DNA from: Sulfitobacter marinus
Lineage (GTDB): Bacteria > Pseudomonadota > Alphaproteobacteria > Rhodobacterales > Rhodobacteraceae
Direction of reading: 5' to 3'
Length of the DNA: 64,000 bases
Assembly: GCF_900116285.1 (NCBI RefSeq)
Contig: NZ_FPAJ01000001.1
Coordinates: 868,001-932,000, forward strand
The number at the start of each line of letters is the position of its first letter. The first letter of the stretch is position 1. The notes below the pieces were generated by a model, which was not told the DNA's origin, did not search any database, and was given only the letters and a program-made list of their open reading frames with translations. This document shows positions 1 to 64,000 of this stretch, one piece after another. A program made the position numbers and the translations under genes.

Positions 1-140
1 ACGACTGTCTCGGCACGGGTGGCGACATTATTCCAGCGGTCAGCAGGCTGCGCTGGCTCCTCTTGGGCGAACGCCGCCCCGACCATCAGCCAAAACGTCA
101 GGCAAAGCCCGGTAAAGACCATGCGCAAAGGCTGGCTCAT
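1..140 (-). CDS. Partial mechanosensitive channel-like protein (DUF3772 type), N-terminus only
   Basis: Only the first 46 or so codons lie in the window; the gene runs off the left edge. The start overlaps the stop of cysK as ATGA, so it is the last gene seen in that operon. The visible part is a signal peptide (hydrophobic stretch about residues 7-22 ending in AAFA) followed by a segment with the pattern ADRWNNVATRAE. A W..VA.RAE pattern just after the signal is typical of the periplasmic DUF3772 domain that precedes MscS-type channels in Rhodobacterales. The family call is an inference from this short segment; the channel part is outside the window. Confidence 0.5.
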   Translation of the reverse strand, partial: MSQPLRMVFTGLCLTFWLMVGAAFAQEEPAQPADRWNNVATRAETV

Positions 141-1171
141 TGGTCCTCGAAAACGCCGGGGATGGACTGCGGCGCGCGGTCCAACCATTCAGGAACGGGC
201 AAGCCTTTTTCGCGCAGGAAATCAGGGTTGAACAGTTTGGACTGATACCGTGTCCCAAAGTCGCACAGGATCGTCACAATAGTGTGGCCCGGCCCCATCT
301 CGCGTGCCATCCGGATCGCACCGGCAACATTCACACCCGACGACGCCCCAAGGCACAGGCCCTCGTGCTGCAACAGGTCAAACACGATCGGCAGCGCCTC
401 GCTGTCGTGGATATTATAGCTGTAATCGGGGGTAAAACCTTCGAGGTTCTTGGTGATGCGGACCTGACCGATGCCTTCGGCGATGGACCCGCCTTCGGCC
501 ACCAGTTCGCCTGTGGTGTAATAGCTGTGCAGCGCTGCGCCGTCAGGGTCGGCCAATGCGATTTTCACGCCTTTTGGCTGCAACGCCATGCCGATGCCCG
601 CCAACGTACCGCCCGATCCCACAGCACAGCAAAATCCGTCCACCTTGCCGCCGGTTTGGTCCCAAATCTCAGGCCCCGTCGTTTCGATATGCGCCTGACG
701 GTTGGCCACATTGTCAAACTGGTTGGCCCAAATCACCCCATGGTTGCTTGAACGGGCCAGTTCGGCCGCAAGCCGTTCGGAATAGCGGACAAAGTTGTTG
801 GGGTTGCGGTAAGGCGCGGCTGGCACCTGTACAAGCTCCGCGCCTGCCAGACGCAACATGTCTTTCTTTTCCTGGCTTTGGGTTTCGGGGATAACGATCA
901 CCGTTTTGAACCCCATAGAGGCACCGACCAGCGCAAGACCGATGCCGGTATTGCCCGCGGTCCCTTCAACAATTGTGCCGCCGGGTTGCAGCGTGCCTTT
1001 TTCAATGGCATCGCGAATGATGAACAACGCCGCACGGTCCTTGACCGATTGGCCCGGGTTCATGAATTCCGCCTTGCCATAGATGTCACACCCGGTTTCC
1101 TCGCTTGCCTTGCGCAGACGGATAAGAGGGGTGTTGCCAATGGCTTGCGCCAGATCAGATGCGACGTGCAT
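137..1171 (-). CDS. cysK: Cysteine synthase A (O-acetylserine sulfhydrylase)
   Basis: PLP-dependent enzyme that makes cysteine from O-acetylserine and sulfide in the cytoplasm. The 344-residue protein has the Schiff-base lysine K44 in SVKDRA, the substrate loop EGTAGNTGIGL (69-79) and the phosphate-binding GSGGT further on, all in normal order. It is slightly longer than the usual 310-320 residues because of a C-terminal tail. It lies 14 bp after trgB and overlaps the next gene by 4 bp. In Rhodobacter sphaeroides trgAB and cysK form one tellurite-resistance locus, and the same gene order here supports the call. The link to tellurite is from that precedent, not from the protein itself. Confidence 0.93.
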   Translation of the reverse strand: MHVASDLAQAIGNTPLIRLRKASEETGCDIYGKAEFMNPGQSVKDRAALFIIRDAIEKGTLQPGGTIVEGTAGNTGIGLALVGASMGFKTVIVIPETQSQEKKDMLRLAGAELVQVPAAPYRNPNNFVRYSERLAAELARSSNHGVIWANQFDNVANRQAHIETTGPEIWDQTGGKVDGFCCAVGSGGTLAGIGMALQPKGVKIALADPDGAALHSYYTTGELVAEGGSIAEGIGQVRITKNLEGFTPDYSYNIHDSEALPIVFDLLQHEGLCLGASSGVNVAGAIRMAREMGPGHTIVTILCDFGTRYQSKLFNPDFLREKGLPVPEWLDRAPQSIPGVFEDQ

Positions 1172-1185
1172 GGGGTGCTCCTAAA

Positions 1186-2319
1186 TCATGTTATATCAGG
1201 TGTAGCCTTGGGGGGGACCAACCTCAAGCGGTCGCGATGACGTGCAAGCCAATATGCTGCGGTCACCAGCGGTGCGTTGGCGGCTTGCTGTGCGTCCGCC
1301 ATCGCCATCAAAGCGTCAAAAGACATCAAATGCGACCGGATATCTTCATTTTCGCTGTCCAAACCGGCCACACCGGTCGCTTTATCCGGCAGATCGGCAA
1401 GCGCCACGTAGATATAGAAAAATTCCGTGGTGCATCCCGGTGACGCATATACTTCGGCTACCGGTTCGAGAGATTGCAACACGATCCCCGCCTCTTCGGC
1501 GGCTTCGCGGTGAGCGGCCTGCTGCGGGGTCTCGCCCGGGTCGACCCTGCCTGCGATGGGTTCAAACTGCCAAACCGACCGATCCCCCCGCGCGATAGGC
1601 CCCATGCGCACCTGTTCCACCACCATGACACGGTCGCGTACAGGGTCATAAGGCAACACCAGCGCCGCATCTGACACCACAAAAACGGCACGGTCGACCG
1701 GCTGTGACATGGTGCCGTCAAAACGTTCATGGCGCAGCTTGTATTCGTTCAGCGCGAAATAGTTGGTATACGCGCGGTCAATCTTTTGAACATCGATTGC
1801 GCCATGCAATGTCCCTGCGCCGTGTTTCGAATGGGCGGCGTTTACCATCGCCGCAGCCCGTGTGCGGATCATCGGGAACATCTTGGCCACCTGTGCCGCG
1901 GTGTATTTGCCAAAGTAATCCATAACCTCGTCCGCCGCGAAACAGCTTAGGGCGGCCCAGTCGTTCTCCCATGCACGCAAATCCCACGCATCCGTTGTGG
2001 TCCAAGCCCCCGGCGCGGGGAAATACACCTGCGCCGTTTGCCCGCCCGCCAGCACCACATCGTGCAAGTCATAATCAAAGCTGCCTTCGTAGAAATTCAA
2101 CCGCGCGATATCGGTATCGGTTAACCCTTCGACCAGCAGCCCATCGGTAACGGCACCAGCACGCTCTACCACGCAGGGAAATGGCCCTTCGGCAACGGCA
2201 AGGGCGGCGTGATCGTGCAATTTTTCTGAGGTGAATTTGATGTCAGCTGCGGCGCGGCCCAGCACGATCTCAAGCAAAGGAACATGCCGAAGCGTGCCGT
2301 AAAAGAAAAAGTTTTTCAT
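1186..2319 (-). CDS. trgB: TrgB: gamma-glutamylcyclotransferase-like domain fused to a Nudix hydrolase
   Basis: A 377-residue two-domain protein. The N-terminal half (about 1-120) opens with FFYGTLRH, the beta-strand and loop signature of the gamma-glutamylcyclotransferase/AIG2 fold, and has a candidate catalytic glutamate at E78 in FYEG. The C-terminal half (about 205-350) is a Nudix domain with a complete Nudix box at 257-279 (G-x5-E-x7-REAAEEAGI), closest to ADP-ribose pyrophosphatases. I chose the ATG at 2319 because it begins the conserved domain and sits 4 bp after the trgA stop; a longer reading frame upstream overlaps trgA and is not needed. Substrates are unknown. Name by synteny with the Rhodobacter trgAB-cysK locus. 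Confidence 0.85.
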   Translation of the reverse strand: MKNFFFYGTLRHVPLLEIVLGRAAADIKFTSEKLHDHAALAVAEGPFPCVVERAGAVTDGLLVEGLTDTDIARLNFYEGSFDYDLHDVVLAGGQTAQVYFPAPGAWTTTDAWDLRAWENDWAALSCFAADEVMDYFGKYTAAQVAKMFPMIRTRAAAMVNAAHSKHGAGTLHGAIDVQKIDRAYTNYFALNEYKLRHERFDGTMSQPVDRAVFVVSDAALVLPYDPVRDRVMVVEQVRMGPIARGDRSVWQFEPIAGRVDPGETPQQAAHREAAEEAGIVLQSLEPVAEVYASPGCTTEFFYIYVALADLPDKATGVAGLDSENEDIRSHLMSFDALMAMADAQQAANAPLVTAAYWLARHRDRLRLVPPKATPDIT

Positions 2320-2323
2320 CAAC

Positions 2324-2764
2324 TTACGACCACTTCCTGTCGGCAAAATTTGTGACAAACCCGCTGACAACACCGCCCACAGCCAACGCCGCAGCAACCG
2401 GCAAAATCGCCAGCAACAAGGCATATTCAGCGCCGATCATAACGACCGCAACAATGGCGTCAGAAAGCCCGCGATACTGACCTTTCAAAGACAAATCGAT
2501 CACCCGGATCACCGCAAGCGCCGTCAGCATCCAAAACGCCAAGGCTACAGCACAAGTTACCCCATTGGCAATCGCATGGCCCACACCGCCACCGGCGCGC
2601 GGGGCCATGAAAAACCAGCCAATCACCCCACCAAGAGCGACTGTCAACGGCACCAGATATTTGAAACGGGAAAGCTCGGGTATCAACGATGTGATGATCA
2701 CCGATAGAACCACGCCCAAGACGGCCAAACACATGGCGGCGGCCAACTTGGCACCTGTAGGCAT
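2324..2764 (-). CDS. trgA: TrgA family membrane protein (tellurite resistance locus)
   Basis: A 146-residue protein with about four hydrophobic helices (roughly 5-27, 35-53, 65-88 and 108-135), so an inner-membrane protein. The opening MPTGAKLAAA and the overall layout match TrgA of Rhodobacter, where it is the first gene of trgAB and contributes to high-level tellurite resistance by an unknown mechanism. It lies 28 bp after cfa and 4 bp before trgB, on the same strand, so it is likely co-transcribed with both. No catalytic motif is visible. Confidence 0.8.
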   Translation of the reverse strand: MPTGAKLAAAMCLAVLGVVLSVIITSLIPELSRFKYLVPLTVALGGVIGWFFMAPRAGGGVGHAIANGVTCAVALAFWMLTALAVIRVIDLSLKGQYRGLSDAIVAVVMIGAEYALLLAILPVAAALAVGGVVSGFVTNFADRKWS

Positions 2765-2792
2765 CGACTGCTCCTTGGATCACACGGGCCCT

Positions 2793-4001
2793 TTATCCGG
2801 GGCGTCTCACCGTGATTTGTGTCACATCGCAATTGCCACTGTCAAAGGTAGAAGCGCAGGAGGTTAGATAGAAATCCCACATCCTTTTGAACCGCTCGTC
2901 AAAGCCCATGGCCGCAATATCATCCCACTTTTCGTTAAAGTTTTGATGCCAACGGCGCAGGGTCAGATCATAGCTTTTGCCGAACTCTATCGATTTTTCT
3001 ACCGCCAGGCCGGCCTTTTCAATCTGTTCACGCAGCACTGTCGGGCTTGGCAGCATGCCACCGGGGAAAATGTATTTCTGAATGAAATCAACCCCTCGTT
3101 TATATACCTTCCAACGGCGGTCTTGCACCGTAATGATCTGCAAGGTCGCGAATTTTCCCGGCTTCAGCCGATCCCGTAATGTATTGAAATAAGCGGGCCA
3201 GTATTTCTCGCCCACAGCCTCGAACATCTCGATACTCGCGATACCATCATAGACGCCACGTTCATCACGGTAGTCTTGCAACTTGATCTCAACAACATCA
3301 GAAATTTCAGCATTTTCAATGCGTTCTTTGGCGTAGTTAAACTGCTCCGTGCTGATGGTCAGGCATGTCACCTTTAGCCCGCGTGATTTGGCAGCATATT
3401 CGGCAAATCCGCCCCAACCGCATCCGATCTCAAGCACATGATCGCCGGGCTGCACGCCCATCTGATCCACCATCGACGCATATTTTGCCGTCTGGGCAGA
3501 TTCCAGTGATTGCTGCGGGCCTTCCTCGAACAAAGCGCTGGAATAGGTCATCGTATCATCCAGCCACAGCTTGTAGAAATCATTACCCAGATCATAGTGA
3601 TAGCTGATGTTCTTGCGCGCCTGTTTTTTGCTGTTGCTTTGCAGCCAGAACCGCAGGGATTCAAACCTGCGCACCAGCCCCATCGCCGGAAATGAATCGT
3701 AGATATCCTCGTTGGCATGGGCGACATCCATGAAGGCTTGCAGATCCGGGGTGCTCCACCACGCGTCCAGATAGGCATCGCTAAAACCCAAATCCCCCTC
3801 GCGGATCAGCCGTGCAAACAGATCAGCATTGTGGATCTGAATTTCAGCCACCGGCATCGGGTTTGCCCCTGTAGCCCGGAACCTGCGCCCATCCGGCAGA
3901 ACAAAATCGATCTGCCCGTGATGCATCTGTTGGGCCGTTGCAAAAACACTTGCGAAATATCGGGGAAGGGATTTTTGCCCTTCTGTACTGGTAAATATCA
4001 T
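2793..4001 (-). CDS. cfa: Cyclopropane-fatty-acyl-phospholipid synthase
   Basis: Adds a methylene group from S-adenosylmethionine across the double bond of unsaturated phospholipid acyl chains, at the inner membrane surface. The 402-residue protein has the family hallmark YHYDLGNDFY at 134-143, the SAM-binding glycine loop VLEIGCGWGG at 189-198 and a normal C-terminal half (FPGGMLPS, then RRWHQNF). Full length. It lies 68 bp after phrB and 28 bp before trgA, all on the minus strand. In Rhodobacter sphaeroides a cfa homologue and a photolyase belong to the singlet-oxygen sigma-E response, so a stress role fits; I did not find the TGATCC...TAAGA promoter of that sigma factor here. Confidence 0.92.
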   Translation of the reverse strand: MIFTSTEGQKSLPRYFASVFATAQQMHHGQIDFVLPDGRRFRATGANPMPVAEIQIHNADLFARLIREGDLGFSDAYLDAWWSTPDLQAFMDVAHANEDIYDSFPAMGLVRRFESLRFWLQSNSKKQARKNISYHYDLGNDFYKLWLDDTMTYSSALFEEGPQQSLESAQTAKYASMVDQMGVQPGDHVLEIGCGWGGFAEYAAKSRGLKVTCLTISTEQFNYAKERIENAEISDVVEIKLQDYRDERGVYDGIASIEMFEAVGEKYWPAYFNTLRDRLKPGKFATLQIITVQDRRWKVYKRGVDFIQKYIFPGGMLPSPTVLREQIEKAGLAVEKSIEFGKSYDLTLRRWHQNFNEKWDDIAAMGFDERFKRMWDFYLTSCASTFDSGNCDVTQITVRRPG

Positions 4002-4069
4002 CTCGGGTCCCTGTACGTGGGGTCATAGCCGCGTTAAGGTTTATACACCAAAAACGCGATTATCACCCA

Positions 4070-5491
4070 TCAAAAATTTCTGTTCTTATAGGCATCCAGC
4101 GCCCGCAGACGGCCCGCGTCCAATGCGATAATCCGGTCGGGGTAGTCATCATCGGGCGACATATTCCAATGCTTTGGAATCGCTTCAAAAAACGCCAACG
4201 CATCGGGATGCGCTTTGGCGCGCCCTTCGGCGATCCAGCGGCTGGTGTAATCTCGGTTCTTGTCAAATTTATCCAGCTGGGTTGCAGGGTTGAACACCCG
4301 GAAATACGGCGTTGCATCCGGCCCGGACCCCGCCGCCCATTGCCACCCCATTGCGTTACTGGCAGGGTCCCAATCGATCAGGCAGTCCTCGAACCACTTC
4401 TGGCCGATACGCCAATGACACATAAGATGTTTGGTCAAATAACTCGCCACAATCATGCGCCCGCGGTTGTGCATGCGCCCCGTTACGTACAGCTCTCGCA
4501 TCGCTGCATCGACAAAGGGCTCGCCCGTCCGGCCCTGTTTCCATGCCTTGACCTCGGCGCACCGCTCGTCCTCGTTCCACGGAAACCCCGCCCATTCCTC
4601 GCGCCAGTTCTGATCCAGAAGGCGCGGTGTGTGATGCATCAGGTGATAGGCAAATTCGCGCCAGACCAGTTCCTTGAGGAAAGTTTCTGCCCCTTTTTTA
4701 CCATCATGCAAGGCGCGCTGCCCCGCATGCCAACATTGATGCGGGCTGATTTCGCCAAGCGATAGGTTTTCCGACAGGTTCGATGTGCCATCCACCCCCG
4801 GCAGATCCCGGTTTGCTTTGTACTCGGCCACACCATGCGCCATGAATGCGCCAAGCCGGGATTGAGCTGCTTTTTCACCCAGCTGAACAAAGGGCCGTAC
4901 CACATCCGCACCGCGCCGCATGGCCGCGCCCAGGTTCCAGTCTGCTAAATCATCGCTATCCGGCCATTGCGCAGGCGTCGTCAACGTCGCGGGCGCGGCA
5001 AGCGGCGCATCAACCGCGCGATTTTTCACCGAATTCCAGAACGGCGTGTAGACTTTGTAATACCCGCCGGTCTTAGTCTCGACCGTCCAAGGCTCAAACA
5101 TCAAATGCCCGCCAAAAGACCGCGCCTCAACGCCTTGGTTTTTCAACGCATCCTTTACCCGGCGGTCCCGCGCCGTGGTTTCCGGATCATACAGCCGCGA
5201 CCAGTAGACCGACCCGGCACCGGTTTGGGTGATCAACTCTTGCAGCACCTCCAACGCATCACCTTTGCGCAGCACCAGCTGGCTGGATTTATCGCGCAAT
5301 GCGTCCGCGAAACACCCGATCCCCAGCCCCAACCGCCATTTCGGGGCGGCGGCAAGACCTTCAACGAGATCGTCATGGATGAAAACGGGAATAACCGGCC
5401 GGCCGGTTTGCGCCGCCGCGTACAAGGCAGGGTGATCGGTCAACCGCAGGTCACGGCGAAACCACACAAGGATCGGGGACGTATCAGACAA
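4070..5491 (-). CDS. phrB: Deoxyribodipyrimidine photolyase
   Basis: Light-driven repair of cyclobutane pyrimidine dimers in DNA, with FAD as catalytic cofactor. The 473-residue protein opens with LVWFRRDLRLTDHPAL, the classic photolyase/cryptochrome start of the antenna-binding domain. The C-terminal FAD domain contains TSNLSENLSLGEISP, FLKELVWREFAYH, the GRMHNRGRM loop and the DPASNAMGWQWAAGSGPDA segment, all diagnostic for class I photolyases. Full length and apparently intact. It is the first gene of the minus-strand group that continues with cfa and trgAB-cysK. A cryptochrome role cannot be excluded but the motifs favour a repair enzyme. Confidence 0.92.
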   Translation of the reverse strand: MSDTSPILVWFRRDLRLTDHPALYAAAQTGRPVIPVFIHDDLVEGLAAAPKWRLGLGIGCFADALRDKSSQLVLRKGDALEVLQELITQTGAGSVYWSRLYDPETTARDRRVKDALKNQGVEARSFGGHLMFEPWTVETKTGGYYKVYTPFWNSVKNRAVDAPLAAPATLTTPAQWPDSDDLADWNLGAAMRRGADVVRPFVQLGEKAAQSRLGAFMAHGVAEYKANRDLPGVDGTSNLSENLSLGEISPHQCWHAGQRALHDGKKGAETFLKELVWREFAYHLMHHTPRLLDQNWREEWAGFPWNEDERCAEVKAWKQGRTGEPFVDAAMRELYVTGRMHNRGRMIVASYLTKHLMCHWRIGQKWFEDCLIDWDPASNAMGWQWAAGSGPDATPYFRVFNPATQLDKFDKNRDYTSRWIAEGRAKAHPDALAFFEAIPKHWNMSPDDDYPDRIIALDAGRLRALDAYKNRNF

Positions 5492-5571
5492 TGTTAACCT
5501 TCTTCATAGGGTATGAACGAACATAGCCCGTAATGCCGGCTTTCAAGACCAAAAGCCGCCCCGCCTGCGCG

Positions 5572-5607
5572 ATAATCAAACGGGCCGCTGCCTGTCGGCG
5601 CGGCCCG
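5572..5607 (-). terminator. Probable rho-independent terminator after acuI
   Basis: The arms CGGGCCGC and GCGGCCCG (8 bp, 11-nt loop) read on the minus strand just after the acuI stop and are followed by TTTGATTAT. The U-run is short, so termination may be partial. Confidence 0.5.
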
Positions 5608-5619
5608 GTCGCGCGGCGT

Positions 5620-6612
5620 TTAGCCGTTGACGTCAACGACGACACGGCCCCGCACCTGTCCATTCAGGATATCCTTGCCGAGCTGTGGTAAATCCTTAAG
5701 CGTCGCAGGCACAACCATATCTTCTAGCTTGGCCATCGGCAGGTCTTTGGCGACCCTCTCCCACGCGCGCAAACGGTTGTCATAGGGCTGCATCACGGAA
5801 TCAATCCCCAACAGGTTCACACCGCGCAACAGGAACGGAATAACCGTCGCAGGCAAGGCCGCGCCACCGGCCAGGCCAACAGCGGCAACAGACGCGCTAT
5901 ATTTCATTTGCCCTAAAACGCGCGCCAACATCGCGCCGCCTACGGCATCAATGCACCCGGCCCAGGTTTCGCCCTCAAGCGGGCGCTTGACCGTCTCGTT
6001 GATCTCGTCCCGTGCAACGATCTGACTGGCCCCAAGTGCCTTAAGGTAATCCGACGTCTCGGGCCGTCCCGTCACACCGGCAACCTCGTGACCCAAAGCG
6101 GCTAGAATCGCAACGGCAACCGAACCGACACCGCCCGCGGCACCTGTAACCAGCACAGGACCATGGCCGGTTTTCAACCCATGATCCTCCAACGCCATCA
6201 CTGCAAGCATCGCAGTGAACCCGGCGGTCCCCACGGCCATCGCCTGACGGGTATCAAGGCCCTTGGGCAGCGGCACCAACCAATCGGCCCGCACCCGCGC
6301 CTTTTGCGAATACCCGCCCCAATGCGCCTCGCCCACACGCCAGCCGGTCAAAACGACCTTGTCACGGGGCTTATAGCGATCATCATCCGACGCCTCGACC
6401 GTGCCTGCAAAATCGATGCCCGGAATATGCGGATAATTCCGCACCAATCCGCCACCCGGCCCGATGCACAAACCATCCTTGTAATTCACAGTCGAATATT
6501 CGACCGCGACGGTCACTTCACCGGCAGGCAACTGATCCAGCTCAATCTGCGTCACCGCGGCAGAGGTCTTACCGCTCTCTTCATCCTTGGTCACCATCAA
6601 CGCATCAAACAT
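5620..6612 (-). CDS. acuI: Acryloyl-CoA reductase AcuI (MDR family, NADPH-dependent)
   Basis: A 330-residue medium-chain dehydrogenase/reductase of the YhdH/AcuI group, which reduces acryloyl-CoA to propionyl-CoA and so detoxifies acrylate derived from DMSP. Visible features are the GroES-like N-terminal domain with YSTVNYKDGL and IPGIDFAGTV, then a Rossmann domain with VTGAAGGVGSVAVA for NADPH; there are no zinc-ligand cysteines, as expected for this group. The ATG at 6612 follows TAGGAGAG at a good distance. It lies downstream of dmdA on the same strand, separated by 105 bp that contain a dispersed repeat with a strong hairpin. The dmdA-acuI order is the one known from Ruegeria pomeroyi. 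Confidence 0.9.
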   Translation of the reverse strand: MFDALMVTKDEESGKTSAAVTQIELDQLPAGEVTVAVEYSTVNYKDGLCIGPGGGLVRNYPHIPGIDFAGTVEASDDDRYKPRDKVVLTGWRVGEAHWGGYSQKARVRADWLVPLPKGLDTRQAMAVGTAGFTAMLAVMALEDHGLKTGHGPVLVTGAAGGVGSVAVAILAALGHEVAGVTGRPETSDYLKALGASQIVARDEINETVKRPLEGETWAGCIDAVGGAMLARVLGQMKYSASVAAVGLAGGAALPATVIPFLLRGVNLLGIDSVMQPYDNRLRAWERVAKDLPMAKLEDMVVPATLKDLPQLGKDILNGQVRGRVVVDVNG

Positions 6613-6645
6613 ATTCTCTCCTATCCAGATGACACTTCGCCACCC

Positions 6646-6693
6646 TTTTCATTTTGCCAATAAACTCCGGGGAGCCCGAGGGGCTGGCCCCTC
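6646..6693 (-). repeat. Dispersed intergenic repeat, family 1, full-length copy, in the dmdA-acuI spacer
   Basis: On the plus strand this copy reads CATTTTGCCAATAAACTCC, then GGGGAG, a 3-base spacer and a perfect hairpin GAGGGGC-TG-GCCCCTC. The same arrangement occurs in inverse orientation at 44053-44101, and short copies of the left half occur at 28542 and 35576. Here it lies inside an apparent operon, so the hairpin will be in the dmdA-acuI transcript. Confidence 0.75.
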
Positions 6694-6717
6694 GATCCCC
6701 AACTCTCATCCAGGCGA

Positions 6718-7821
6718 TTACGCCCAGAATTTCTCGCGGACCACCGCATCGCGCAGCCCTTGGGGCGTGCGTACCTGCACCTCGCATCCGTCGTCCCAAT
6801 GGGTCATCCGCACCATGCCAATCGCCACATTTGTTTTGAAATCCGGCGAATACGCGGCCGAGGTCACCTGACCGACCTTCTTTCCCTTTACCTCGATGTC
6901 CCAAACGCGGTCACAAGGTGGCACGGCCTCGCCCGCAATATCTATCGCGCGGACCTGTTTGGTGGGGCCTTCCTTGGCAACCCGCAACAACGCATCCCGA
7001 CCAATACAGCCAATCGCCGTTTGGGTGTCACAGAACCGGCCCAAGCCGCATTCATGGGGCGTGTTATCGTCGGTCATATCATTGCCATAACTCAACATAC
7101 CGCCCTCGACGCGCTCTATCCCGTTGGGGCAGCCTGCGCGCACGTCCAGATCACGGCCCGCCTCCATCAACGCGTTCCACAGCGGCATACCTTTATCTTC
7201 GCCATCAACGTAAATCTCGAACCCGCCCTGTTTTGAATAACCAGACCGGGCCACCGCCATGGATCGCCCCTCAAAATCGAACATACCAAAGCGGAAAAAC
7301 CGGATATCACGCACCGCGTCACCAAAGACGCGCGCCAACAGATCATCCGCCTTGGGGCCTTGGATCGCCAACGGGCTGATATCGGGTTCATCAATCAATA
7401 CATCCAGCCGGTAGCCATTGGCGATCCCCTTGACCCACAGCATCAAATCACTGTCGGCGATAGAAATCCACCAGCGGTCCTCGGCCAGCTTTACGGCCAC
7501 CGGATCGTTCAACATCCCCCCGGTTTCATCAACAATGGGCACATAAAAACACCGCCCCGGCAACATCCCGCGCAGATCGCGTGGCGTCAGCATTTGCATC
7601 AGCTTTGCCGCATCCGGCCCGCGCAGTTCCACCTGTCGTTCGCAGGATACATCCCAGACTTGCACAGCCTCTTTCAGGTGGTGATAATCCTCTTGCACGC
7701 TTTTGAAAACCGTGGGCAAAAGCATGTGGTTATAGACCGTATAGGCCTTGACCCCCGCTGCTTCGACACCTTCGGAAAACATCGTGCGCCTGATCCGGCG
7801 CGAGGGGGAAATCAGGGCCAT
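6718..7821 (-). CDS. dmdA: Dimethylsulfoniopropionate (DMSP) demethylase DmdA
   Basis: Transfers a methyl group from DMSP to tetrahydrofolate, giving methylmercaptopropionate; first step of the demethylation route in marine bacteria. The 367-residue protein belongs to the GcvT fold but carries the DmdA-type sequence throughout: PSRRIRR near the start, YTVYNHMLLPTVF, VQVWDVSCERQVEL, GYSKQGGFEIYV, a GMLSYGNDMTDDNTPHECGL loop and CIGRDALLRVAKEGP. These distinguish it from glycine-cleavage T proteins and sarcosine or dimethylglycine dehydrogenases. It begins one base before the end of the DinB-like gene (zero spacing), so it is the fourth gene of a five-gene operon. Full length. Confidence 0.95.
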   Translation of the reverse strand: MALISPSRRIRRTMFSEGVEAAGVKAYTVYNHMLLPTVFKSVQEDYHHLKEAVQVWDVSCERQVELRGPDAAKLMQMLTPRDLRGMLPGRCFYVPIVDETGGMLNDPVAVKLAEDRWWISIADSDLMLWVKGIANGYRLDVLIDEPDISPLAIQGPKADDLLARVFGDAVRDIRFFRFGMFDFEGRSMAVARSGYSKQGGFEIYVDGEDKGMPLWNALMEAGRDLDVRAGCPNGIERVEGGMLSYGNDMTDDNTPHECGLGRFCDTQTAIGCIGRDALLRVAKEGPTKQVRAIDIAGEAVPPCDRVWDIEVKGKKVGQVTSAAYSPDFKTNVAIGMVRMTHWDDGCEVQVRTPQGLRDAVVREKFWA

Positions 7822-8331
7822 TTATGCGGTCTCCGGCAAAAAGGCGATGTCCGTAACAGGTGCGCTTTGACCCGCCGCCGTCAGCATCGCGTGGATTTGA
7901 CCCCGGTGATGGGTCTGGTGATTGAACAATTGCAACACGCCCTGCCCTTTTGGCAGGTCATAAGCCGGGCCGCCCCCCGCCGGGACACAATGCAGATCAC
8001 CCAGCAAATCCACCTCGCGCAAACTGTTTGCCCAATGGCTGATTTTTCCGTCCACCCGCTGCCGATCCGCTGCCCAATCGCGGGCGTCCTTATGCAGCAT
8101 CAACCATTTATCAAAGCTCTCGATTGGGGACTCCATCGACGGGTCGTACCGCGACAACCACAACATGTCAGCCGCTAGGATATGGTTTGCCGTGCTCAGG
8201 ATCGAGCCAAAAAACGCCCCGCGATCTTTGGTCAAATCCGCCTGCGACATATCCAGAAAAAGCGGTATCAGTTGATCATTTTGCCAACTGTTATAACGCG
8301 CCATCATCCGTGCATAGCCGACGTTGATCAT
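7822..8331 (-). CDS. DinB-family four-helix protein with a His metal site
   Basis: A 169-residue protein of the DinB/YfiT fold. The three expected metal ligands can be read as H50 (TANH), H138 and H142 (NHQTHHRGQ), the pattern of DinB proteins such as thiol-dependent transferases. The ATG at 8331 overlaps the DUF1326 stop as ATGA, and the stop abuts the dmdA start, so translation is probably coupled on both sides. Members of the fold include thiol transferases and isomerases (for example mycothiol- and glutathione-dependent ones), but the substrate here is unknown. Its place directly before dmdA suggests a job in DMSP or methyl-sulfur metabolism; this is inference from context. Confidence 0.8.
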   Translation of the reverse strand: MINVGYARMMARYNSWQNDQLIPLFLDMSQADLTKDRGAFFGSILSTANHILAADMLWLSRYDPSMESPIESFDKWLMLHKDARDWAADRQRVDGKISHWANSLREVDLLGDLHCVPAGGGPAYDLPKGQGVLQLFNHQTHHRGQIHAMLTAAGQSAPVTDIAFLPETA

Positions 8332-9035
8332 GGGTTCGGGCCCTGCCAATCGATCGGGCAAATCTCGGCTGATTTGCCGCCAAAATCCCAGACCCTGCCA
8401 TAGTCCCGCACCTTGGATTTCAACCCGCGTGCCGCGATAATATCCGGCCCCATCCAGTATTTCGAATTTGAGATCATCACCGGATGATCCGGCGATTTAC
8501 CCGCGATCATTTCGATCTCGCCTGCGATCTTGCGGCCAATTTGGATCGACCGTTTATTGCCATCTCGGATGATTTTCACGGGCGCGCGCTCGGCCCCGAT
8601 GATCTCGGACACCAGCATGGTAAACAGGCCCGTGGTACCGCCCGCCGCACCGGAAAATATCTGCAAAATACCATTATAGGCTTTGCCACTGGCATTTTCA
8701 TCGACGTAGGCCGCGACTTTCCAGTTGCCCTCGCCCATGCGGCCAGGAATATCAACCAGCAAGCCCACGTTCAGCCCCGACAGGTCTTCACCCTCATAAT
8801 GGCCCTCGTCGATGGCGATGGCCATCCACGCGTGGCAATGCCCTTCTGTGGGTGGGTGCGCGCCAAGGCTGACAACGCAGGGGCAGAACATCTCGCACGA
8901 GCAATTGAGGAATAATTCGCCCTTGATCTGCCAGTTTGTCGGGGTCGCCTCGCGCCGTTTCGGGTTGGGCATGCGCTGATCAATGCGCTGACTGATCGGC
9001 AAACGGTCTGCGTCCGCTCTTTTGTTGGTCGCCAT
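8328..9035 (-). CDS. DUF1326 protein with a CxCxxxCxC cluster
   Basis: A 235-residue soluble protein of the DUF1326 family. After a polar, basic leader of about 34 residues it has the family start WQIKGELFLNCSCEMFCPC, giving cysteines at 45, 47, 51 and 53, a likely metal or cluster site. The remainder is beta-rich with conserved DGNKRS and a terminal WDFGGKSAEICPIDW. I chose the ATG at 9035 because GGAGGA lies 5 to 6 bases upstream and the DUF2182 stop is one base away; a frame reaching 9083 would overlap that gene for no reason. DUF1326 and DUF2182 genes are often paired in bacteria. Function unknown. Confidence 0.85.
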   Translation of the reverse strand: MATNKRADADRLPISQRIDQRMPNPKRREATPTNWQIKGELFLNCSCEMFCPCVVSLGAHPPTEGHCHAWMAIAIDEGHYEGEDLSGLNVGLLVDIPGRMGEGNWKVAAYVDENASGKAYNGILQIFSGAAGGTTGLFTMLVSEIIGAERAPVKIIRDGNKRSIQIGRKIAGEIEMIAGKSPDHPVMISNSKYWMGPDIIAARGLKSKVRDYGRVWDFGGKSAEICPIDWQGPNP

Positions 9036-9036
9036 C

Positions 9037-9825
9037 TTATCCTCCTGAATACAAGGGCCAAGCTGCCACGGCGCATGCGCCAAGGATCAGCAGGACACCC
9101 AACGGTTTTATCACTTTCAACCCGATCTGGGGCAATTTTTCGAGAACCATGAATACCGTGGCCAGCCCCATCCATGCCAAATTCATCACACCGCCCGCAA
9201 AGCCAAGCGCCATGAAACCCCAGCAACAGGCCACGCAAAACGTGCCAAGCCCCAGCCCCATGCGCACACCGCCCGCAAAGCCCGCGCGCCAATGGCCCAT
9301 GAAATACATCATCGGGGAATGACACACGCCGTGGCAGATTTCCTTGGCGCGGGTGAATTGAAACACCCCCACGGCCAGCAATAATGCGGCGGCAAACCAG
9401 CGTGATTTCGCGATGCCCAGCATGTCGATGACCCCACCATACAGCAGCGCCATCTGCACCGCCGCGATGACAAGCGCAAAGCCGACCCACATGATGAAAT
9501 AGCCCAGCAACACGCCAAACCACCCTGCCCGCGTGCCGTTGGCACTGACCATGAGGTCTTCGTAGCTGCGCAGAGTCGGGATCATCGTAGGCAGCATCAT
9601 CGCCGCCATCATCGCCGCCCACATCACGGCCAAAGGCCCGAAACTGGCCATGGGCATATACATGTCCATGCGCGGGTCCATGCCGCGCATCATTTGGCCC
9701 ATGGCGTCGGGACGGCCCAGCAGATCCAGCCCCATGCCAGTGCTCATCACATACATCATGACCCAAGCGGCCAAAATCACGCCGAAAAAGCCAAGCCAAA
9801 GAGCGGAACGAATGACGGGTGCCAT
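9037..9825 (-). CDS. DUF2182 integral membrane protein, methionine-rich
   Basis: A 262-residue membrane protein with about six to seven helices. The first periplasmic loop is unusually rich in methionine (MGQMMRGMDPRMDMYMPM), followed by MWAAMMAAMMLPTMIPT, and it later has CHGVCHSP and the FCVACCWGFM helix. These Met, Cys and His residues match the DUF2182 family, described as predicted metal-binding membrane proteins. First gene of the minus-strand operon that ends with dmdA and acuI; GGAGG precedes the ATG. The promoter region carries the palindrome at 9872. Function unknown; copper or another soft metal is a reasonable guess only. Confidence 0.85.
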   Translation of the reverse strand: MAPVIRSALWLGFFGVILAAWVMMYVMSTGMGLDLLGRPDAMGQMMRGMDPRMDMYMPMASFGPLAVMWAAMMAAMMLPTMIPTLRSYEDLMVSANGTRAGWFGVLLGYFIMWVGFALVIAAVQMALLYGGVIDMLGIAKSRWFAAALLLAVGVFQFTRAKEICHGVCHSPMMYFMGHWRAGFAGGVRMGLGLGTFCVACCWGFMALGFAGGVMNLAWMGLATVFMVLEKLPQIGLKVIKPLGVLLILGACAVAAWPLYSGG

Positions 9826-9861
9826 GTGACGCTATCCTCCCAGACTTGCGCGACTCGGTGC

Positions 9862-9898
9862 TTGAAAAAATAATGTCAGACATTTAAAGTTTTTCCAA
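9862..9898. promoter_or_regulatory. Divergent promoters of the dmdA operon and the gntR gene
   Basis: Minus strand: TTGGAA (9893-9898) and CATTAT (9870-9875) are separated by 17 bp and point to DUF2182. Plus strand: TTGAAA (9862-9867) and TAAAGT (9885-9890) are separated by 17 bp and point to the regulator. The two promoters interleave and both contain the palindrome at 9872-9884. Boxes were matched by eye to sigma-70 consensus. Confidence 0.55.
9872..9884. promoter_or_regulatory. Candidate GntR/FCD operator 1 (perfect 13-bp palindrome)
   Basis: AATGTCAGACATT is a perfect inverted repeat around a central A and contains the GT-N3-AC core typical of FadR-subfamily operators. It covers the -10 box of the minus-strand promoter and lies between the -35 and -10 boxes of the plus-strand promoter, so bound protein could block both. 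Confidence 0.65.
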
Positions 9899-9904
9899 AT
9901 ATTA

Positions 9905-9917
9905 AATGTAAGACATA
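9905..9917. promoter_or_regulatory. Candidate GntR/FCD operator 2, overlapping the gntR start codon
   Basis: AATGTAAGACATA matches operator 1 at 11 of 13 positions and keeps the GT-N3-AC core. Its last base is the A of the regulator's ATG. Centre-to-centre distance to operator 1 is 33 bp, about three helical turns, which would place two dimers on one face of the DNA. Confidence 0.6.
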
Positions 9918-10657
9918 TGAAATCTAAACTTGTCCCCTCAGCCGACCTATCGGCGCAGATCGCTGCGAATATTCGTGATGCCATCGTAAGTGGTGCATTG
10001 ATTGTGGACGAGCGCTTGCCCTCGGAGGCGGAGCTATCGCTGAAATTCAACGTATCCCGCGCCACAGTCCGAGAGGCGCTGAAACGGCTGGCAGCGCAAT
10101 CCCTGATCCGCACACAGCGCGGGGCAACTGGCGGCGCTTTCGTCAATCGTATCAGCTTTGAGGCAGCGCAAGCCCAGCAGATCACCACCTCGACGCTGCT
10201 GTTGTCGATGAATGATGTGAGTTTCGAGACCGCCTGCGAAGCGCGATATGCCTTGGAACGCGCCTGCGCGCCGCTATCATCTGAGCGCCGAAAACAGTAC
10301 CATATCAATGCAATGCGGGATGAAATTAAGGTACAAGGCGAAGCGAATTTGACCGATGAGGAATTTTGCGCCTCTGATGTCGCCTTTCACCGTGCCTTGG
10401 TCGATGGCGCGGGCAATCCGGTGCTGTCCTATCAGCTTGCCGGTGCGGTCGAGGCAATGCAGCCGCTGATGAACATGATCACCTTCACCGCCCGATCCCG
10501 CGATGCAATCATCGCGCTGCATATCTCAATTGCCGATGCGATCGAGGCTGGCGACGGTGCCGCAGCCAGTGCCGGGCTCACTGCGCTTGAGGCCGAGACC
10601 CAAGCCCTTGCCCACCGTATTTTTGCGCAGCGCAGCGGAAATACTGCTCAAGTTTGA
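9917..10657 (+). CDS. GntR-family (FCD/FadR subfamily) transcriptional regulator, likely of the dmdA operon
   Basis: A 246-residue DNA-binding protein. Residues about 10-70 form a GntR winged helix with RLPSEAELSLKFNVSRATVR, followed by TGGAFV; the rest is an all-helical FCD ligand-binding domain containing the metal-site pattern D...H (FCASDVAFHRALV) and a late IIALHISIADAI histidine. It is divergent from the DUF2182-DUF1326-DinB-dmdA-acuI operon and shares a promoter region with two palindromes, so autoregulation plus control of that operon is the natural reading. A GntR gene also neighbours dmdA-acuI in Ruegeria. The ligand is unknown; acrylate, acryloyl-CoA or DMSP are candidates by inference. 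Confidence 0.88.
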   Translation: MKSKLVPSADLSAQIAANIRDAIVSGALIVDERLPSEAELSLKFNVSRATVREALKRLAAQSLIRTQRGATGGAFVNRISFEAAQAQQITTSTLLLSMNDVSFETACEARYALERACAPLSSERRKQYHINAMRDEIKVQGEANLTDEEFCASDVAFHRALVDGAGNPVLSYQLAGAVEAMQPLMNMITFTARSRDAIIALHISIADAIEAGDGAAASAGLTALEAETQALAHRIFAQRSGNTAQV

Positions 10658-10693
10658 CCTGCTATCTTTATCGGTTTTCGCGCCGATGACGCC

Positions 10694-10721
10694 TTGCAAA
10701 CCCTGCGCAGCTTCCTATGTT
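10694..10721 (+). promoter_or_regulatory. Possible ssrA promoter
   Basis: TTGCAA (10694-10699) and TATGTT (10716-10721) are 16 bp apart, just upstream of the tmRNA acceptor piece. Matched by eye only. Confidence 0.4.
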
Positions 10722-10727
10722 ATGATT

Positions 10728-11036
10728 GTCCTTCGGGACTATGGGTATAAACGCGCATGTAATAAGCGGTTCGGACCCGGGGGCGGTACCCGGCGACTCC
10801 ACCAATAATCCGTCATTTGCGGATCATGGGGTCGAAATAGGATCGACGAACGTCTAAAGATGTAGCCTTATCTCGGCTGACTGCCACCGTTATCGGCGTA
10901 AAATGTACAATTGCAAATGACAATCGTGCTCCAATGGCGATGGCCGCGTAAGCGACCGGAACTATTGAAACTTAAGTCCTTACGTTTAGCGACCTAAGGC
11001 GGGGTTCGCAGGTACCTGGCAACAGAAACCTGCACT
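10728..11036 (+). ncRNA. ssrA: tmRNA, circularly permuted two-piece type
   Basis: Rescues stalled ribosomes and tags the nascent peptide. The permuted alphaproteobacterial order is clear: the acceptor piece comes first, ending CGACTCC-A-CCA at 10794-10804, then a 23-nt intervening segment, then the coding piece starting GGGGTCG at 10828. The two ends pair as a 7-bp acceptor stem with a G3-U wobble, the alanine identity element. A 5-bp T-stem with a 7-nt loop lies at 10777-10793. The tag frame at 10913-10951 encodes ANDNRAPMAMAA and stops at TAA. A pseudoknot-like GCAGGT...ACCTGC at 11008-11033 closes the coding piece. A GTCC-TTCG-GGAC hairpin marks the likely 5' end. The outer ends are approximate. 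Confidence 0.93.
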
Positions 11037-11120
11037 TTACCCCTCCCCCTGATTTGCCCCTTGATCTGGCTTTTTGGTCCATTGCTGCCGTCCCTCCTGA
11101 TGCTGCTGACTGTCCAAAAG

Positions 11121-11157
11121 ATGCCTTCGGCGAGGATTTTTTCCATTTGGAATAGAC
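11121..11157 (-). repeat. Dispersed intergenic repeat, family 2, copy A
   Basis: On the minus strand it reads TTCCAAATGGAAAAAA then ATCCTCGCCGAAGGCAT. The same unit recurs at 56691-56737 with a one-base insertion and few changes, and its right half recurs at 63388-63411. It lies in the 240-bp gap between ssrA and chrB, where I see no gene. Confidence 0.7.
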
Positions 11158-11280
11158 GATCCGCGCAGCTTGACGTGGTGTATGTTGGTGTGTCAGAAAG
11201 TTTTCATGGGGATTTCCGCGAACGCCCCGTGAGGCGCCAGCCAGAAGTTCGCATGTTTCCGCTATGAAAGGATGCATGCT

Positions 11281-12096
11281 ATGGCTGCTCTGAATGGAAT
11301 TACCGTCCCGCAACTGTTGCGCCTGATCGGCACAACTGATGCGCCCGTGCTGGTTGATATTTGCACAGACTCTGATTTCAACGAAGATCCCTATCTGATC
11401 CCCGGTGCCATTCGGCACACCCATAAAGATGTTGCAGGCCTAAAGGACATTCTGGCCGGGCGGCCTTGCGTCATAATCTGTGCAAGAGGCATCAAACTGG
11501 GCCAAGGGCTCGCGGCGCGGCTGCGCGCTGATGGCATTGCCGCGGAATATCTGGCGGGCGGCATGCAGGCGTGGCGCGATCACCCCGACACTGTGCGTGT
11601 TCCCGCTGCTGCCCTGCCCGAGCCTGTGGACGGCGCGAGCCTGTGGGTGACCCGCCACCGGCCCAAGATCGACCGCATTGCCTGCCCATGGTTGATCCGG
11701 CGTTTTGTCGATCCGGCTGCGCGGTTCTTGTTCGTTTCGCCAAGCGAAGTGCTGGCGGTGGCAGATCGCTTTGGAGCGGTGCCCTTTGATGTTGAAGGGG
11801 TCGCGTTTTCCCATCAGGGAGAGAACTGCACCTTTGACACAATGCTGGACGTGTTTGAACTGCATTGCGCGCCATTGGATCAACTGGCCTTGGTCATACG
11901 AGCCGCCGATACCAACCGCCATGATCTGGCCCCCGAGGCGGCCGGGCTGTTGGCCTTGTCTGTGGGGTTGTCCCGCCAGTTTAAAGAGGACCAAGACCAG
12001 TTGGCGCAGGGTTTGCTGATGTATGATGCATTGTTTCGTTGGGCCCGCGACGGCGCAGGTGAAACCCATGACTGGCCCGGGGATCGCAGCGCATGA
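11281..12096 (+). CDS. chrB: Rhodanese plus ChrB-type chromate resistance protein
   Basis: A 271-residue fusion. The first half (about 1-105) is a rhodanese domain with LVDICTDSDF, the PGAIR turn and the active-site loop CARG (C67). The second half, from about VTRHRPKIDRIACPWLIRRF, is the ChrB C-terminal domain with FLFVSPSE and GENCTFDTMLD. Such proteins are annotated as chromate resistance proteins and stand next to chrA, as here, where the genes overlap by ATGA. I chose the ATG at 11281 because AAAGGA lies 8 bases upstream; the in-frame ATG at 11272 lies inside that ribosome site. A regulatory or redox role in chromate stress is known for relatives, not shown here. Confidence 0.82.
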   Translation: MAALNGITVPQLLRLIGTTDAPVLVDICTDSDFNEDPYLIPGAIRHTHKDVAGLKDILAGRPCVIICARGIKLGQGLAARLRADGIAAEYLAGGMQAWRDHPDTVRVPAAALPEPVDGASLWVTRHRPKIDRIACPWLIRRFVDPAARFLFVSPSEVLAVADRFGAVPFDVEGVAFSHQGENCTFDTMLDVFELHCAPLDQLALVIRAADTNRHDLAPEAAGLLALSVGLSRQFKEDQDQLAQGLLMYDALFRWARDGAGETHDWPGDRSA

Positions 12097-13343
12097 GCGC
12101 GCCAAGCTGGTCTCGCATGGGGCAGGTTTTCGGAAGGATTGGCCTGCTGTCCTTCGGCGGGCCTGCCGCCCAAATCGCGCTGATGCACCGGGAATTGGTG
12201 GAAAAGCACGGCTGGCTGACCGAGGCCGCATATCTGCGGGCGCTGTCGCTGTGCATGTTGTTGCCCGGACCCGAAGCCATGCAACTGGCTACCTATGCAG
12301 GCTGGCGATTGCGCGGGACGGCGGGCGGGCTGTTGGCGGGGCTTCTGTTTGTGGTGCCCGGCGCGGTGGTGATTGGCATATTGGCCTTGGGTTATGCCTA
12401 TTACGGCCAGCTGCCCCTGGTTCAGGCCGCGTTTCTGGGCATCAAAGCCGCCGTGATCATCGTGGTTTTCCAAGCGCTTAGAAAGGTCGCGGCAAAGGCA
12501 TTGACCGGCACCGAAGGTTGGGTGCTGGCGCTTGCATCTTTTGCGGCGCTTTTCATCTTGGGGCTGCCTTTCCCGTTGATCATCCTCGCCGCGGGACTGT
12601 GGGGCTTTAGCCGTCAATCCGGGCCGGTTGAACCGGTGGATGCCCCGTCTGCGGGGGCCGCCAGACCGCTGAAGACCGGATTGATTTGGGGCGCGCTATG
12701 GGCCGCGCCGCTGCTGCTGGTTTGGGCCATGGGGCAGGAGTTTCTGCTGCAACTGGGTTTGTTTTTCTCAAAGCTGGCGGTGGTGACGTTTGGCGGTGCC
12801 TATGCGGTTTTAGCCTATATGACCCAAAGCGTTGTGCAAGATTACGGCTGGATCACCACCCAGCAGATGATCGATGCGTTGGGTCTGGCCGAAACCACCC
12901 CCGGCCCGCTGATTTTAGTGACCGAATTTGTCGCCCTGCTGGCCGGATTCGCGCAAAGTGGCGTCACCGGTGCGATCGTGGCTGGTCTATTGGCGCTGTG
13001 GGTGACCTTTACCCCGTGTTTTCTTTGGATATTCCTTGCGGGCCCCTATCTTGAAGCGATTTCGACACAACCGCGTCTTGGATCTGCCCTGCGCGCCATT
13101 ACCGCCGCTGTCGTCGGGGTGATCGGTAATCTTTCTGTGTGGTTTGGCCTGCATGTCCTGTTTGGAAAGGTTATACCCGCCGGCATTCTGGCGATGCCCT
13201 TGCCGGTCTGGTCCAGCTTTAACCTTACGGCGATGATCCTGACCGGGTTGGCTGGCATATTAATGCTTGTTCTCGGACGCGGATTTGTCTTCACCATGGC
13301 TGTGCTCGGTGCCGCAGCGCTTGTTCCTGCCCTCGTTGGGTAA
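12093..13343 (+). CDS. chrA: Chromate transporter ChrA (long-chain, two-domain)
   Basis: A 416-residue inner-membrane protein of the CHR family, thought to export chromate by proton-motive force. Both halves carry the family motif in their first helices: LLSFGGPAAQIALM at the N-terminus with PGPEAMQLATYAGWRLRG, and VVTFGGAYAVLAYM with TTPGPLILVTEFV in the second half. About ten to twelve helices are evident. Length is normal for the long-chain type. Translationally coupled to chrB. Specificity for chromate rather than another oxyanion is from the family. Confidence 0.9.
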   Translation: MSAPSWSRMGQVFGRIGLLSFGGPAAQIALMHRELVEKHGWLTEAAYLRALSLCMLLPGPEAMQLATYAGWRLRGTAGGLLAGLLFVVPGAVVIGILALGYAYYGQLPLVQAAFLGIKAAVIIVVFQALRKVAAKALTGTEGWVLALASFAALFILGLPFPLIILAAGLWGFSRQSGPVEPVDAPSAGAARPLKTGLIWGALWAAPLLLVWAMGQEFLLQLGLFFSKLAVVTFGGAYAVLAYMTQSVVQDYGWITTQQMIDALGLAETTPGPLILVTEFVALLAGFAQSGVTGAIVAGLLALWVTFTPCFLWIFLAGPYLEAISTQPRLGSALRAITAAVVGVIGNLSVWFGLHVLFGKVIPAGILAMPLPVWSSFNLTAMILTGLAGILMLVLGRGFVFTMAVLGAAALVPALVG

Positions 13344-13444
13344 ATCCTGCGGGACCCATTTTAAATCTGCTTCAGGTTGCCCCTTTTCACTGATGCTAAA
13401 TGGCGTATGCTAGCTCTAACAACTTTGGGAGTTAGACAGGTACA

Positions 13445-13912
13445 ATGAGCCGAAGCATTGAGTATGGCAATCTGATGCACGACGCCATGCGCGGACTGAT
13501 CCGGCAGGTGCTTTTGGACGTGGCAGCGAATGGTTTGCCCGGAAATCATCATTTTTTCATCACCTTCGACACCGAACATCCCGATGCAGAGTTGGCTGAT
13601 TGGCTCTCTGACCGCTATCCCGGCGAGATGACCGTAGTCATGCAACATTGGTATGACAAGCTTGAGGTCACAGACGAGGGATTCTCGGTAACGCTCAACT
13701 TTGGCGACGCGCCAGAGCCGATGTATATCCCCTATGACGCGATCCGCACATTCGTTGACCCCTCTGTCGAGTTTGGCCTGAAATTCGAGCAACAAGAGAG
13801 CGTCGAAGACGATGACGCGGATCTGACCCAACAAGACGAAAGCGAGCTTGAGGTCGCTGAAGACACGCCCAAGGCTGCCGAAATCGTGTCTTTGGACAGT
13901 TTTCGCAAATAA
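13445..13912 (+). CDS. sspB: SspB-type ClpXP adaptor
   Basis: A 155-residue adaptor that binds ssrA-tagged proteins and hands them to ClpXP. The folded part (about 1-125) contains NHHFFITFDTEHPDAELADW and MTVVMQHWYD, typical of alphaproteobacterial SspB. It is followed by an acidic linker and a short C-terminal peptide ending in IVSLDSFRK, which corresponds to the ClpX-binding tail. The gene is 2.4 kb from ssrA on the same strand, but with chrBA between them, so it is not one operon. Start chosen at the ATG that precedes the conserved fold. Confidence 0.87.
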   Translation: MSRSIEYGNLMHDAMRGLIRQVLLDVAANGLPGNHHFFITFDTEHPDAELADWLSDRYPGEMTVVMQHWYDKLEVTDEGFSVTLNFGDAPEPMYIPYDAIRTFVDPSVEFGLKFEQQESVEDDDADLTQQDESELEVAEDTPKAAEIVSLDSFRK

Positions 13913-14014
13913 CTTGGCAGATTGCAGTGGCGTTAGCGCCATCGCTTGATTGCGCCGCGCCCCCGCGCAGGCTAAACCCTGATCCAACATATTGCCAAGA
14001 TCAGGAGCCTGCAC

Positions 14015-15409
14015 ATGGCCGATACACGCACAGAAACAGACAGCTTTGGCCCGTTGGAAGTCCCTTCCGATAAATATTGGGGGGCGCAGACCCAGCGGTC
14101 GATCATCAATTTCCCCATTGGTTGGGAAAAACAGCCGGTGCCGATCATCCGCGCCTTGGGTGTGGTGAAGAAAGCCTGTGCGATGGAGAACCTCAAGCAA
14201 GGCGGGCTGAGCGCCGAGGTTGGCAACGCGATTGTCGCCGCGGCCTCCGAAGTGATTGACGGCAAGTTCGACGATAACTTTCCCTTGGTTGTGTGGCAGA
14301 CAGGTTCTGGCACCCAGTCGAACATGAACGCGAACGAAGTTATCTCGAACCGTGCCATCGAAATGCTGGGCGGCGAAATGGGGTCTAAGACACCCGTTCA
14401 CCCCAATGATCACTGTAACATGGGGCAATCGTCCAACGATACATTCCCCACGGCGATGCATGTGGCGATTGCCATGCAGGCCCGTGATGTGTTGCTGCCC
14501 GGCTTGCAAAAGCTGCACGATGCGCTGGCCGCCAAATCGGAAGATTTCAAGGACATCATCAAGATCGGCCGCACCCACACCCAGGACGCGACGCCACTGA
14601 CGCTGGGCCAGGAATTTTCCGGCTACGCGCATCAGGTCGCCAAAGGCATTGAACGCGTCAACGCCTGCCTGCCCGACATCTACGAGCTGGCCCAAGGCGG
14701 CACAGCGGTCGGTACCGGTTTGAACACCAAAAAAGGCTGGGCGGAGGCGGTCGCCGCGCACATGGCGCAGATCACCGACCTGCCCTTTGTCACGGCACCA
14801 AACAAGTTTGAATCGCTGGCCGCCCATGACGCGATGGTCATGTTCTCGGGCGCGTTGAAAACCGTTGCGGGATCGCTGTTCAAGATCGCCAATGACATGC
14901 GTTTGCTGGGCTCCGGCCCGCGGTCCGGTCTGGGCGAGCTGATCTTGCCGGAGAACGAGCCGGGATCATCGATCATGCCGGGCAAGGTGAACCCCACGCA
15001 GGCCGAAGCGCTGACAATGGTCTGCGCCCATGTCATGGGTAATGACGCCGCCGTTGGCTTTGCTGGATCGCAGGGCCATTTTGAGCTGAACGTCTATAAC
15101 CCGATGATGAGCTATAACGTATTGCAATCCATGCAGCTTTTGGGTGATAGCGCGTCGGCGTTCACGGACAATATGGTTGTCGGCACGCAAGCCAATGTCG
15201 AACGCATCGACAAGCTGATGAAAGAAAGCCTGATGCTGGTAACGGCCCTCGCGCCGACCATTGGTTACGACAACGCGACCAAGGTTGCCAAAACCGCCCA
15301 CAAGAACGGCACGACCCTCAAGGAAGAAGCAATCGCCTTGGGCTTTGTTGATGCAGAAACATTCGACCGCGTGGTGCGGCCGGAGCAAATGATCGGACCA
15401 AAAGAATGA
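14015..15409 (+). CDS. fumC: Fumarate hydratase, class II
   Basis: Interconverts fumarate and malate in the TCA cycle; iron-independent homotetramer. The 464-residue protein carries [12 protein letters not shown] near the start, [13 protein letters not shown], the [16 protein letters not shown] active-site segment and the lyase signature [11 protein letters not shown]. Full length. AGGAG precedes the ATG. The stop overlaps the next small gene as ATGA, beginning a chain of three small proteins. Confidence 0.95.
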
Positions 15410-15582
15410 GCGCCCCCATTAACCTCAATAAGGTCAAGAAAGAGCGCAACCGCGCGTCTCGCAAGGCCCGCGCTGATGAAAATTCAGTGCAATTCGGTCA
15501 AAGCAAGGACCAAAAAGAGGTGCTGAAAGAACGTCTGGCGCAAATCTCGCGCAATCTGGAAGCCCATAAGCGCGAGACATGA
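15406..15582 (+). CDS. DUF4169-type small basic protein
   Basis: A 58-residue protein starting [20 protein letters not shown], rich in lysine and arginine with one long predicted helix. This matches the short DUF4169 family of Rhodobacterales, whose members start INLN..RK...R. It overlaps fumC and the following gene by ATGA at both ends, so all three are likely co-translated. Function unknown. Too short for many gene callers. Confidence 0.75.
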
Positions 15583-15812
15583 GCGCGCGGCCTGTCAAAC
15601 ATTCGGTGACCCTACGGGGTCACCGAACATCGATCTCTCTCGAAGATGAATTCTGGAGTGAGTTCAAGGAAATCGCCGCGGATCTTAATCTTCCGATCAA
15701 TGCGCTTGTGACGAAAATTGATGCAGATCGTGGAATGGAAGCCGGCCTTGCCTCGGCTATTCGGGTCTTTGTTCTGCGGAGCTTAAAGGAACGTTTACCA
15801 ACGTCGGAATAA
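15579..15812 (+). CDS. Ribbon-helix-helix domain protein
   Basis: A 77-residue protein with KHSVTLRGHRTSISLEDEFW, a beta-strand then a helix, followed by a second helix; this is the layout of the RHH_4 (ribbon-helix-helix) family found in alphaproteobacteria. Such proteins are usually DNA-binding dimers. It overlaps DUF4169 by ATGA. No target site is evident; binding of its own promoter or a nucleoid role are both possible. Confidence 0.75.
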   Translation: MSARPVKHSVTLRGHRTSISLEDEFWSEFKEIAADLNLPINALVTKIDADRGMEAGLASAIRVFVLRSLKERLPTSE

Positions 15813-15820
15813 CGTTTCGT

Positions 15821-16054
15821 ATGATACTGGCACGCCCTTCCCCCTTATCCCCCAATCAATGGGTTCTAGATTTATTCAGTTCTAAATCTGCGCGTAGCGG
15901 CGGTGTGATACGCCGCAAAATGCGGGACATTGAACGATATGTGGGGAAAGCAGAATTCGAGCAGGAATTAATGCGCCGCGGATTTCACGCGGTAGAGAAC
16001 GCGGGCCAGCTCGTGATTTTCTGTAATCAGGAACCGGTCCGCGTTGTTCTGTAG
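15821..16054 (+). CDS. Conserved small protein of unknown function
   Basis: A 77-residue protein with a basic middle (SGGVIRRKMRDIERYVG) and a C-terminal RRGFHAVENAGQLVIFCNQEPVRV. I recognise it as a small Rhodobacterales protein found near fumC and RHH genes, but I know no function. It starts 8 bp after the RHH gene and ends the fumC group, just before the paired palindromes at 16056. Confidence 0.6.
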   Translation: MILARPSPLSPNQWVLDLFSSKSARSGGVIRRKMRDIERYVGKAEFEQELMRRGFHAVENAGQLVIFCNQEPVRVVL

Positions 16055-16055
16055 A

Positions 16056-16100
16056 CGTTTTCTTTGAAAGAAAACGGTTCGGAATTTTTGAAAAATTCCG
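16056..16100. terminator. Two tandem 21-bp palindromes between convergent genes
   Basis: Two perfect inverted repeats lie side by side: one at 16056-16076 with arms CGTTTTCTTT/AAAGAAAACG and one at 16080-16100 with arms CGGAATTTTT/AAAAATTCCG. Both centre on a single G within TTTGAAA. They separate the fumC group from the convergent aldolase gene and would form two stem-loops on either transcript. There is no long U-run, so they may act as a bidirectional terminator, an mRNA end stabiliser or a repeat element. Confidence 0.5.
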
Positions 16101-16105
16101 TCTTG

Positions 16106-16999
16106 TTACGCCACTGATGCTTTGTAAATCTTGTCGATGTTTGCGCCCAATGCAGCGTTAAATTCTGCATCCGTCATCTTCACGTTCAACCCTTCGGTCA
16201 AAGCACGCGAAAAGCTTGCGATCATCTTCCTATTTTTGCTCAGACGTGCGCTGGCATCATCGGTCGAATAGCCCCCCGACAGTGCAACAACCCGCAAAAC
16301 ATTCGGCAAGTCAGCAAGATCATCATACAACCCTGCTTTCTCGGGCAGTGTCAGCTTTAGCATCACAATTTGATCCGGACCCAACAAGGCAAGCTGGTTT
16401 TCCAACTCCGTTTTCAGTATATCCTCGCAGTCCGTTTTACTATCGGAATGAATGTTCACCTCGGGCTCGATAATCGGCACCAAACCTGCGGCGCAGACGG
16501 CTTTTGCGACCTCGAATTGCTGTGCAACCACTTCGCGGATGCCATATGCATTGGCCGATTGGATCACAGAGCGTTCTTTCGTACCGAAAATCCCGGCCGC
16601 CTTGGCCCGCTTCAATAATGCATCCAGATCGGGCATCGGTTTGAGAAGTTGAACGCCATTTGCTTCGTCCTCAAGGCCCTTATCGATCTTTAGAAACGGC
16701 ACGACGCCGCGATCATTCCACAAAACATCGGCGACGGGTTTACCATTGATTGTATCGTCCATCGTGCGTTCAAACAGGATCGCACCCAGAACTTTGTCGC
16801 TGGTGAAATCATCTGCGAGGATAATCCGCGCGCGCATGTCATGCATCGCTTGAAACATTTCCGCGTCGCCAGAATAATCCGACGGTTCAACGCCGTACAA
16901 GCTAAGCGCCTTTGGCGTTGACCCACCGGACTGGTCCAATGCGGCAACAAAGCCGTTGCCGGTTGCCATCTGTGTGCGTTGTGCGTCTGTCGTGCTCAT
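16106..16999 (-). CDS. fda: Fructose-bisphosphate aldolase, class I
   Basis: Cleaves fructose 1,6-bisphosphate through a Schiff base, without metal. The 297-residue protein opens with the bacterial class I pattern GNGFVAALDQSGGSTPKAL, and has VVPFLKIDKGLEDE, a PIIEPEVNIHS strand and VALSGGYSTDDA. The length matches the short bacterial class I group. I chose the ATG at 16999 since it begins the conserved region; an in-frame ATG 33 bases upstream is possible. Confidence 0.88.
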   Translation of the reverse strand: MSTTDAQRTQMATGNGFVAALDQSGGSTPKALSLYGVEPSDYSGDAEMFQAMHDMRARIILADDFTSDKVLGAILFERTMDDTINGKPVADVLWNDRGVVPFLKIDKGLEDEANGVQLLKPMPDLDALLKRAKAAGIFGTKERSVIQSANAYGIREVVAQQFEVAKAVCAAGLVPIIEPEVNIHSDSKTDCEDILKTELENQLALLGPDQIVMLKLTLPEKAGLYDDLADLPNVLRVVALSGGYSTDDASARLSKNRKMIASFSRALTEGLNVKMTDAEFNAALGANIDKIYKASVA

Positions 17000-17066
17000 G
17001 GTGGTTCGGCCCTTACTGATTCCGTTTTGCATGGTTTAATGCATCTCAACGCGCGATGATATATCG

Positions 17067-18419
17067 TTAGCGTCGGACAAGACGCAGCCAAATGCCGTTC
17101 TGTGACCTTACCGTCAGATGTGCGACCGGCACGGGCAGTTTTGATGCAACCGCCGCGACCCGATAGTCACGCAAAAGACGCGACAGGATCAACGGCCCTT
17201 CGATCATCGCGAAACCCGCCCCCGGGCAGACACGTGGCCCCGCGCTAAAGGGCAGATAGGCCTCGCGCTGACATTTCTGCCCGTTTTCGCTGTGCCACCG
17301 CATGGGATCAAAGCCATCGGGATTGTCCCACAAACGTTCCTGCCGATGCAGATGCCAGGGGCTGATCACGATTTGCGCGCCCGTTTTAACGTCACGGCCC
17401 CGGAACTGCTCCGGACAGGTTGCCTCTCGGACCATCATAGGCACCGGAGGATAAAGCCGCAGCGTCTCTCGGAACACATCCCGGCTCAGGCGGAGCTTGG
17501 ACATAACAGCGAAGTCGCAGATATCGATTTGCTGCGCTTCTTCGGCCAATTTATCCTGCCAGTCAGTGTGCGTGGCCATCAAATACAACGCCCACGCCAG
17601 CGCCGATGCGCTGGTCTCGTGCCCCGCTAGGAAAAAGATCGCGACCTGATCGACCATTTCTTGGGTGCTAAAGGTGCCGCCGTCCTCGGGGTCGACAGTT
17701 GTCATGATCTTGGTGGCCAGATCCTCTGGCGCGGTGCCTTTTGCAATCTCGACCATCCGCGCTTCGGTCAGCTCTGTGATCAAGCGCCGGATCTTCGCCG
17801 CACTTGATTTTGTGTCTTTGCGAAACAAACGCGGCAACCAGCGCGGCAATGGGATAAATGCCGCGATGTTCAGGATCGGCTGGCTACGTTGATAGGTTTT
17901 GAACTCTTCAAACACCTCGCGCGCCAGATGATGTTCGATAGGCAATGAAAACAGCGTGCGAAAAATCACATCAGCCGCGGCGTGGCTGGTTTCCGCTTCG
18001 ATCTCAATTACTTGGCCCGCTTGCGGCTCCAGCCGCTTGGCCATCGCCTCGGCCGCCTCCCACATGGCGGGAAAGCTGCTGCGCAACCGCCCCCCTTCAA
18101 AGGCAGGATCGATAATGCGCCGCTGACGTTTCCATGTTTTACCATTGGTCAAAAACACAGAGTTCCCCAGCAAAACCCGCAGCCCTTCGCCAATGCGGTT
18201 CGATTTGGGAAAGTCATCAGGCCGGTCTTTTAGCACGGTTTTGATCAGATCAGGCTGGTTGATCAGATAGCTGCGGAAAAACGGCGTCTTAAACTCGGCC
18301 ATCCAAGCACGGTACAAACGGACAGGTTGCGCCGACAGGATGTCGCGCCGAAACAGCTTGGCATAGCGCCACAGGGACACCTTATCAGGCCTACTGTCTG
18401 GTTTGGGCGGCTGGGTCAT
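17067..18419 (-). CDS. Cytochrome P450
   Basis: A 450-residue heme monooxygenase. The I-helix oxygen-binding motif AGHETS is at 265-270, the ExxR motif (ETLR) at 318-321 and the heme loop FSAGPRVCPG at 391-400 with proximal cysteine C398. There is no signal peptide or membrane anchor, so it is probably soluble, with ferredoxin partners elsewhere. Its start overlaps the stop of the upstream membrane hydrolase gene as ATGA, so the two proteins are likely made together. The sequence style is that of the fatty-acid/terpene-like CYP groups found in Roseobacters; the substrate is unknown. Confidence 0.9.
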   Translation of the reverse strand: MTQPPKPDSRPDKVSLWRYAKLFRRDILSAQPVRLYRAWMAEFKTPFFRSYLINQPDLIKTVLKDRPDDFPKSNRIGEGLRVLLGNSVFLTNGKTWKRQRRIIDPAFEGGRLRSSFPAMWEAAEAMAKRLEPQAGQVIEIEAETSHAAADVIFRTLFSLPIEHHLAREVFEEFKTYQRSQPILNIAAFIPLPRWLPRLFRKDTKSSAAKIRRLITELTEARMVEIAKGTAPEDLATKIMTTVDPEDGGTFSTQEMVDQVAIFFLAGHETSASALAWALYLMATHTDWQDKLAEEAQQIDICDFAVMSKLRLSRDVFRETLRLYPPVPMMVREATCPEQFRGRDVKTGAQIVISPWHLHRQERLWDNPDGFDPMRWHSENGQKCQREAYLPFSAGPRVCPGAGFAMIEGPLILSRLLRDYRVAAVASKLPVPVAHLTVRSQNGIWLRLVRR

Positions 18420-19642
18420 GGCGTAACCGAGGTGAATTTATTCACCGGTTTCACGATACGCGACTTTGACGCGGGCCGGTCCGCATAGCGTTCAGCAAGC
18501 GTTTTTGGCCCCGCCGTGATCTGAAAGTAATCATAGTCTTTGGGCGCATCGAATGCGCAAAGGTACTGAAAATGCAGATGAAAAAACCGCCAGCGTAATT
18601 CCTTCCAACGTGCAGGGCTGAGCGATTGGGTAAACGCCGCCGAAAAGACCAACGGCCATTTCTGATTTTCCGGTGCGACACCGGACACCGCCACGGGGTC
18701 GCACAGCGCAAAGGAGCAACCGTCGCCCGGAGCTGTCACGTCGATCCAGGTCAGTTCGTCCCGCTGCGACAAATACCGCAGGTCGGCGCGTAACCGATGA
18801 GCGTCACGCAGAAACGATACCATCGGCACCACCTGCCCCAGTGTCAGAAACCCCAACTTGGGACCCTTGTCAGGCACCGCCCCCGCCCGCACCAGATCGG
18901 CCAGAACGGACACACCCAAATGCGCGCCCGAGGAATGACCGACCACCAACACCTCATCCACATCGGATTTCAACGCCTCGGCAATTGCCGTGCCGAACTG
19001 AGTCATTCGCGCCTCAAGCGCGGGCGGGTTCGCGCCGCGCAAGGCAGCGCCATAGGCGAAATCATGCATCAGATAGTGGGCGTAGAACCTGCCGTCCCGT
19101 TTCTTGAACCCGCTCAACACCGCCCATCCCACAACCACACTAACCGCCGCTGCAAGGCCCCTGGTCCAAAAGGGTCCGCCGAAATAGGTCAGCGCGGCAT
19201 AGGCCAACGCCCCGATCAGAACGGCAACCGCCAACTGCAACAACAACATCCCCACAGGGTAAAGCGCTGCAATCACGGGACCTTTGCGCAGTTGCATCAA
19301 CCGCCACAACGCGCCGGACGCGATATATACCCATGCAGTGCGGATCAATTGCGCATAGGTCGCCAAAATCGAATTGTGCATCGACACGCGCACGATGTCG
19401 GACCACACCAACACCTCAACCTGCGCATTCACCTGCGCCCCGTCGATTTCGGCATCAACGACCCAGCCATAAATACCCTTGGTGGTTTTCGGCTTTAGCC
19501 CGATTTCATAACCGGAAATCCGCGCCTGATCCCCGGATTCCTTGCGGTATAATTCGCGGTAGCGACGGGGATGGATCGGGTCATAGCCCGGAATGTAGAA
19601 CACCCGGCGCCGTTTGACTGATTGATCGATTTCTGCGGCCAT
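18416..19642 (-). CDS. Membrane-anchored alpha/beta hydrolase-like protein
   Basis: A 408-residue protein. It starts with RRRVFYIPGYDP (an oxyanion-type strand-turn of hydrolases), has two or three hydrophobic helices at about 122-178, and then a hydrolase part with the nucleophile elbow VVGHSSGAH, candidate serine S237. A late aspartate (WIDVTAPGDG) and histidine (RFFHLHF) could complete a triad. It is translationally coupled to the P450, suggesting a shared lipid or ester pathway. I do not recognise a named family; lipase or esterase is the best guess. Confidence 0.65.
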   Translation of the reverse strand: MAAEIDQSVKRRRVFYIPGYDPIHPRRYRELYRKESGDQARISGYEIGLKPKTTKGIYGWVVDAEIDGAQVNAQVEVLVWSDIVRVSMHNSILATYAQLIRTAWVYIASGALWRLMQLRKGPVIAALYPVGMLLLQLAVAVLIGALAYAALTYFGGPFWTRGLAAAVSVVVGWAVLSGFKKRDGRFYAHYLMHDFAYGAALRGANPPALEARMTQFGTAIAEALKSDVDEVLVVGHSSGAHLGVSVLADLVRAGAVPDKGPKLGFLTLGQVVPMVSFLRDAHRLRADLRYLSQRDELTWIDVTAPGDGCSFALCDPVAVSGVAPENQKWPLVFSAAFTQSLSPARWKELRWRFFHLHFQYLCAFDAPKDYDYFQITAGPKTLAERYADRPASKSRIVKPVNKFTSVTP

Positions 19643-19697
19643 GTCCCACCTGTCGTTAGCCGCAGCTTAGACAGGTTTTTAGCCAAGTGTAAGGTGT

Positions 19698-20450
19698 CTA
19701 GCCCAGTGATCCGAGTGCAGGAAAGCTTTCGAGTAGCCAGAATGAAAACGCCGAGAAAGCACCGGTCAGCAGCGCGACGCCGACGGCGATCAACAGCAAT
19801 CCCATGATCCGTTCGATCAGCTTCATATAGGGTTTGATCCGGTTCATCAGCAGCGTAGCGCGGGTGATGAACATCGCGGCCAGCAAGAACGGAATGCCAA
19901 GCCCCGCCGCATAGACCCCCAGCAGCAAGGTACCGCGTGCCACCGATGCCTCGGACGCGGCAAGCGACAGGATCGCCCCCAGTTGCGGCCCGATGCAAGG
20001 CGTCCAGCCAAAGGCAAATGCAAGGCCCAACACATAGGCCCCAAAGGACGATCCGCCCTTGTCACCTGCATCCAATCGCGCCTCTTGATCCAGAAACGGA
20101 ATGCGGAAGACGCCCAGAAAATGCAGGCCAAAAATGATCACTACAATGCCGGACACGCGGGCGAAAAGCAGTTGATTTTGCAAGAAAAATGCACCGAATG
20201 CCGACGCGGTAAAGCCGAGGATCAAAAAGACTGTGCTAAGCCCCATGACAAAGAACAGCGCTGCAATGATCGCCTTGCGCCGCGCTGATCCGACGGCGGA
20301 CATATCGTTTAGGGTGACGCCGCTCATATAGGCCAGATAGGGCGGTACAATCGGCAAGACGCAAGGGCTGAGGAAACTGATAATCCCCGCCGTCAATGCG
20401 ATGAAAATGGCGGGCAGCAGGCCAGCGTCAATCAGATCAATTCCAAACAT
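19698..20450 (-). CDS. ccdA: Cytochrome c biogenesis protein CcdA
   Basis: Inner-membrane thiol-disulfide transporter that carries electrons from cytoplasmic thioredoxin to periplasmic partners for cytochrome c maturation. The 250-residue, six-helix protein has both redox cysteines in their usual contexts, FLSPCVLPIVPPYLAYMSG in the first helix and GWTPCIGPQLG in the fourth. Full length. It is divergent from tusA; no partner thioredoxin lies beside it. Confidence 0.9.
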   Translation of the reverse strand: MFGIDLIDAGLLPAIFIALTAGIISFLSPCVLPIVPPYLAYMSGVTLNDMSAVGSARRKAIIAALFFVMGLSTVFLILGFTASAFGAFFLQNQLLFARVSGIVVIIFGLHFLGVFRIPFLDQEARLDAGDKGGSSFGAYVLGLAFAFGWTPCIGPQLGAILSLAASEASVARGTLLLGVYAAGLGIPFLLAAMFITRATLLMNRIKPYMKLIERIMGLLLIAVGVALLTGAFSAFSFWLLESFPALGSLG

Positions 20451-20552
20451 ATCGCATCTTTACTGCGCTTTGGCGGTGGCGTCACGCGTTGTTGCGCGGC
20501 GGCCTGTCACAAGGTTGTGGACGCTTTGAAACATCTGCCTTATCTGAGACTT

Positions 20553-20780
20553 ATGAATGATGAACATATCCTTGATGCGACCGGGCTGCTGTGCCCCCTG
20601 CCCGTGCTCAAAGCGCGCAAGCGGTTGCAGGCGATCCCGTCGGGCGGCGTATTGGAAGTTCAGGCTGATGATCCTGCCGCGATCATCGATATCCCGCATT
20701 TTTGCGCCGAGGCAGGGCATGATCTGATCCGTCAGGATTTGGATACGACCCCGCAGACCTATGTGATCCGCAAGAAATAG
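20553..20780 (+). CDS. tusA: TusA-family sulfur carrier protein
   Basis: A 75-residue protein with the TusA/SirA fold: DATGLLCPLPVLKARKRL holds the CPxP motif with the sulfur-carrying cysteine C14. It then has VLEVQADDPAAIIDIPHFC, normal for the family. Such proteins relay persulfide sulfur for tRNA 2-thiolation or molybdopterin synthesis. The ATG at 20553 is the conserved start; an upstream in-frame codon at 20517 is unlikely. Confidence 0.85.
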   Translation: MNDEHILDATGLLCPLPVLKARKRLQAIPSGGVLEVQADDPAAIIDIPHFCAEAGHDLIRQDLDTTPQTYVIRKK

Positions 20781-20791
20781 CCCCCAAATGC

Positions 20792-20819
20792 AAAAGGCAG
20801 ACCCGAAGGCCTGCCTTTT
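20792..20819. terminator. Bidirectional terminator between tusA and rne
   Basis: Arms AAAAGGCAG and CTGCCTTTT (9 bp, perfect) with a 10-nt loop lie between the convergent tusA and rne genes. The A and T runs are part of the stem on each strand, so it can terminate transcripts from both sides. Confidence 0.75.
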
Positions 20820-20834
20820 CAGTATTTTGTCAGC

Positions 20835-23609
20835 TTACGAGCCGCCCAATGACCACCAACCGCGCCGTCTTGGCTTGGCGGGTTTTCCCTCGACCTTTTC
20901 AGGCGCTGGCGCAGCGGTCTGGTCGGGGACCTCTTCCACTGCCGGTGCGGGTGCCACCTCTTGCGTTGGCGGTACCTCGACTGGCGCTTCAATCGGAACC
21001 TCAACCGGTGCCGGTGTTGGCTCTACCGGCGCAGGCTCGGGCGCTGGAACCGGCGTTGGCTCCGGCTTTGGTTTCGACTTTCTAGCTGGCTTTTTCTCCG
21101 GCTTGTCGTCGGATTTGCCGTCGGCTTTGTCTTCCTCTGCAACCTTGGGCTTGCGCGTGCGGGTTCGCTTTTTAGGCGTGGGCTTTTCTTCGGCCGCTTC
21201 CTCGGCCGCGTCTGTCGCTTCAGCACTCACTGTCGCATCGGCGCTATCGGCCTCCGCTGCGACGTCGGCCTTGGGCTTGCGGGGCCGACGGGTACGCTTG
21301 GGCTTTTCAGCAGCTTCGGGTTTTGCCTCGGTTGCGTCAGCGTCAGCGGTTTTTTCAGCCGCATCATCTGCCTTGGCACCAGCATCGCTATCGTCGGGCT
21401 TGGCCTCAGCAGGCTGGTTATCGTCCGACGTTGCGCTTTCAGCGCCGTTGTTCTCACCGTTTGCAGCATCATCCCCGTTGGATTTACCACCGCGACGACG
21501 GCGACGGCGGCGACGGCGTTTTGGTTTACCCTCGCCCTCGTTATCCTCACCGTCATTGTCATGCGCGCGGCCATTGCCACGGTTCGCCGGTTGATCTTCG
21601 TTCGCGCCTTCATCAGCGTCTACGGTCTCGGCCTCTTGTTCGTCGATTTCATCCATCAGGCTAGTATCGACCGACACGACATGTTCGATTTGTGCAACCA
21701 CACGTGTGGCCGTTTTGAACTTTTCGATCTTGAAATCGGGGCTGACCAATGTCGGGTCGCCTTCGATGCGCACGGACATGCCATAGCGGCCCTCGATATG
21801 GGCGATATGCTCACGCTTTTGGTTCATCAAGAAGTTGGCGATACCGACAGGCGCTGTCACCAACACCTCGCGGGACCGTTTGCGTGTCCCCTCTTCTTCG
21901 ATCTCGCGCAGGATCGACAGGGCAAGGTTGTCATCCGACCGGATCAACCCTGTGCCGTGGCACACGTGGCAGGGCTGGGTCGTTGCCTCGATCATGCCGG
22001 GGCGCAGACGTTGGCGGGACATTTCCATCAAACCAAAGCCCGAGATTCGGCCCACCTGGATGCGCGCACGGTCGGTTTTCAACTTGTCCTTCATCATCTT
22101 TTCGACGGCGATGTTATTCCGGCGCTCGTCCATATCGATAAAGTCGATGACAATCAGACCAGCCAGATCGCGCAGACGCAATTGACGGGCAACCTCGGCG
22201 GCGGCCTCAAGGTTTGTCTTGGTCGCTGTCTGTTCGATCGAACCTTCTTTGGTGGCACGACCCGAGTTGACGTCGATTGCAACCAAGGCTTCGGTCACGC
22301 CGATCACGATATAGCCCCCCGACGGCAATTGTACCGTTGGGTTGAACATACCCGAAAGATAGCTTTCGACCTGATAGCGCGCGAACAACGGCAATGAATC
22401 ACTGTAGAGCTTCACGTTTTTCGCGTGGGACGGCATGATCATTTTCATGAAGTCCTTGGCAATGCGGTAGCCGCGCTCGCCTTCGACAAATACTTCGTCG
22501 ATATCGCGGTTATAAAGATCGCGAATCGACCGTTTGATCAGGTCGCCCTCTTCATAGATTTTCGCAGGCGCGATTGATTTCAACGTCAGCTCGCGAATTT
22601 GCTCCCACAGGCGTTGCAGATATTCATAGTCACGCTTGATCTCGGCCTTGGTGCGCTGAGCACCGGCGGTCCGGACAATTAGGCCCGCGCCCTTGGGCAC
22701 CTGAATTTCGTTTGCGATCTCTTTCAGCTTCTTGCGGTCTGCGGCGTTGGTGATCTTGCGGCTGATCCCGCCCCCACGTGCGGTGTTGGGCATCAAGACG
22801 CAATAACGGCCTGCCAGCGACAAATAGGTGGTCAAGGCAGCGCCTTTGTTGCCGCGCTCTTCTTTGACGACCTGAATCAACAGGATTTGACGTACTTTTA
22901 CGACTTCCTGAATTTTATAGCGCTTCGGGCGTGGCTTGCGCGCCGGACGCAGGTCTTCCTGGTCGTCATCATCCGCAACAGATTCGATGCTGTCATCTTT
23001 TGAAGATGCGTCTTTGGCTTTCGCTTCGGGCTCGTCATCGTCGCCATCTACATCGGCGTCGCTGTCGTCAGCATCCGAAGATGCCTCATCCTGATCGGGT
23101 TCTTCAACGGGCGTCTCGGCGACACGCTCCATCGGAGAGGACCCTTCCTCGTCGTCCAGATCAACGGTTTCCATACCGTCGATTTGATCGCTATCCGCAT
23201 CCTTGGTGGCCACGGCATCTTCGCTTACCGTGTCTTCGGCTTTGGCCTTGCTGCGGCTGCGTGACCGGGTGCGGCGCTTGGGTTTTTCGTCGTCCTCGTC
23301 CTTGGCGGCTTGCGCTTCGGCATAGGCACGTTCTTCCTCCATCAGCGCGATACGGTCGGCGACGGGGATTTGGTAATAGTCAGGGTGAATTTCCGAGAAC
23401 GCCAGGAAACCATGGCGATTTCCACCATAATCCACAAAGGCCGCCTGCAATGAAGGCTCTACCCGCGTGACTTTCGCGAGGTAGATGTTGCCAGCTAGCT
23501 GGCGTTTATTCTCTGATTCAAAGTCGAATTCCTCGACCTTGTTTCCGTCAACCACAACAACGCGAGTTTCCTCAGCGTGGGTGGCATCGATAAGCATTTT
23601 CTTAGGCAT
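20835..23609 (-). CDS. rne: Ribonuclease E with S1-domain insert and disordered tail
   Basis: Essential endoribonuclease for mRNA decay and rRNA processing. In 924 residues: start MPKKMLIDATHAEETRVV, an S1 domain split by an acidic and basic low-complexity insert at about 84-229, the RNase H-like/DNase I catalytic core with D446 (VAIDVNSG) and D489 (VIDFIDMD), the zinc link C547/C550 (PCHVCHG), then a long charged tail from about 640 with a run of nine arginines and a Pro/Ala-rich end. The tail would bind RNA and degradosome partners. The ATG at 23609 begins the conserved region; the frame continues upstream to 23804 without known homology and is probably leader. Confidence 0.95.
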   Translation of the reverse strand: MPKKMLIDATHAEETRVVVVDGNKVEEFDFESENKRQLAGNIYLAKVTRVEPSLQAAFVDYGGNRHGFLAFSEIHPDYYQIPVADRIALMEEERAYAEAQAAKDEDDEKPKRRTRSRSRSKAKAEDTVSEDAVATKDADSDQIDGMETVDLDDEEGSSPMERVAETPVEEPDQDEASSDADDSDADVDGDDDEPEAKAKDASSKDDSIESVADDDDQEDLRPARKPRPKRYKIQEVVKVRQILLIQVVKEERGNKGAALTTYLSLAGRYCVLMPNTARGGGISRKITNAADRKKLKEIANEIQVPKGAGLIVRTAGAQRTKAEIKRDYEYLQRLWEQIRELTLKSIAPAKIYEEGDLIKRSIRDLYNRDIDEVFVEGERGYRIAKDFMKMIMPSHAKNVKLYSDSLPLFARYQVESYLSGMFNPTVQLPSGGYIVIGVTEALVAIDVNSGRATKEGSIEQTATKTNLEAAAEVARQLRLRDLAGLIVIDFIDMDERRNNIAVEKMMKDKLKTDRARIQVGRISGFGLMEMSRQRLRPGMIEATTQPCHVCHGTGLIRSDDNLALSILREIEEEGTRKRSREVLVTAPVGIANFLMNQKREHIAHIEGRYGMSVRIEGDPTLVSPDFKIEKFKTATRVVAQIEHVVSVDTSLMDEIDEQEAETVDADEGANEDQPANRGNGRAHDNDGEDNEGEGKPKRRRRRRRRRGGKSNGDDAANGENNGAESATSDDNQPAEAKPDDSDAGAKADDAAEKTADADATEAKPEAAEKPKRTRRPRKPKADVAAEADSADATVSAEATDAAEEAAEEKPTPKKRTRTRKPKVAEEDKADGKSDDKPEKKPARKSKPKPEPTPVPAPEPAPVEPTPAPVEVPIEAPVEVPPTQEVAPAPAVEEVPDQTAAPAPEKVEGKPAKPRRRGWWSLGGS

Positions 23610-24164
23610 AAATCCATTTTGCACAGCTGCGCACGCAGGTGTCCGGGTGGGGCACCTCGCGGCAGGGTATGTCTTGTCAGGGCGATAGGTGACGCGGCTA
23701 AAACAGGGCCCAAAAGGCCGCCTGTTTGTCTGCTCGTGGCGTCTGCGCGCGTCATCGCGGTTCTTCTCCGACGTGAAAGGCACCTTGGCGCGGTTCACAT
23801 CCATTAATTACTGCTTTTGATCAGGGCCTTGGCCCATGCCATCCGTCAGCGGTTCTCTGGCCTTTTTTAAGGGCCTTATCGGTCTGCCTGGACACCGGTT
23901 TGCCGGGTAACCGAGGCAGCGAAACTGTCAAAGGGTCTGCGATTGCGTCTGTAACGCAATCAGCCCTGTACCCAATTAAAGGTAGAAGCGGGCAAATGAC
24001 AATGGTCAATCGCGTTTGGAGCGATTTGGTATGGGCCATTGCGCGGCCAAAAGTGCCATTGCTTGACATCACGTCTGCGTGTGGGAAACACTCGTATCAG
24101 GCCTGTTGGTCGATATTGGGATTGGACCTACGGTGGGGCTTGCCCCGAAAATAAGGAAGATAAG
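23610..24164. other. 555-bp gene-free interval between rne and a lipoprotein gene
   Basis: No gene is supported here. The part next to rne is probably its 5' leader, which in enterobacteria mediates autoregulation of rne. I see a perfect 7-bp inverted repeat GATTGCG...CGCAATC at 23941-23961 and a consensus-like TTGACA at 24063, but no convincing -10 box with it. A GGGGC-TT-GCCCC hairpin lies just before the lipoprotein ribosome site. Confidence 0.5.
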
Positions 24165-24452
24165 ATGCACGTTTCCCTGCGCTTTGCGCTTTGCCTGCCA
24201 TTCATGGTGCTTACCGCTTGCGAAGATATGGCTGTTGCAAACGACCCTGCAGCGCGCGCCGAACTAAAGGCCCACAGAAGCTGCCTTCGCGCTGTTGAAA
24301 AACACACCGGTGTTTCAGGCGGTGTGATCAACACGACGATCCCAATCGTCGAGACGCGCCAATATATCATCAACGTGCCGGGCATCGCGCCCTGGACCTG
24401 CTATACCGATGAAAACGGTGCCGCAAAGCAGTTGATCGAGACGCGGCTGTAA
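24165..24452 (+). CDS. Small predicted lipoprotein, unknown function
   Basis: A 95-residue protein with a lipoprotein signal (LPFMVLTAC, lipid-modified cysteine C19) and a short mature domain containing two further cysteines (RSCLRAV and WTCYTDENG) that could form a disulfide. AAGGAAG lies 7 bases before the ATG at 24165. Similar small lipoproteins occur in Rhodobacterales. It is convergent with dctD. The envelope location is clear from the signal; the function is not. Confidence 0.7.
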   Translation: MHVSLRFALCLPFMVLTACEDMAVANDPAARAELKAHRSCLRAVEKHTGVSGGVINTTIPIVETRQYIINVPGIAPWTCYTDENGAAKQLIETRL

Positions 24453-24493
24453 CCTCGCGCGTCTAATCTGGGTTTAGGCAAAACGATCAACGT

Positions 24494-25828
24494 TCAGAGA
24501 TAATCCGAGCGCTGCAATCCGTATTTCGCCATCTTTTCATTCAAGGTCCGGCGCGGCAGGCATAATTCGTCCATCACGGATGCGATTGACCCTTTGTGGC
24601 GGCGCATGGTGTTGTCGATCAGCATCCGCTCGAATGCTTCAACATATTCCTTGAGCGGTTTACCGTCCGTGGTCATCACCGGCTGCATTTCCTCGTGATC
24701 GGTCATCAGCAGCGATGCGATTGACCCCGATCCGCGCCGCGATTGCAGCACCGCACGCTCCGCCACATTGATCAGCTGGCGCACATTGCCGGGCCATGGG
24801 GCCTGCAACAGTTGCGCAGCTTCCTGCGCGGATACTTGCGGCGCATCGCAACCGTATTCATCGGCAAACTCTTCGCTCAGCCGTGTGAACAGGGTCAGAA
24901 TATCCTCACCACGCTGGCGCAAGGGCGGCACGGTGATACGCAACGCCGCCAACCGATAGAATAGATCCGGGCGCAGCGCGTCCTCCGACGTACGCCCCGC
25001 CTCTTGCAGGTTCGAGATCGCGACAATCCGCGTTTCGGCCGGGGTGCCTTGTTCGTTGATCGCACTTAACAGCCGCGCTTGCAGCGTCTCGCTCAGCGCC
25101 TCGATCCCCTCAAGCACCAGCGTGCCGCCGCGGGCTTCCTCAATCGCGGGCAATTGCGCGTCTTCGGGCATCATCGGGCCAAACAGGCGTTTGCTCAGGG
25201 CGTCTTCCTCAAGCGCGGCACAGCTGACCAGCACAAATTTCTTGCCCGCACGTGACCCGACCGCATGGAGCGCATGGGCGACCAGTGTCTTGCCCGTCCC
25301 GGTTTCACCGTCGATCAACACGTGACCGTCGGCTTGCCCCAGATCAAGGATATCCTCGCGCAGACGTTCCATCACCGGCGACCCGCCGATCAGCTTTTTC
25401 ATCAGCTGGGTGCCGTCGGACAATTCCCGACGCAGGGCACGGTTGTCCATCACCAGACGCCGCGCGCTGGTGGCTTTCTTTGCCAGCTCGCTCATCCGGT
25501 CGGGATTAAAGGGTTTCTCAAGGAAGTCGAACGCTCCCACGCGCATTGCCTCAACCGCCATTGGGACATCGCCGTGACCAGTGATCATGATCACCGGCAG
25601 CGCGCTGTCACTGCCCATCAGCTTTTTCAGGAACTCCATCCCGCCCATGCCGGGCATCTTGATGTCGGAAATCACGATGCCGGGGTAATCCGGCCCCAGC
25701 TTTTTCAACGCATCTTCCGCGCTTGGGAAGGTTTCAGTGTCGTATCCTGACAACGCCAACCATTGGCTGATCGATTGCCGCATGTCCTGTTCATCATCAA
25801 CAATCGCGATTTTCATTGCCTGAGCCAT
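24494..25828 (-). CDS. dctD: DctD-like response regulator lacking the sigma-54 GAFTGA loop
   Basis: A 444-residue NtrC-type regulator: receiver domain with D11/D12, phospho-acceptor D55 and K105; AAA+ domain with Walker A GETGTGKT (174-181); Fis-type helix-turn-helix at the C-terminus (LPRRTLNEKMAKYGL). Two key elements are altered. The GAFTGA loop that should follow SKRLFG (212-217) is absent, replaced by a shortened MMPEDAQLPAIEEA segment, and Walker B reads GGTLVLEGIE where LDE is normal. It therefore probably does not drive sigma-54 polymerase in the usual way. It lies 3 bp after dctB. The assignment to C4-dicarboxylate control rests on the partner kinase; no dctPQM genes are in the window. 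Confidence 0.8.
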   Translation of the reverse strand: MAQAMKIAIVDDEQDMRQSISQWLALSGYDTETFPSAEDALKKLGPDYPGIVISDIKMPGMGGMEFLKKLMGSDSALPVIMITGHGDVPMAVEAMRVGAFDFLEKPFNPDRMSELAKKATSARRLVMDNRALRRELSDGTQLMKKLIGGSPVMERLREDILDLGQADGHVLIDGETGTGKTLVAHALHAVGSRAGKKFVLVSCAALEEDALSKRLFGPMMPEDAQLPAIEEARGGTLVLEGIEALSETLQARLLSAINEQGTPAETRIVAISNLQEAGRTSEDALRPDLFYRLAALRITVPPLRQRGEDILTLFTRLSEEFADEYGCDAPQVSAQEAAQLLQAPWPGNVRQLINVAERAVLQSRRGSGSIASLLMTDHEEMQPVMTTDGKPLKEYVEAFERMLIDNTMRRHKGSIASVMDELCLPRRTLNEKMAKYGLQRSDYL

Positions 25829-25831
25829 AAT

Positions 25832-27592
25832 TTACTCTGCCGCCTGTGTGTTATCTGTGCTGGCCATAATGGGCAGCTGCATTTCAAAGACCGCGCCGCC
25901 ATTTTGGCCGTTGCGCGCTGTCAGCCTGCCCCCCAATTCGGTGACAATACCGGATGAGATCGCAAGCCCTAGCCCAACTCCATCGCCGGGCTGCTTGGTT
26001 GTGTAAAACGGTTCGAACAACGCATCGAGATCCTCGATGCCCGGGCCGTTATCCCGCACAGTCAAGGTGGCGGTCTCGCCCGCCGAAAGCATAATCTCGA
26101 CCTGTGGGTTACGTTCTGACTTGGTGGCATCCAACGCATTGCGCAAGAGATTGACCAACACTTGTTCCACCCGCATCCGGTCGCCCATCACCCGCACGGG
26201 CGCATCAGGCAAGATGCGGTTGATATGTACCTGACGCTGTCGCAATTGTGGTTCCATCATCGACAGCGACGATGCCAGCGCATCACGCATATCAAAGGGC
26301 GAGAAACTCTCTTGCCCTTTGCGTGCATAGCTTTTGAGTTGCCGGGTGATCGCCCCCATCCGTTCAATCAGATCGTCAATTCGGCCAAAAGACGACAACG
26401 CCTCATCCGTGCGGTTACGCCTGATCAACAACCGCGCGCCTGCCAGATAGGTTTTCATCGCCGCGAGCGGTTGGTTTAACTCGTGACTGACCGCGGCTGA
26501 CATCTCGCCCAAGGCTGCCAATTTGCTTGACTGCTCAAGGGTTTGCTCGGCTACGGCCAAAGTTTCTTGCATACGCTTGCGCTCGGCAATTTCCCGTTGC
26601 AAGGCCGCGTTCAGCGCCCGCAGTTCAGTGGATTCGCGCTGGAACAAGGCCGCCCTGCCAGCGGTTTGCCGGCTTAGCGCATAGAATGTCAGGGCCAGCA
26701 AGATCGCGAAGCCCATCACCTCAAGCGCCAGAACGCCATTCACCTTTTCACGCACCGACGCATAGGTCGTATAGCTGGTAATCCGCCAGCCGCGAAACGG
26801 AATACGCGAGGAAAGCCGCATCACGGCCTCGCCCTGTAGATAGGCATCGGGGGGCAAGGCCGTCCAATCTGCTGTGGCTTTGATCGCGCGTTCAATCGCG
26901 CTTTGCGGGGTCTGGTTCGACAGCGCCTCGGTCTCGGTCAGGCCGCGCCAACGGGGCTCGGTCGCCATGATGATGTTACCAGTGCTGTCGGTCACGATCA
27001 CCGCATCCGAAATACCGGCCCAAGCACGTTCAAACCGTTGCAAATCCACCTCGGCTGCAATCACCCCAAGGGTCGCGCCACCCTGTTGGATGCGCCGCGA
27101 ATAAAAGAACTGATAACCGCCGGTTTCGCGCGGAATAACGCTGAATACTGTGGAGTTTGAACGTAAAGCATCCACAAAATACGCATCCGTACGGTGCGTT
27201 GCGCCCAAACGATTACGATCCGTCGCCGCCACCATCCGCCCATCGATGTCATACAGCATCAAAGACGCCGCGCCGATTTCTTCAACAAATGAGATCAAGC
27301 GCTGCGTGGACAGGGAATAATCGGCCTGGATCAAGGCCTGGATCAACGTGGGGTCCCGCGCCAGCAGCTGCGGCACAATCGCATTCTGCCGCAATTCAGC
27401 CAGCAGGTTACCACTGTATAATGCAATCCGCAGTTCGGCTCGGTTACGGGTGCTGTCGGTGAACCTGTCCGTCAGCAGCTTGTTTGTGATCGCAATCGTG
27501 GCAACCGCAATCACCAATAAGATCGCCAAAGCCAGCCGCAAACGCCAGCTGACTGATATAGGATAGGCGCTAGGGGGCGTTGATTGGCTCAT
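25832..27592 (-). CDS. dctB: DctB-like sensor histidine kinase
   Basis: A 586-residue membrane kinase. One helix at about 18-37 and another at about 292-312 flank a periplasmic double-PAS/Cache sensor (SFVEEIGAASLMLYDIDGRMV) like that of DctB, which senses C4-dicarboxylates. A coiled-coil (ALNAALQREIAERKRMQ) leads to the H box AAVSHELNQPLAAMKTY, then N (LVNLLRNALDAT), G1 (DNGPGIED) and G2 (GDGVGLGL) boxes. It is intact and is followed directly by the response regulator. The ligand is inferred from the architecture. Confidence 0.85.
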   Translation of the reverse strand: MSQSTPPSAYPISVSWRLRLALAILLVIAVATIAITNKLLTDRFTDSTRNRAELRIALYSGNLLAELRQNAIVPQLLARDPTLIQALIQADYSLSTQRLISFVEEIGAASLMLYDIDGRMVAATDRNRLGATHRTDAYFVDALRSNSTVFSVIPRETGGYQFFYSRRIQQGGATLGVIAAEVDLQRFERAWAGISDAVIVTDSTGNIIMATEPRWRGLTETEALSNQTPQSAIERAIKATADWTALPPDAYLQGEAVMRLSSRIPFRGWRITSYTTYASVREKVNGVLALEVMGFAILLALTFYALSRQTAGRAALFQRESTELRALNAALQREIAERKRMQETLAVAEQTLEQSSKLAALGEMSAAVSHELNQPLAAMKTYLAGARLLIRRNRTDEALSSFGRIDDLIERMGAITRQLKSYARKGQESFSPFDMRDALASSLSMMEPQLRQRQVHINRILPDAPVRVMGDRMRVEQVLVNLLRNALDATKSERNPQVEIMLSAGETATLTVRDNGPGIEDLDALFEPFYTTKQPGDGVGLGLAISSGIVTELGGRLTARNGQNGGAVFEMQLPIMASTDNTQAAE

Positions 27593-27628
27593 TACCCCAA
27601 TCTACGCAACCTCGGCCATGCACTCAAG

Positions 27629-28297
27629 TCACGCTGTGACCAGTGCACCCGCCAATGCGCGGAAGAGCGCCACCCCGTCGGTGCCACCATGCACAGGGTC
27701 GGCCCGGCGCTCGGGGTGCGGCATCATGCCAAGCACGCGCCGGTTGGCCGACAAGATGCCCGCAATATCAGCCTGCGCGCCGTTCGGGTTGTCCTCATAG
27801 GTAAAGGCAACACGGTCCTCTGCCAGCAACTCGGTGATGGTATCGGAATCCGCGTAATAGTTGCCATCGTGATGCGCGATGGGAATATCGATCACGGCAC
27901 CGGCGTTATAACCGGATGTGAAATCACTATCCGACGTGGCAACCTTCAGTCCCACTGTCTTGCAGATGTATTTCAAACCGGCATTGCGCAGCAACGCGCC
28001 CGGCAACAGACCGGTTTCCGTCAATACCTGAAAGCCGTTGCAGATCCCCATGACATAGCCGCCACGCTCCGCATGTGCAGCCACTTCGCGGCAGATCGGT
28101 GAATTCGCCGCAATCGCCCCGCAGCGCAGGTAATCACCATAGGAAAAACCGCCAGGTACGCCGACGATATCGACACCAGAGGGCAGTTCCGTGTCCTTGT
28201 GCCAAACCATCGAAACCTTGGCCCCGGCGGCCTCGAATGCAACCGCCAGATCACGGTCACAGTTGGAACCCGGAAAAACGACGACGGCTGCATGCAT
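27629..28297 (-). CDS. purQ: Phosphoribosylformylglycinamidine synthase subunit PurQ
   Basis: Glutaminase subunit of the fourth step of purine synthesis; supplies ammonia to PurL with the help of PurS. The 222-residue class I amidotransferase has [12 protein letters not shown] at the start, [12 protein letters not shown] and the nucleophile C86 in MGICNGFQ, with the His/Glu pair near the C-terminus (GMMPHPERR). The ATG at 28297 shares one base with the purS stop (TGATG), which fixes the start. purL is not in the window. Confidence 0.93.
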
Positions 28298-28527
28298 CAG
28301 ATCATCTCCACGCTGTAGGATTCGATCACCGTATTGGCCAACAGCTTCTCGCACATCGCCTCAACATCGGCCTCGGTCACGCCTGCATCCAGATCAAGCT
28401 CAATCACCTTGCCCTGACGCACGCCTTTGACCCCGTCAAAGCCCATGGCCCCAAGCGCATGGCGCACGGCCTCGCCTTGCGGATCCAGAACACCGTTCTT
28501 CAACATCACATGCACCCGTGCTTTCAT
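28297..28527 (-). CDS. purS: Phosphoribosylformylglycinamidine synthase subunit PurS
   Basis: A 76-residue subunit that bridges PurQ and PurL. It has the family start [17 protein letters not shown], then [15 protein letters not shown] and ends [15 protein letters not shown]. The ATG at 28527 begins the conserved part. It lies 52 bp after purC, with a short dispersed repeat in the spacer. Confidence 0.93.
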
Positions 28528-28541
28528 GGCGCGTCCCCCTG

Positions 28542-28564
28542 CTTCATTTTGCAAAATAAACTCA
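28542..28564 (-). repeat. Dispersed repeat family 1, short copy in the purC-purS spacer
   Basis: The plus strand reads CTTCATTTTGCAAAATAAAC followed by TCA, a truncated left half of the element seen at 6646 and 44053, with no GGGGC hairpin. Like the copy at 6646 it sits between two co-directional genes. Confidence 0.55.
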
Positions 28565-28579
28565 TATCCGACGCCTGCC

Positions 28580-29341
28580 TCAATTGATCAACGTCGGTTT
28601 CATCATCGGTGTCGACGTCTTGGGCATCACCCCCAAACGCCGTGCGACTTCGGTATAGGCATCTGCCAGCGCGCCTGGGTCGCGGCGAAACACATCCTTA
28701 TCCAGCTTTTGGCCGGTTTCCATATCCCACAAGCGGCAGCTGTCCGGGCTGATCTCGTCTGCGATGATCAAACGCTGGAAATCACCGTCATAGACGCGGC
28801 CAACCTCGATCTTGAAATCCAGCAGCCGGATGCCGACGGCCATCATCACGCCGGACATGAAATCATTGACGCGCAAGGACAGGCTCAGGATGTCTTCCAT
28901 ATCCTGCTGGCCCGCCCAACCAAAGGCCGCGATATGTTCCTCGGTGACCAGCGGGTTCCCGAGTTCGTTGTTTTTGTAGTGGTATTCAACGATAGGGCGC
29001 GGCAATTGCATGCTTTCTTCGATCCCTAGCCGCTTTGAAAAACTTCCCGCGGCATAGTTGCGCACGACGATTTCCAGCGGAACAATCTCGGCCTGACGGA
29101 TCAATTGCTCGCGCATGTTCAGACGTTTGATGAAATGGGTCGGTACACCGATGCTGTTCAGCCCGGTCATGAAAAACTCGGACAACCGGTTATTCAACAC
29201 ACCCTTGCCTTCGATCACGGCCTGTTTGCCGGACCCGATAGAGGCAGTGTCATCCTTGAAATACTGGACAATCGTCCCCGGCTCCGGCCCCTCGTACAGG
29301 ATCTTGGCATTGCCTTCATAGATTTTGGTGCGACGGGCCAT
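28580..29341 (-). CDS. purC: SAICAR synthetase PurC
   Basis: Phosphoribosylaminoimidazole-succinocarboxamide synthase, ATP-dependent addition of aspartate in purine synthesis. The 253-residue protein has [17 protein letters not shown], the [15 protein letters not shown] segment and [10 protein letters not shown], all family hallmarks. Two ATGs stand 6 bp apart; GGAAGG lies 7 bases before the one at 29341 and only 1 before the other, so I use 29341. First gene of purC-purS-purQ. Confidence 0.93.
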
Positions 29342-29397
29342 GCGCATACCTTCCAGACATCAGGCGAACGGCAGGGGCCGTCGGGCCTTTGAGGTGT

Positions 29398-29426
29398 CAC
29401 ATAGTCCAACCATCCCTTTCGCGCAA
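29398..29426 (-). promoter_or_regulatory. Possible purC promoter
   Basis: On the minus strand TTGCGC (29421-29426) and TATGTG (29398-29403) are 17 bp apart, about 57 bp before the purC start. Matched by eye to sigma-70 boxes. Confidence 0.4.
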
Positions 29427-29525
29427 GCGTATGACCTGCAGTGCCGCACCGCTGCCAACACTTGTGGCAGGCCGAAACCATTCCCATCTATTAATCACCC
29501 AAGTCACATTTTCAGGAGAACACAT

Positions 29526-29843
29526 ATGTCGACCTTTAATGACCGTGAGAACGCCTTTGAAAACAAGTTCGCACACGATTCGGAAATGCAGTTCAAAGCC
29601 GAGGCGCGGCGAAACAAATTGCTGGGTCTTTGGGCAGCGGGTTTGCTCGGCAAGACAGGCGATGATGCATCCGCCTATGCCGCCGAGGTTGTGAAGTCAG
29701 ATTTTGAAGAAGCCGGCGAAGAAGACGTCTATCGTAAAGTTTCCGGCGATCTGGGCAGCCGCGCAGACGAGGCGACAATTCGCGCCAAGATGGCCGAGCT
29801 GACGACCGAGGCCAAGGCGCAGCTGATGCAGGACCTAAGCTAA
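29526..29843 (+). CDS. DUF1476 protein, likely zeta inhibitor of F1-ATPase
   Basis: A 105-residue helical protein: FNDRENAFENKFAHDSEMQFKAEARRNKLLGLWAA is the conserved start of DUF1476, the family of the zeta subunit that inhibits F1-ATPase in Paracoccus denitrificans. Inhibition in that species depends on the N-terminal segment, which is present here. AGGAG lies 8 bases before the ATG. It is divergent from purC and ends at a strong terminator, so it is a single-gene unit. Whether it inhibits the ATPase in this organism is inferred from the family. Confidence 0.85.
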   Translation: MSTFNDRENAFENKFAHDSEMQFKAEARRNKLLGLWAAGLLGKTGDDASAYAAEVVKSDFEEAGEEDVYRKVSGDLGSRADEATIRAKMAELTTEAKAQLMQDLS

Positions 29844-29870
29844 CCCACCACGACATCGTAGAAAAACAAG

Positions 29871-29905
29871 CGCGCCTTTGAGTTAAATCTGGGGCGCGTT
29901 TTTTG
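29871..29905 (+). terminator. Rho-independent terminator after the DUF1476 gene
   Basis: Arms CGCGCC (29872-29877) and GGCGCG (29894-29899) are followed by six T residues. The loop is 16 nt. Confidence 0.75.
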
Positions 29906-29973
29906 GTGATCTTAACTTATTGGAAGGATGCCGGCCTCATATTCCGGCCCACGTTGGGTCGGGGAACACAACC

Positions 29974-31836
29974 ATGATTAAATGGCTTCTTTCGGGGCAA
30001 GGCGCGCGCGCTGCGCAGCTTGCCGTCTCGGTTGCAATTGGCGCGGTGTGCTTGTGGGTCTTGACCGGTCAGCTGTCTGCGGGGTTCTGGCGGGATGTTA
30101 CCGCCGAATTGCGCGGCCTTGATCCGTTGTCTGTCGTGCTGGCGGCCTGCTGCACAGGTCTCAGCTTTCTTGCGCTTGGCCGCTACGACGCGGTGGCGCA
30201 CCGTCATTTGGGAACCGGTACGCCAACCTTGCAGGCTTGCGGTGCGGGCACCATCGCCATTGCTTTGGCGCAGACCCTCGGCCTCGGGGTGCTGACCGGT
30301 GCGCTTGCACGCTGGCGCATGTTGCCCGATATCTCGATGGCGATGGCCCTGCGTCTGTCGGTTTTTGTCTGCCTGACATTCATGGTGGCATTGCTGGTTG
30401 TGGCGGCTGTGGCCTGCCTTATCTTTCCGGCACCGGCCTTCATGTTCTGGCCTTCTGTCATTGTTGTCACCACCCTGCCCGCCGCGGTGACTGGCCTGTA
30501 TCTCTGTCCTGTAATTTCTCTGGGCCGCTTCAAGTTTCGCCTGCCCAGTCTGCGTGCGCTCGCCTCGATCTTGCTGTGGACGGTAATTGATCTGCTGGCC
30601 GCTGCAACGGCGCTATACCTGCTTATTCCGGGGGGCGAGATATCTTTTACCGTTGTACTTCCCCTGTTTCTGATCGCCCTCGGCTCGGCATTGCTCAGCG
30701 GGACACCGGGGGGTGTTGGGCCATTTGAATTGGTGTTTTTCGCCGCCCTTCCGGGGGGCGACGCGGTGCCGGTTCTGACCGGGATCATCGCCTTTCGTGC
30801 AATTTACTATGCAGTACCGGCGTTGATCGCGATGGCGCTGATGCTAAAGCCCTATACCCGCAGCCACGAGACAAAATCCCACGCAATAGGTGATATCTCA
30901 ACCGCCCCAAGGGCCGAAGTTGGCGTGATCCGGCAGAACGGTGGTTTTATTGCAGATCACAGCGCCCTTTGGCCCTGCAGCCAAACGCTTTGCGCCCTGT
31001 TTGACCCGCTGACGGGCGACGCACAGGACCCTATTGCGACGGTTTCAACCCAAGCGCGTGACCGAAACCTGATCCCGGCCCTATATAAATGCTCTGCCCG
31101 CACTGCGCTACCGGCCCGTCAAAAAGGCTGGTTTGTTTCCCATGTCGCGGACGAGGCTGTCGTGAATCCAATAAAGTTTGCCACCACCACCGCCCCATTT
31201 CGAAGCCTGCGCCGCAAGCTGCGTGCCGCTGACAAGGCACAGATAATCATATCGCAGCCAGCGCACCTGCCCCTGCCTGACATGGCTCGCATTGATCATC
31301 GTTGGCAGCAGACCCGTGGCGGCGCGCGTGGCGGAACGATGGGGATATTCGCCCCGGAATATGTGGCCCATCAACAAGTGTATCTGGCACATCACAAGGG
31401 CCGCCTTGTCGCCTTTGCCAGCTTTCACCGCACCAGCCGCGAATGGTGCCTTGACCTGATGCGTCAGGATCCGGACGCCCCAGATGGCACCATGCACACG
31501 CTTGTTCACGCCGCAATCCGCGATGCCGCGAGCCAAGGCATTGCCCGTCTCAGCCTTGCTGCCGTGCCAGCCTGCCCCGATCCTTCCTCGGCACTAATGG
31601 TTAAGCTGTCTCAGATCGTGGTGCGCAAAATGGGCGGGCCGGGTCTGCGCCAGTTCAAATCAAACTTCCGCCCCAACTGGCAGCCGCTCTATGCTGCGGC
31701 CCCAAACCGCGCGCTGCTTACGCTTGCCTTGGTGGATATCGCCCGCGCCGTTCACCGGCCCGGCCGCCCTCCGAATGATAGCCAATCTCATTACGATGAT
31801 GAAAATTATGAGGTTGCCCCACGTTTAGCATCGTGA
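29974..31836 (+). CDS. Short MprF-like protein (flippase plus DUF2156 acyltransferase-like domain)
   Basis: A 620-residue membrane protein. The first 290 residues carry about eight helices of the LPG synthase/flippase type with GTPGGVGPFELVFFA, the family's best motif. From about 310 the protein is soluble with a DUF2156 (GNAT-like) domain: GGFIADHSALWP, RGGTMGIFAPEYV, FASFHRTSREWCLDLMR. MprF enzymes add an amino acid from aminoacyl-tRNA to phosphatidylglycerol and flip the product. This one has fewer helices than the 840-residue form. Lysine, alanine or another donor cannot be told from sequence. Start at the ATG before the first helix. Confidence 0.75.
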   Translation: MIKWLLSGQGARAAQLAVSVAIGAVCLWVLTGQLSAGFWRDVTAELRGLDPLSVVLAACCTGLSFLALGRYDAVAHRHLGTGTPTLQACGAGTIAIALAQTLGLGVLTGALARWRMLPDISMAMALRLSVFVCLTFMVALLVVAAVACLIFPAPAFMFWPSVIVVTTLPAAVTGLYLCPVISLGRFKFRLPSLRALASILLWTVIDLLAAATALYLLIPGGEISFTVVLPLFLIALGSALLSGTPGGVGPFELVFFAALPGGDAVPVLTGIIAFRAIYYAVPALIAMALMLKPYTRSHETKSHAIGDISTAPRAEVGVIRQNGGFIADHSALWPCSQTLCALFDPLTGDAQDPIATVSTQARDRNLIPALYKCSARTALPARQKGWFVSHVADEAVVNPIKFATTTAPFRSLRRKLRAADKAQIIISQPAHLPLPDMARIDHRWQQTRGGARGGTMGIFAPEYVAHQQVYLAHHKGRLVAFASFHRTSREWCLDLMRQDPDAPDGTMHTLVHAAIRDAASQGIARLSLAAVPACPDPSSALMVKLSQIVVRKMGGPGLRQFKSNFRPNWQPLYAAAPNRALLTLALVDIARAVHRPGRPPNDSQSHYDDENYEVAPRLAS

Positions 31837-31872
31837 GATGACGCGAAATCACATCTTTTTGCGGAGCCTTTC

Positions 31873-32895
31873 ATGTCAAATCCTCTTACCGATCTTCTGG
31901 CTGAAAAAGGCACGCTGCTGGCGGATGGTGCCACTGGCACAAACCTGTTCAACATGGGGCTGATGTCTGGTGACGCGCCCGAAATGTGGAACACGGACGA
32001 GCCGCAAAATATCATCAAACTCTATAAAGGTGCCGTTGAGTCAGGCAGCGATATCTTCCTGACCAATTCCTTTGGCGCGAATGCATCGCGGCTGAAACTG
32101 CACGGCGCGGAAAAACGCGCGCATGAGCTAAGCCGCGTTTCCGCCGAATTGGCCCGCGAAGTGGCAGACACCGCAGGACGCAAGGTGATCGTCGCAGGCT
32201 CCGTCGGTCCCACCGGCGAGATTATGGAACCCGTAGGCCCCTTGACCCACGCGCTGGCCGTCGAGATGTTTCACGAGACCGCTGATGGCCTAAAGGCTGG
32301 CGGTGCCGATGTGGGCTGGCTTGAAACAATCAGCGCCCCCGAAGAATACCGCGCCGCTGCCGAAGGGTTCAAACTGGCCGGTCTCGATTGGGTTGGCACG
32401 ATGAGCTTTGACACAGCCGGACGCACCATGATGGGCATGACATCTGCGGCCATGGTCGACATGGTTCACGAACTTGAAAACATGCCGCTGGCCTATGGCG
32501 CAAACTGCGGCACAGGTGCGTCAGACGTGTTGCGCACGGTTTTGGGCTTTGCCGCCAAGGGCATGCCAACCCCGATCGTGTCCAAGGGCAATGCGGGCAT
32601 CCCAAAATATGTCGAAGGCCACATCCACTATGACGGCACGCCCGAATTGATGGCCGATTACGCTGAACTGGCCCGCAATTGCGGCGCGTCCATCATCGGC
32701 GGCTGCTGCGGCACCATGCCCGAACATCTGGTGCATATGCGCGCGGCCCTTGATAGCCGCCCCAAAGGTGACGCACCCAGCTTGGAACAAATCGTCGAAG
32801 CCTTGGGCCCGTTTTCGTCAGCCAGCGATGGCACTGATGGCGAAGGTCCGGTACGCGCCCCCCGCCGCGGCCGCCGCGGTTCAAAAACCAGCTAA
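31873..32895 (+). CDS. bmt: Homocysteine S-methyltransferase (betaine-homocysteine methyltransferase type)
   Basis: A 340-residue TIM-barrel protein of the Pfam S-methyl_trans family. The zinc ligands are C212 (YGANCGTG) and C278/C279 (IIGGCCGTMPEH), and LADGATGTNLF begins the barrel. In Rhodobacterales this protein is annotated as Bmt and serves as the homocysteine-binding part of a split, cobalamin-dependent methionine synthase, with the corrinoid protein found 1.3 kb downstream. Its C-terminus ends in a short Arg-rich tail. The stop overlaps the convergent radical SAM gene by 4 bp. Betaine versus methyl-corrinoid as donor is not settled by sequence. Confidence 0.85.
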   Translation: MSNPLTDLLAEKGTLLADGATGTNLFNMGLMSGDAPEMWNTDEPQNIIKLYKGAVESGSDIFLTNSFGANASRLKLHGAEKRAHELSRVSAELAREVADTAGRKVIVAGSVGPTGEIMEPVGPLTHALAVEMFHETADGLKAGGADVGWLETISAPEEYRAAAEGFKLAGLDWVGTMSFDTAGRTMMGMTSAAMVDMVHELENMPLAYGANCGTGASDVLRTVLGFAAKGMPTPIVSKGNAGIPKYVEGHIHYDGTPELMADYAELARNCGASIIGGCCGTMPEHLVHMRAALDSRPKGDAPSLEQIVEALGPFSSASDGTDGEGPVRAPRRGRRGSKTS

Positions 32896-33971
32896 AACAA
32901 ATCCAACTGCGCGCTTGCCCGTTTGGGCGGGCGAAACAGATCACAGCGCATGGGCGGCAATAGCGTGGAAAGCCCCAGCCGTTTGACCGCCAGATCAAAG
33001 CGTTGCGCGATGATCTGGGCATAGGGGCCTTCGCCGCGCATGCGGGTATGCCAATTGGCGTCATATTCCTTGCCGCCGTGCATTTCGCGCAAACGCGACA
33101 TAATGCGCTCCGCCCGATCCGGGTAATGCTGCTGCAGCCAATCTTGCATCAACATCGACACTTCGCGGGGCAAGCGCAGCATAATCCAGCTGGCAGATTG
33201 CGCCCCCGCATCACGCCCCGCTTGCAAAATCGCCTCCAACTCAGGGTCGGTCAACGCAGGCACAAGCGGCGAGGCCATGACCCGCACCGGAATATCGGCA
33301 TTTGCCAGCCTCTCAATGATCTGCAATCTGCGTTTTGGCGCGGGCACCCGCGGTTCCATCAACCGGCCAAGCTTCGCATCAAGCGTGGTAACCGAAACCC
33401 CAACCCGCACCAGCTCCCGCTGCGCCATGTCCGCCAAAATATCAATGTCCCGCTCAATCAGGCTTCCCTTGGTGACAATCGCCACGGGATGATTCACCTC
33501 TGACAAAACCTCAAGCAACCGCCGCATGATCTGGTGATCTTTCTCGATCGGCTGATAGGGATCGGTGTTCGTTCCAATCGCGATCGGGGCAACCTGATAG
33601 CGTTTGCCTGCCAATTCGCGGCGCAACACATCCGGCGCGTCGGGCCGCGCAATCAGCCGGGTTTCAAAATCCAGACCCGGCGACATTCCCAGATACGCAT
33701 GGCTGGGCCGGGCAAAACAGTAAACACACCCGTGTTCGCATCCCCGATATGGATTAATCGACCTGTCAAACGGCAAATCCGGCGACCGATTATAGCTGAT
33801 CACACTGCGCGGTATTTCCACGCTGACCTGGGTCCGCAACACGGGCAAAGGATCATCATCGCCCGCCCATCCGTCATCAATTGCAGTGGTGGAAAACCGT
33901 TCAAACCGCCCCGCGTGGTTTGACGATGTACCCCGCCCAGCAAGTTTAAATCTGATGTCCTCACGATCCAT
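32892..33971 (-). CDS. PA0069-type radical SAM protein
   Basis: A 359-residue radical SAM protein of the SplB-like PA0069 group. The cluster cysteines are C78, C82 and C85 in RGCEHGCVYCFARPS, preceded by SINPYRG. GTNTDPYQPIEK and RVMASPLVPALTDPELE follow as in the family. The ATG at 33971 starts the conserved part; a frame extending 54 bases upstream is possible. It stands on the opposite strand between bmt and the corrinoid gene. The substrate of this family is unknown. Confidence 0.85.
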   Translation of the reverse strand: MDREDIRFKLAGRGTSSNHAGRFERFSTTAIDDGWAGDDDPLPVLRTQVSVEIPRSVISYNRSPDLPFDRSINPYRGCEHGCVYCFARPSHAYLGMSPGLDFETRLIARPDAPDVLRRELAGKRYQVAPIAIGTNTDPYQPIEKDHQIMRRLLEVLSEVNHPVAIVTKGSLIERDIDILADMAQRELVRVGVSVTTLDAKLGRLMEPRVPAPKRRLQIIERLANADIPVRVMASPLVPALTDPELEAILQAGRDAGAQSASWIMLRLPREVSMLMQDWLQQHYPDRAERIMSRLREMHGGKEYDANWHTRMRGEGPYAQIIAQRFDLAVKRLGLSTLLPPMRCDLFRPPKRASAQLDLF

Positions 33972-34172
33972 TAAAATCTTCTGGAACAAAATAAGAACAT
34001 CGTCAAGTAAAGACTGCCAAGCCATTGTTTTACAGGACCATTGACGCTAATTTAACCTGCATGAATGCGTCGCTTGTGAAGCCGACCGTGTCGCAAAATG
34101 CACGCGGTTTGTCCTGATTTCATGACACAAGAACAAAAGCCCCATGGGCACGCTAACCGATGAGGAACGACG

Positions 34173-34871
34173 ATGTCGGATGAAGACGAAATTATCCTTG
34201 CCGAACTGAACGACGAAGATCTTGTTCAACAGATGTTTGACGATCTTTATGACGGCTTGCGCGAAGAAATCGAAGAAGGCGTAAACATTCTGATCGGTCG
34301 CGGTTGGGCCCCTTATGACGTGCTGACCAAGGCGCTTGTTGGCGGCATGACCATCGTTGGTGCGGATTTCCGTGACGGTATTTTGTTCGTGCCCGAGGTG
34401 CTGCTGGCCGCCAACGCGATGAAGGGCGGCATGGCCATCCTCAAACCCTTGCTAGCAGAAACCGGCGCGCCGCGCGTTGGTAAAATGGTCATTGGCACGG
34501 TCAAAGGCGACATTCACGACATCGGCAAAAACCTTGTGTCGATGATGATGGAGGGTGCCGGCTTCGAGGTCGTCGATCTGGGCATCAACAACTCCGTCGA
34601 AAAGTATCTCGAGGCGATGGAAACCGAAGGGCCCGATATCTTGGGTATGTCCGCGCTTTTGACGACCACAATGCCCTATATGAAGGTGGTCATCGACACG
34701 ATGGTCGAACAGGGCATCCGCGATGACTACATCGTTTTGGTCGGCGGTGCCCCCCTTAACGAAGAATTCGGCAAGGCCATCGGCGCAGATGCCTATTGCC
34801 GCGACGCAGCAGTTGCCGTGGAAACCGCCAAGGAATGGGTCAGCCGCAAACACAATAGCGCCAAAGCCTGA
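34173..34871 (+). CDS. Corrinoid (B12-binding) methyltransferase component
   Basis: A 232-residue protein with a helical cap (about 15-100, GRGWAPYDVLTKALVGGMTIVG) and a cobalamin-binding Rossmann domain holding GDIHDIGKN (112-120, base-on histidine H115), then MSALLTTTMPYMK and LVGGAPLNEEF. It matches MtbC/MetH-type corrinoid proteins. With Bmt and the DUF1638 protein it fits the split methionine synthase described in Phaeobacter and relatives; the folate-binding part and reductive activase are not in the window. The terminator at 34894 follows. Confidence 0.88.
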   Translation: MSDEDEIILAELNDEDLVQQMFDDLYDGLREEIEEGVNILIGRGWAPYDVLTKALVGGMTIVGADFRDGILFVPEVLLAANAMKGGMAILKPLLAETGAPRVGKMVIGTVKGDIHDIGKNLVSMMMEGAGFEVVDLGINNSVEKYLEAMETEGPDILGMSALLTTTMPYMKVVIDTMVEQGIRDDYIVLVGGAPLNEEFGKAIGADAYCRDAAVAVETAKEWVSRKHNSAKA

Positions 34872-34893
34872 GGTTTTGATCATTTAAGTGCAA

Positions 34894-34920
34894 GGCCTCT
34901 CCTGACCGGAGGGGCCTTTT
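34894..34920 (+). terminator. Rho-independent terminator after the corrinoid gene
   Basis: Arms GGCCTCTCC and GGAGGGGCC form a 9-bp stem with one G-U pair and a 5-nt loop, then TTTT. The DUF1638 gene starts only 17 bp beyond, so it may depend on readthrough or have its own promoter in this region. Confidence 0.7.
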
Positions 34921-34936
34921 GCGTTATAGGAACAAC

Positions 34937-35575
34937 ATGGACACGCCCAGCGATACCCATCTGACTGAGAAAGGCCTGCCGCTCGCGGCAGGCAAAGGGC
35001 GTATTTTGCTGATTGCCTGCGGCGCATTGGCCCGCGAGATTTTAGACCTCAAGGCCGCCAACCGCTGGACCCATCTCGACCTGACCTGCCTGCCCGCCAA
35101 ACTGCATCTATACCCGGAAAAGATCACAGACTCCGTGCGTGCCACCGTCGCAAAACACCGGGGTCAATATGCTGATATATTTGTGGTTTATGCCGATTGC
35201 GGCACCGGCGGCATGCTGCAAAAAGCCTGCGATGAGATGGGTGTAAGAATGGTGGCCGGCCCGCATTGCTACAGCTTTTTCGAGGGGAACGACAGCTTTG
35301 CCAAAACCGCCCAAACGGAAATCACGACCTTCTATCTGACCGATTTTCTGGTCCGCCAGTTCGACGCATTTATCATGAAACCCATGGGCCTCGACCGGCA
35401 TCCTGAATTGCGTGATATGTATTTCGGCAATTACGAAAAGCTGGTGTATCAAGCGCAAACCGATGATCCCGCTCTGACGGCCAAGGCCGAAACCTGCGCG
35501 CAAACGCTTGGACTAGCGTTCGAGCGGCGCTTTACGGGCTATGGCGATCTTGAGGAAACACTGAAAACCCTTTGA
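34937..35575 (+). CDS. DUF1638 protein linked to corrinoid methyltransfer
   Basis: A 212-residue soluble protein: RILLIACGALAREIL, HLDLTCLPAKLHLYPEKI, VVYADCGTGG and HCYSFFEGNDSF are the conserved blocks of DUF1638, with cysteines at three of them. The family co-occurs with corrinoid methyltransferase genes and has been implicated genetically in split methionine synthase function. AGGA lies 6 bases before the ATG. Its biochemical role is unknown. Confidence 0.82.
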   Translation: MDTPSDTHLTEKGLPLAAGKGRILLIACGALAREILDLKAANRWTHLDLTCLPAKLHLYPEKITDSVRATVAKHRGQYADIFVVYADCGTGGMLQKACDEMGVRMVAGPHCYSFFEGNDSFAKTAQTEITTFYLTDFLVRQFDAFIMKPMGLDRHPELRDMYFGNYEKLVYQAQTDDPALTAKAETCAQTLGLAFERRFTGYGDLEETLKTL

Positions 35576-35600
35576 TTTTCATTTTGCCAAATAAACTCAA
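35576..35600 (-). repeat. Dispersed repeat family 1, short copy between DUF1638 and sufE
   Basis: The plus strand reads TTTTCATTTTGCCAAATAAA then CTCAA, the left half of the element without the hairpin. It begins right after the DUF1638 stop, between convergent genes. Confidence 0.6.
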
Positions 35601-35634
35601 CTGTCCGACCACTAGACAAAACCGCACCCGGCCA

Positions 35635-36045
35635 TCACGCCTGCGCGGCAGCGGTTTCACGTACCCGTTCGATCATCGCGGTCAGCCCGTTAGACCGCTG
35701 CGCAGACAAATGTTCGTTTAGTCCAAGCCGGCCCATCTCGGCGCGGGCATCCACGCCCAGCACATCCTTAGGGGATAATCCGTTGTAAAGCGTGCGCAAA
35801 ACCGCAATCAGTCCCGATACAATCATCGCATCGCTGGCCCCGTCAAAATGCAAAACACCGTTCTCGAAATTTGCGTGCAGCCAGACCTGACTGGCGCAAC
35901 CGTCCACCTTGGTGGCAGGCACCCGCAAGGCGTCTTCCAAAGGCTCCATCGCCTTGCCCAGATCGATGACATGGCGGTAACGATCTTCCCAATCGTCCAG
36001 AAATTCAAAATCCTCGACCAGTTCTTCAAATACTTCAGTCGCCAC
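35635..36045 (-). CDS. sufE: SufE-family sulfur acceptor protein
   Basis: Activates cysteine desulfurase SufS and accepts its persulfide for iron-sulfur cluster assembly. The 136-residue protein has EDFEFLDDWEDRYRHVIDLGKAM, then the acceptor cysteine C50 in KVDGCASQVWL and LSPKDVLGVD. I place the start at the GTG at 36045: GAGG lies 8 bases upstream and the conserved region begins directly. A longer open frame to 36357 has no homology and overlaps the divergent lipoprotein gene. No other suf genes are nearby. Confidence 0.88.
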   Translation of the reverse strand: MATEVFEELVEDFEFLDDWEDRYRHVIDLGKAMEPLEDALRVPATKVDGCASQVWLHANFENGVLHFDGASDAMIVSGLIAVLRTLYNGLSPKDVLGVDARAEMGRLGLNEHLSAQRSNGLTAMIERVRETAAAQA

Positions 36046-36163
36046 GGTTATGCCCTCGCTTTTCGTAGCCCACAGGTAGGTTGCGTATTGGCAAAGGTCC
36101 ACCCCTTCCCAACCGCCTTGGGATCGGTTAGTCAAATGACACGGCAATTTCACGGCGGACCCT

Positions 36164-36685
36164 ATGCGCAAAATTTTCTCGGCCATTTTGGTATCAACAC
36201 TGGTTCTGACGGGCTGTTCGACAGTGCGCGACAGCCGGGTCAACCCGTTCAACTGGTTCGGCTCTGCCCGTTCCGAACCAATTGCCAGCAGCGAAGCCAG
36301 CACCAACCCTCTTATTCCGCAGTCCTCGGGGCTGTTTTCCGGGATGCGCAAGGCCAAAGCGACCTATGCCGGGCGATCCTTTGATCAGGTCACAGACCTG
36401 ACGATTGAACGTATCCCGGGCGGTGCCATCGTGCGCGCCACAGGGCTGGCAGCGCGGCAGGGTATTTACGAAGTACGGCTGACCCCGGAAAACCCTGAAG
36501 AGATGCCCGTCGATGGGGTTTTGACCTACCGCCTTGAGGGGGTCGCACCCGCGAAAAACACCGCCATCGGCCCAAAGCCAACCCGCGAAGTTATTGCAGG
36601 TCGCAAGCTGACCGATCAAATGCTGGCAGGTGTTCGCGTCATCCGCGTCGAAGGCCAACGCAACGCAATGACGGCGCGACGCTAA
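36164..36685 (+). CDS. Predicted lipoprotein, conserved in Rhodobacterales
   Basis: A 173-residue protein with a lipoprotein signal (LVSTLVLTGC, lipidated C18), a disordered linker rich in Asn and Ser, then a beta-rich domain (LTIERIPGGAIVRATGLA, YEVRLTPENPEEMPVDGVLTYRL). Divergent from sufE and convergent with rnd. I recall similar hypothetical lipoproteins in the order but no function. Confidence 0.7.
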   Translation: MRKIFSAILVSTLVLTGCSTVRDSRVNPFNWFGSARSEPIASSEASTNPLIPQSSGLFSGMRKAKATYAGRSFDQVTDLTIERIPGGAIVRATGLAARQGIYEVRLTPENPEEMPVDGVLTYRLEGVAPAKNTAIGPKPTREVIAGRKLTDQMLAGVRVIRVEGQRNAMTARR

Positions 36686-36716
36686 AATTTACAATTACTT
36701 TACAAGTAGTTACGGA

Positions 36717-37874
36717 CTAAAGCTCAACCACTTGGACCGACGCCCCTGCGGCGGTCAACGCGATCTTACCCTCGCAGAGGCGCAATGCATCATCGCCGAA
36801 CACTTCGCGGCGCCAGCCCTTCAGCGCAGCGACATCGCGCAAACCACTGGCAATCGCATCCAGATCAGCGGCAGGTGCAATCAGCTTGGCCGCGACCCCT
36901 GCGCTTTCTGTTTTCGCCTTAAGCAACACGCGCAAAAGATCGGCCAGCGCCGGGTTCACTTGTAGCTTGTCGCGGCTGCGGTCCGGTTGCGGTAAATCCG
37001 ATGCCGGGCACTGCACACCAGCAGCGACGGCTTTCAAAATACCCTCTGCAATCTCGCCTTTGCGGGCATCCCGCAGCAACAGTCGGGCGCGGCCTAATTC
37101 TTCGTGGTTCTTGGGCTTGTTACTGGCCAATTCGACCAGCGCATCATCCTTGTACACCCGGCTGCGTGGAATATTTCGCGTTTGGGCATATTCCTCGCGA
37201 AAGGCGGCAAGCTCGCGCACAATAGCAAGGAATTTCGCTGAATTTGTACGCGTTTTTACCCGCTTCCACGCGTCCCGTGGGGCCGTCGTATATGTATCGG
37301 CGCTGGTCAACGTTTTCAGCTCTTCTGCGACCCACCGCGCGCGGCCAGTTTTCTCCAACTGGGCGGACAGGAATTCATAAACCTGCCGCAAATGCGTCAC
37401 GTCTGCCAATGCATATTTGGCCTGTGCCTCACTCAGCGGGCGGCGCGACCAATCGGTAAACCGCGAGGTCTTGTCGACAGCCTGATGCGCGATTTTGCGC
37501 ACGAGGGTTTCATAGCCGACTTGTTCGCCAAAACCGCAGACCATCGCCGCGACCTGCGTGTCAAACAACGGCTCGGGAAACACGCCCGCATCTACGAAAA
37601 ATATCTCGAGATCCTGACGCGCGGCGTGGAACACCTTGACCACGGACGTATCGCGAAACAGCGTATACAAAGGCTCTAACGACATGTCGCCGGCCAGCGG
37701 ATCAACCAGCACGGCGTTGGAATCATCCGTGCCCGGCATTGCCAGCTGGATCAGACAGAGCTTCGAATAATAGGTCCGTTCCCGCAGAAATTCGGTATCA
37801 ACGGTGACATATTCATGGGTTGCAGCTTCGAGGCAAAACGCCTCAAGCGCGTCGGTTGTGGTAATTGTTTTCAT
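36717..37874 (-). CDS. rnd: Ribonuclease D
   Basis: 3'-5' exoribonuclease for tRNA and small RNA maturation. The 385-residue protein has the DEDD exonuclease domain with D26 and E28 (VDTEFLRERTYYSKLCLIQLA region), VFHAARQDLEIF and ALADVTHLRQVY, followed by an HRDC domain (NIPRSRVYKDDALVELA). The ATG at 37874 starts the conserved fold. It lies 73 bp after purN on the same strand and may share its transcript. Confidence 0.92.
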   Translation of the reverse strand: MKTITTTDALEAFCLEAATHEYVTVDTEFLRERTYYSKLCLIQLAMPGTDDSNAVLVDPLAGDMSLEPLYTLFRDTSVVKVFHAARQDLEIFFVDAGVFPEPLFDTQVAAMVCGFGEQVGYETLVRKIAHQAVDKTSRFTDWSRRPLSEAQAKYALADVTHLRQVYEFLSAQLEKTGRARWVAEELKTLTSADTYTTAPRDAWKRVKTRTNSAKFLAIVRELAAFREEYAQTRNIPRSRVYKDDALVELASNKPKNHEELGRARLLLRDARKGEIAEGILKAVAAGVQCPASDLPQPDRSRDKLQVNPALADLLRVLLKAKTESAGVAAKLIAPAADLDAIASGLRDVAALKGWRREVFGDDALRLCEGKIALTAAGASVQVVEL

Positions 37875-37947
37875 ATCAGTACTTTGACCAGAGCTGAGCC
37901 AACAGGCAATGTGTAATCGGAACAAGTCAGGGCAAAAGACCTGATCG

Positions 37948-38544
37948 TCAACTATCGAGGGTTAAAAGGCTGCGATCCCCGGCTGCAAAGCGCCGTAATA
38001 CCGCCGGATACAAGCGGTGTTCTTGGACCAAGACGCGTTTCGCCAGATCATCGGCGGTATCACCCGCCAATACCGGCACCCGTGCCTGCCCCAAAATAGG
38101 ACCGTCGTCCAAAGCCGCCGTAACCTCATGCACTGTGCAGCCATGGACCTTGTCCCCGGCCTCAAGCGCGCGAGCATGGGTATGTAACCCTTTGTAAAAT
38201 GGGAGCAATGACGGGTGAATATTGATCATGCGCCCCGCCCAGGCGTCAGTGAAGCCGGCGGTCAGTTTACGCATGAAGCCCGCAAGGCAGATGATATCGG
38301 GCGCATGGGCGGCAAGGCGCGATGACAGTTCAGCCTCAAACGCCGCACGGTCGCCTTGAAACGGTTTGTGATCAACGACTTCGGTGGCGATCCCACGGGC
38401 CTTGGCCCATGCGATACCACCCGCATCAGCCACATTCGACACGATAACGCAGGGCCGCGCCGGGTGGTCGCCGGTCATATCCTCGACCAGCGCACGCATG
38501 TTAGAGCCGCCACCTGACAGAAAAATCGCGACCCGTTTGGTCAC
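37948..38544 (-). CDS. purN: Phosphoribosylglycinamide formyltransferase PurN
   Basis: Third step of purine synthesis, formyl transfer from 10-formyltetrahydrofolate. The 198-residue protein has [22 protein letters not shown], the catalytic [17 protein letters not shown] block and [17 protein letters not shown]. It starts with GTG; the GTGA overlap with the purM stop fixes this start and implies coupled translation. Confidence 0.93.
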
Positions 38545-39587
38545 AGCAATTGGCCCGTGTATTCAACCCCGGCACCCGTGGTGATATGCCCCATCGGATA
38601 GACGGTTTCGCCCGCGTCGCTCAGCAGCTTTTGTAGCGCATCTGCCTGATCGGCGGCCACGACCAAAATCATGCCAACACCGCAGTTAAAGGTCTTGAGC
38701 ATCTCGGCCTGAGATATGCCCCCGACCTGCGCCATCCATTTGAAAACACCGGGCAATTCCCATGCATCCAGATTGATGTCAGCGCCCAGATCATCCGGCA
38801 ATACACGCGGCAGGTTTTCGGTCAGACCGCCGCCCGTGATATGGGCCAGCGCGTGTACACCGCCTGCCCGCACGGCATCCAACGCCGGTTTTACATAAAG
38901 CCGCGTGGGCGTCAGCAACACCTCGCCCAGGCTGCCGTCGGCCCATGGGCAATCGGCGTTCCAGCCAAGGCCTGACATCGCGACCAGCTTGCGCACAAGG
39001 CTGTAGCCGTTGGAATGAACACCGTCGCTGGCGAGCCCCAGCAACACATCGCCCTCGGCAACGCCACTGGGCAGATCCGCGCCACGTTCCATCGCACCGA
39101 CAGAAAAGCCTGCAAGGTCGAAATCACCGTCAGAATACATGCCGGGCATCTCGGCGGTTTCGCCCCCGATCAATGCGCAGCCCGATCCCTCACAGCCGCG
39201 CGCAATACCTTCGATGATGCGGGCGGCTTCTTCGGTTTCCAGCTTGCCCGTGGCAAAATAGTCTAGGAAAAACAGTGGCTCGGCCCCTTGGCACACCAGA
39301 TCGTTCACACACATCGCCACCAGATCGACACCGACGCCGTCGACATTGCCGGTATCAATGGCGATCCGCAGCTTGGTGCCCACACCATCCGTGGCCGCGA
39401 CAAGGATCGGGTCAGTGTACCCTGCCCCCTTGAGATCGAATAGCGCGCCAAATCCGCCCAAGCCCGCCATCACACCGGGGCGTTTGGTCCGCTTGGCGGC
39501 TGGTTTGATCCGTTCCACCAACGCGTTGCCCGCATCAATATCCACCCCTGCATCCGCATAGGTGATTCCGTTTTTGGAGTTGGTCAT
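38541..39587 (-). CDS. purM: Phosphoribosylaminoimidazole synthetase PurM
   Basis: ATP-dependent ring closure making aminoimidazole ribotide. The 348-residue protein has [23 protein letters not shown], the [12 protein letters not shown] motif, [15 protein letters not shown] and [16 protein letters not shown], all in order. Start at the ATG before the conserved part. First gene of purM-purN(-rnd), separate from purC-purS-purQ 9 kb away. Confidence 0.94.
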
Positions 39588-39827
39588 CGTCGGGCCCCGC
39601 CGCTTATTGCCTATGCGAAAGCGGGTTACATCACCCGACGCGGGCGCGCAATGCAAGACACAACGAACACCAAGGTCTAAGTCAAACGCTGATATTTTAT
39701 GCCTGTTTCGAAATCATTGTTCAAAGGGAACGCGTGCGCCCCGGACCACCCGCGCGCAAGAAACGCAGATTTGCGCCAGACACGTCTTGTTGCGCTGTCA
39801 TGATTGTTGTAGTCAGCGGCTGCTCCT

Positions 39828-39901
39828 GGGGGATTAGCTCAATTGGTTAGAGCAGAGCGCTCATAACGCTTTGGCTGGGGGTTCAAGTCCCTCATCCCCT
39901 A
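39828..39901 (+). tRNA. tRNA with anticodon CAT (Ile2 or elongator Met)
   Basis: A complete cloverleaf: acceptor GGGGGAT/ATCCCCT with G1-U72, D-arm GCTC...GAGC, anticodon stem GAGCG/CGCTT with loop CTCATAA, T-stem GGGGG/CCCTC with loop TTCAAGT, discriminator A. CCA is not encoded. The anticodon CAT could be elongator methionine or the lysidine-modified isoleucine tRNA; the stem and AACGCTTTGG region look more like Ile2, but I cannot decide. It is not the initiator, since bases 1 and 72 pair. The flanking bases extend the acceptor pairing by up to three pairs. The 240 bp between purM and this gene hold nothing else I can name. Confidence 0.92.
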
Positions 39902-39931
39902 GGAGAATACCTTGCGGATGGTCGCGTCGTT

Positions 39932-39973
39932 ATGGCAGGCTGCTAAATTCAAGCCAAAGCGTTAGTCTGCCAT
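39932..39973. other. Inverted repeat after the tRNA
   Basis: ATGGCAG at 39932-39938 and CTGCCAT at 39967-39973 form a perfect 7-bp stem 30 bp past the tRNA. It might be part of the tRNA transcript end, but no U-run follows. Confidence 0.35.
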
Positions 39974-40042
39974 GTGAAATCGGTCAGGCCGCAATGCAAA
40001 GCGGGGCATTGTATTGACGTGCCTAAACAACGGCTGCCCAGA

Positions 40043-40075
40043 CGGTTGCTGACCCGGTTTCAGGGCCAGCAACCG
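40043..40075 (-). terminator. Strong hairpin after the dmdB-like gene
   Basis: Arms CGGTTGCTG and CAGCAACCG (9 bp), one mismatch, then CCC and GGG around a 7-nt loop. It lies 7 bp past the stop of the minus-strand ligase gene. No U-run follows, so it may stabilise the mRNA end or act with Rho. Confidence 0.5.
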
Positions 40076-40081
40076 ACGATA

Positions 40082-41707
40082 TCAGCCCATCATCAGCACT
40101 TCGCCAAAGCTGTCGCGCAGGTTCCGCTTGAGCACTTTGCCCGTCGCGTTGCGTGGCAGTACATCGGTAAACACCACGCGGTCAGGGATCTGCCATTTCG
40201 CGATCTTGCCGTCGAACACCGCCAGAATTTCTTCTTCTGTCGGCTCTTGTCCTTCGGCTTTGACAGCAATCAGGATCGGGCGTTCGTCCCATTTCTCGTG
40301 ACGCGCACCGATAACGGCGGCATCTGACAACTTGGGGTGCGAAATCGCGATGTTTTCCAGCTCAACCGAGCTGATCCATTCGCCGCCCGATTTGATGATG
40401 TCCTTGGACCGGTCCCGAATCTCAACATAGCCGTCTTCGTCCATCGTCGCGACGTCGCCGGTGTCAAACCAACCATCTTTGGTCAGGGTTTCCTCGCGGG
40501 TTTTGCGGAAGTAGGAGTCCAAAATCCAGAAGCCTTTGGTCACCAGATCGCCTTGGGTTTTGCCATCATGGGGGACGGGATTGCCCTCATCATCCATGAT
40601 CTCAAGTTCGACCCCGTACACCGGACGCCCCTGATTTTCGCGCAGCTTGTGCTGGTCGGCCTCTGGCAGGTCCAGATGCTTGGCCAAGGGCTGGTTGATA
40701 CTGCCCACGGGCGACATTTCTGTCATGCCCCAGGCGTGGATCGTCTCAACGCCGTATTTCTCGCGGAATGCTGTCATCATCGACGGCGGACAGGCCGAGC
40801 CGCCAACGACCGTGCGCTTGAGGCTGCTCAGGGACGATCCGATTTTATCAGCCTCGCCCAGCAGACCCAGCCAGATCGTCGGAACGCCAAGTGCCAGCGT
40901 GATCTTGTATGTGTCGATCAACCCCACCAGCGACGGTCCATCCAGACCGGGGCCCGGCATCACCATACGCGCACCAACCATCGCGCATGCATAGGGCGCG
41001 CCCCATGCGTTGACGTGGAACATAGGTACAACGGGCAGCACGACCTCTTTCGCGGAAATCGCGATGCTGTCGGCAAGGTTAATGCCAAAGCTGTGCAAGA
41101 CGGTCGAGCGGTGCGAATACAGCACACCCTTGGGATTGCCGGTGGTACCAGAGGTATAGCACAGGCTGGAGGCGGTGTTTTCATCCAGTTCAGGCCAGTC
41201 GAATTCGGGATCACCGCTGGCAATCAAATCATCATAGAACTTGAGGCCGGGGATCTGTTTGGCGGCCTCAGCGTCGGTGCCTTCCATCAGCACGATGTGG
41301 TCCAGATGCTCAAGCTTGTCCCTGATCGCCGCGATCAACGGCACGAATGTTTTGTCGATAAACAACACCTTATCTTCGGCGTGGTTCAAAATATACACCA
41401 ACTGTTCGGGGAACAGGCGCGGGTTGATCGTGTGACAGACAAAGCCACCACCGGACGCACCGAAATAAATCTCAAGATGACGACGGTTGTTCCATGCAAT
41501 GGTGCCGCAACGCGCCTGTGGTTCCAGACCAAGGTTCGTCAGTGCCGATGCCAAGGCGCGCGAATTCCGGCCCACTTGGCCCCAAGTGGTTTCCTCGACC
41601 CCGCCGCCGGTATTGACCGAATAGATTTCGCCCGTCCCGTGATAGCGCTGCGCGTGTTCGATCAGGCTAGAGATCGTTAGCGACTTATTCATCATTTGGC
41701 CAAGCAT
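40082..41707 (-). CDS. dmdB: Acyl-CoA synthetase, DmdB-like (methylmercaptopropionate-CoA ligase)
   Basis: A 541-residue ANL-superfamily ligase that joins a short or medium acid to CoA through an acyl-AMP. Motifs: [18 protein letters not shown] (phosphate loop), [10 protein letters not shown] (A5), [15 protein letters not shown] (A7), [14 protein letters not shown] (A8 hinge) and the late lysine in [13 protein letters not shown]. The start MLGQMM and [11 protein letters not shown] are as in DmdB of Roseobacters, which makes MMPA-CoA from the DmdA product. GGAGG lies 7 bases before the ATG at 41707. DmdB enzymes also accept other medium-chain acids, so the call is probable rather than proven; dmdC and dmdD are not in the window. 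Confidence 0.7.
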
Positions 41708-41795
41708 GGCGCTTCCTCCCGATTTTGGTTTGGCCACACATTTACCAATCCAACCGGGTCTTGCAAGCGAACACACACATGATTACGCAGGGTGA

Positions 41796-42275
41796 ATGAA
41801 ACTTGTTTACCATTCGCCACTTAGCGCAGATCAACAGCGCGACGCCGGTCTGATCGACCCACAACCCTTGGCGATGGCTGATCAAGTGCGGTATTCCGAT
41901 CTGGACACCAACAACCACGTCAACAACTGCACCTACTTTGAATGGTTCGAACGGCTGCGCATCAGATATACGCAAACGCTGGTGGAACAGAGGTTGATGG
42001 ATGCCCCAGGGCCGCGCGTCGTGATCCGGTCAGGATCGATCCGGTATTTACACGAATTGCTGGAACGTGAAGATTACATTGTGACCTGCCGCTGCACAGG
42101 GTTTCGCAACACATCCTATAGCATCAGCCAGCAAATCTGGGTCGGCGGGCAGCTCCGCGCGACCTTTGATTGTGTGCTGGTCTTGCTGAAAAAGGACGGA
42201 TCAGGCCGCTATCCCCTGCCCGACCGTTTGAAACGCCATTTTGAGACCCACGACAAGGCAACCGCAGAAACCTAA
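41796..42275 (+). CDS. Acyl-CoA thioesterase (hotdog fold, 4HBT)
   Basis: A 159-residue hotdog-fold protein. VRYSDLDTNNHVNNCTYFEWFERLR is the catalytic segment of the 4-hydroxybenzoyl-CoA thioesterase family, with the usual aspartate, and IRYLHELLEREDYIV and FDCVLVLL strands follow. It is divergent from the DmdB-like ligase, so the pair could tune a CoA ester pool. The substrate is unknown. Confidence 0.82.
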   Translation: MKLVYHSPLSADQQRDAGLIDPQPLAMADQVRYSDLDTNNHVNNCTYFEWFERLRIRYTQTLVEQRLMDAPGPRVVIRSGSIRYLHELLEREDYIVTCRCTGFRNTSYSISQQIWVGGQLRATFDCVLVLLKKDGSGRYPLPDRLKRHFETHDKATAET

Positions 42276-42297
42276 TCTCGGCTGAAAGGCATTTGAT

Positions 42298-42744
42298 ATG
42301 ACTCTGAAAACACGCCCGCTTGCGCCCACAGACCGCCCCGAGTGGGAGCGCCTGTTCGCCGGATACGCAGAATTTTACAAGGTCGATCAGACGCCAGACA
42401 TGCGCGAAACTGTGTTTGGCTGGTTGATGGATGATACACATAGCAGCAATTGCATCGTCGCCGAAGACGCCCAAGGCACAGTGATCGGGTTCACGCATTT
42501 CCGGCCCTTTGTCAGCCAGTTGCGCGCCATGACCAATTGCTTTCTGGACGATCTTTTTGTGGATCCTGCCGCGCGCGGATCAGGGGCCGCGCAAGCCTTG
42601 ATCGGGGCGGTGAAAACCGTGGCCCAAGACAAGGGCTGGGGCACCGTGCGCTGGATCACCGCCGAAGACAACTATCGCGGCCGCGCGGTTTATGACAAGC
42701 TAGCCACGCGCACGCCGTGGGTTACCTACGACATCAAACTGTAA
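42298..42744 (+). CDS. GNAT-family N-acetyltransferase
   Basis: A 148-residue acetyltransferase: TDRPEWERLFAGYAEFY at the start, FLDDLFVDPAARGSGAAQALI with the acetyl-CoA binding R-x-x-G-x-A pattern, and the VRWITAEDNYRGRAVYDKLA end. It lies 22 bp after the thioesterase gene. Targets of this GNAT group are unknown. Confidence 0.85.
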   Translation: MTLKTRPLAPTDRPEWERLFAGYAEFYKVDQTPDMRETVFGWLMDDTHSSNCIVAEDAQGTVIGFTHFRPFVSQLRAMTNCFLDDLFVDPAARGSGAAQALIGAVKTVAQDKGWGTVRWITAEDNYRGRAVYDKLATRTPWVTYDIKL

Positions 42745-42777
42745 ACCCGATCACGATAAACCACGAAAGACAGTGCC

Positions 42778-44034
42778 ATGACCTTCTTGCAAATCGCGTC
42801 CCTGTTGATCGTCCTGGCTGGCGGGTTTGGGGCAATTAACTATCTGTTCCTGAAGCTGCCCTCCTCCATCGGTATTTTGGTGGTGGCACTGATTGCATCT
42901 TTTGGATTGCTGGGGATAGATCTGCTGGTGCCCAGTCTGGGCATCGCGGATTCTGTGCGCGGGGTCGTGACGGGCATCGATTTTTCCGAGGCACTGCTGG
43001 AGGGCATGTTGGGCTTGCTGCTGTTCGCAGGTGCGCTGCATGTCAAAACCTCGGACCTGCGCCGCGAATGGGTAATTGTGGCGCTGATGGCAACGCTGGG
43101 CGTTGCCCTGTCGACCACGATCGTGGGCGTTGGTTTCTCATGGCTGACAGGCATGCCGTTGCTAACCGCGCTGGTGTTCGGGGCCCTGATAACGCCCACC
43201 GACCCGGTTGCCGTTTTAGGCGTCTTGCGCGAGGCGGATCTGCCCAAATCGCTGGAGACCAAGATCGCGGGCGAAAGCCTGTTCAACGACGGTGTCGGCT
43301 ATGTGGTGTTCCTAATTTTGGTGGGTCTGGCCTATCCGATGGCAGGTGATCATGGCTCAGACGGAAACCCCGTGGTGGCCGCAGGTCAGTTGTTTTTGCA
43401 AGAGGCCGTTGGCGGCGCGGTTTTGGGGCTGGTGCTGGGCTGGCTGACCTTTCGCGTGATGCGCCGAATTGACGACTATCCGCTTGAGGTTTTGTTGACG
43501 CTCGGCCTGGCCTTTGGCGGTTATGAATTGGCCGTAGCACTGCATGTCTCGGCCCCGATCATGGCCGTCTGCGCGGGGCTTTTGATTGGCGATGTGGGCG
43601 CGGCACGTGGCATGTCTGAGCAAACCCGCCGCTATGTCGATGCGTTCTGGAAGCTGATCGACGAAATTTTGAACGCGGTGCTGTTCCTGATGATCGGGTT
43701 CGAAGTATTCGCCATCGCGTTTAACGGGGACCTGTTCCTGACGGGCATGGCCGCGATCATCCTGGCCCTGCTGGGTCGCTTGGTCGCCGTTGCAGTCCCT
43801 ATCGCGATTTTGCGCCCGTTCCGAGATTTTAACCAAGGGGTGATCCCGATCATGACATGGGGCGGCTTGAAGGGCGGGATTTCCGTCGCTTTGGCGCTGT
43901 CGCTGCCGGACGGGGAATGGAAGCCGCTGATCCTGACCTGCACCTATATCGTTGTGGTGTTTTCGATCATTGTCCAAGGCCTAAGTGTCGCCAGATTGGC
44001 CAACCGTGTCGGGCGGCATCCGGACTTGGTATAG
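42778..44034 (+). CDS. Cation/proton antiporter (CPA1, NhaP type)
   Basis: A 418-residue inner-membrane protein with about twelve helices. The transport-site motifs are LITPTDPVAVLGVLRE and the ND-type motif AGESLFNDGVGYVVF; GAARGMSEQTRRYVD and PIMTWGGLKGGISVALAL complete the CPA1 pattern. Exchanges Na+ or K+ for protons. It lies 33 bp after the acetyltransferase gene; a repeat element separates it from pgi. Confidence 0.88.
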   Translation: MTFLQIASLLIVLAGGFGAINYLFLKLPSSIGILVVALIASFGLLGIDLLVPSLGIADSVRGVVTGIDFSEALLEGMLGLLLFAGALHVKTSDLRREWVIVALMATLGVALSTTIVGVGFSWLTGMPLLTALVFGALITPTDPVAVLGVLREADLPKSLETKIAGESLFNDGVGYVVFLILVGLAYPMAGDHGSDGNPVVAAGQLFLQEAVGGAVLGLVLGWLTFRVMRRIDDYPLEVLLTLGLAFGGYELAVALHVSAPIMAVCAGLLIGDVGAARGMSEQTRRYVDAFWKLIDEILNAVLFLMIGFEVFAIAFNGDLFLTGMAAIILALLGRLVAVAVPIAILRPFRDFNQGVIPIMTWGGLKGGISVALALSLPDGEWKPLILTCTYIVVVFSIIVQGLSVARLANRVGRHPDLV

Positions 44035-44052
44035 GTCTTTTGTAAGGTGAAT

Positions 44053-44101
44053 GAGGGGCGCGGCCCCTCAAACTCCCCGGAGTTTATTTGGCAAAATGAA
44101 A
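44053..44101 (+). repeat. Dispersed repeat family 1, full-length copy between antiporter and pgi
   Basis: A perfect hairpin GAGGGGC-GCG-GCCCCTC (44054-44070) is followed by CTCCCCGGAGTTTATTTGG and CAAAATGAA. The reverse complement matches the copy at 6646-6693: CATTTTGCCAAATAAACTCC, GGGGAG, spacer, GGGGC hairpin. It stands between convergent genes and could end both transcripts. Confidence 0.75.
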
Positions 44102-44113
44102 CAGATTAAGGGA

Positions 44114-45703
44114 TTAGTCTGCGTGTTTTGCGATGAAGTCGACAAGCGCTGCGGTTGATCCGTCTTTACCTGTGGCCGGTTCCGAGCCATCAACAATGGG
44201 TTGCAGGGATGTGGCGAGTTCTTTGCCCAGTTCCACGCCCCATTGATCGAAGGAGTTGATGCCTAAGATCACCCCTTCGACGAAGACGCGGTGTTCGTAG
44301 AGCGCGATGATCTGGCCAAGTGTGAACGGGTCGAGCAGTGGATAGCTGAGGGTTGTGGATGGGCGGTTGCCCGGAAACACGCGGTGGCGCGCCTGACGGT
44401 CAAGCTCGGCCCCTGTCAGGCCCTTGGCCGCCATGATTTCAGACGCTTCTTGCAGGCTGCGCCCGCGCATCAGGGCCTCGGACTGGGCGAGGCAATTGGC
44501 GATCAGCAATTTGTGGTGATGGGTGAGATCGGGCTCATGGCCATTTGCCGCGATCAGAAATTCGCATGGGATGACACGGGTGCCTTGGTGGATCAGCTGG
44601 TAGAACGCGTGTTGGCCATTGGTCCCCGGCGCGCCCCAAACGACGGGGCCAGTGTTGAAAGGCGCGGTGGCACCGTCCATCTGGGCGGTCTTGCCGTTCG
44701 ATTCCATCTCAAGCTGTTGCAAATAGTCGGGCAATTGACCCAGCCGTTGATCATAGGGCAGTACGGCGCGGGTTGCGTAGCCGCAAATTTGGTTGTGCCA
44801 TATGCCGACAAGCGCCAGCAGCATCGGCAGGTTTTCATGAGGGGCTGCGGCGCAAAAATGACGGTCCATCGATTGCCCACCGCGCAGGAACGCATGAAAA
44901 GCGCGCGGCCCGATTGCGATCAACAAGGACAGGCCGATCGGCCCCCAGACCGAATAACGCCCGCCCACCCAGTCTTCGAAGCCGAACACCTGCGCGGGGT
45001 TGATCCCGAAGGCATCGGTTTTGTCTTGGGCCGTGCTGAGTGCTGCAAATTGACGCGCAGGATCGCCTCCGTTTTCCGTCATCCAAGCGCGCGCGGTGCG
45101 GGCGTTGGTCATGGTCTCAATAGTCGTGAACGTCTTGGACGCGACAATCACCAGCGTGGTTTTCGCATCCAGCCCGCGCAGCGTGTCAGCGATATGCGCG
45201 CCGTCCACGTTTGATACGAAATGGCAGCGCGGCCCGTCATGGTAAGGCGACAACGCTTGCACAGCCATCGCAGGGCCAAGGTCAGATCCGCCAATGCCGA
45301 TATTCACCACATCGGTTATGTCACTGGCGCGGATTTGATCGGCAAAATCGCGCATCCGGTCCAGCGTGGCCAGAACGCCCGGCATCACATCGACGCCGTC
45401 GACCATCACCGGCCCACCGTCAAGATTGCGCAAGGCGGTGTGCAAAACGGCGCGGTCTTCGGTGTCGTTGATCTTGTCGCCCGCAAACATCGCGTCGCGG
45501 CGCGCCGAAACATCGGCATCATCGATCAAGGCCAGCAAAGCGCCCAGCGTGTCGGTATCCAAGTTGGTCTTGGAGAAATCGAACAACATGTCGCCGGTTT
45601 GCGCGCTGAAGGTCGCCGCGCGGTCTGCATCGTCAAACAAGGACAGGATTGAGCGCCCCCGCACCGCTGCTTCCATCGCCATCAGATCGTCGAATTTTGT
45701 CAT
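44114..45703 (-). CDS. pgi: Glucose-6-phosphate isomerase
   Basis: Interconverts glucose 6-phosphate and fructose 6-phosphate. The 529-residue protein has [41 protein letters not shown], the PGI signature regions [13 protein letters not shown] and [11 protein letters not shown]. Full length. The ATG at 45703 overlaps the pgl stop (ATGA). Last gene of zwf-pgl-pgi. Confidence 0.95.
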
Positions 45704-46371
45704 GCCGCCCAATGGACTACCGCCTCTTTCAATAGGGCACCGATGGGGGCCTCATGGGCCGGGAGGGTCAAGGCCCGCTCCACCGCTGCGCGTTTTTCAT
45801 CACCAAAGATCACCAGATGCGTTGCCATGGCCCCTTCGAGCGCGGGACGAGAAAGCGTAATCCGGCCAATGTCCTGGCCTGCAACATTAATCGGACAGAC
45901 CGCCGGGGCATCGCTGGCCATAGCTTCCGCCAAACCGTCTGATCCGGGGAAAAGCGAGGCCGTGTGCATATCCGCTCCCATACCCAACACCAGCACCGAA
46001 AGCGGCAGGTACTGGGACACGGTATCGGACAGGCTTTCCGACGCTTCGGCGGCTGTCAGCCCATCCACAAAAAACGGCGTAAATCCCGCCGCTGCCGCTG
46101 GACCCACCAACAGACGCTGACGCAGCAAACGCGCGTTCGACATCTCGTGATCGGGGGCGACCCAGCGTTCATCGGTCAGCATGACCTGCACCCGTGACCA
46201 ATCCAGGCTGGCCGCGCTCAGGCTGTCAAAAATCGGCCCCGGCGTTGTGCCGCCGGGCACGGCCAAACTGACGCGATCATTGGACAACAGCGCATTTTTC
46301 AACTCACCCGTCAGTATATTCGCCACGTCAATCGCAAGCGCCTCGCGGTCAGAATATTTAATCAGTTTCAT
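45700..46371 (-). CDS. pgl: 6-phosphogluconolactonase
   Basis: Hydrolyses 6-phosphogluconolactone made by Zwf. The 223-residue DevB-type protein has [40 protein letters not shown] and the [12 protein letters not shown] segment. It overlaps zwf and pgi by ATGA at both ends, so all three are coupled. Start at 46371 fixed by the overlap. Confidence 0.94.
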
Positions 46372-47837
46372 ATCGAAAGCTCCCGCCATTTTCGACCGTC
46401 GCGCCGCATCATTTCATTGGCATCCGTTGGGCCATCTGACCCGCTGTCATAGGGTTTAGGCACGTCATTACGCGCCTCCCAACCCTGAATAATCGGGTCG
46501 GTCCACGCCCATGCAGCCTCGACCTCGTCTCCGCGCATGAACAGGGTTTGGTTGCCGCGGATCACGTCCATGATCAGGCGCTCATATGCATCCACATTCT
46601 CGGATCCGTCCGGCCCCAACGCTTCGGCAAAGGTCATGTCCAGCGGCACATCAATCAGACGCATCCCACCGGGGCCCGGTTCCTTGATCGTCACGCCAAG
46701 GGTGATACCTTCGTTGGGTTGCAAGCGGATCGACAACACGTTGCGGTGCCGGCCCGCGTCTTCCGCGAAAATCGAATGCGGGGTTTCCTTGAACACGACC
46801 GTGATTTCCGAGGACCGCGCCGCCATACGTTTGCCGGTGCGCAGATAAAACGGCGTGCCCGCCCACCGCCAGTTGCTGATATGCGCCTTGAGCGCGACAA
46901 AGCTTTCGGTGCGCGAACGGGGGTCTCCGACGGCAGTGCGATAGCCGGGGTGCTCCGTCTCGTTGCATGGTTCGGCCTGATACTGCCCGCGTGAGATATG
47001 ATGCGGCAAAACCGGGTCCAGCGCGCGGATCACCTTGAGCTTTTCATCACGCACAGCGTCAGGGTCAAACCGTGCAGGCGGTTCCATCGCGATCAAGCAG
47101 AGCAACTGCATCAAATGGTTTTGCACCATGTCGCGCATCGCACCGGATTTATCGTAATATTCGCCCCTGCCCCCGACGCCCACGGTTTCGGCCACCGTGA
47201 TCTGAATATGATCGACATATTGGCTGTTCCAAAGCGGCTCGAACAACATGTTACCAAAACGCACTGCCATCAGATTTTGAACCGTCTCTTTGCCCAGATA
47301 ATGATCGATCCGGTAAATCTGGCTTTCGTCGAAATACTTGGCCAGCGTGTCGTTCAAGGCGCGGGCGGTTTCCAGATCACGGCCAAAGGGTTTTTCGACC
47401 ACAATCCGGCTGCGTGCATCTGCCATGCCCCAATGTTGCAACCGCTCTGCCAAGTCGCCAAACAACGCCGGTGATACCGAGAAATAATACGCCTCGACCC
47501 GATCCGTTCCGGCCATCAGCTTTTGCAATGCCTCCCAACCATCGGTGCCTTTGGCGTCGATGGTCACATATTCCAAGCTGGCCAAAAACGCTTCAAGCTG
47601 GCCCTTCTCATGCTCGAAATCCGTGTTGAACTCTGCAATCGCCTCGGCAATCATCTCGCGGTAGCCATCGGCGTCCATATCTGTGCGCGCGGCACCGACA
47701 ATGCGGGCATTCTCGGGCATTTGACCTGAACAGAAGCGGCGAAACAGGCCCGGCAAGATTTTACGGCGCGCCAAATCGCCGGTGCCGCCAAAAATCACCA
47801 GATCAAACGGATCAACTGGAATAACGCGTGAGACCAT
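46368..47837 (-). CDS. zwf: Glucose-6-phosphate 1-dehydrogenase
   Basis: First step of the oxidative pentose phosphate and Entner-Doudoroff routes, NADP(+)-linked. The 489-residue protein has the nucleotide motif FGGTGDLARRK and the active site YRIDHYLGKETVQN. AAGGAG precedes the ATG at 47837. edd and eda are not in the window. The promoter has a LacI-type palindrome over the -10 box. Confidence 0.95.
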   Translation of the reverse strand: MVSRVIPVDPFDLVIFGGTGDLARRKILPGLFRRFCSGQMPENARIVGAARTDMDADGYREMIAEAIAEFNTDFEHEKGQLEAFLASLEYVTIDAKGTDGWEALQKLMAGTDRVEAYYFSVSPALFGDLAERLQHWGMADARSRIVVEKPFGRDLETARALNDTLAKYFDESQIYRIDHYLGKETVQNLMAVRFGNMLFEPLWNSQYVDHIQITVAETVGVGGRGEYYDKSGAMRDMVQNHLMQLLCLIAMEPPARFDPDAVRDEKLKVIRALDPVLPHHISRGQYQAEPCNETEHPGYRTAVGDPRSRTESFVALKAHISNWRWAGTPFYLRTGKRMAARSSEITVVFKETPHSIFAEDAGRHRNVLSIRLQPNEGITLGVTIKEPGPGGMRLIDVPLDMTFAEALGPDGSENVDAYERLIMDVIRGNQTLFMRGDEVEAAWAWTDPIIQGWEARNDVPKPYDSGSDGPTDANEMMRRDGRKWRELSI

Positions 47838-47885
47838 CGGGCAACTCTCCTTGCTGCAGGGGCGCAGCGCTTGGGCGTTCAATTA

Positions 47886-47901
47886 ATGTTAGCGCAAACA
47901 T
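47886..47901. promoter_or_regulatory. LacI-type operator candidate in the zwf promoter
   Basis: ATGTTAGCGCAAACAT is a near-perfect 16-bp palindrome with the central CG step typical of LacI-family sites (one symmetric pair mismatched). On the minus strand TTGTGA (47919-47924) and TATGTT (47897-47902) form a promoter with 16-bp spacing whose -10 overlaps the palindrome. The centre is 56 bp before the zwf start. No LacI-family gene is in the window. Confidence 0.55.
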
Positions 47902-48013
47902 ATAGATTTTGCCGCGCTTCACAAGTCTGTGCAAAAGAATACACAGGGTTTTATTGATTTTACCATTCGCCTAGACAAAGAAACAACGCAAACCATCTAA
48001 GGGCGCAGTGTCT

Positions 48014-48961
48014 ATGAAAGACTTTGCACAGGCAAACGCAGGCAAATTCGAAAACCCCGCGGTGACGGCCAAGGGCGAAGACCGCGCGACCGTCAGCCTC
48101 ACCAACCCCCAAACATTGTGGTTTAATACCGGCACCCTGTGCAACATAGAATGCGTGAACTGCTACATCGCATCCAGCCCTACCAACGATGCGTTGGTCT
48201 ATATCACCGCCGATGAAGTGCGCGATTATCTGGGCCAGATCACTGCGCGCAACTGGCCCGTGACCGAGATTGCCTTTACCGGCGGTGAACCCTTTATGAA
48301 CCCACAGATGATCGACATCACCGAGGCGTCGCTTGAGGCGGGGTATGACGTGCTGATTCTGACGAACGCCATGCGGCCGATGATGCGAAAATCGGTGTTG
48401 GCGGGCCTGACACGGCTGAACGCGGCCTACCCCGGCAAGCTGACGCTGCGCATTTCCGTGGATCACTACCACGCCGATCTACACGATGCCGAACGCGGCG
48501 CGGGCGCGCTGGAAAAGACCATTACAGGTATGACATGGCTGCGCGATAACGGCTTTCGCATGGCAGTCGCTGGACGATCCGTTTTTGGTGACAGCGACGA
48601 AGACAGCCGCGCAGGATATGGTGCCTTCTACGCCGAGCACGGATTTGACATCGACGCCTATGACCCTGGCATGACCGTGCTGTTCCCCGAGATGGACGAA
48701 ACCGTCGAAGTTCCTGAAATTACAACAGCTTGCTGGGGTATCTTAAACAAGTCCCCTGATGCGATCATGTGCGCAAGTTCGCGGATGGTGGTCAAACGCA
48801 AGGGCGCAGAAAAACCCGCCGTTCTGGCCTGCACACTGCTGCCCTACAGCCCTGAATTCGAGCTGGGTAATAGCCTTGAAGAGGCCGAAAAAGACGTGGC
48901 CTTGAATCATCCCCATTGCGCTAAATTCTGCGTTTTGGGCGGCGCCAGCTGTTCGGCCTAA
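48014..48961 (+). CDS. Radical SAM protein with C-terminal cysteine cluster
   Basis: A 315-residue radical SAM enzyme. The cluster cysteines are C43, C47 and C50 (GTLCNIECVNCYI), followed by the SAM-binding GGEP (IAFTGGEPFMNP). Near the C-terminus six cysteines appear: TTACWGI, IMCASS, VLACTLL, and HCAKFCVLGGASCS, resembling a SPASM-like auxiliary cluster region. Substrate unknown. A GTG six bases upstream (48008) is an alternative start; the ribosome site TAAGGG fits either. Divergent from zwf. Confidence 0.8.
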   Translation: MKDFAQANAGKFENPAVTAKGEDRATVSLTNPQTLWFNTGTLCNIECVNCYIASSPTNDALVYITADEVRDYLGQITARNWPVTEIAFTGGEPFMNPQMIDITEASLEAGYDVLILTNAMRPMMRKSVLAGLTRLNAAYPGKLTLRISVDHYHADLHDAERGAGALEKTITGMTWLRDNGFRMAVAGRSVFGDSDEDSRAGYGAFYAEHGFDIDAYDPGMTVLFPEMDETVEVPEITTACWGILNKSPDAIMCASSRMVVKRKGAEKPAVLACTLLPYSPEFELGNSLEEAEKDVALNHPHCAKFCVLGGASCSA

Positions 48962-48964
48962 TCC

Positions 48965-50026
48965 TTAGGGCCGGATAACGACGCTGACCTTTGGATCCGC
49001 CTGCCCCGTGACCAATGCGTGATACGGGCCCTCGGATGCGGCGACACCGTTATAGACCTTCACATCCATCCAGTTTGACGCATCAGCCGCGATCCTTTTC
49101 CACGCGGCTGTGATCTGTTTTTCAATCTCGCCCGGGCCCCATTCCGCGCGTCGCTTCGCAACCTGCGACGGGGCGAAAAAGAATTCCGGCTTGGGGCCTG
49201 ACAGCTTTTGCGCGGGGGCAAAATGATCCCAATGGCTTAGCCCCACGGCCGAAGAATGCTTAAGCTGGTCGCCCAGATGATCATGCAGCGCCATCTTGAC
49301 CTCGGTGTTGCCGGACATATCCACATAGACCGACGGGATCTGTGCAATGTCGTCGATCTGATCGTAGGTCAGAACGCTGTCACAGGCCCCCAATCCTTCG
49401 ACAAAGGTACGGTTTTTCTCGGATGTCAGCCCCACGATCTGATAGGCACGGTCCGCAGGTTCAGCCAGATATTTGCACAGGCCCAGCCCGGTTTTGGACG
49501 ACGCACTGCCGATAACGATCTGATCGGCCCCGAAAAATGCATTATCCTGCAACCAGTCAAATATTAAAAATGACGTCGCCAGCAGCGGCTGCAAAATGGC
49601 GCGCAGGTGATCGTCATCGTCATTTCCAGACCGCGTGGGCGTATATTGATTGTAGATCAGCGGCAGTTTCGCGCGGTGCTCGGCCGCGTCGATAAACCCG
49701 CCCGGTGCGAATGCGGGCGTAATGACCAGTTCCTCCGCCATCGGGTAGAACCCGTAAAGCCGCGTCCCCACCTCCAGCTGGTCGCTGCGGCTTTCGATCA
49801 CCTTGGCAGTACCCCACACAGGAACGATGCCCCAACCTTCTGTTCCGCTTGGAAAAAAGTGCCAATAGCCAATATCAAATCCCGCTGCCGCATAGGTGAT
49901 ATTGTTCGAGGTCAACGCGTAGCTTTCCACCCCGAGACGGACCTGACCGGCCTCAAGCGGCGCGCTTTCCACATTCTCTGTCCGAGTCTGTGCAATTGAT
50001 GTTTGGTTTACCAAAATGCGCTGCAT
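48965..50026 (-). CDS. DUF2855 protein (MDR-like)
   Basis: A 353-residue protein of the DUF2855 family, which resembles medium-chain reductases: LGVESYALTSNNITYAAAG, GWGIVPVWGTAKVI, and a Rossmann-like VIGSASSKTGLGLCKYL. It probably binds a nucleotide cofactor. Convergent with the radical SAM gene, 3 bp apart. No function is known to me. Confidence 0.8.
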   Translation of the reverse strand: MQRILVNQTSIAQTRTENVESAPLEAGQVRLGVESYALTSNNITYAAAGFDIGYWHFFPSGTEGWGIVPVWGTAKVIESRSDQLEVGTRLYGFYPMAEELVITPAFAPGGFIDAAEHRAKLPLIYNQYTPTRSGNDDDDHLRAILQPLLATSFLIFDWLQDNAFFGADQIVIGSASSKTGLGLCKYLAEPADRAYQIVGLTSEKNRTFVEGLGACDSVLTYDQIDDIAQIPSVYVDMSGNTEVKMALHDHLGDQLKHSSAVGLSHWDHFAPAQKLSGPKPEFFFAPSQVAKRRAEWGPGEIEKQITAAWKRIAADASNWMDVKVYNGVAASEGPYHALVTGQADPKVSVVIRP

Positions 50027-50198
50027 GATCTGTCCCTCCCTGATGACCCCGCGCCTATCCTAGTCCGGTTCTCGTGAGATTTGGAAATTCTATTATTCTG
50101 ACGTTACGCCACGCGAAATATGGTTGATTTAATCGCACGTGTTTTCAGTGCCTTAGCCGATCCGCCCGATTCAAATGAGCCCAGAAAGCCCGCAGGCA

Positions 50199-50228
50199 TT
50201 GCACCCTATATACGCCATCTGCTATACA
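50199..50228 (+). promoter_or_regulatory. Probable gyrA promoter
   Basis: TTGCAC (50199-50204) and TATACA (50223-50228) are 18 bp apart, 41 bp before the gyrA start. Matched by eye. Confidence 0.5.
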
Positions 50229-50269
50229 AAACCCCAAGATATAGAACCAGCAAGAGCTAGGCCGATTAC

Positions 50270-53026
50270 GTGAACGACACGCCAGAAACACCTGAAAATG
50301 ATGATGAAATTCCGGCTTCGCGCCCTGTGTTTGATGGCCCATCGGTCACCATCGAACACGAGATGCGCACATCCTATCTGGATTATGCCATGTCGGTCAT
50401 CGTCAGCCGCGCCATTCCCGACCTGCGGGACGGCCTGAAACCGGTTCACCGCCGCATCATCTATTCGATGTATGAAAAGGGTATTACCCACGACAAAACC
50501 TATCGTAAATCTGCGAAATCCGTGGGCGATGTGATGGGCTCCTATCACCCGCATGGCGACAGCGCGATTTATGATGCGCTTGTGCGGATGGCACAGGATT
50601 TCTCGATGTCTTTGCCGCTGATTGACGGTCAGGGCAACTTCGGCTCCATGGATGGCGATAGCGCGGCCGCGATGCGCTATACTGAATCGCGACTGGACAA
50701 GGTCGCATCCTTCATGACGAGCGATCTGGACAAAGAGACCGTTAATTTCATCGACAACTACGATGGCAAGGAACGTGAACCCACTGTTTTGCCAGCGCGT
50801 TTCCCGAATATGTTGGTGAACGGCGCAGGCGGTATCGCCGTCGGTATGGCAACCAATATCCCGCCCCATAACTTGGGCGAAGTTATCGATGCCTGTCAGG
50901 CGTTGATCGAAAATCCTGATCTGACCTCCGAAGATTTGATCGAATACATCCCCGGCCCCGACTTTCCAACCGGCGGCGTCATGTTGGGCCGTGCAGGTGC
51001 GCGCAAAGCATATCTTGAAGGTCGTGGCAGCGTTATCATGCGCGCCAAGACCCGCGTTGAAGAGATCCGTAAAGACCGCTTTGCCATTATCATCGACGAA
51101 ATCTGCTATCAGGTGAATAAATCCACCATGATCGAAAAGATCGCCGAACAGGTGCGCGAGAAAAAGATCGAAGGCATCGCCCATGTTCAAGACGAATCCG
51201 ACCGCAATGGTGTGCGCGTCGTGATCGAATTGAAGCGTGATGCGACGGCCGAAGTCGTGATGAACCAATTGTACCGGTTCACGCCAATGCAAACCTATTT
51301 CGGCTGTAACATGCTGGCGCTAAACGGTGGCCGCCCCGAACAGCTGACCCTGCGCAAGTTCTTGACTTACTTCATTGATTTCCGTGAAGACGTGGTTGCC
51401 CGACGCACTGCATTCTTGCTGCGCAAGGCCCGTGAGCGCAGCCATATCCTGTGTGGTTTGGCCGTGGCCGTCACCAATATCGACGAAATCGTCGCAACCA
51501 TTCGGTCCTCAGCCGATGCTGCCGAAGCACGTGAAAAGCTGATGACGCGCCGTTGGCCCGCTGAAGCGATCTTGCCTTACATCGCACTTATCGACGACCC
51601 GACCCATACCGCCAACGACGATGGCACCTATAACCTCTCCGAGGCGCAAGCCCGCGCCATTCTGGAACTGCGCTTGCAGCGCCTGACCCAGATCGGCGTC
51701 AAGGAAGTCACAGATGAGTTGGAAGAGCTGGCCAAGAAGATCAAGGAGTACCTTGAGATTTTGGGCAGCCGTGAACGCATCATGGGCATCATCTCGGACG
51801 AATTGGCCGAGGTCAAAGACCAGTTTGCCGTACCGCGCCGCACCGAGATCGTCGATTGGTCCGGTGACATGGACGACGAAGACCTGATCGCGCGAGAAGA
51901 CATGGTCGTGACCGTCACGTCAGGCGGTTATATAAAACGCACACCTTTGGTGGATTTCCGCAGCCAGCGCCGTGGTGGCAAAGGCGTGTCGGGCATGCAG
52001 ACCAAAGAAGAAGACGTGGTTACGACGCTTTTCGTCGCCAATACCCACACGCAGCTGTTGTTCTTTACGACCGATGGGATGGTCTACAAGCTCAAGACCT
52101 GGCGCCTGCCACAAGGCAGCCGCACATCAAAGGGCAAGGCAATCGTCAACATCCTGCCGATCCCTGTCGGTGTGTCGATCGCAGCGATTATGCCCGTCGA
52201 TCGGGACGAGGCCGAATGGGACGACTTGCAAGTGGTCTTTGCCACCTCAGCAGGGACCGTGCGCCGCAACAAGCTGTCCGATTTCACCAACGTCATGCGC
52301 AACGGCAAGATCGCGATGAAATTCGAGGACGATCACGCCAACACCACGCTCATTAATGCGCGGATTGCGTCGAATGATGACGATGTGATGCTGGTCACCA
52401 ATTCGGGCCGCGCGATCCGTTTCCCGGCCACGGATGTACGCGTGTTCAACAGCCGCGCGTCGGTTGGGGTGCGCGGGATCAAACTGAACGGCGACGACAA
52501 AGTCGTTTCCATGTCGATCATCCGCCACTTTGACGCAACATCGGAGGAACGCACCGCATACCTCAAGATGCGGCGTGCGATGGCAGGTTTGACTGACGAT
52601 GCAGAAGCAGACGAAGACGAAGCGCCCGCCGATCCGAACTTCTCGAACGAGCGGTATGTAGAGATGTCAGCCGCCGAAAACCTGTTGCTTACCATCACAG
52701 AAAAAGGCGCGGGTAAGCTGTCATCCAGCCACGACTATCCTGTACGTGGCCGCGGCGGTTTGGGCGTGACAGCAATGGACAAGGCGATGCGCGGCGGCGA
52801 GATCGTGGCGTCCTTCCCGGTTGAATTGGACGACCAGATCATGCTGGCCACGTCCAAAGGGCAATCGATCCGCGTTCCGGTCGAAGGCATTTCCTTCCGC
52901 TCGCGCAGCGCAGGCGGTGTGAAGGTGTTCGACACCGGCAAGGGCGAGGTCGTTGTCAGTGTTGCATGGATCGCAGATCAAGGGGATGACGATGCAATCG
53001 ATGGCGAGGTTACAGAGGAAACCTGA
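50270..53026 (+). CDS. gyrA: DNA gyrase subunit A
   Basis: Breaks and rejoins DNA in negative supercoiling. The 918-residue protein has the catalytic tyrosine Y137 (AAAMRYTE), the winged-helix and tower domains, the GyrA box [12 protein letters not shown] that wraps DNA, and a six-bladed C-terminal propeller interrupted by an acidic loop ([15 protein letters not shown]). The quinolone positions S98 and D102 ([10 protein letters not shown]) are the sensitive type. It starts with GTG. A strong terminator follows. Monocistronic. Confidence 0.97.
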
Positions 53027-53054
53027 CCCAAAGCGCGCCAAGCTGGTTAACGCA

Positions 53055-53092
53055 AAAGACCGTGCAGTATTATACTGGACGGTCTTTTTTTT
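53055..53092 (+). terminator. Strong rho-independent terminator after gyrA
   Basis: Outer arms AAAGACCGT and ACGGTCTTT, a G-G mismatch, then inner arms CAGTA and TACTG around TTA, followed by a run of T. About 14 bp of stem; the best terminator in the window. Confidence 0.9.
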
Positions 53093-53211
53093 GTGCGGGT
53101 TGTGGTGTTTACCTCATCGTCCAGAGCAGCGGCTATAGTTAGGGACTTAGCGTTAGTAAGACCAACAGCGACCGTTATAGGCCAGCCACTCACAGACATC
53201 CCCGGCGGGCT

Positions 53212-54687
53212 TCAAAGGCTGTACAACTCTCCGAACTTTGAACTGAGATACGACAACAAAGGGGCCTCGCTCGGCGCTGAGCCAGTCGCGCGGGTGATCA
53301 ACTCTTTTGGGTGATACAGCCCCCCGTGACTTTGCACATTTTCGCGCAGCCAGCCTGTGGCGGCGCGCGTGTCACCAACCGTTAGCTGGTCGTCCAGATC
53401 CGTGACATCCTTGCGCAAAGCATCATTCAGGCAGCCCGCATAGACGTTGCCCAGCGAATAGGTCGGGAAATAGCCGAACAGCCCGACGGACCAATGCACA
53501 TCCTGAAGCACGCCATTTGATGGTTTATCCACCTCATAGCCGAAATCAGCCTTGAACCGGTCATTCCACGCGGCCTCTAAATCATCGACTTGCAACTCGC
53601 CGCCCATCAACGCCCGCTCAAGATCAAAGCGCAGCAAGACGTGCAGATTGTACTGCAACTCGTCCGCTTCGGTGCGGATATAGCCGTCGGACACCCGGTT
53701 CACGATGCGATAGAATGTATCCTCGTCCGCGACGCCAAAATCGCCAAAGGCATCCTTCATCTGGCCGAACAACCATCCGGTAAAGGCGCGGCTGCGGCCC
53801 AGCTGGTTTTCGTAAATCCGGCTTTGGCTTTCATGGACCCCCATCGATACCCCCGCGCCCAACGGCGTCAGAAGATAGGCGCGGTCGATACCTTGTTCAT
53901 AGCAGGCATGGCCGACCTCGTGGATGGTCGAATAAAAGCAGTTAAACGGATCCGTCTCGTTGGTGCGCGTGGTGATCCGCACATCAAGGCCCGAACCGCT
54001 TGAAAACGGATGTACGGCCTTGTCGACGCGGCCCATGCTCATGTCATAACCAAAGGTCTTGGCCAATTGCCGGGTCAGCTTCATCTGCGCAGATTCGTCG
54101 AACTTGCCTTGCAGCACGGGCGGGGCCTCTGCACTGCGGACCGCTTCGCGCAGACGGGTCAGTTCAGGGCGTAGCGCGCCAAACATCGCCTCAAGCTCGG
54201 CCCCCGTGGCACCGGGTTCATAGTCGTCCAGCATCGCATCATAGATGTCGCCGCCAGCCGCCAGCGCCATACCTTCTTCGCGCTTCAAGGTGATCACCTC
54301 GGACAGGGTCGGCGCAAAGGCTGCAAAATCCTCGTTTTCGCGCGCCTCGGCCCAAATGCCCTGCGCCTCGGATGTGATACGCGCCAAGCGGGCGGCAAGC
54401 GCTGCAGGGACTTTGCTGGCGCGGGCATGGGACCGCCGGATATGGCGCAACTGCGCGCTGCCGGCGTCGTCCAGATGGCCCTCGTCGATCATCTCAAGCC
54501 AGTCCGTAATGCGCGGATCAACACGGCGCGCGTGGAGCACGCCTTCGACGGCGGCCATTTCTTCGCCGCGTTGTGCAGCTGCCCCGCGTGGCATCATGGT
54601 TTCCTGATCCCACCCCAAACGGCCTGCAATCTGAGCCAACGCCTCAGTCTCGCGTTGAAAGACCATCAGATCGTCAAAAGCACTCAT
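53212..54687 (-). CDS. M32-family metallocarboxypeptidase
   Basis: A 491-residue, mostly helical zinc carboxypeptidase of the Taq/Pfu (M32) family. Zinc motif HEVGH at 256-260 in STIHEVGHACYEQG, then GVHESQSRIYENQLGRS with the third ligand glutamate. Opening LGWDQETMMPRGAAAQRGEEMA is diagnostic. The ATG at 54687 overlaps the ctaA stop (ATGA). Cytoplasmic peptide turnover is the expected role. Confidence 0.92.
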   Translation of the reverse strand: MSAFDDLMVFQRETEALAQIAGRLGWDQETMMPRGAAAQRGEEMAAVEGVLHARRVDPRITDWLEMIDEGHLDDAGSAQLRHIRRSHARASKVPAALAARLARITSEAQGIWAEARENEDFAAFAPTLSEVITLKREEGMALAAGGDIYDAMLDDYEPGATGAELEAMFGALRPELTRLREAVRSAEAPPVLQGKFDESAQMKLTRQLAKTFGYDMSMGRVDKAVHPFSSGSGLDVRITTRTNETDPFNCFYSTIHEVGHACYEQGIDRAYLLTPLGAGVSMGVHESQSRIYENQLGRSRAFTGWLFGQMKDAFGDFGVADEDTFYRIVNRVSDGYIRTEADELQYNLHVLLRFDLERALMGGELQVDDLEAAWNDRFKADFGYEVDKPSNGVLQDVHWSVGLFGYFPTYSLGNVYAGCLNDALRKDVTDLDDQLTVGDTRAATGWLRENVQSHGGLYHPKELITRATGSAPSEAPLLSYLSSKFGELYSL

Positions 54688-55838
54688 TGGGTTTTTCCTC
54701 TTAGGGATGTTGGAATGGGATAGCCGCTTAGGAACCGCGCCCGCAGGATCAGCACCCATAGGATGACAGCCAGCACCTGATGCCAGATGGCGATATGCAC
54801 GGGGGCCGCGTTCAGAACAGTTACAATGCCCAGAACGATCTGCCCGGCCATTGCCAGCATCATAAAGTTAAAGGCATTGCGTGTGTTCGGGTGCGCAGAT
54901 TTGCGCCCGCGCAGCCAGACAACCACAGCAAAGGCAAACAACAGGTAGCCCGCCATCCGATGCATGAATTGCACAAGGCCCGGGTTTTCAAAGAAGTTCC
55001 GCCAGACAGGTGCAATGTTAAACGCATCTGGCGGAAAAAACTGCCCCTGCATCAATGGCCAATCAACGAAATACCGCCCCGCATCAATCCCCGCAACCAA
55101 GGCCCCCAGCAAAATCTGCAGGAATGCAAAATGCAGCAGCCCTGTCGACATCCTAAACAGTTTACTCTCCTTGGCCCGACGCGCCTGCATCAAATCCTTT
55201 TCGGTGCGGCCCAGCATCAAAGCATACCAGGTGATGAACCCAAGGATCACAAAGGCCAGCCCCAGATGGGTGGCAAGCCGATAACTCGCAACATCCAGAA
55301 CCGCCCCGCCAGTGCTGACGCCCGATGACACCATCCACCAGCCAATCGCCCCTTGCAGGCCGCCTAGCCCGCCTAACAGCAACAAGCGACCGGTCCAGCC
55401 GGTCGGGATCTGACGGCGCAACAAGAACCATAAAAAGCCGATTGCCCAAACCAGCCCGATCACACGGCCCAGCTGGCGATGGCCCCACTCCCACCAGTAA
55501 ATCCGTTTAAAATCGGCCAGTTCCATCCACGCATTCTGAACCTGAAACTCATCAATCTCTTGGTATTTCGCGAATTCCGATTGCCAATCCGCCGCGTTCA
55601 ACGGGGGCATCGCCCCGGTAAAGGGTTTCCATTCGGTGATGCTCAGCCCGCTATCGGTTAGACGCGTCAAACCGCCAACCGCGATCATCACAAAGACCAG
55701 CGCGAACAATATGAACAGCCAAACGCGGATCGCGCCACGCGCGCCACCACGACCCCGGTCGATCATACCAGCGTTCGCAACAGGGCGTGCCGCTTGTGCA
55801 TCGCCCACTTCCTCAAAAAGCTTACGTTTCTCGGCCAT
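54684..55838 (-). CDS. ctaA: Heme A synthase (CtaA/COX15 type)
   Basis: Oxidises heme O to heme A for cytochrome aa3 oxidase. The 384-residue protein has eight membrane helices, GGLTRLTDSGLSITEWKP, EWGHRQLGRVIG and VQFMHRMAGYLLF histidine ligands, and GWWMVSSGV. Type 2 (COX15-like) architecture of alphaproteobacteria. Coupled with the carboxypeptidase gene by overlap. Other cytochrome oxidase genes are not in the window. Confidence 0.93.
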   Translation of the reverse strand: MAEKRKLFEEVGDAQAARPVANAGMIDRGRGGARGAIRVWLFILFALVFVMIAVGGLTRLTDSGLSITEWKPFTGAMPPLNAADWQSEFAKYQEIDEFQVQNAWMELADFKRIYWWEWGHRQLGRVIGLVWAIGFLWFLLRRQIPTGWTGRLLLLGGLGGLQGAIGWWMVSSGVSTGGAVLDVASYRLATHLGLAFVILGFITWYALMLGRTEKDLMQARRAKESKLFRMSTGLLHFAFLQILLGALVAGIDAGRYFVDWPLMQGQFFPPDAFNIAPVWRNFFENPGLVQFMHRMAGYLLFAFAVVVWLRGRKSAHPNTRNAFNFMMLAMAGQIVLGIVTVLNAAPVHIAIWHQVLAVILWVLILRARFLSGYPIPTSLRGKTQ

Positions 55839-55893
55839 GGTGCCTCTTGTCTGCTAGGTTTGATGCAGAAATAGGTCACACAGGCGCAAAGGT

Positions 55894-56646
55894 CTAGCCG
55901 CGCTCTTTCCAGCGCACCATCTGTCGCAGGGTACCATGCAAGGTTTGTACATCCGCGCGGGTCAAGGGCAGGCGCGACCACATATTGCGCAGATTAACTT
56001 TCATGCTGGCCGCCTTGTGCTCAGGATAGAAAAACCCCGCCACATCGAGCCGCTCCTCGAAATGCCGCGCCAGATGTTCGATCTCGCTGTTATCCGCCCA
56101 ATCCGTGCCGGCCATCTCGACCTGTTCGGGAATAATCTCCGCCTGGGCGCGCATCCATTCATACCCCATCAACAACACACATTGCGCCAGATTAAGCGAT
56201 GCAAACTGCGGGTTTACAGGGACAGATACAATCGCATTAGCCCGTGCGATATCGTCATTCTCCAGCCCCGCACGCTCGGGCCCGAACATCACCGCGACCC
56301 GCTGGCCTTGGGCGATCAGCTCGGCAGCCTTAGCCATCGCGGCCTCGGGGCTATAAACGGGCTTCGTCAAATCCCGGTCCCGTGCAGTGGTGGCAAACAC
56401 AAACGCTGCATCCCCCAGTGATCCCGCCAGATCGTCATAAACAATGGCCTCGTCCAGCAAACGCCCCGCACCCGATGCCATTGCATCAGCCGCAGGGTTC
56501 GGCCAGCCATCACGCGGTGCGACAATGCGCATCCGGTCCAGACCAAAGTTCCACATGGCGCGCGCGGCGGCACCGATATTCTCGCCCATTTGCGGGCGCA
56601 CCAACACAAAAGCCGGTATTTTGGGGTTCTCTACACTGTCATTCAT
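55894..56646 (-). CDS. trmJ: SpoU-type RNA methyltransferase TrmJ
   Basis: 2'-O-methylates tRNA position 32. The 250-residue protein has the SPOUT knot motifs ENIGAAARAMWNFG, VMFGPERAGLEND and NPQFASLNLAQCVLLMGYEW, with a helical C-terminal extension typical of TrmJ. Start at the ATG before the conserved part. Divergent from the ThiE-like gene. Confidence 0.9.
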   Translation of the reverse strand: MNDSVENPKIPAFVLVRPQMGENIGAAARAMWNFGLDRMRIVAPRDGWPNPAADAMASGAGRLLDEAIVYDDLAGSLGDAAFVFATTARDRDLTKPVYSPEAAMAKAAELIAQGQRVAVMFGPERAGLENDDIARANAIVSVPVNPQFASLNLAQCVLLMGYEWMRAQAEIIPEQVEMAGTDWADNSEIEHLARHFEERLDVAGFFYPEHKAASMKVNLRNMWSRLPLTRADVQTLHGTLRQMVRWKERG

Positions 56647-56690
56647 CCCCGCCTCTTACCCGCGCAACAGCGCTCTCACAAGAACACGCC

Positions 56691-56737
56691 GTATTTCCAA
56701 ATGGTAAAAAATCCTCGCCCAAGGCATAAAAGTTTTT
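56691..56737 (+). repeat. Dispersed intergenic repeat, family 2, copy B
   Basis: Reads TTTCCAAATGGTAAAAAA then TCCTCGCCCAAGGCATAAAA. It matches copy A at 11121 (opposite strand) over about 35 bases with one insertion, and copy C at 63388 over the right half. It lies between divergent trmJ and the ThiE-like gene, so it overlaps their promoter space. Confidence 0.7.
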
Positions 56738-56790
56738 CTTTCTGCGCGCGATCCGTTAATTGACGCCAACACAGCAAAGGACCGCTTGCC

Positions 56791-57411
56791 ATGACGACGC
56801 CCGAACAACCGCAGCTTTACCTGATCACACCCCCCGCGTTTGAGCTGGAAACCTTTCCCCAGACCTTGGCCCGCGTTCTTGATAGCCAGCCCATCGCCTG
56901 CGTGCGCCTTGCCCTCAGCACCCGCGACGAAGATGTCGTATTGCGCGCCGCCGACGCCTTGCGCGAAATCACTGATGCACGCGATATCGCACTGGTGATC
57001 GCAGATCACACGTTGCTGGCTGAACGTATTGGCTTGGACGGCGTCCATCTTACCGACGCAGCACGTTCAATCCGCCACGCCCGCAAGACTTTGGGCGATG
57101 ACGCCATCGTTGGCAGCTATTGCGCAGGCTCGCGCCATGACGGCATGGCAGCAGGCGAAGCAGGTGCGGACTACATCAGCTTTGGTCCGGTGCGCCCAAG
57201 TGCATTGGACGACGGGTCACACGCCGAGCTGGACCTGTTTCAATGGTGGTCCGAAGTGATCGAAGTCCCCTGCGTCGCCGAAGGCGGCTTGGACGAGGAC
57301 CTGATCCGCAACCTTAGCCCCTATACCGATTTCTTTGGCATCGGCGATGAAATCTGGACATCAGACGATCCGGCGCAAGCCTTGGCAACACTGGTCGCCG
57401 CGATAGCGTGA
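56791..57411 (+). CDS. ThiE/TenI-like thiamine phosphate synthase family protein
   Basis: A 206-residue TIM barrel: QLYLITPP, VIADHTLLAERIGLDGVHL, IVGSYCAGSRHDGMAAGEAGADYISFGPV and VPCVAEGGLDEDLI are the family segments. The usual ThiE phosphate and Mg2+ ligands are partly changed (VRLALSTRDED instead of QLR.K), so it may be a paralogue rather than a working thiamine phosphate synthase. No thi genes adjoin it. Confidence 0.75.
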   Translation: MTTPEQPQLYLITPPAFELETFPQTLARVLDSQPIACVRLALSTRDEDVVLRAADALREITDARDIALVIADHTLLAERIGLDGVHLTDAARSIRHARKTLGDDAIVGSYCAGSRHDGMAAGEAGADYISFGPVRPSALDDGSHAELDLFQWWSEVIEVPCVAEGGLDEDLIRNLSPYTDFFGIGDEIWTSDDPAQALATLVAAIA

Positions 57412-57424
57412 ACCAGGCGGGGCG

Positions 57425-58750
57425 TTATAAAAACACCCGCTCAATGAACCAATAGGCCCCGACGGCCGCGATTCCGACAGACGCCGGGATCGCCACGAAA
57501 CGGCGATAGGGTTCTTCTGTCTGGCGGAACTGGACCGACAGGAAACACGCGGTAAAGACCAGCGCCAGTGGCACCAAAAACAGCGGCACGGGCGCTTCCA
57601 ACGCCGCCGCGACACCGGGCATCGGTACCAAGCAAAGCGCCAGCGCCACGACAGCCAGCCCGACATAAATCAGCTTGGTGCGCTCTGCACCGCCCTCACC
57701 CCGCGCCACGCGCAAGGCTTGCCAGACGCAGAGCGCCATGATCGCAATCACCGTCAGTTGGCCAATCTCGACCCCGATGTTAAAGCCGATCAGCGCTGGA
57801 ACGAACTGATCGCTTGGCAGGCCGAATTTGCCCAGAACCGACGCAAATCCCAGCCCGTGCAACAATCCGAAACCGAAAATCACAAAAGGCCGCCAAGGGT
57901 TTAACCCCGAGGTAAAGATATTCTCGACCGCCACATAGACTATCGAGGCTGCGATCAGCGGCTCGACAATCGATCCCGGCACCGTCACCAGCCCAAGCGC
58001 CCCAAGGGCCAGCGTCACGGTATGCGCGGCGGTAAAGGCGGACACCTGCCAGATCAGCGGCTTCAGATGGGTCGACAAAAAGAACAGGCCCAGCACGAAC
58101 AGGATATGATCCAGCCCCTTGGGCAAAATGTGGTCAAATCCGACGGGAATATAGCCCATGAAGGCCTGCCACGCGGTTTCCTGACCGCCGCCTGCCAGCT
58201 CGATCTCGGGGCTTTGGGCACCGCCCTCCAGATATCCGGTATAGGGTTCATCAACAGCTTGTTGACGCAGGACCATCGCCCCTGATCCAGCAGGCCACGA
58301 CACCACAACGCCACGCGCAGTCAAAGGCACCTGCCCTTGCAGCACCCATTGCGAAATACGCGGCAGCTCAGCATTCACATCTTCGGGAACGGTGACGGAC
58401 ACGGTGGTCAGGTTTACGGCCTCACCATCGGCGCGCAGCAAGGGTGCCGCGTTCCATCCGGCCAGCAGTTCAGGCACGCGCGCAGCGATCTGGTCGGCGG
58501 ACATGGCACGCAAGTTGTCATAATCTTCAGCGTTTTCAGCATCATTGGTGTCGGCGACTGCATCCAGATCAATGCCAGACATCAACGCCTCAAGGTTCAC
58601 ACGCAGCACCAGATCCGCGACACCTTCAGCCACGGTCAGGTCTGCGATGGTCGGAACAACCTCATGCGCGCGGGCGGCCCCCGTTGCGACACTTGACAAA
58701 AGCACCGCGTAGGCCAGCTTTAGAATGACCGCATATAAGGTGTTCTTCAT
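57425..58750 (-). CDS. HupE/UreJ-family membrane protein with periplasmic domain
   Basis: A 441-residue protein with a signal peptide (cleaved near AARA-HEV), a periplasmic domain of about 190 residues, then six or seven helices of the HupE/UreJ_2 family: GFDHILPKGLDHILFVLGLFF, HTVTLALGALGLV, FGFGLLHGLGFASVLG and NIGVEIGQLTVIAIMALC. The histidines in these helices suggest nickel or cobalt uptake. Start codon at 58750 overlaps the divergent DUF4198 start by two bases. Metal specificity is inferred. Confidence 0.8.
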   Translation of the reverse strand: MKNTLYAVILKLAYAVLLSSVATGAARAHEVVPTIADLTVAEGVADLVLRVNLEALMSGIDLDAVADTNDAENAEDYDNLRAMSADQIAARVPELLAGWNAAPLLRADGEAVNLTTVSVTVPEDVNAELPRISQWVLQGQVPLTARGVVVSWPAGSGAMVLRQQAVDEPYTGYLEGGAQSPEIELAGGGQETAWQAFMGYIPVGFDHILPKGLDHILFVLGLFFLSTHLKPLIWQVSAFTAAHTVTLALGALGLVTVPGSIVEPLIAASIVYVAVENIFTSGLNPWRPFVIFGFGLLHGLGFASVLGKFGLPSDQFVPALIGFNIGVEIGQLTVIAIMALCVWQALRVARGEGGAERTKLIYVGLAVVALALCLVPMPGVAAALEAPVPLFLVPLALVFTACFLSVQFRQTEEPYRRFVAIPASVGIAAVGAYWFIERVFL

Positions 58751-59564
58751 GTTTTTGTCCCGTCTCATACTCGTTATTTCATTCGCTTTGGGCGCGCTGC
58801 CTGCCAGTGCCCATGAATACTGGCTCGAAGCGCCCGTATATCAAGTACAGCCCGGCGCGGAATTGACAACCAACATTAAGAACGGCCAGCTTTTTGAAGG
58901 CACCAATCTTGCCTATTTCGCAAATCGCACAGACCGTTTCGATCTAAGTTTTGAGGGCGATACCCTCCCCGTTCAAGGGCGCATGGGCGACGTCCCCGCC
59001 CTGCAGATCACAGCCCCGCCAAGGGATGGTTTGCTGATCGTGGCGCACGAGGCCTCTCCATCCTCACTGACTTATAAAGATTGGAAAACCTTCGTCGGCT
59101 TTACCGAACACAAGGATTTCAAGACCGCCCTCGTCGACCATTTGAACGCAGGCTACCCCAAGGAAAACGTGCGCGAACGCTATACCCGCCACTCCAAAGC
59201 GCTGATTGCGATTGGCGATGGCCATGGCAGTGACCGCGAACTTGGCCTTGCGACCGAATTTGTTGCGCTAACCAATCCATATGACGCGGATTTTGACGGG
59301 ATGATGACAGTTGCGTTGACCTATGACGGGGCCCCACGCCAAGACGTGCAGATCGAAGTTTATGAAAAATCTGCCAAGATCGCCCCCACAGTCACCGTCT
59401 ATCGCAGCGACGATCAGGGGCATCTTACCTTTCCGGTCGCGCGCGGCATGACCTACCTGGTGGATTCCGTGGTCCTGCGCCCGGCCCCGGATGCGGGCGA
59501 AACATCAAAAAGCCCGCAGTGGGAAAGCCTTTGGGCCTCGCTTACCTTTGCTGTACCAAATTAA
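58749..59564 (+). CDS. DUF4198 periplasmic protein
   Basis: A 271-residue exported protein: signal peptide ending SAHA-like (LGALPASAHEYWLEAP), then the DUF4198 layout with HEYWLEAPVYQVQPG, VGFTEHKDFKTALVDHL and a C-terminal beta domain. The family is tied to nickel or cobalt uptake systems, which fits the HupE-like gene next door. AAGG lies 8 bases before the ATG at 58749; an in-frame ATG at 58725 would enlarge the overlap with the divergent gene. Confidence 0.8.
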   Translation: MFLSRLILVISFALGALPASAHEYWLEAPVYQVQPGAELTTNIKNGQLFEGTNLAYFANRTDRFDLSFEGDTLPVQGRMGDVPALQITAPPRDGLLIVAHEASPSSLTYKDWKTFVGFTEHKDFKTALVDHLNAGYPKENVRERYTRHSKALIAIGDGHGSDRELGLATEFVALTNPYDADFDGMMTVALTYDGAPRQDVQIEVYEKSAKIAPTVTVYRSDDQGHLTFPVARGMTYLVDSVVLRPAPDAGETSKSPQWESLWASLTFAVPN

Positions 59565-59637
59565 TCGCCGCAATCTTGACCGCTCAATCGCTTAACCGGG
59601 CTTGCGCCCCGGCGCAGGTCTCGGCAGAACGGGCAAT

Positions 59638-60522
59638 ATGACAGATACACCAAATATACTTTGTATTGGCTCGGTCCTGTGGGACATCATCGGGCGCGCC
59701 GAGACGCAAATGCGGCTAGGGTCGGATATGCCGGGCCGTATCACACGACTGCCCGGCGGCGTTGCCCTTAATATCGCGATGGCGCTGGCCCGGTTTGGCC
59801 TATCGCCCGCGCTGATCAGCGCCGTGGGCCGCGACACCGAAGGCGACGAGCTGATCTCGGCCTGCCAGCTGCGCGGATTGAACACCAATTTCGTCTACCG
59901 CTCGGATGATCTGCCCACCGACCGCTATATGGCTGTTGAGGGGACAAACGGCCTGATCGCCGCCATCGCGGACGCGCATTCACTTGAGGCGGCTGGCAGC
60001 AAGATCCTGCGCCCCTTTGCCGATGGATCACTGCCTGCGCCCTATCGCGGGACCGTCGCCCTTGATGGCAACCTGACCCTTGATCTGCTTGCCGAGATGG
60101 CCCGTAGCCCGCTTTTGACCGAGGCTGATTTGCGCGTGGCCCCTGCCAGCCCCGGCAAGGCAATGCGCCTTAGCCCCTTTATTCAGGCCAAACGCGGCAC
60201 GCTTTACGTAAACCTCGAAGAGGCGGGCCTGCTGTGCCAAACCACCTTTGACAGCTCACGCGATGCCGCTGCGGCCTTGCTTGAACGCGGTGCTGTGCGG
60301 GCTGTTGTCACCGATGGCGGCAATCCTGCGACCGTAGGACAGGCCAGCGGTCTGATCACCCAAGTCCCGCCCGCCGTTTCTGTCATCCGTGTGACCGGCG
60401 CAGGCGATACCTTTATGGCAGCCCATATCGCGGCTGAAATCCATGGCGCTGCATCAGATGCGGCCCTGACCCAAGCCCTTGCCGCTGCTGCACAATATGT
60501 TTCCGGAGAAACCAAAATATGA
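59638..60522 (+). CDS. psuK: PfkB-family pseudouridine kinase
   Basis: Phosphorylates pseudouridine, first step of its breakdown. The 294-residue PfkB protein has CIGSVLWDIIGRAE, LPGGVALNIAMALARFG and the catalytic VTGAGDTFMAAHI. The name rests on the direct coupling with psuG (ATGA overlap). Start at the ATG at 59638 before the conserved strand. Confidence 0.87.
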   Translation: MTDTPNILCIGSVLWDIIGRAETQMRLGSDMPGRITRLPGGVALNIAMALARFGLSPALISAVGRDTEGDELISACQLRGLNTNFVYRSDDLPTDRYMAVEGTNGLIAAIADAHSLEAAGSKILRPFADGSLPAPYRGTVALDGNLTLDLLAEMARSPLLTEADLRVAPASPGKAMRLSPFIQAKRGTLYVNLEEAGLLCQTTFDSSRDAAAALLERGAVRAVVTDGGNPATVGQASGLITQVPPAVSVIRVTGAGDTFMAAHIAAEIHGAASDAALTQALAAAAQYVSGETKI

Positions 60523-61433
60523 TCACGCTACACCGCTCACAAGAAGTTGCCACAGCCCATAGCAAAGGCACCCCGATTGTGGCGCTTGAAAGCACAATCA
60601 TCACCCATGGCATGCCCTATCCGCAAAACCTGGAAGTCGCCCGCCAGGTCGAGGCGGATGTGCGCGCCGCCGGTGCGACCCCTGCCACAATCGCGGTGAT
60701 CGACGGGCAGCTTCATATCGGGCTTGAGGATGCGCTACTGAGCCAACTGGCCCAGGCCAAAGGCGTTGCGAAACTGTCGCGCGCCGACATGGCCGCCTGC
60801 ATCGCCACAGGTGGCACTGGGGCCACCACCGTTGCCGCCACAATGATCGCCGCGCATCTGGCGGGCATCGCCGTCTTCGCCACAGGCGGCATCGGCGGCG
60901 TGCATAAAGGGGCCGAAGACACCTTTGACATCTCAGCCGATTTGCTGGAACTGGCCCAAACCCCCGTCACCGTGATCGCCGCCGGGGCCAAGGCAATCCT
61001 TGACGTGGCAAAAACCCTTGAGGTGCTGGAAACCCAAGGCGTGCCGGTGATCACCGTCGGCCAAGACAGCTTTCCCGCGTTCTGGAGCAGCACGTCGCCG
61101 TTGAAATCCCCCCTGCGCATGGATGATCCCGCGCAGATCGCCACGGCCCATGGCCTTCGTGCGCAGCTTGGACTGCCGGGCGGACAATTGGTGGCCAACC
61201 CGATCCCCGCGGCCGATGAAATTCCCGCAGCCGAACTGGCCCCGATCATCGCCACCGCCCAAAACGACGCCATCGCCCACGGCATCAGTGGCAAATCCGT
61301 CACGCCCTATCTGTTGCAACGGATATTCGAGCTTACCGAGGGGCGTTCGCTGACAGCAAACATCGCGCTGGTGCGCAACAATGCCCGTTTGGCCTCCAAA
61401 ATTGCGGCTGAACTGGCCTCAAACAGCAATTGA
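60519..61433 (+). CDS. psuG: Pseudouridine-5'-phosphate glycosidase
   Basis: Splits pseudouridine 5'-phosphate into uracil and ribose 5-phosphate by breaking the C-glycosidic bond. The 304-residue protein has VALESTIITHGMPYPQNLE, GTGATTVAATMIAAHLAGI, FATGGIGGVHKGAEDTFDIS and VITVGQDSFPAFW, all conserved in YeiN/PsuG. Mn2+-dependent family. Coupled to psuK. No nucleoside transporter is adjacent. Confidence 0.93.
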   Translation: MITLHRSQEVATAHSKGTPIVALESTIITHGMPYPQNLEVARQVEADVRAAGATPATIAVIDGQLHIGLEDALLSQLAQAKGVAKLSRADMAACIATGGTGATTVAATMIAAHLAGIAVFATGGIGGVHKGAEDTFDISADLLELAQTPVTVIAAGAKAILDVAKTLEVLETQGVPVITVGQDSFPAFWSSTSPLKSPLRMDDPAQIATAHGLRAQLGLPGGQLVANPIPAADEIPAAELAPIIATAQNDAIAHGISGKSVTPYLLQRIFELTEGRSLTANIALVRNNARLASKIAAELASNSN

Positions 61434-61519
61434 AGCCCAAATTTTATGCGCACTCCATTGTAGCAGGCGGACAAAGCACTTAGCTCTGAAATGGAATGAT
61501 TGGGAAGAAAAACACGCCG

Positions 61520-62266
61520 ATGAACACGCCATTTTCACCTTCACCGCCACCGGAAGCGCCAAAGCGGACCCTTTTTGCGCGGCTGCGCGGGTCGTTCCTG
61601 ACGGGTTTGGTAGTGATTGCACCGGTGGGCCTGACCATATGGCTGATCTGGACGGTCATCGGCTGGATCGACGGCATCGTGCTTCCTATGGTGCCGCTCG
61701 CCTATCACCCTGACCGGCTGATCCAAACCTATTTCGGGCTAGACCCGTCGGCGCAGATCAACGTGCGCGGCATTGGCGTTATCATCTTTTTACTGTTCAC
61801 CATCATTGTGGGCTGGCTGGCCAAGGGCATCATCGGCCGGTCCTTTATCCGCTTTGCCGAAGGGTTGGTGCAGCGTACTCCGGTCGTGCGCACCATCTAT
61901 TCAGGCATCAAACAGATTTCCGAGACAATTTTTGCCCAAAGCGAACGCAGCTTTGAAACCGCTTGCATGGTGGAATACCCCCGGAAAGGGGCTTGGGCGC
62001 TTGGGTTTATTTCGATCTCGGCCAAGGGCGAGGTTGCCCGCCACGTCGGGGTCGACAAAGAACTGGTCGGCGTTTTCATTCCCACAACGCCCAACCCGAC
62101 ATCCGGTTTTTTACTGTTTTTCCCCCGCAATGACATCATCGAATTGGATATGTCCGTCGAAGATGCGGCCAAGCTGGTCATCTCGGCAGGGCTTGTGTAT
62201 CCGCCAGAGCACCCCCTGCCCGTTGATGGTCAAACGGGGCGACCGCCCCCGATAGAGCCTAGCTGA
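61520..62266 (+). CDS. DUF502 membrane protein
   Basis: A 248-residue protein with two helices (about 20-45 and 78-98) and a C-terminal soluble domain; SFLTGLVVIAPVGLTIWLIW, RTPVVRTIYSGIKQISETI and MVEYPRKGAWALGFIS are the DUF502 signature. A plant homologue is linked to membrane trafficking; bacterial function is unknown. I use the ATG at 61520; an in-frame ATG at 61496 exists. It overlaps the convergent patatin gene by 8 bp. Confidence 0.85.
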   Translation: MNTPFSPSPPPEAPKRTLFARLRGSFLTGLVVIAPVGLTIWLIWTVIGWIDGIVLPMVPLAYHPDRLIQTYFGLDPSAQINVRGIGVIIFLLFTIIVGWLAKGIIGRSFIRFAEGLVQRTPVVRTIYSGIKQISETIFAQSERSFETACMVEYPRKGAWALGFISISAKGEVARHVGVDKELVGVFIPTTPNPTSGFLLFFPRNDIIELDMSVEDAAKLVISAGLVYPPEHPLPVDGQTGRPPPIEPS

Positions 62267-63290
62267 ACATCTGCTTCAAATCGACCGAACTGCGTTTGCC
62301 CACGTGATCAATATCATGGGTTAGAAACTGCTCGGCCGAGACACGCCCCGCCGCCCGAAGCGCAGAAATCACCGCCGGGTTCGGCACGGTTTTGGTGGCG
62401 ATCGACAGCTTGGACATCAGATCATCATCGGCAATCATGTGAATGTAGACGCGGTTCATTTGCCCCTCTTCGATCCGCCCCATGTCCAGCAATCGCTGCA
62501 CAAATTCGATGGCCCGCAATTCGCGCAACAAACTGGAGTTAAAGCTGATCTCGTTGATCCGGTTCTGAATCTCTATCGGGGTTTTCGGCAGGTCGGCGCG
62601 CTCCAACGGATTGATGTTGATAACGACAATATCCGGCGGCAAATTACGGGTGTATAATGGGAAAAGCGCAGGGTTTCCGGTATAGCCACCGTCCCAATAG
62701 GCCTCGGATTTTCCGGTTTCCGGATCAACGATATCAACCGCCTGAAACAAGGTCGGCAGACAGGCAGAGGCCAACAATGCGTCCGGGCCAATCTCGTCGC
62801 CCTCGAAAATCTTGATTTTGCCATCGCGCACCTTCGTGGCCCCGACAAAGAACCGAGGCGCATCCTGCCCGCACACCAGATCATAATTGAACTTTTCAAC
62901 GATATCACGCAGCGGGTTTTTATAGGCTGGGCCGTACACATAAGGCGATACGATTTGCGTCATCGCAGTGCTGACAGCGCTATGCCAACTGTATTCCATC
63001 GCCCGACTGATTGCCCCAACGCCGAAAGGGGCCAGCCAACCCGACAATTGGCTTTCGCCCACGCCAGACACTTTCTGCCAAAGCCAGTCCAGATTGTCCC
63101 TTGCGCCCTGACGCCCGCCCGAAATCATCCCCGCCTTAAGCGCGGCCCCATTCAAAGCACCCGCAGACGTGCCAGAAATCGCTGAAATCTCCAGATCGTC
63201 TTCCTCAAGCAACCGATCAAGAACACCCCACGTATAGGCCCCGTGCGCGCCGCCACCTTGCAAGCCCAGATTTATCTGTTTTTTCACCAT
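62259..63290 (-). CDS. Patatin-like phospholipase
   Basis: A 343-residue lipid acyl hydrolase of the RssA/patatin family with a Ser-Asp dyad: oxyanion loop GGGAHGAY (12-19), nucleophile S42 in SGTSAG, and D200 in YWDGGYTGNP. Cytoplasmic. It lies downstream of bdhA on the same strand, with a large palindrome between them. A role in lipid or polyhydroxybutyrate turnover is possible from context. Confidence 0.88.
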   Translation of the reverse strand: MVKKQINLGLQGGGAHGAYTWGVLDRLLEEDDLEISAISGTSAGALNGAALKAGMISGGRQGARDNLDWLWQKVSGVGESQLSGWLAPFGVGAISRAMEYSWHSAVSTAMTQIVSPYVYGPAYKNPLRDIVEKFNYDLVCGQDAPRFFVGATKVRDGKIKIFEGDEIGPDALLASACLPTLFQAVDIVDPETGKSEAYWDGGYTGNPALFPLYTRNLPPDIVVININPLERADLPKTPIEIQNRINEISFNSSLLRELRAIEFVQRLLDMGRIEEGQMNRVYIHMIADDDLMSKLSIATKTVPNPAVISALRAAGRVSAEQFLTHDIDHVGKRSSVDLKQMFS

Positions 63291-63321
63291 TGGATTGCCC
63301 CGCCCCGTTTCAAGAAAGACC

Positions 63322-63404
63322 GCCTCCGACGGGGATATTTAAGAGCCAGAGAAGCCCTGGACCGGTTCTATATTCTCTGGCTCTTAAATATCCTCGCCGA
63401 AGGC
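63322..63404. repeat. Long palindrome made of two inverted family 2 repeat units
   Basis: Left arm 63322-63353 and right arm 63373-63404 are 32 nt each and complementary at 29 positions, with a 19-nt spacer; the core is ATATTTAAGAGCCAGAGAA against its complement. The outer ends of both arms carry the TCCTCGCCGAAGGC unit seen at 11121 and 56691; the left one is diverged by three transitions. It sits between bdhA and the patatin gene. On RNA it would form a very stable hairpin. Confidence 0.8.
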
Positions 63405-63414
63405 ATAAAAGTTC

Positions 63415-64000
63415 TTAAAGCGCGGTCCAGCCACCGTCGACGCTGACGGTCGTGCCGGTGATTTGCGCCGCTGCGTCCGAACACAGGAATGTGGCCGTGC
63501 CGCCCAACTGCTCAACGGTCGCGAATTCTTTGCTGGGTTGGCGTTCAAGCATCACGTTTTTAATCACCTCGTCACGGCTCATCCCGTATTCTTTCATCGT
63601 GTCAGGAATTTGTTTCTCCACAATGTCGGTCAAAACATAACCCGGGCAGATGGCGTTGCAGGTGATCGGTTCTTTGGCGGTTTCAAGCGCGGTGGTTTTG
63701 GTCAGACCGACGATGCCATGTTTTGCGGCGATATAGGCTGATTTAAAGGGCGACGCCGTCAACCCATGTGCGGATGAGATGTTCAGCACCCGGCCCCAGC
63801 CAGCCTTGCGCATCATCGGCAGCGCCATCGCCGTGGTGTGAAACGCCGAGCTTAGATTGATGGCGATGATCGCATCCCATTTTTCCACGGGAAAGTCGGG
63901 GATCAGGGCCACGTGCTGAATGCCCGCGTTGTTGACCAGAATATCGCAGCGCCCTGCATCGGTCACGAACCGGCGGCAGTCGTCGCCCTTGGACATATCG
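63415..64000 (-). CDS. bdhA: 3-hydroxybutyrate dehydrogenase (partial, N-terminus beyond the window)
   Basis: Short-chain dehydrogenase that interconverts 3-hydroxybutyrate and acetoacetate. The visible 195 residues include NNAGIQHVALI, the catalytic serine in NISSAHGL, the YxxxK pair in YIAAKHG, CPGYVLTDIVEKQIPD and the end ITGTTVSVDGGWTAL. The Q-H-V and PGYV.T..VE.QI segments are characteristic of BdhA. The NAD-binding start lies past the right edge. Confidence 0.9.
   Translation of the reverse strand, partial: DMSKGDDCRRFVTDAGRCDILVNNAGIQHVALIPDFPVEKWDAIIAINLSSAFHTTAMALPMMRKAGWGRVLNISSAHGLTASPFKSAYIAAKHGIVGLTKTTALETAKEPITCNAICPGYVLTDIVEKQIPDTMKEYGMSRDEVIKNVMLERQPSKEFATVEQLGGTATFLCSDAAAQITGTTVSVDGGWTAL

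Follow-up and report, generated by a model that had tools for sequence, protein, structure and literature searches.

We find that two 13-bp words in the promoter region shared by a gntR gene and a dmdA-acuI operon of Sulfitobacter marinus are very probably operators of the adjacent GntR/FCD regulator, which likely represses both the operon and its own gene and would be released by an acrylate-type C3 product. The window, by which we mean the whole stretch of 64,000 nucleotides (64 kb) analysed here, holds gntR and, facing it, a leftward row of genes, DUF2182-DUF1326-dinB-dmdA-acuI, that runs from 9825 down to 5620 (Table 1). Both words stand on the + strand where an earlier note on this DNA had placed them, with centres at 9878 and 9911, 33 bp apart, between gntR and the operon. 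Its description of twin 13-bp palindromes holds for operator 1, a perfect 6+1+6 palindrome, but operator 2 is imperfect, with 4 of 6 pairs. The GT-N3-AC core is present in both, as TGT-CAG-ACA in operator 1 and TGT-AAG-ACA in operator 2; FadR-subfamily operators are described as TKGT/ACMA boxes with GT and AC 3 nt apart (PMC4494728). Operator 2 had also been said to cover the gntR start codon, which is generous wording because it touches the ATG by its last base alone, the A at 9917.

Table 1. Positions of the operators, promoter elements and genes in the window
Feature	Position	Strand	Description
acuI, acryloyl-CoA reductase family	5620-6612	-	TIGR02823, 449.9 bits, over cut-off
dmdA, DMSP demethylase	6718-7821	-	NF009133, 681.7 bits vs cut-off 410
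DinB-family protein	7822-8361	-	Domain match
DUF1326 protein	8328-9035	-	Domain match
DUF2182 / PpoB2-family protein	9037-9825	-	First operon gene; Pfam PpoB2, copper chaperone
GANTC	9852-9856		GACTC on +, CGAGTCG on operon strand; ~+7 to +11 of inferred operon start
Inferred gntR promoter	9862-9890	+	TTGAAA (9862-9867), 17 bp, TAAAGT (9885-9890)
Inferred operon promoter	9870-9898	-	TTGGAA (9898-9893), 17 bp, CATTAT (9875-9870); start ~9863
Operator 1	9872-9884		AATGTCAGACATT; 23.6 bits (17-bp profile); overlaps inferred operon -10, in gntR promoter spacer
Operator 2	9905-9917		AATGTAAGACATA; 24.7 bits (17-bp profile); ends on A of gntR ATG
gntR	9917-10657	+	GntR wHTH + FCD domain, 246 aa

The assignment of the regulator to the FadR subfamily is borne out by an N-terminal GntR winged helix-turn-helix (PF00392, 61.2 bits vs a cut-off of 27), a C-terminal all-helical FCD domain (PF07729, 67.2 bits vs 24.3) and the GT-N3-AC palindromic operator. 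No NCBIfam model reaches its cut-off for the protein among the 25 of 27 matches listed, the best being NanR at 94 bits vs 260, and the closest regulator in the best 80 of 567 relatives is that of Sulfitobacter sp. HGT1, at 90% identity. Residues D154, H158 and H202, which we take to be FCD metal ligands, are invariant in both regulator alignments and, on sequence comparison with solved structures, aligned with those of NanR (6on4); a fourth usual ligand was not identified. As with the FadR-subfamily regulators NanR, LldR, PdhR and DgoR, a GntR wHTH is joined to an FCD domain, the predicted operator is a GT-N3-AC palindrome and the gene is divergent from its operon; unlike those examples, the predicted target here is acuI/dmdA and the operators come as a tandem pair with a spacing of 15 or 33 bp.

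Taken within the window alone, the two words are unremarkable, and the case for operators rests on conservation. A degenerate pattern with up to 2 mismatches is not enriched over the 64 kb (9 observed vs 15.65 expected), and perfect 6+1+6 palindromes are near chance (20 observed vs ~17.6 expected). We therefore rely on relatives. A sample of 394 family genomes gave matches to dmdA in 169 of them (E up to 1e-100) and to the regulator in 163 of them (E up to 1e-25), the weakest of which may be other GntR proteins. The main set comprises the window and the 149 strongest of the 162 other genomes with a gntR match, the 13 weakest being left out; a comparison set is made up of 31 dmdA loci whose genomes have no gntR match, and the best 80 of 567 relatives form a named set that in part covers the same organisms as the main set. 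Sites, conservation, co-occurrence with gntR and gene partners were computed directly. The resulting profile is symmetric and 17 bp long, with the core TGTCNGACA and A/T flanks (286 instances), and apart from the two operators a single place in the 64 kb scores at least 8 bits (8.7).

Conservation among relatives had been set beforehand as the refuting test, and its outcome did not refute the reading: of the 150 loci, 149 carry at least one copy of the profile upstream of gntR and 131 carry at least two, with one site in 18 loci, two in 125 and three in 6; at the rate seen in the rest of the same loci, 0.45 sites would be expected in all upstream gntR regions together. In the exception, L072, a copy of 24.6 bits stands 202 bp ahead of the assigned start. 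When the profile was trained on half of the loci, the held-out loci gave at least one site in 75/75 and at least two in 62/75, and 240-bp control stretches inside gntR gave none. The named set agrees, with at least one site in 80/80 loci and two in 76/80. Among the 31 gntR-less dmdA loci, a copy of at least 8 bits lies somewhere in view in 6, but just upstream of the operon in two, as a strong copy in L229 and a weak one of 13.6 bits in L239. The orphan operator of L229 (oriented 4757, 27.5 bits) precedes a dinB-dmdA-acuI row in an assembly that is 77% complete and has no gntR match. L227 has lost gntR and operators together, the upstream side of its operon adjoining a chromate-transporter gene whose counterpart in the window lies beyond gntR, at 12093-13343. 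In L170 the operon and gntR are ~3 kb apart and each has kept one site; the GANTC element described below stayed with the operon.

The 33-bp spacing is true of the window but is a minority form, 15 bp being usual among relatives. Neighbouring site pairs (n = 137) are 15 bp apart in 97 cases, 33 in 10, 14 in 8, 34 in 4 and 35 in 4; in the named set, 21 of 76 pairs have the 33-bp form. The regulator tree, which has 138 rows and whose bootstrap had not settled, requires at least 29 changes of spacing class (14-16, 30-38 or other). Cooperative binding is not implied, because the 15- and 33-bp spacings fall on different helical faces.

All transcript starts are inferred from hexamers. The gntR promoter of the window has 9 of 12 matches in a consensus scan (1 found vs 0.5 expected in shuffles). 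The operon promoter was read from the sequence and is supported by a geometry kept in relatives; a stricter consensus scan of the window did not recover it. Aligned on operator 1, in the 15- and 33-bp forms alike, the operon -35 (TTG...) lies at +20 to +15 and its -10 at -3 to -8 (CATTTA or CATTAA in relatives, CATTAT in the window); the gntR -35 (TTGC..) lies at -16 to -11 and its -10 (TAAA..) at +7 to +12. By these positions the promoters oppose each other across one stretch of ~36 bp, with operator 1 inside both, so that the earlier placing of operator 1 over the operon -10 and in the gntR promoter spacer, on two inferred promoters, finds the same geometry in relatives. In the 15-bp form, operator 2 overlaps both the inferred operon -35 and the start of gntR. 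It directly adjoins the gntR ATG in 53/94 such loci, and the inferred start is ~2 nt before the ATG. Words resembling a Shine-Dalgarno (SD) sequence are seen at gntR in 29/150 loci and in 3/79 where the ATG abuts an operator; because of this abutment and the scarcity of SD-like words, a leaderless gntR message is predicted for the common 15-bp form. The 33-bp form of the window would instead carry a gntR leader of ~20 nt.

Which genes accompany the regulator was counted over the 139 loci that show 7.9 kb or more of upstream DNA. Of these, 129 have acuI and 110 have dmdA; 102 have the two together, 27 have acuI but not dmdA, and 2 lack both. The 27 loci with acuI but no dmdA have at least two sites in 22 cases and one site in 5; Roseobacter sp. 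GAI101 (L258), for example, keeps acuI and both sites with no dmdA within the 6 kb in view. On the regulator tree, presence changed at least 21 times for dmdA and at least 23 times for DUF2182, vs at least 7 for acuI. acuI is not an absolute partner, since it is not in view in 10/139 loci, 8 of which have dmdA. The earlier note had proposed one repressor for the dmdA operon and itself, with dmdA and three passengers as the gene list. We retain gntR as part of the controlled unit, but the steadiest partner is acuI, not dmdA, and the list is incomplete, having left out acuI (5620-6612) after dmdA. The likely purpose of the regulator is shifted here from DMSP sensing to acrylate defence. Against the AcuI equivalog model NF051456 the acuI product scores 422.7 bits, just under the cut-off of 440.

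Other features of these gene rows were noted in passing. The DUF2182, DUF1326 and DinB genes (7822-9825 in the window) accompany dmdA/acuI in many loci, whether gntR is present or not. Between dmdA and acuI of the window is an inverted repeat, CGAGGGGCTGGCCCCTCG (6677-6694), with no T run after it, which could be a processing or partial-termination hairpin. Two loci have an acyl-CoA synthetase gene between dmdA and DUF1326 (L162 4898-6514, L171 4864-6483 (-)), of subfamily PRK08162 and scoring below the 3-(methylthio)propionyl-CoA ligase cut-off. Three dmdA-less loci (L083, L120 and L139) have an acyl-CoA-dehydrogenase-like ORF between gntR and acuI, and in a family scan of L083 its best curated match is the acryloyl-CoA reductase AcrC, far under cut-off.

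From these data we infer binding, a dimer, repression, a ligand and a single transcript for the whole operon, and the regulator is most likely an autoregulating local repressor. In the switch that we propose, a regulator dimer would bind each TGTCNGACA-type site in the face-to-face promoter pair, with operator 1 covering the -10 of the leftward operon and the gntR promoter spacer, and operator 2 at the gntR start; once bound, it would most likely repress both operon and gntR. Its release from the DNA would be brought about by a C3 compound formed in DMSP/acrylate metabolism: acrylate, acryloyl-CoA or something closely related. AcuI, together with the demethylase in operons that have gained dmdA, would then be produced while the toxic acrylate branch is running. 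Known systems offer parallels. As in the AcuR-acuI-dddL system of Rhodobacter sphaeroides (PMC3017554), the regulator would be acrylate-linked and its gene lies beside the acuI operon, with an operator over the (here inferred) promoter; the AcuR message is leaderless there, as is predicted here for the common form only. Unlike the TetR-family AcuR, the regulator is a GntR/FCD protein with another operator, and its gene is divergent rather than co-transcribed. Ruegeria pomeroyi likewise has dmdA and acuI in one operon, induced there by DMSP and acrylate; a dmdA-acuI reporter published in 2012 gave ~10-fold induction by DMSP and 14-fold by acrylate in that organism, whose own locus was not identified among the loci compared here (PMC3338564). 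This induction by both compounds fits the acuI-centred reading. The passages of open-licence PubMed Central papers that we consulted name no regulator of dmdA-acuI, no paper in that collection has the name dmdR together with DMSP, and the mentions of GntR in PMC4770636, PMC7876524 and PMC4334477 concern other genes.

Three other explanations were weighed against this repressor. The same regulator could bind the same operators but activate the operon and repress no gene other than its own, as might suit the 33-bp form, where operator 2 lies upstream of the -35 at a distance of ~48 bp from the inferred operon start, and as has a counterpart in Halomonas, where an unrelated AcuR activates acuI (PMC13104084). 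We consider this unlikely, as both main forms have operator 1 across the inferred operon -10, operator 2 overlaps the operon -35 in the common 15-bp form, and the AcuR of R. sphaeroides represses (PMC3017554). There is a similarly small chance that DMSP and dmdA are the true signal and target, with acuI a passenger. The 27/139 loci with acuI but no dmdA, at least two sites being kept in 22 of them, the at least 21 changes of dmdA presence on the regulator tree vs 7 for acuI, and induction by acrylate alone (PMC3338564) all speak against it, even though dmdA is found in 110/139 loci, 8 of them without acuI in view, and DMSP does induce dmdA-acuI (PMC3338564). That the palindromes are chance words of an A+T-rich promoter would agree with their being no commoner than chance within the window, but their conservation and co-occurrence with gntR make this extremely improbable.

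We read the repressor as mainly local in this genome, with some reserve. The 15-base pattern with at most 1 mismatch gives 12 strand matches in its own genome vs 10 in a reversed control; the two operators account for 4 of the 12 matches, and the other four places (15.1, 19.4, 19.9 and 19.4 bits) are near ORFs that look unrelated, one being a start-codon coincidence. A wider regulon in the genome was rejected on this near-control count and these unrelated places. With one mismatch allowed, the looser 13-base pattern exceeds its reversed control (31 and 24 strand matches vs 7 and 9), so more targets are possible; it yields 38 places besides the operators, and of the 30 scored, nine reach at least 8 bits, the best at 19.4 and the rest at or below 15.5. 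Several of these places fall within ORFs, and one, scoring 12.2 bits, stands ~115 bp ahead of a presumed sdhC ORF. Among relatives, L214 has a strong extra operator (oriented 5267) before a BCCT-transporter gene adjoining acuI, and L190 has a strong operator pair 25 bp apart (oriented 1817 and 1842) before a GMC/choline-dehydrogenase-like gene; both genes are possible extra regulon members. In L186 an operator of 23.5 bits (oriented 6382) precedes an alpha/beta-hydrolase gene between acuI and DUF1326. Viral contigs gave 59 pattern matches, with no relative among them.

A second conserved element, GANTC, lies beside operator 1. It occurs within 45 bp outside operator 1 in 117/149 loci, compared with 164/3424 noncoding segments of the same loci (4.8%) and 3.3% of random segments, and in 75/80 loci of the named set. 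Its place varies: measured from the edge of the operator, 58 of 127 occurrences start at 20-21 bp, 74 in the wider range of 18-23 bp and the rest at 6-41 bp, and the commonest position is ~+10 of the inferred operon start. The base at N on the operon strand (n = 116) is G in 66, C in 20, T in 16 and A in 14, and on the tree N changed at least 39 times and GANTC presence at least 19 times; because N is free to vary while GANTC is kept, the element resembles a methylation site. A fixed GAGTC element was rejected, as the exact word is found in 60/149 loci and single changes from it fall mostly at the third base (33 loci, vs 3, 5, 14 and 3 at the others).

GANTC accompanies gntR rather than the operon as such, which is not predicted for a simple operon-promoter element: it lies within 150 bp upstream in 124/150 gntR-bearing operons and in 8/30 gntR-less dmdA operons, one of the 31 loci having been dropped with less than 60 bp in view. 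As controls we used the 30 best loci of the 57 (fumC) and of the 60 (sspB) genomes with a match. The extended form YGANTCG (any N, either strand) is seen in 80/139 loci vs 0/30 fumC and 0/30 sspB upstream regions; the plain form within 150 bp is found in 6/30 fumC and 14/30 sspB regions vs 124/150, and a general promoter habit was rejected on these counts. Fisher values for these comparisons take no account of relatedness and carry no weight here. The sspB count means that another promoter can also be GANTC-rich, and in sspB (window 13445; relatives L366-L395) 12 of 17 occurrences are found 38-49 bp upstream of the start codon.

The genome encodes GcrA (PF07750, 166.0 bits) and a CcrM-like methylase of 366 aa (PF01555, 218.2 bits; RAMA, 65.6 bits). 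As in the sigma-70 promoters of Caulobacter that depend on GcrA/CcrM, GANTC lies near the start, here an inferred one, and its extended context resembles the YGAKTCK/YGAKTCG given there; in Brevundimonas the same study saw no such context (PMC7987155). Unlike those promoters, the one here serves a catabolic operon with a predicted local repressor. The GANTC of the window is a candidate CcrM methylation/GcrA site. We suggest tentatively, at somewhat less than even probability, a double control in which an acrylate-released GntR/FCD repressor and the cell-cycle factor GcrA, acting on a CcrM-methylated GANTC ~10 bp into the transcript, would together couple chromosome replication in Roseobacters with both DMSP demethylation and acryloyl-CoA removal.

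The predicted FadR-subfamily autoregulator with a well-conserved operator pair is ordinary in kind; what would surprise a specialist is the acuI-centred reading and the GANTC. How the balance is set between DMSP demethylation and cleavage to DMS has long been asked, and a 2017 review sees no agreement about the signal (PMC5395565); the question now has a named candidate regulator with exact predicted operators, matched in 163 of the 394 sampled family genomes and supplied with natural gene-loss controls. The putative switch seems tied mainly to the removal of a toxic by-product, and if the conserved GANTC has a function, it would couple a catabolic operon to the replication cycle.
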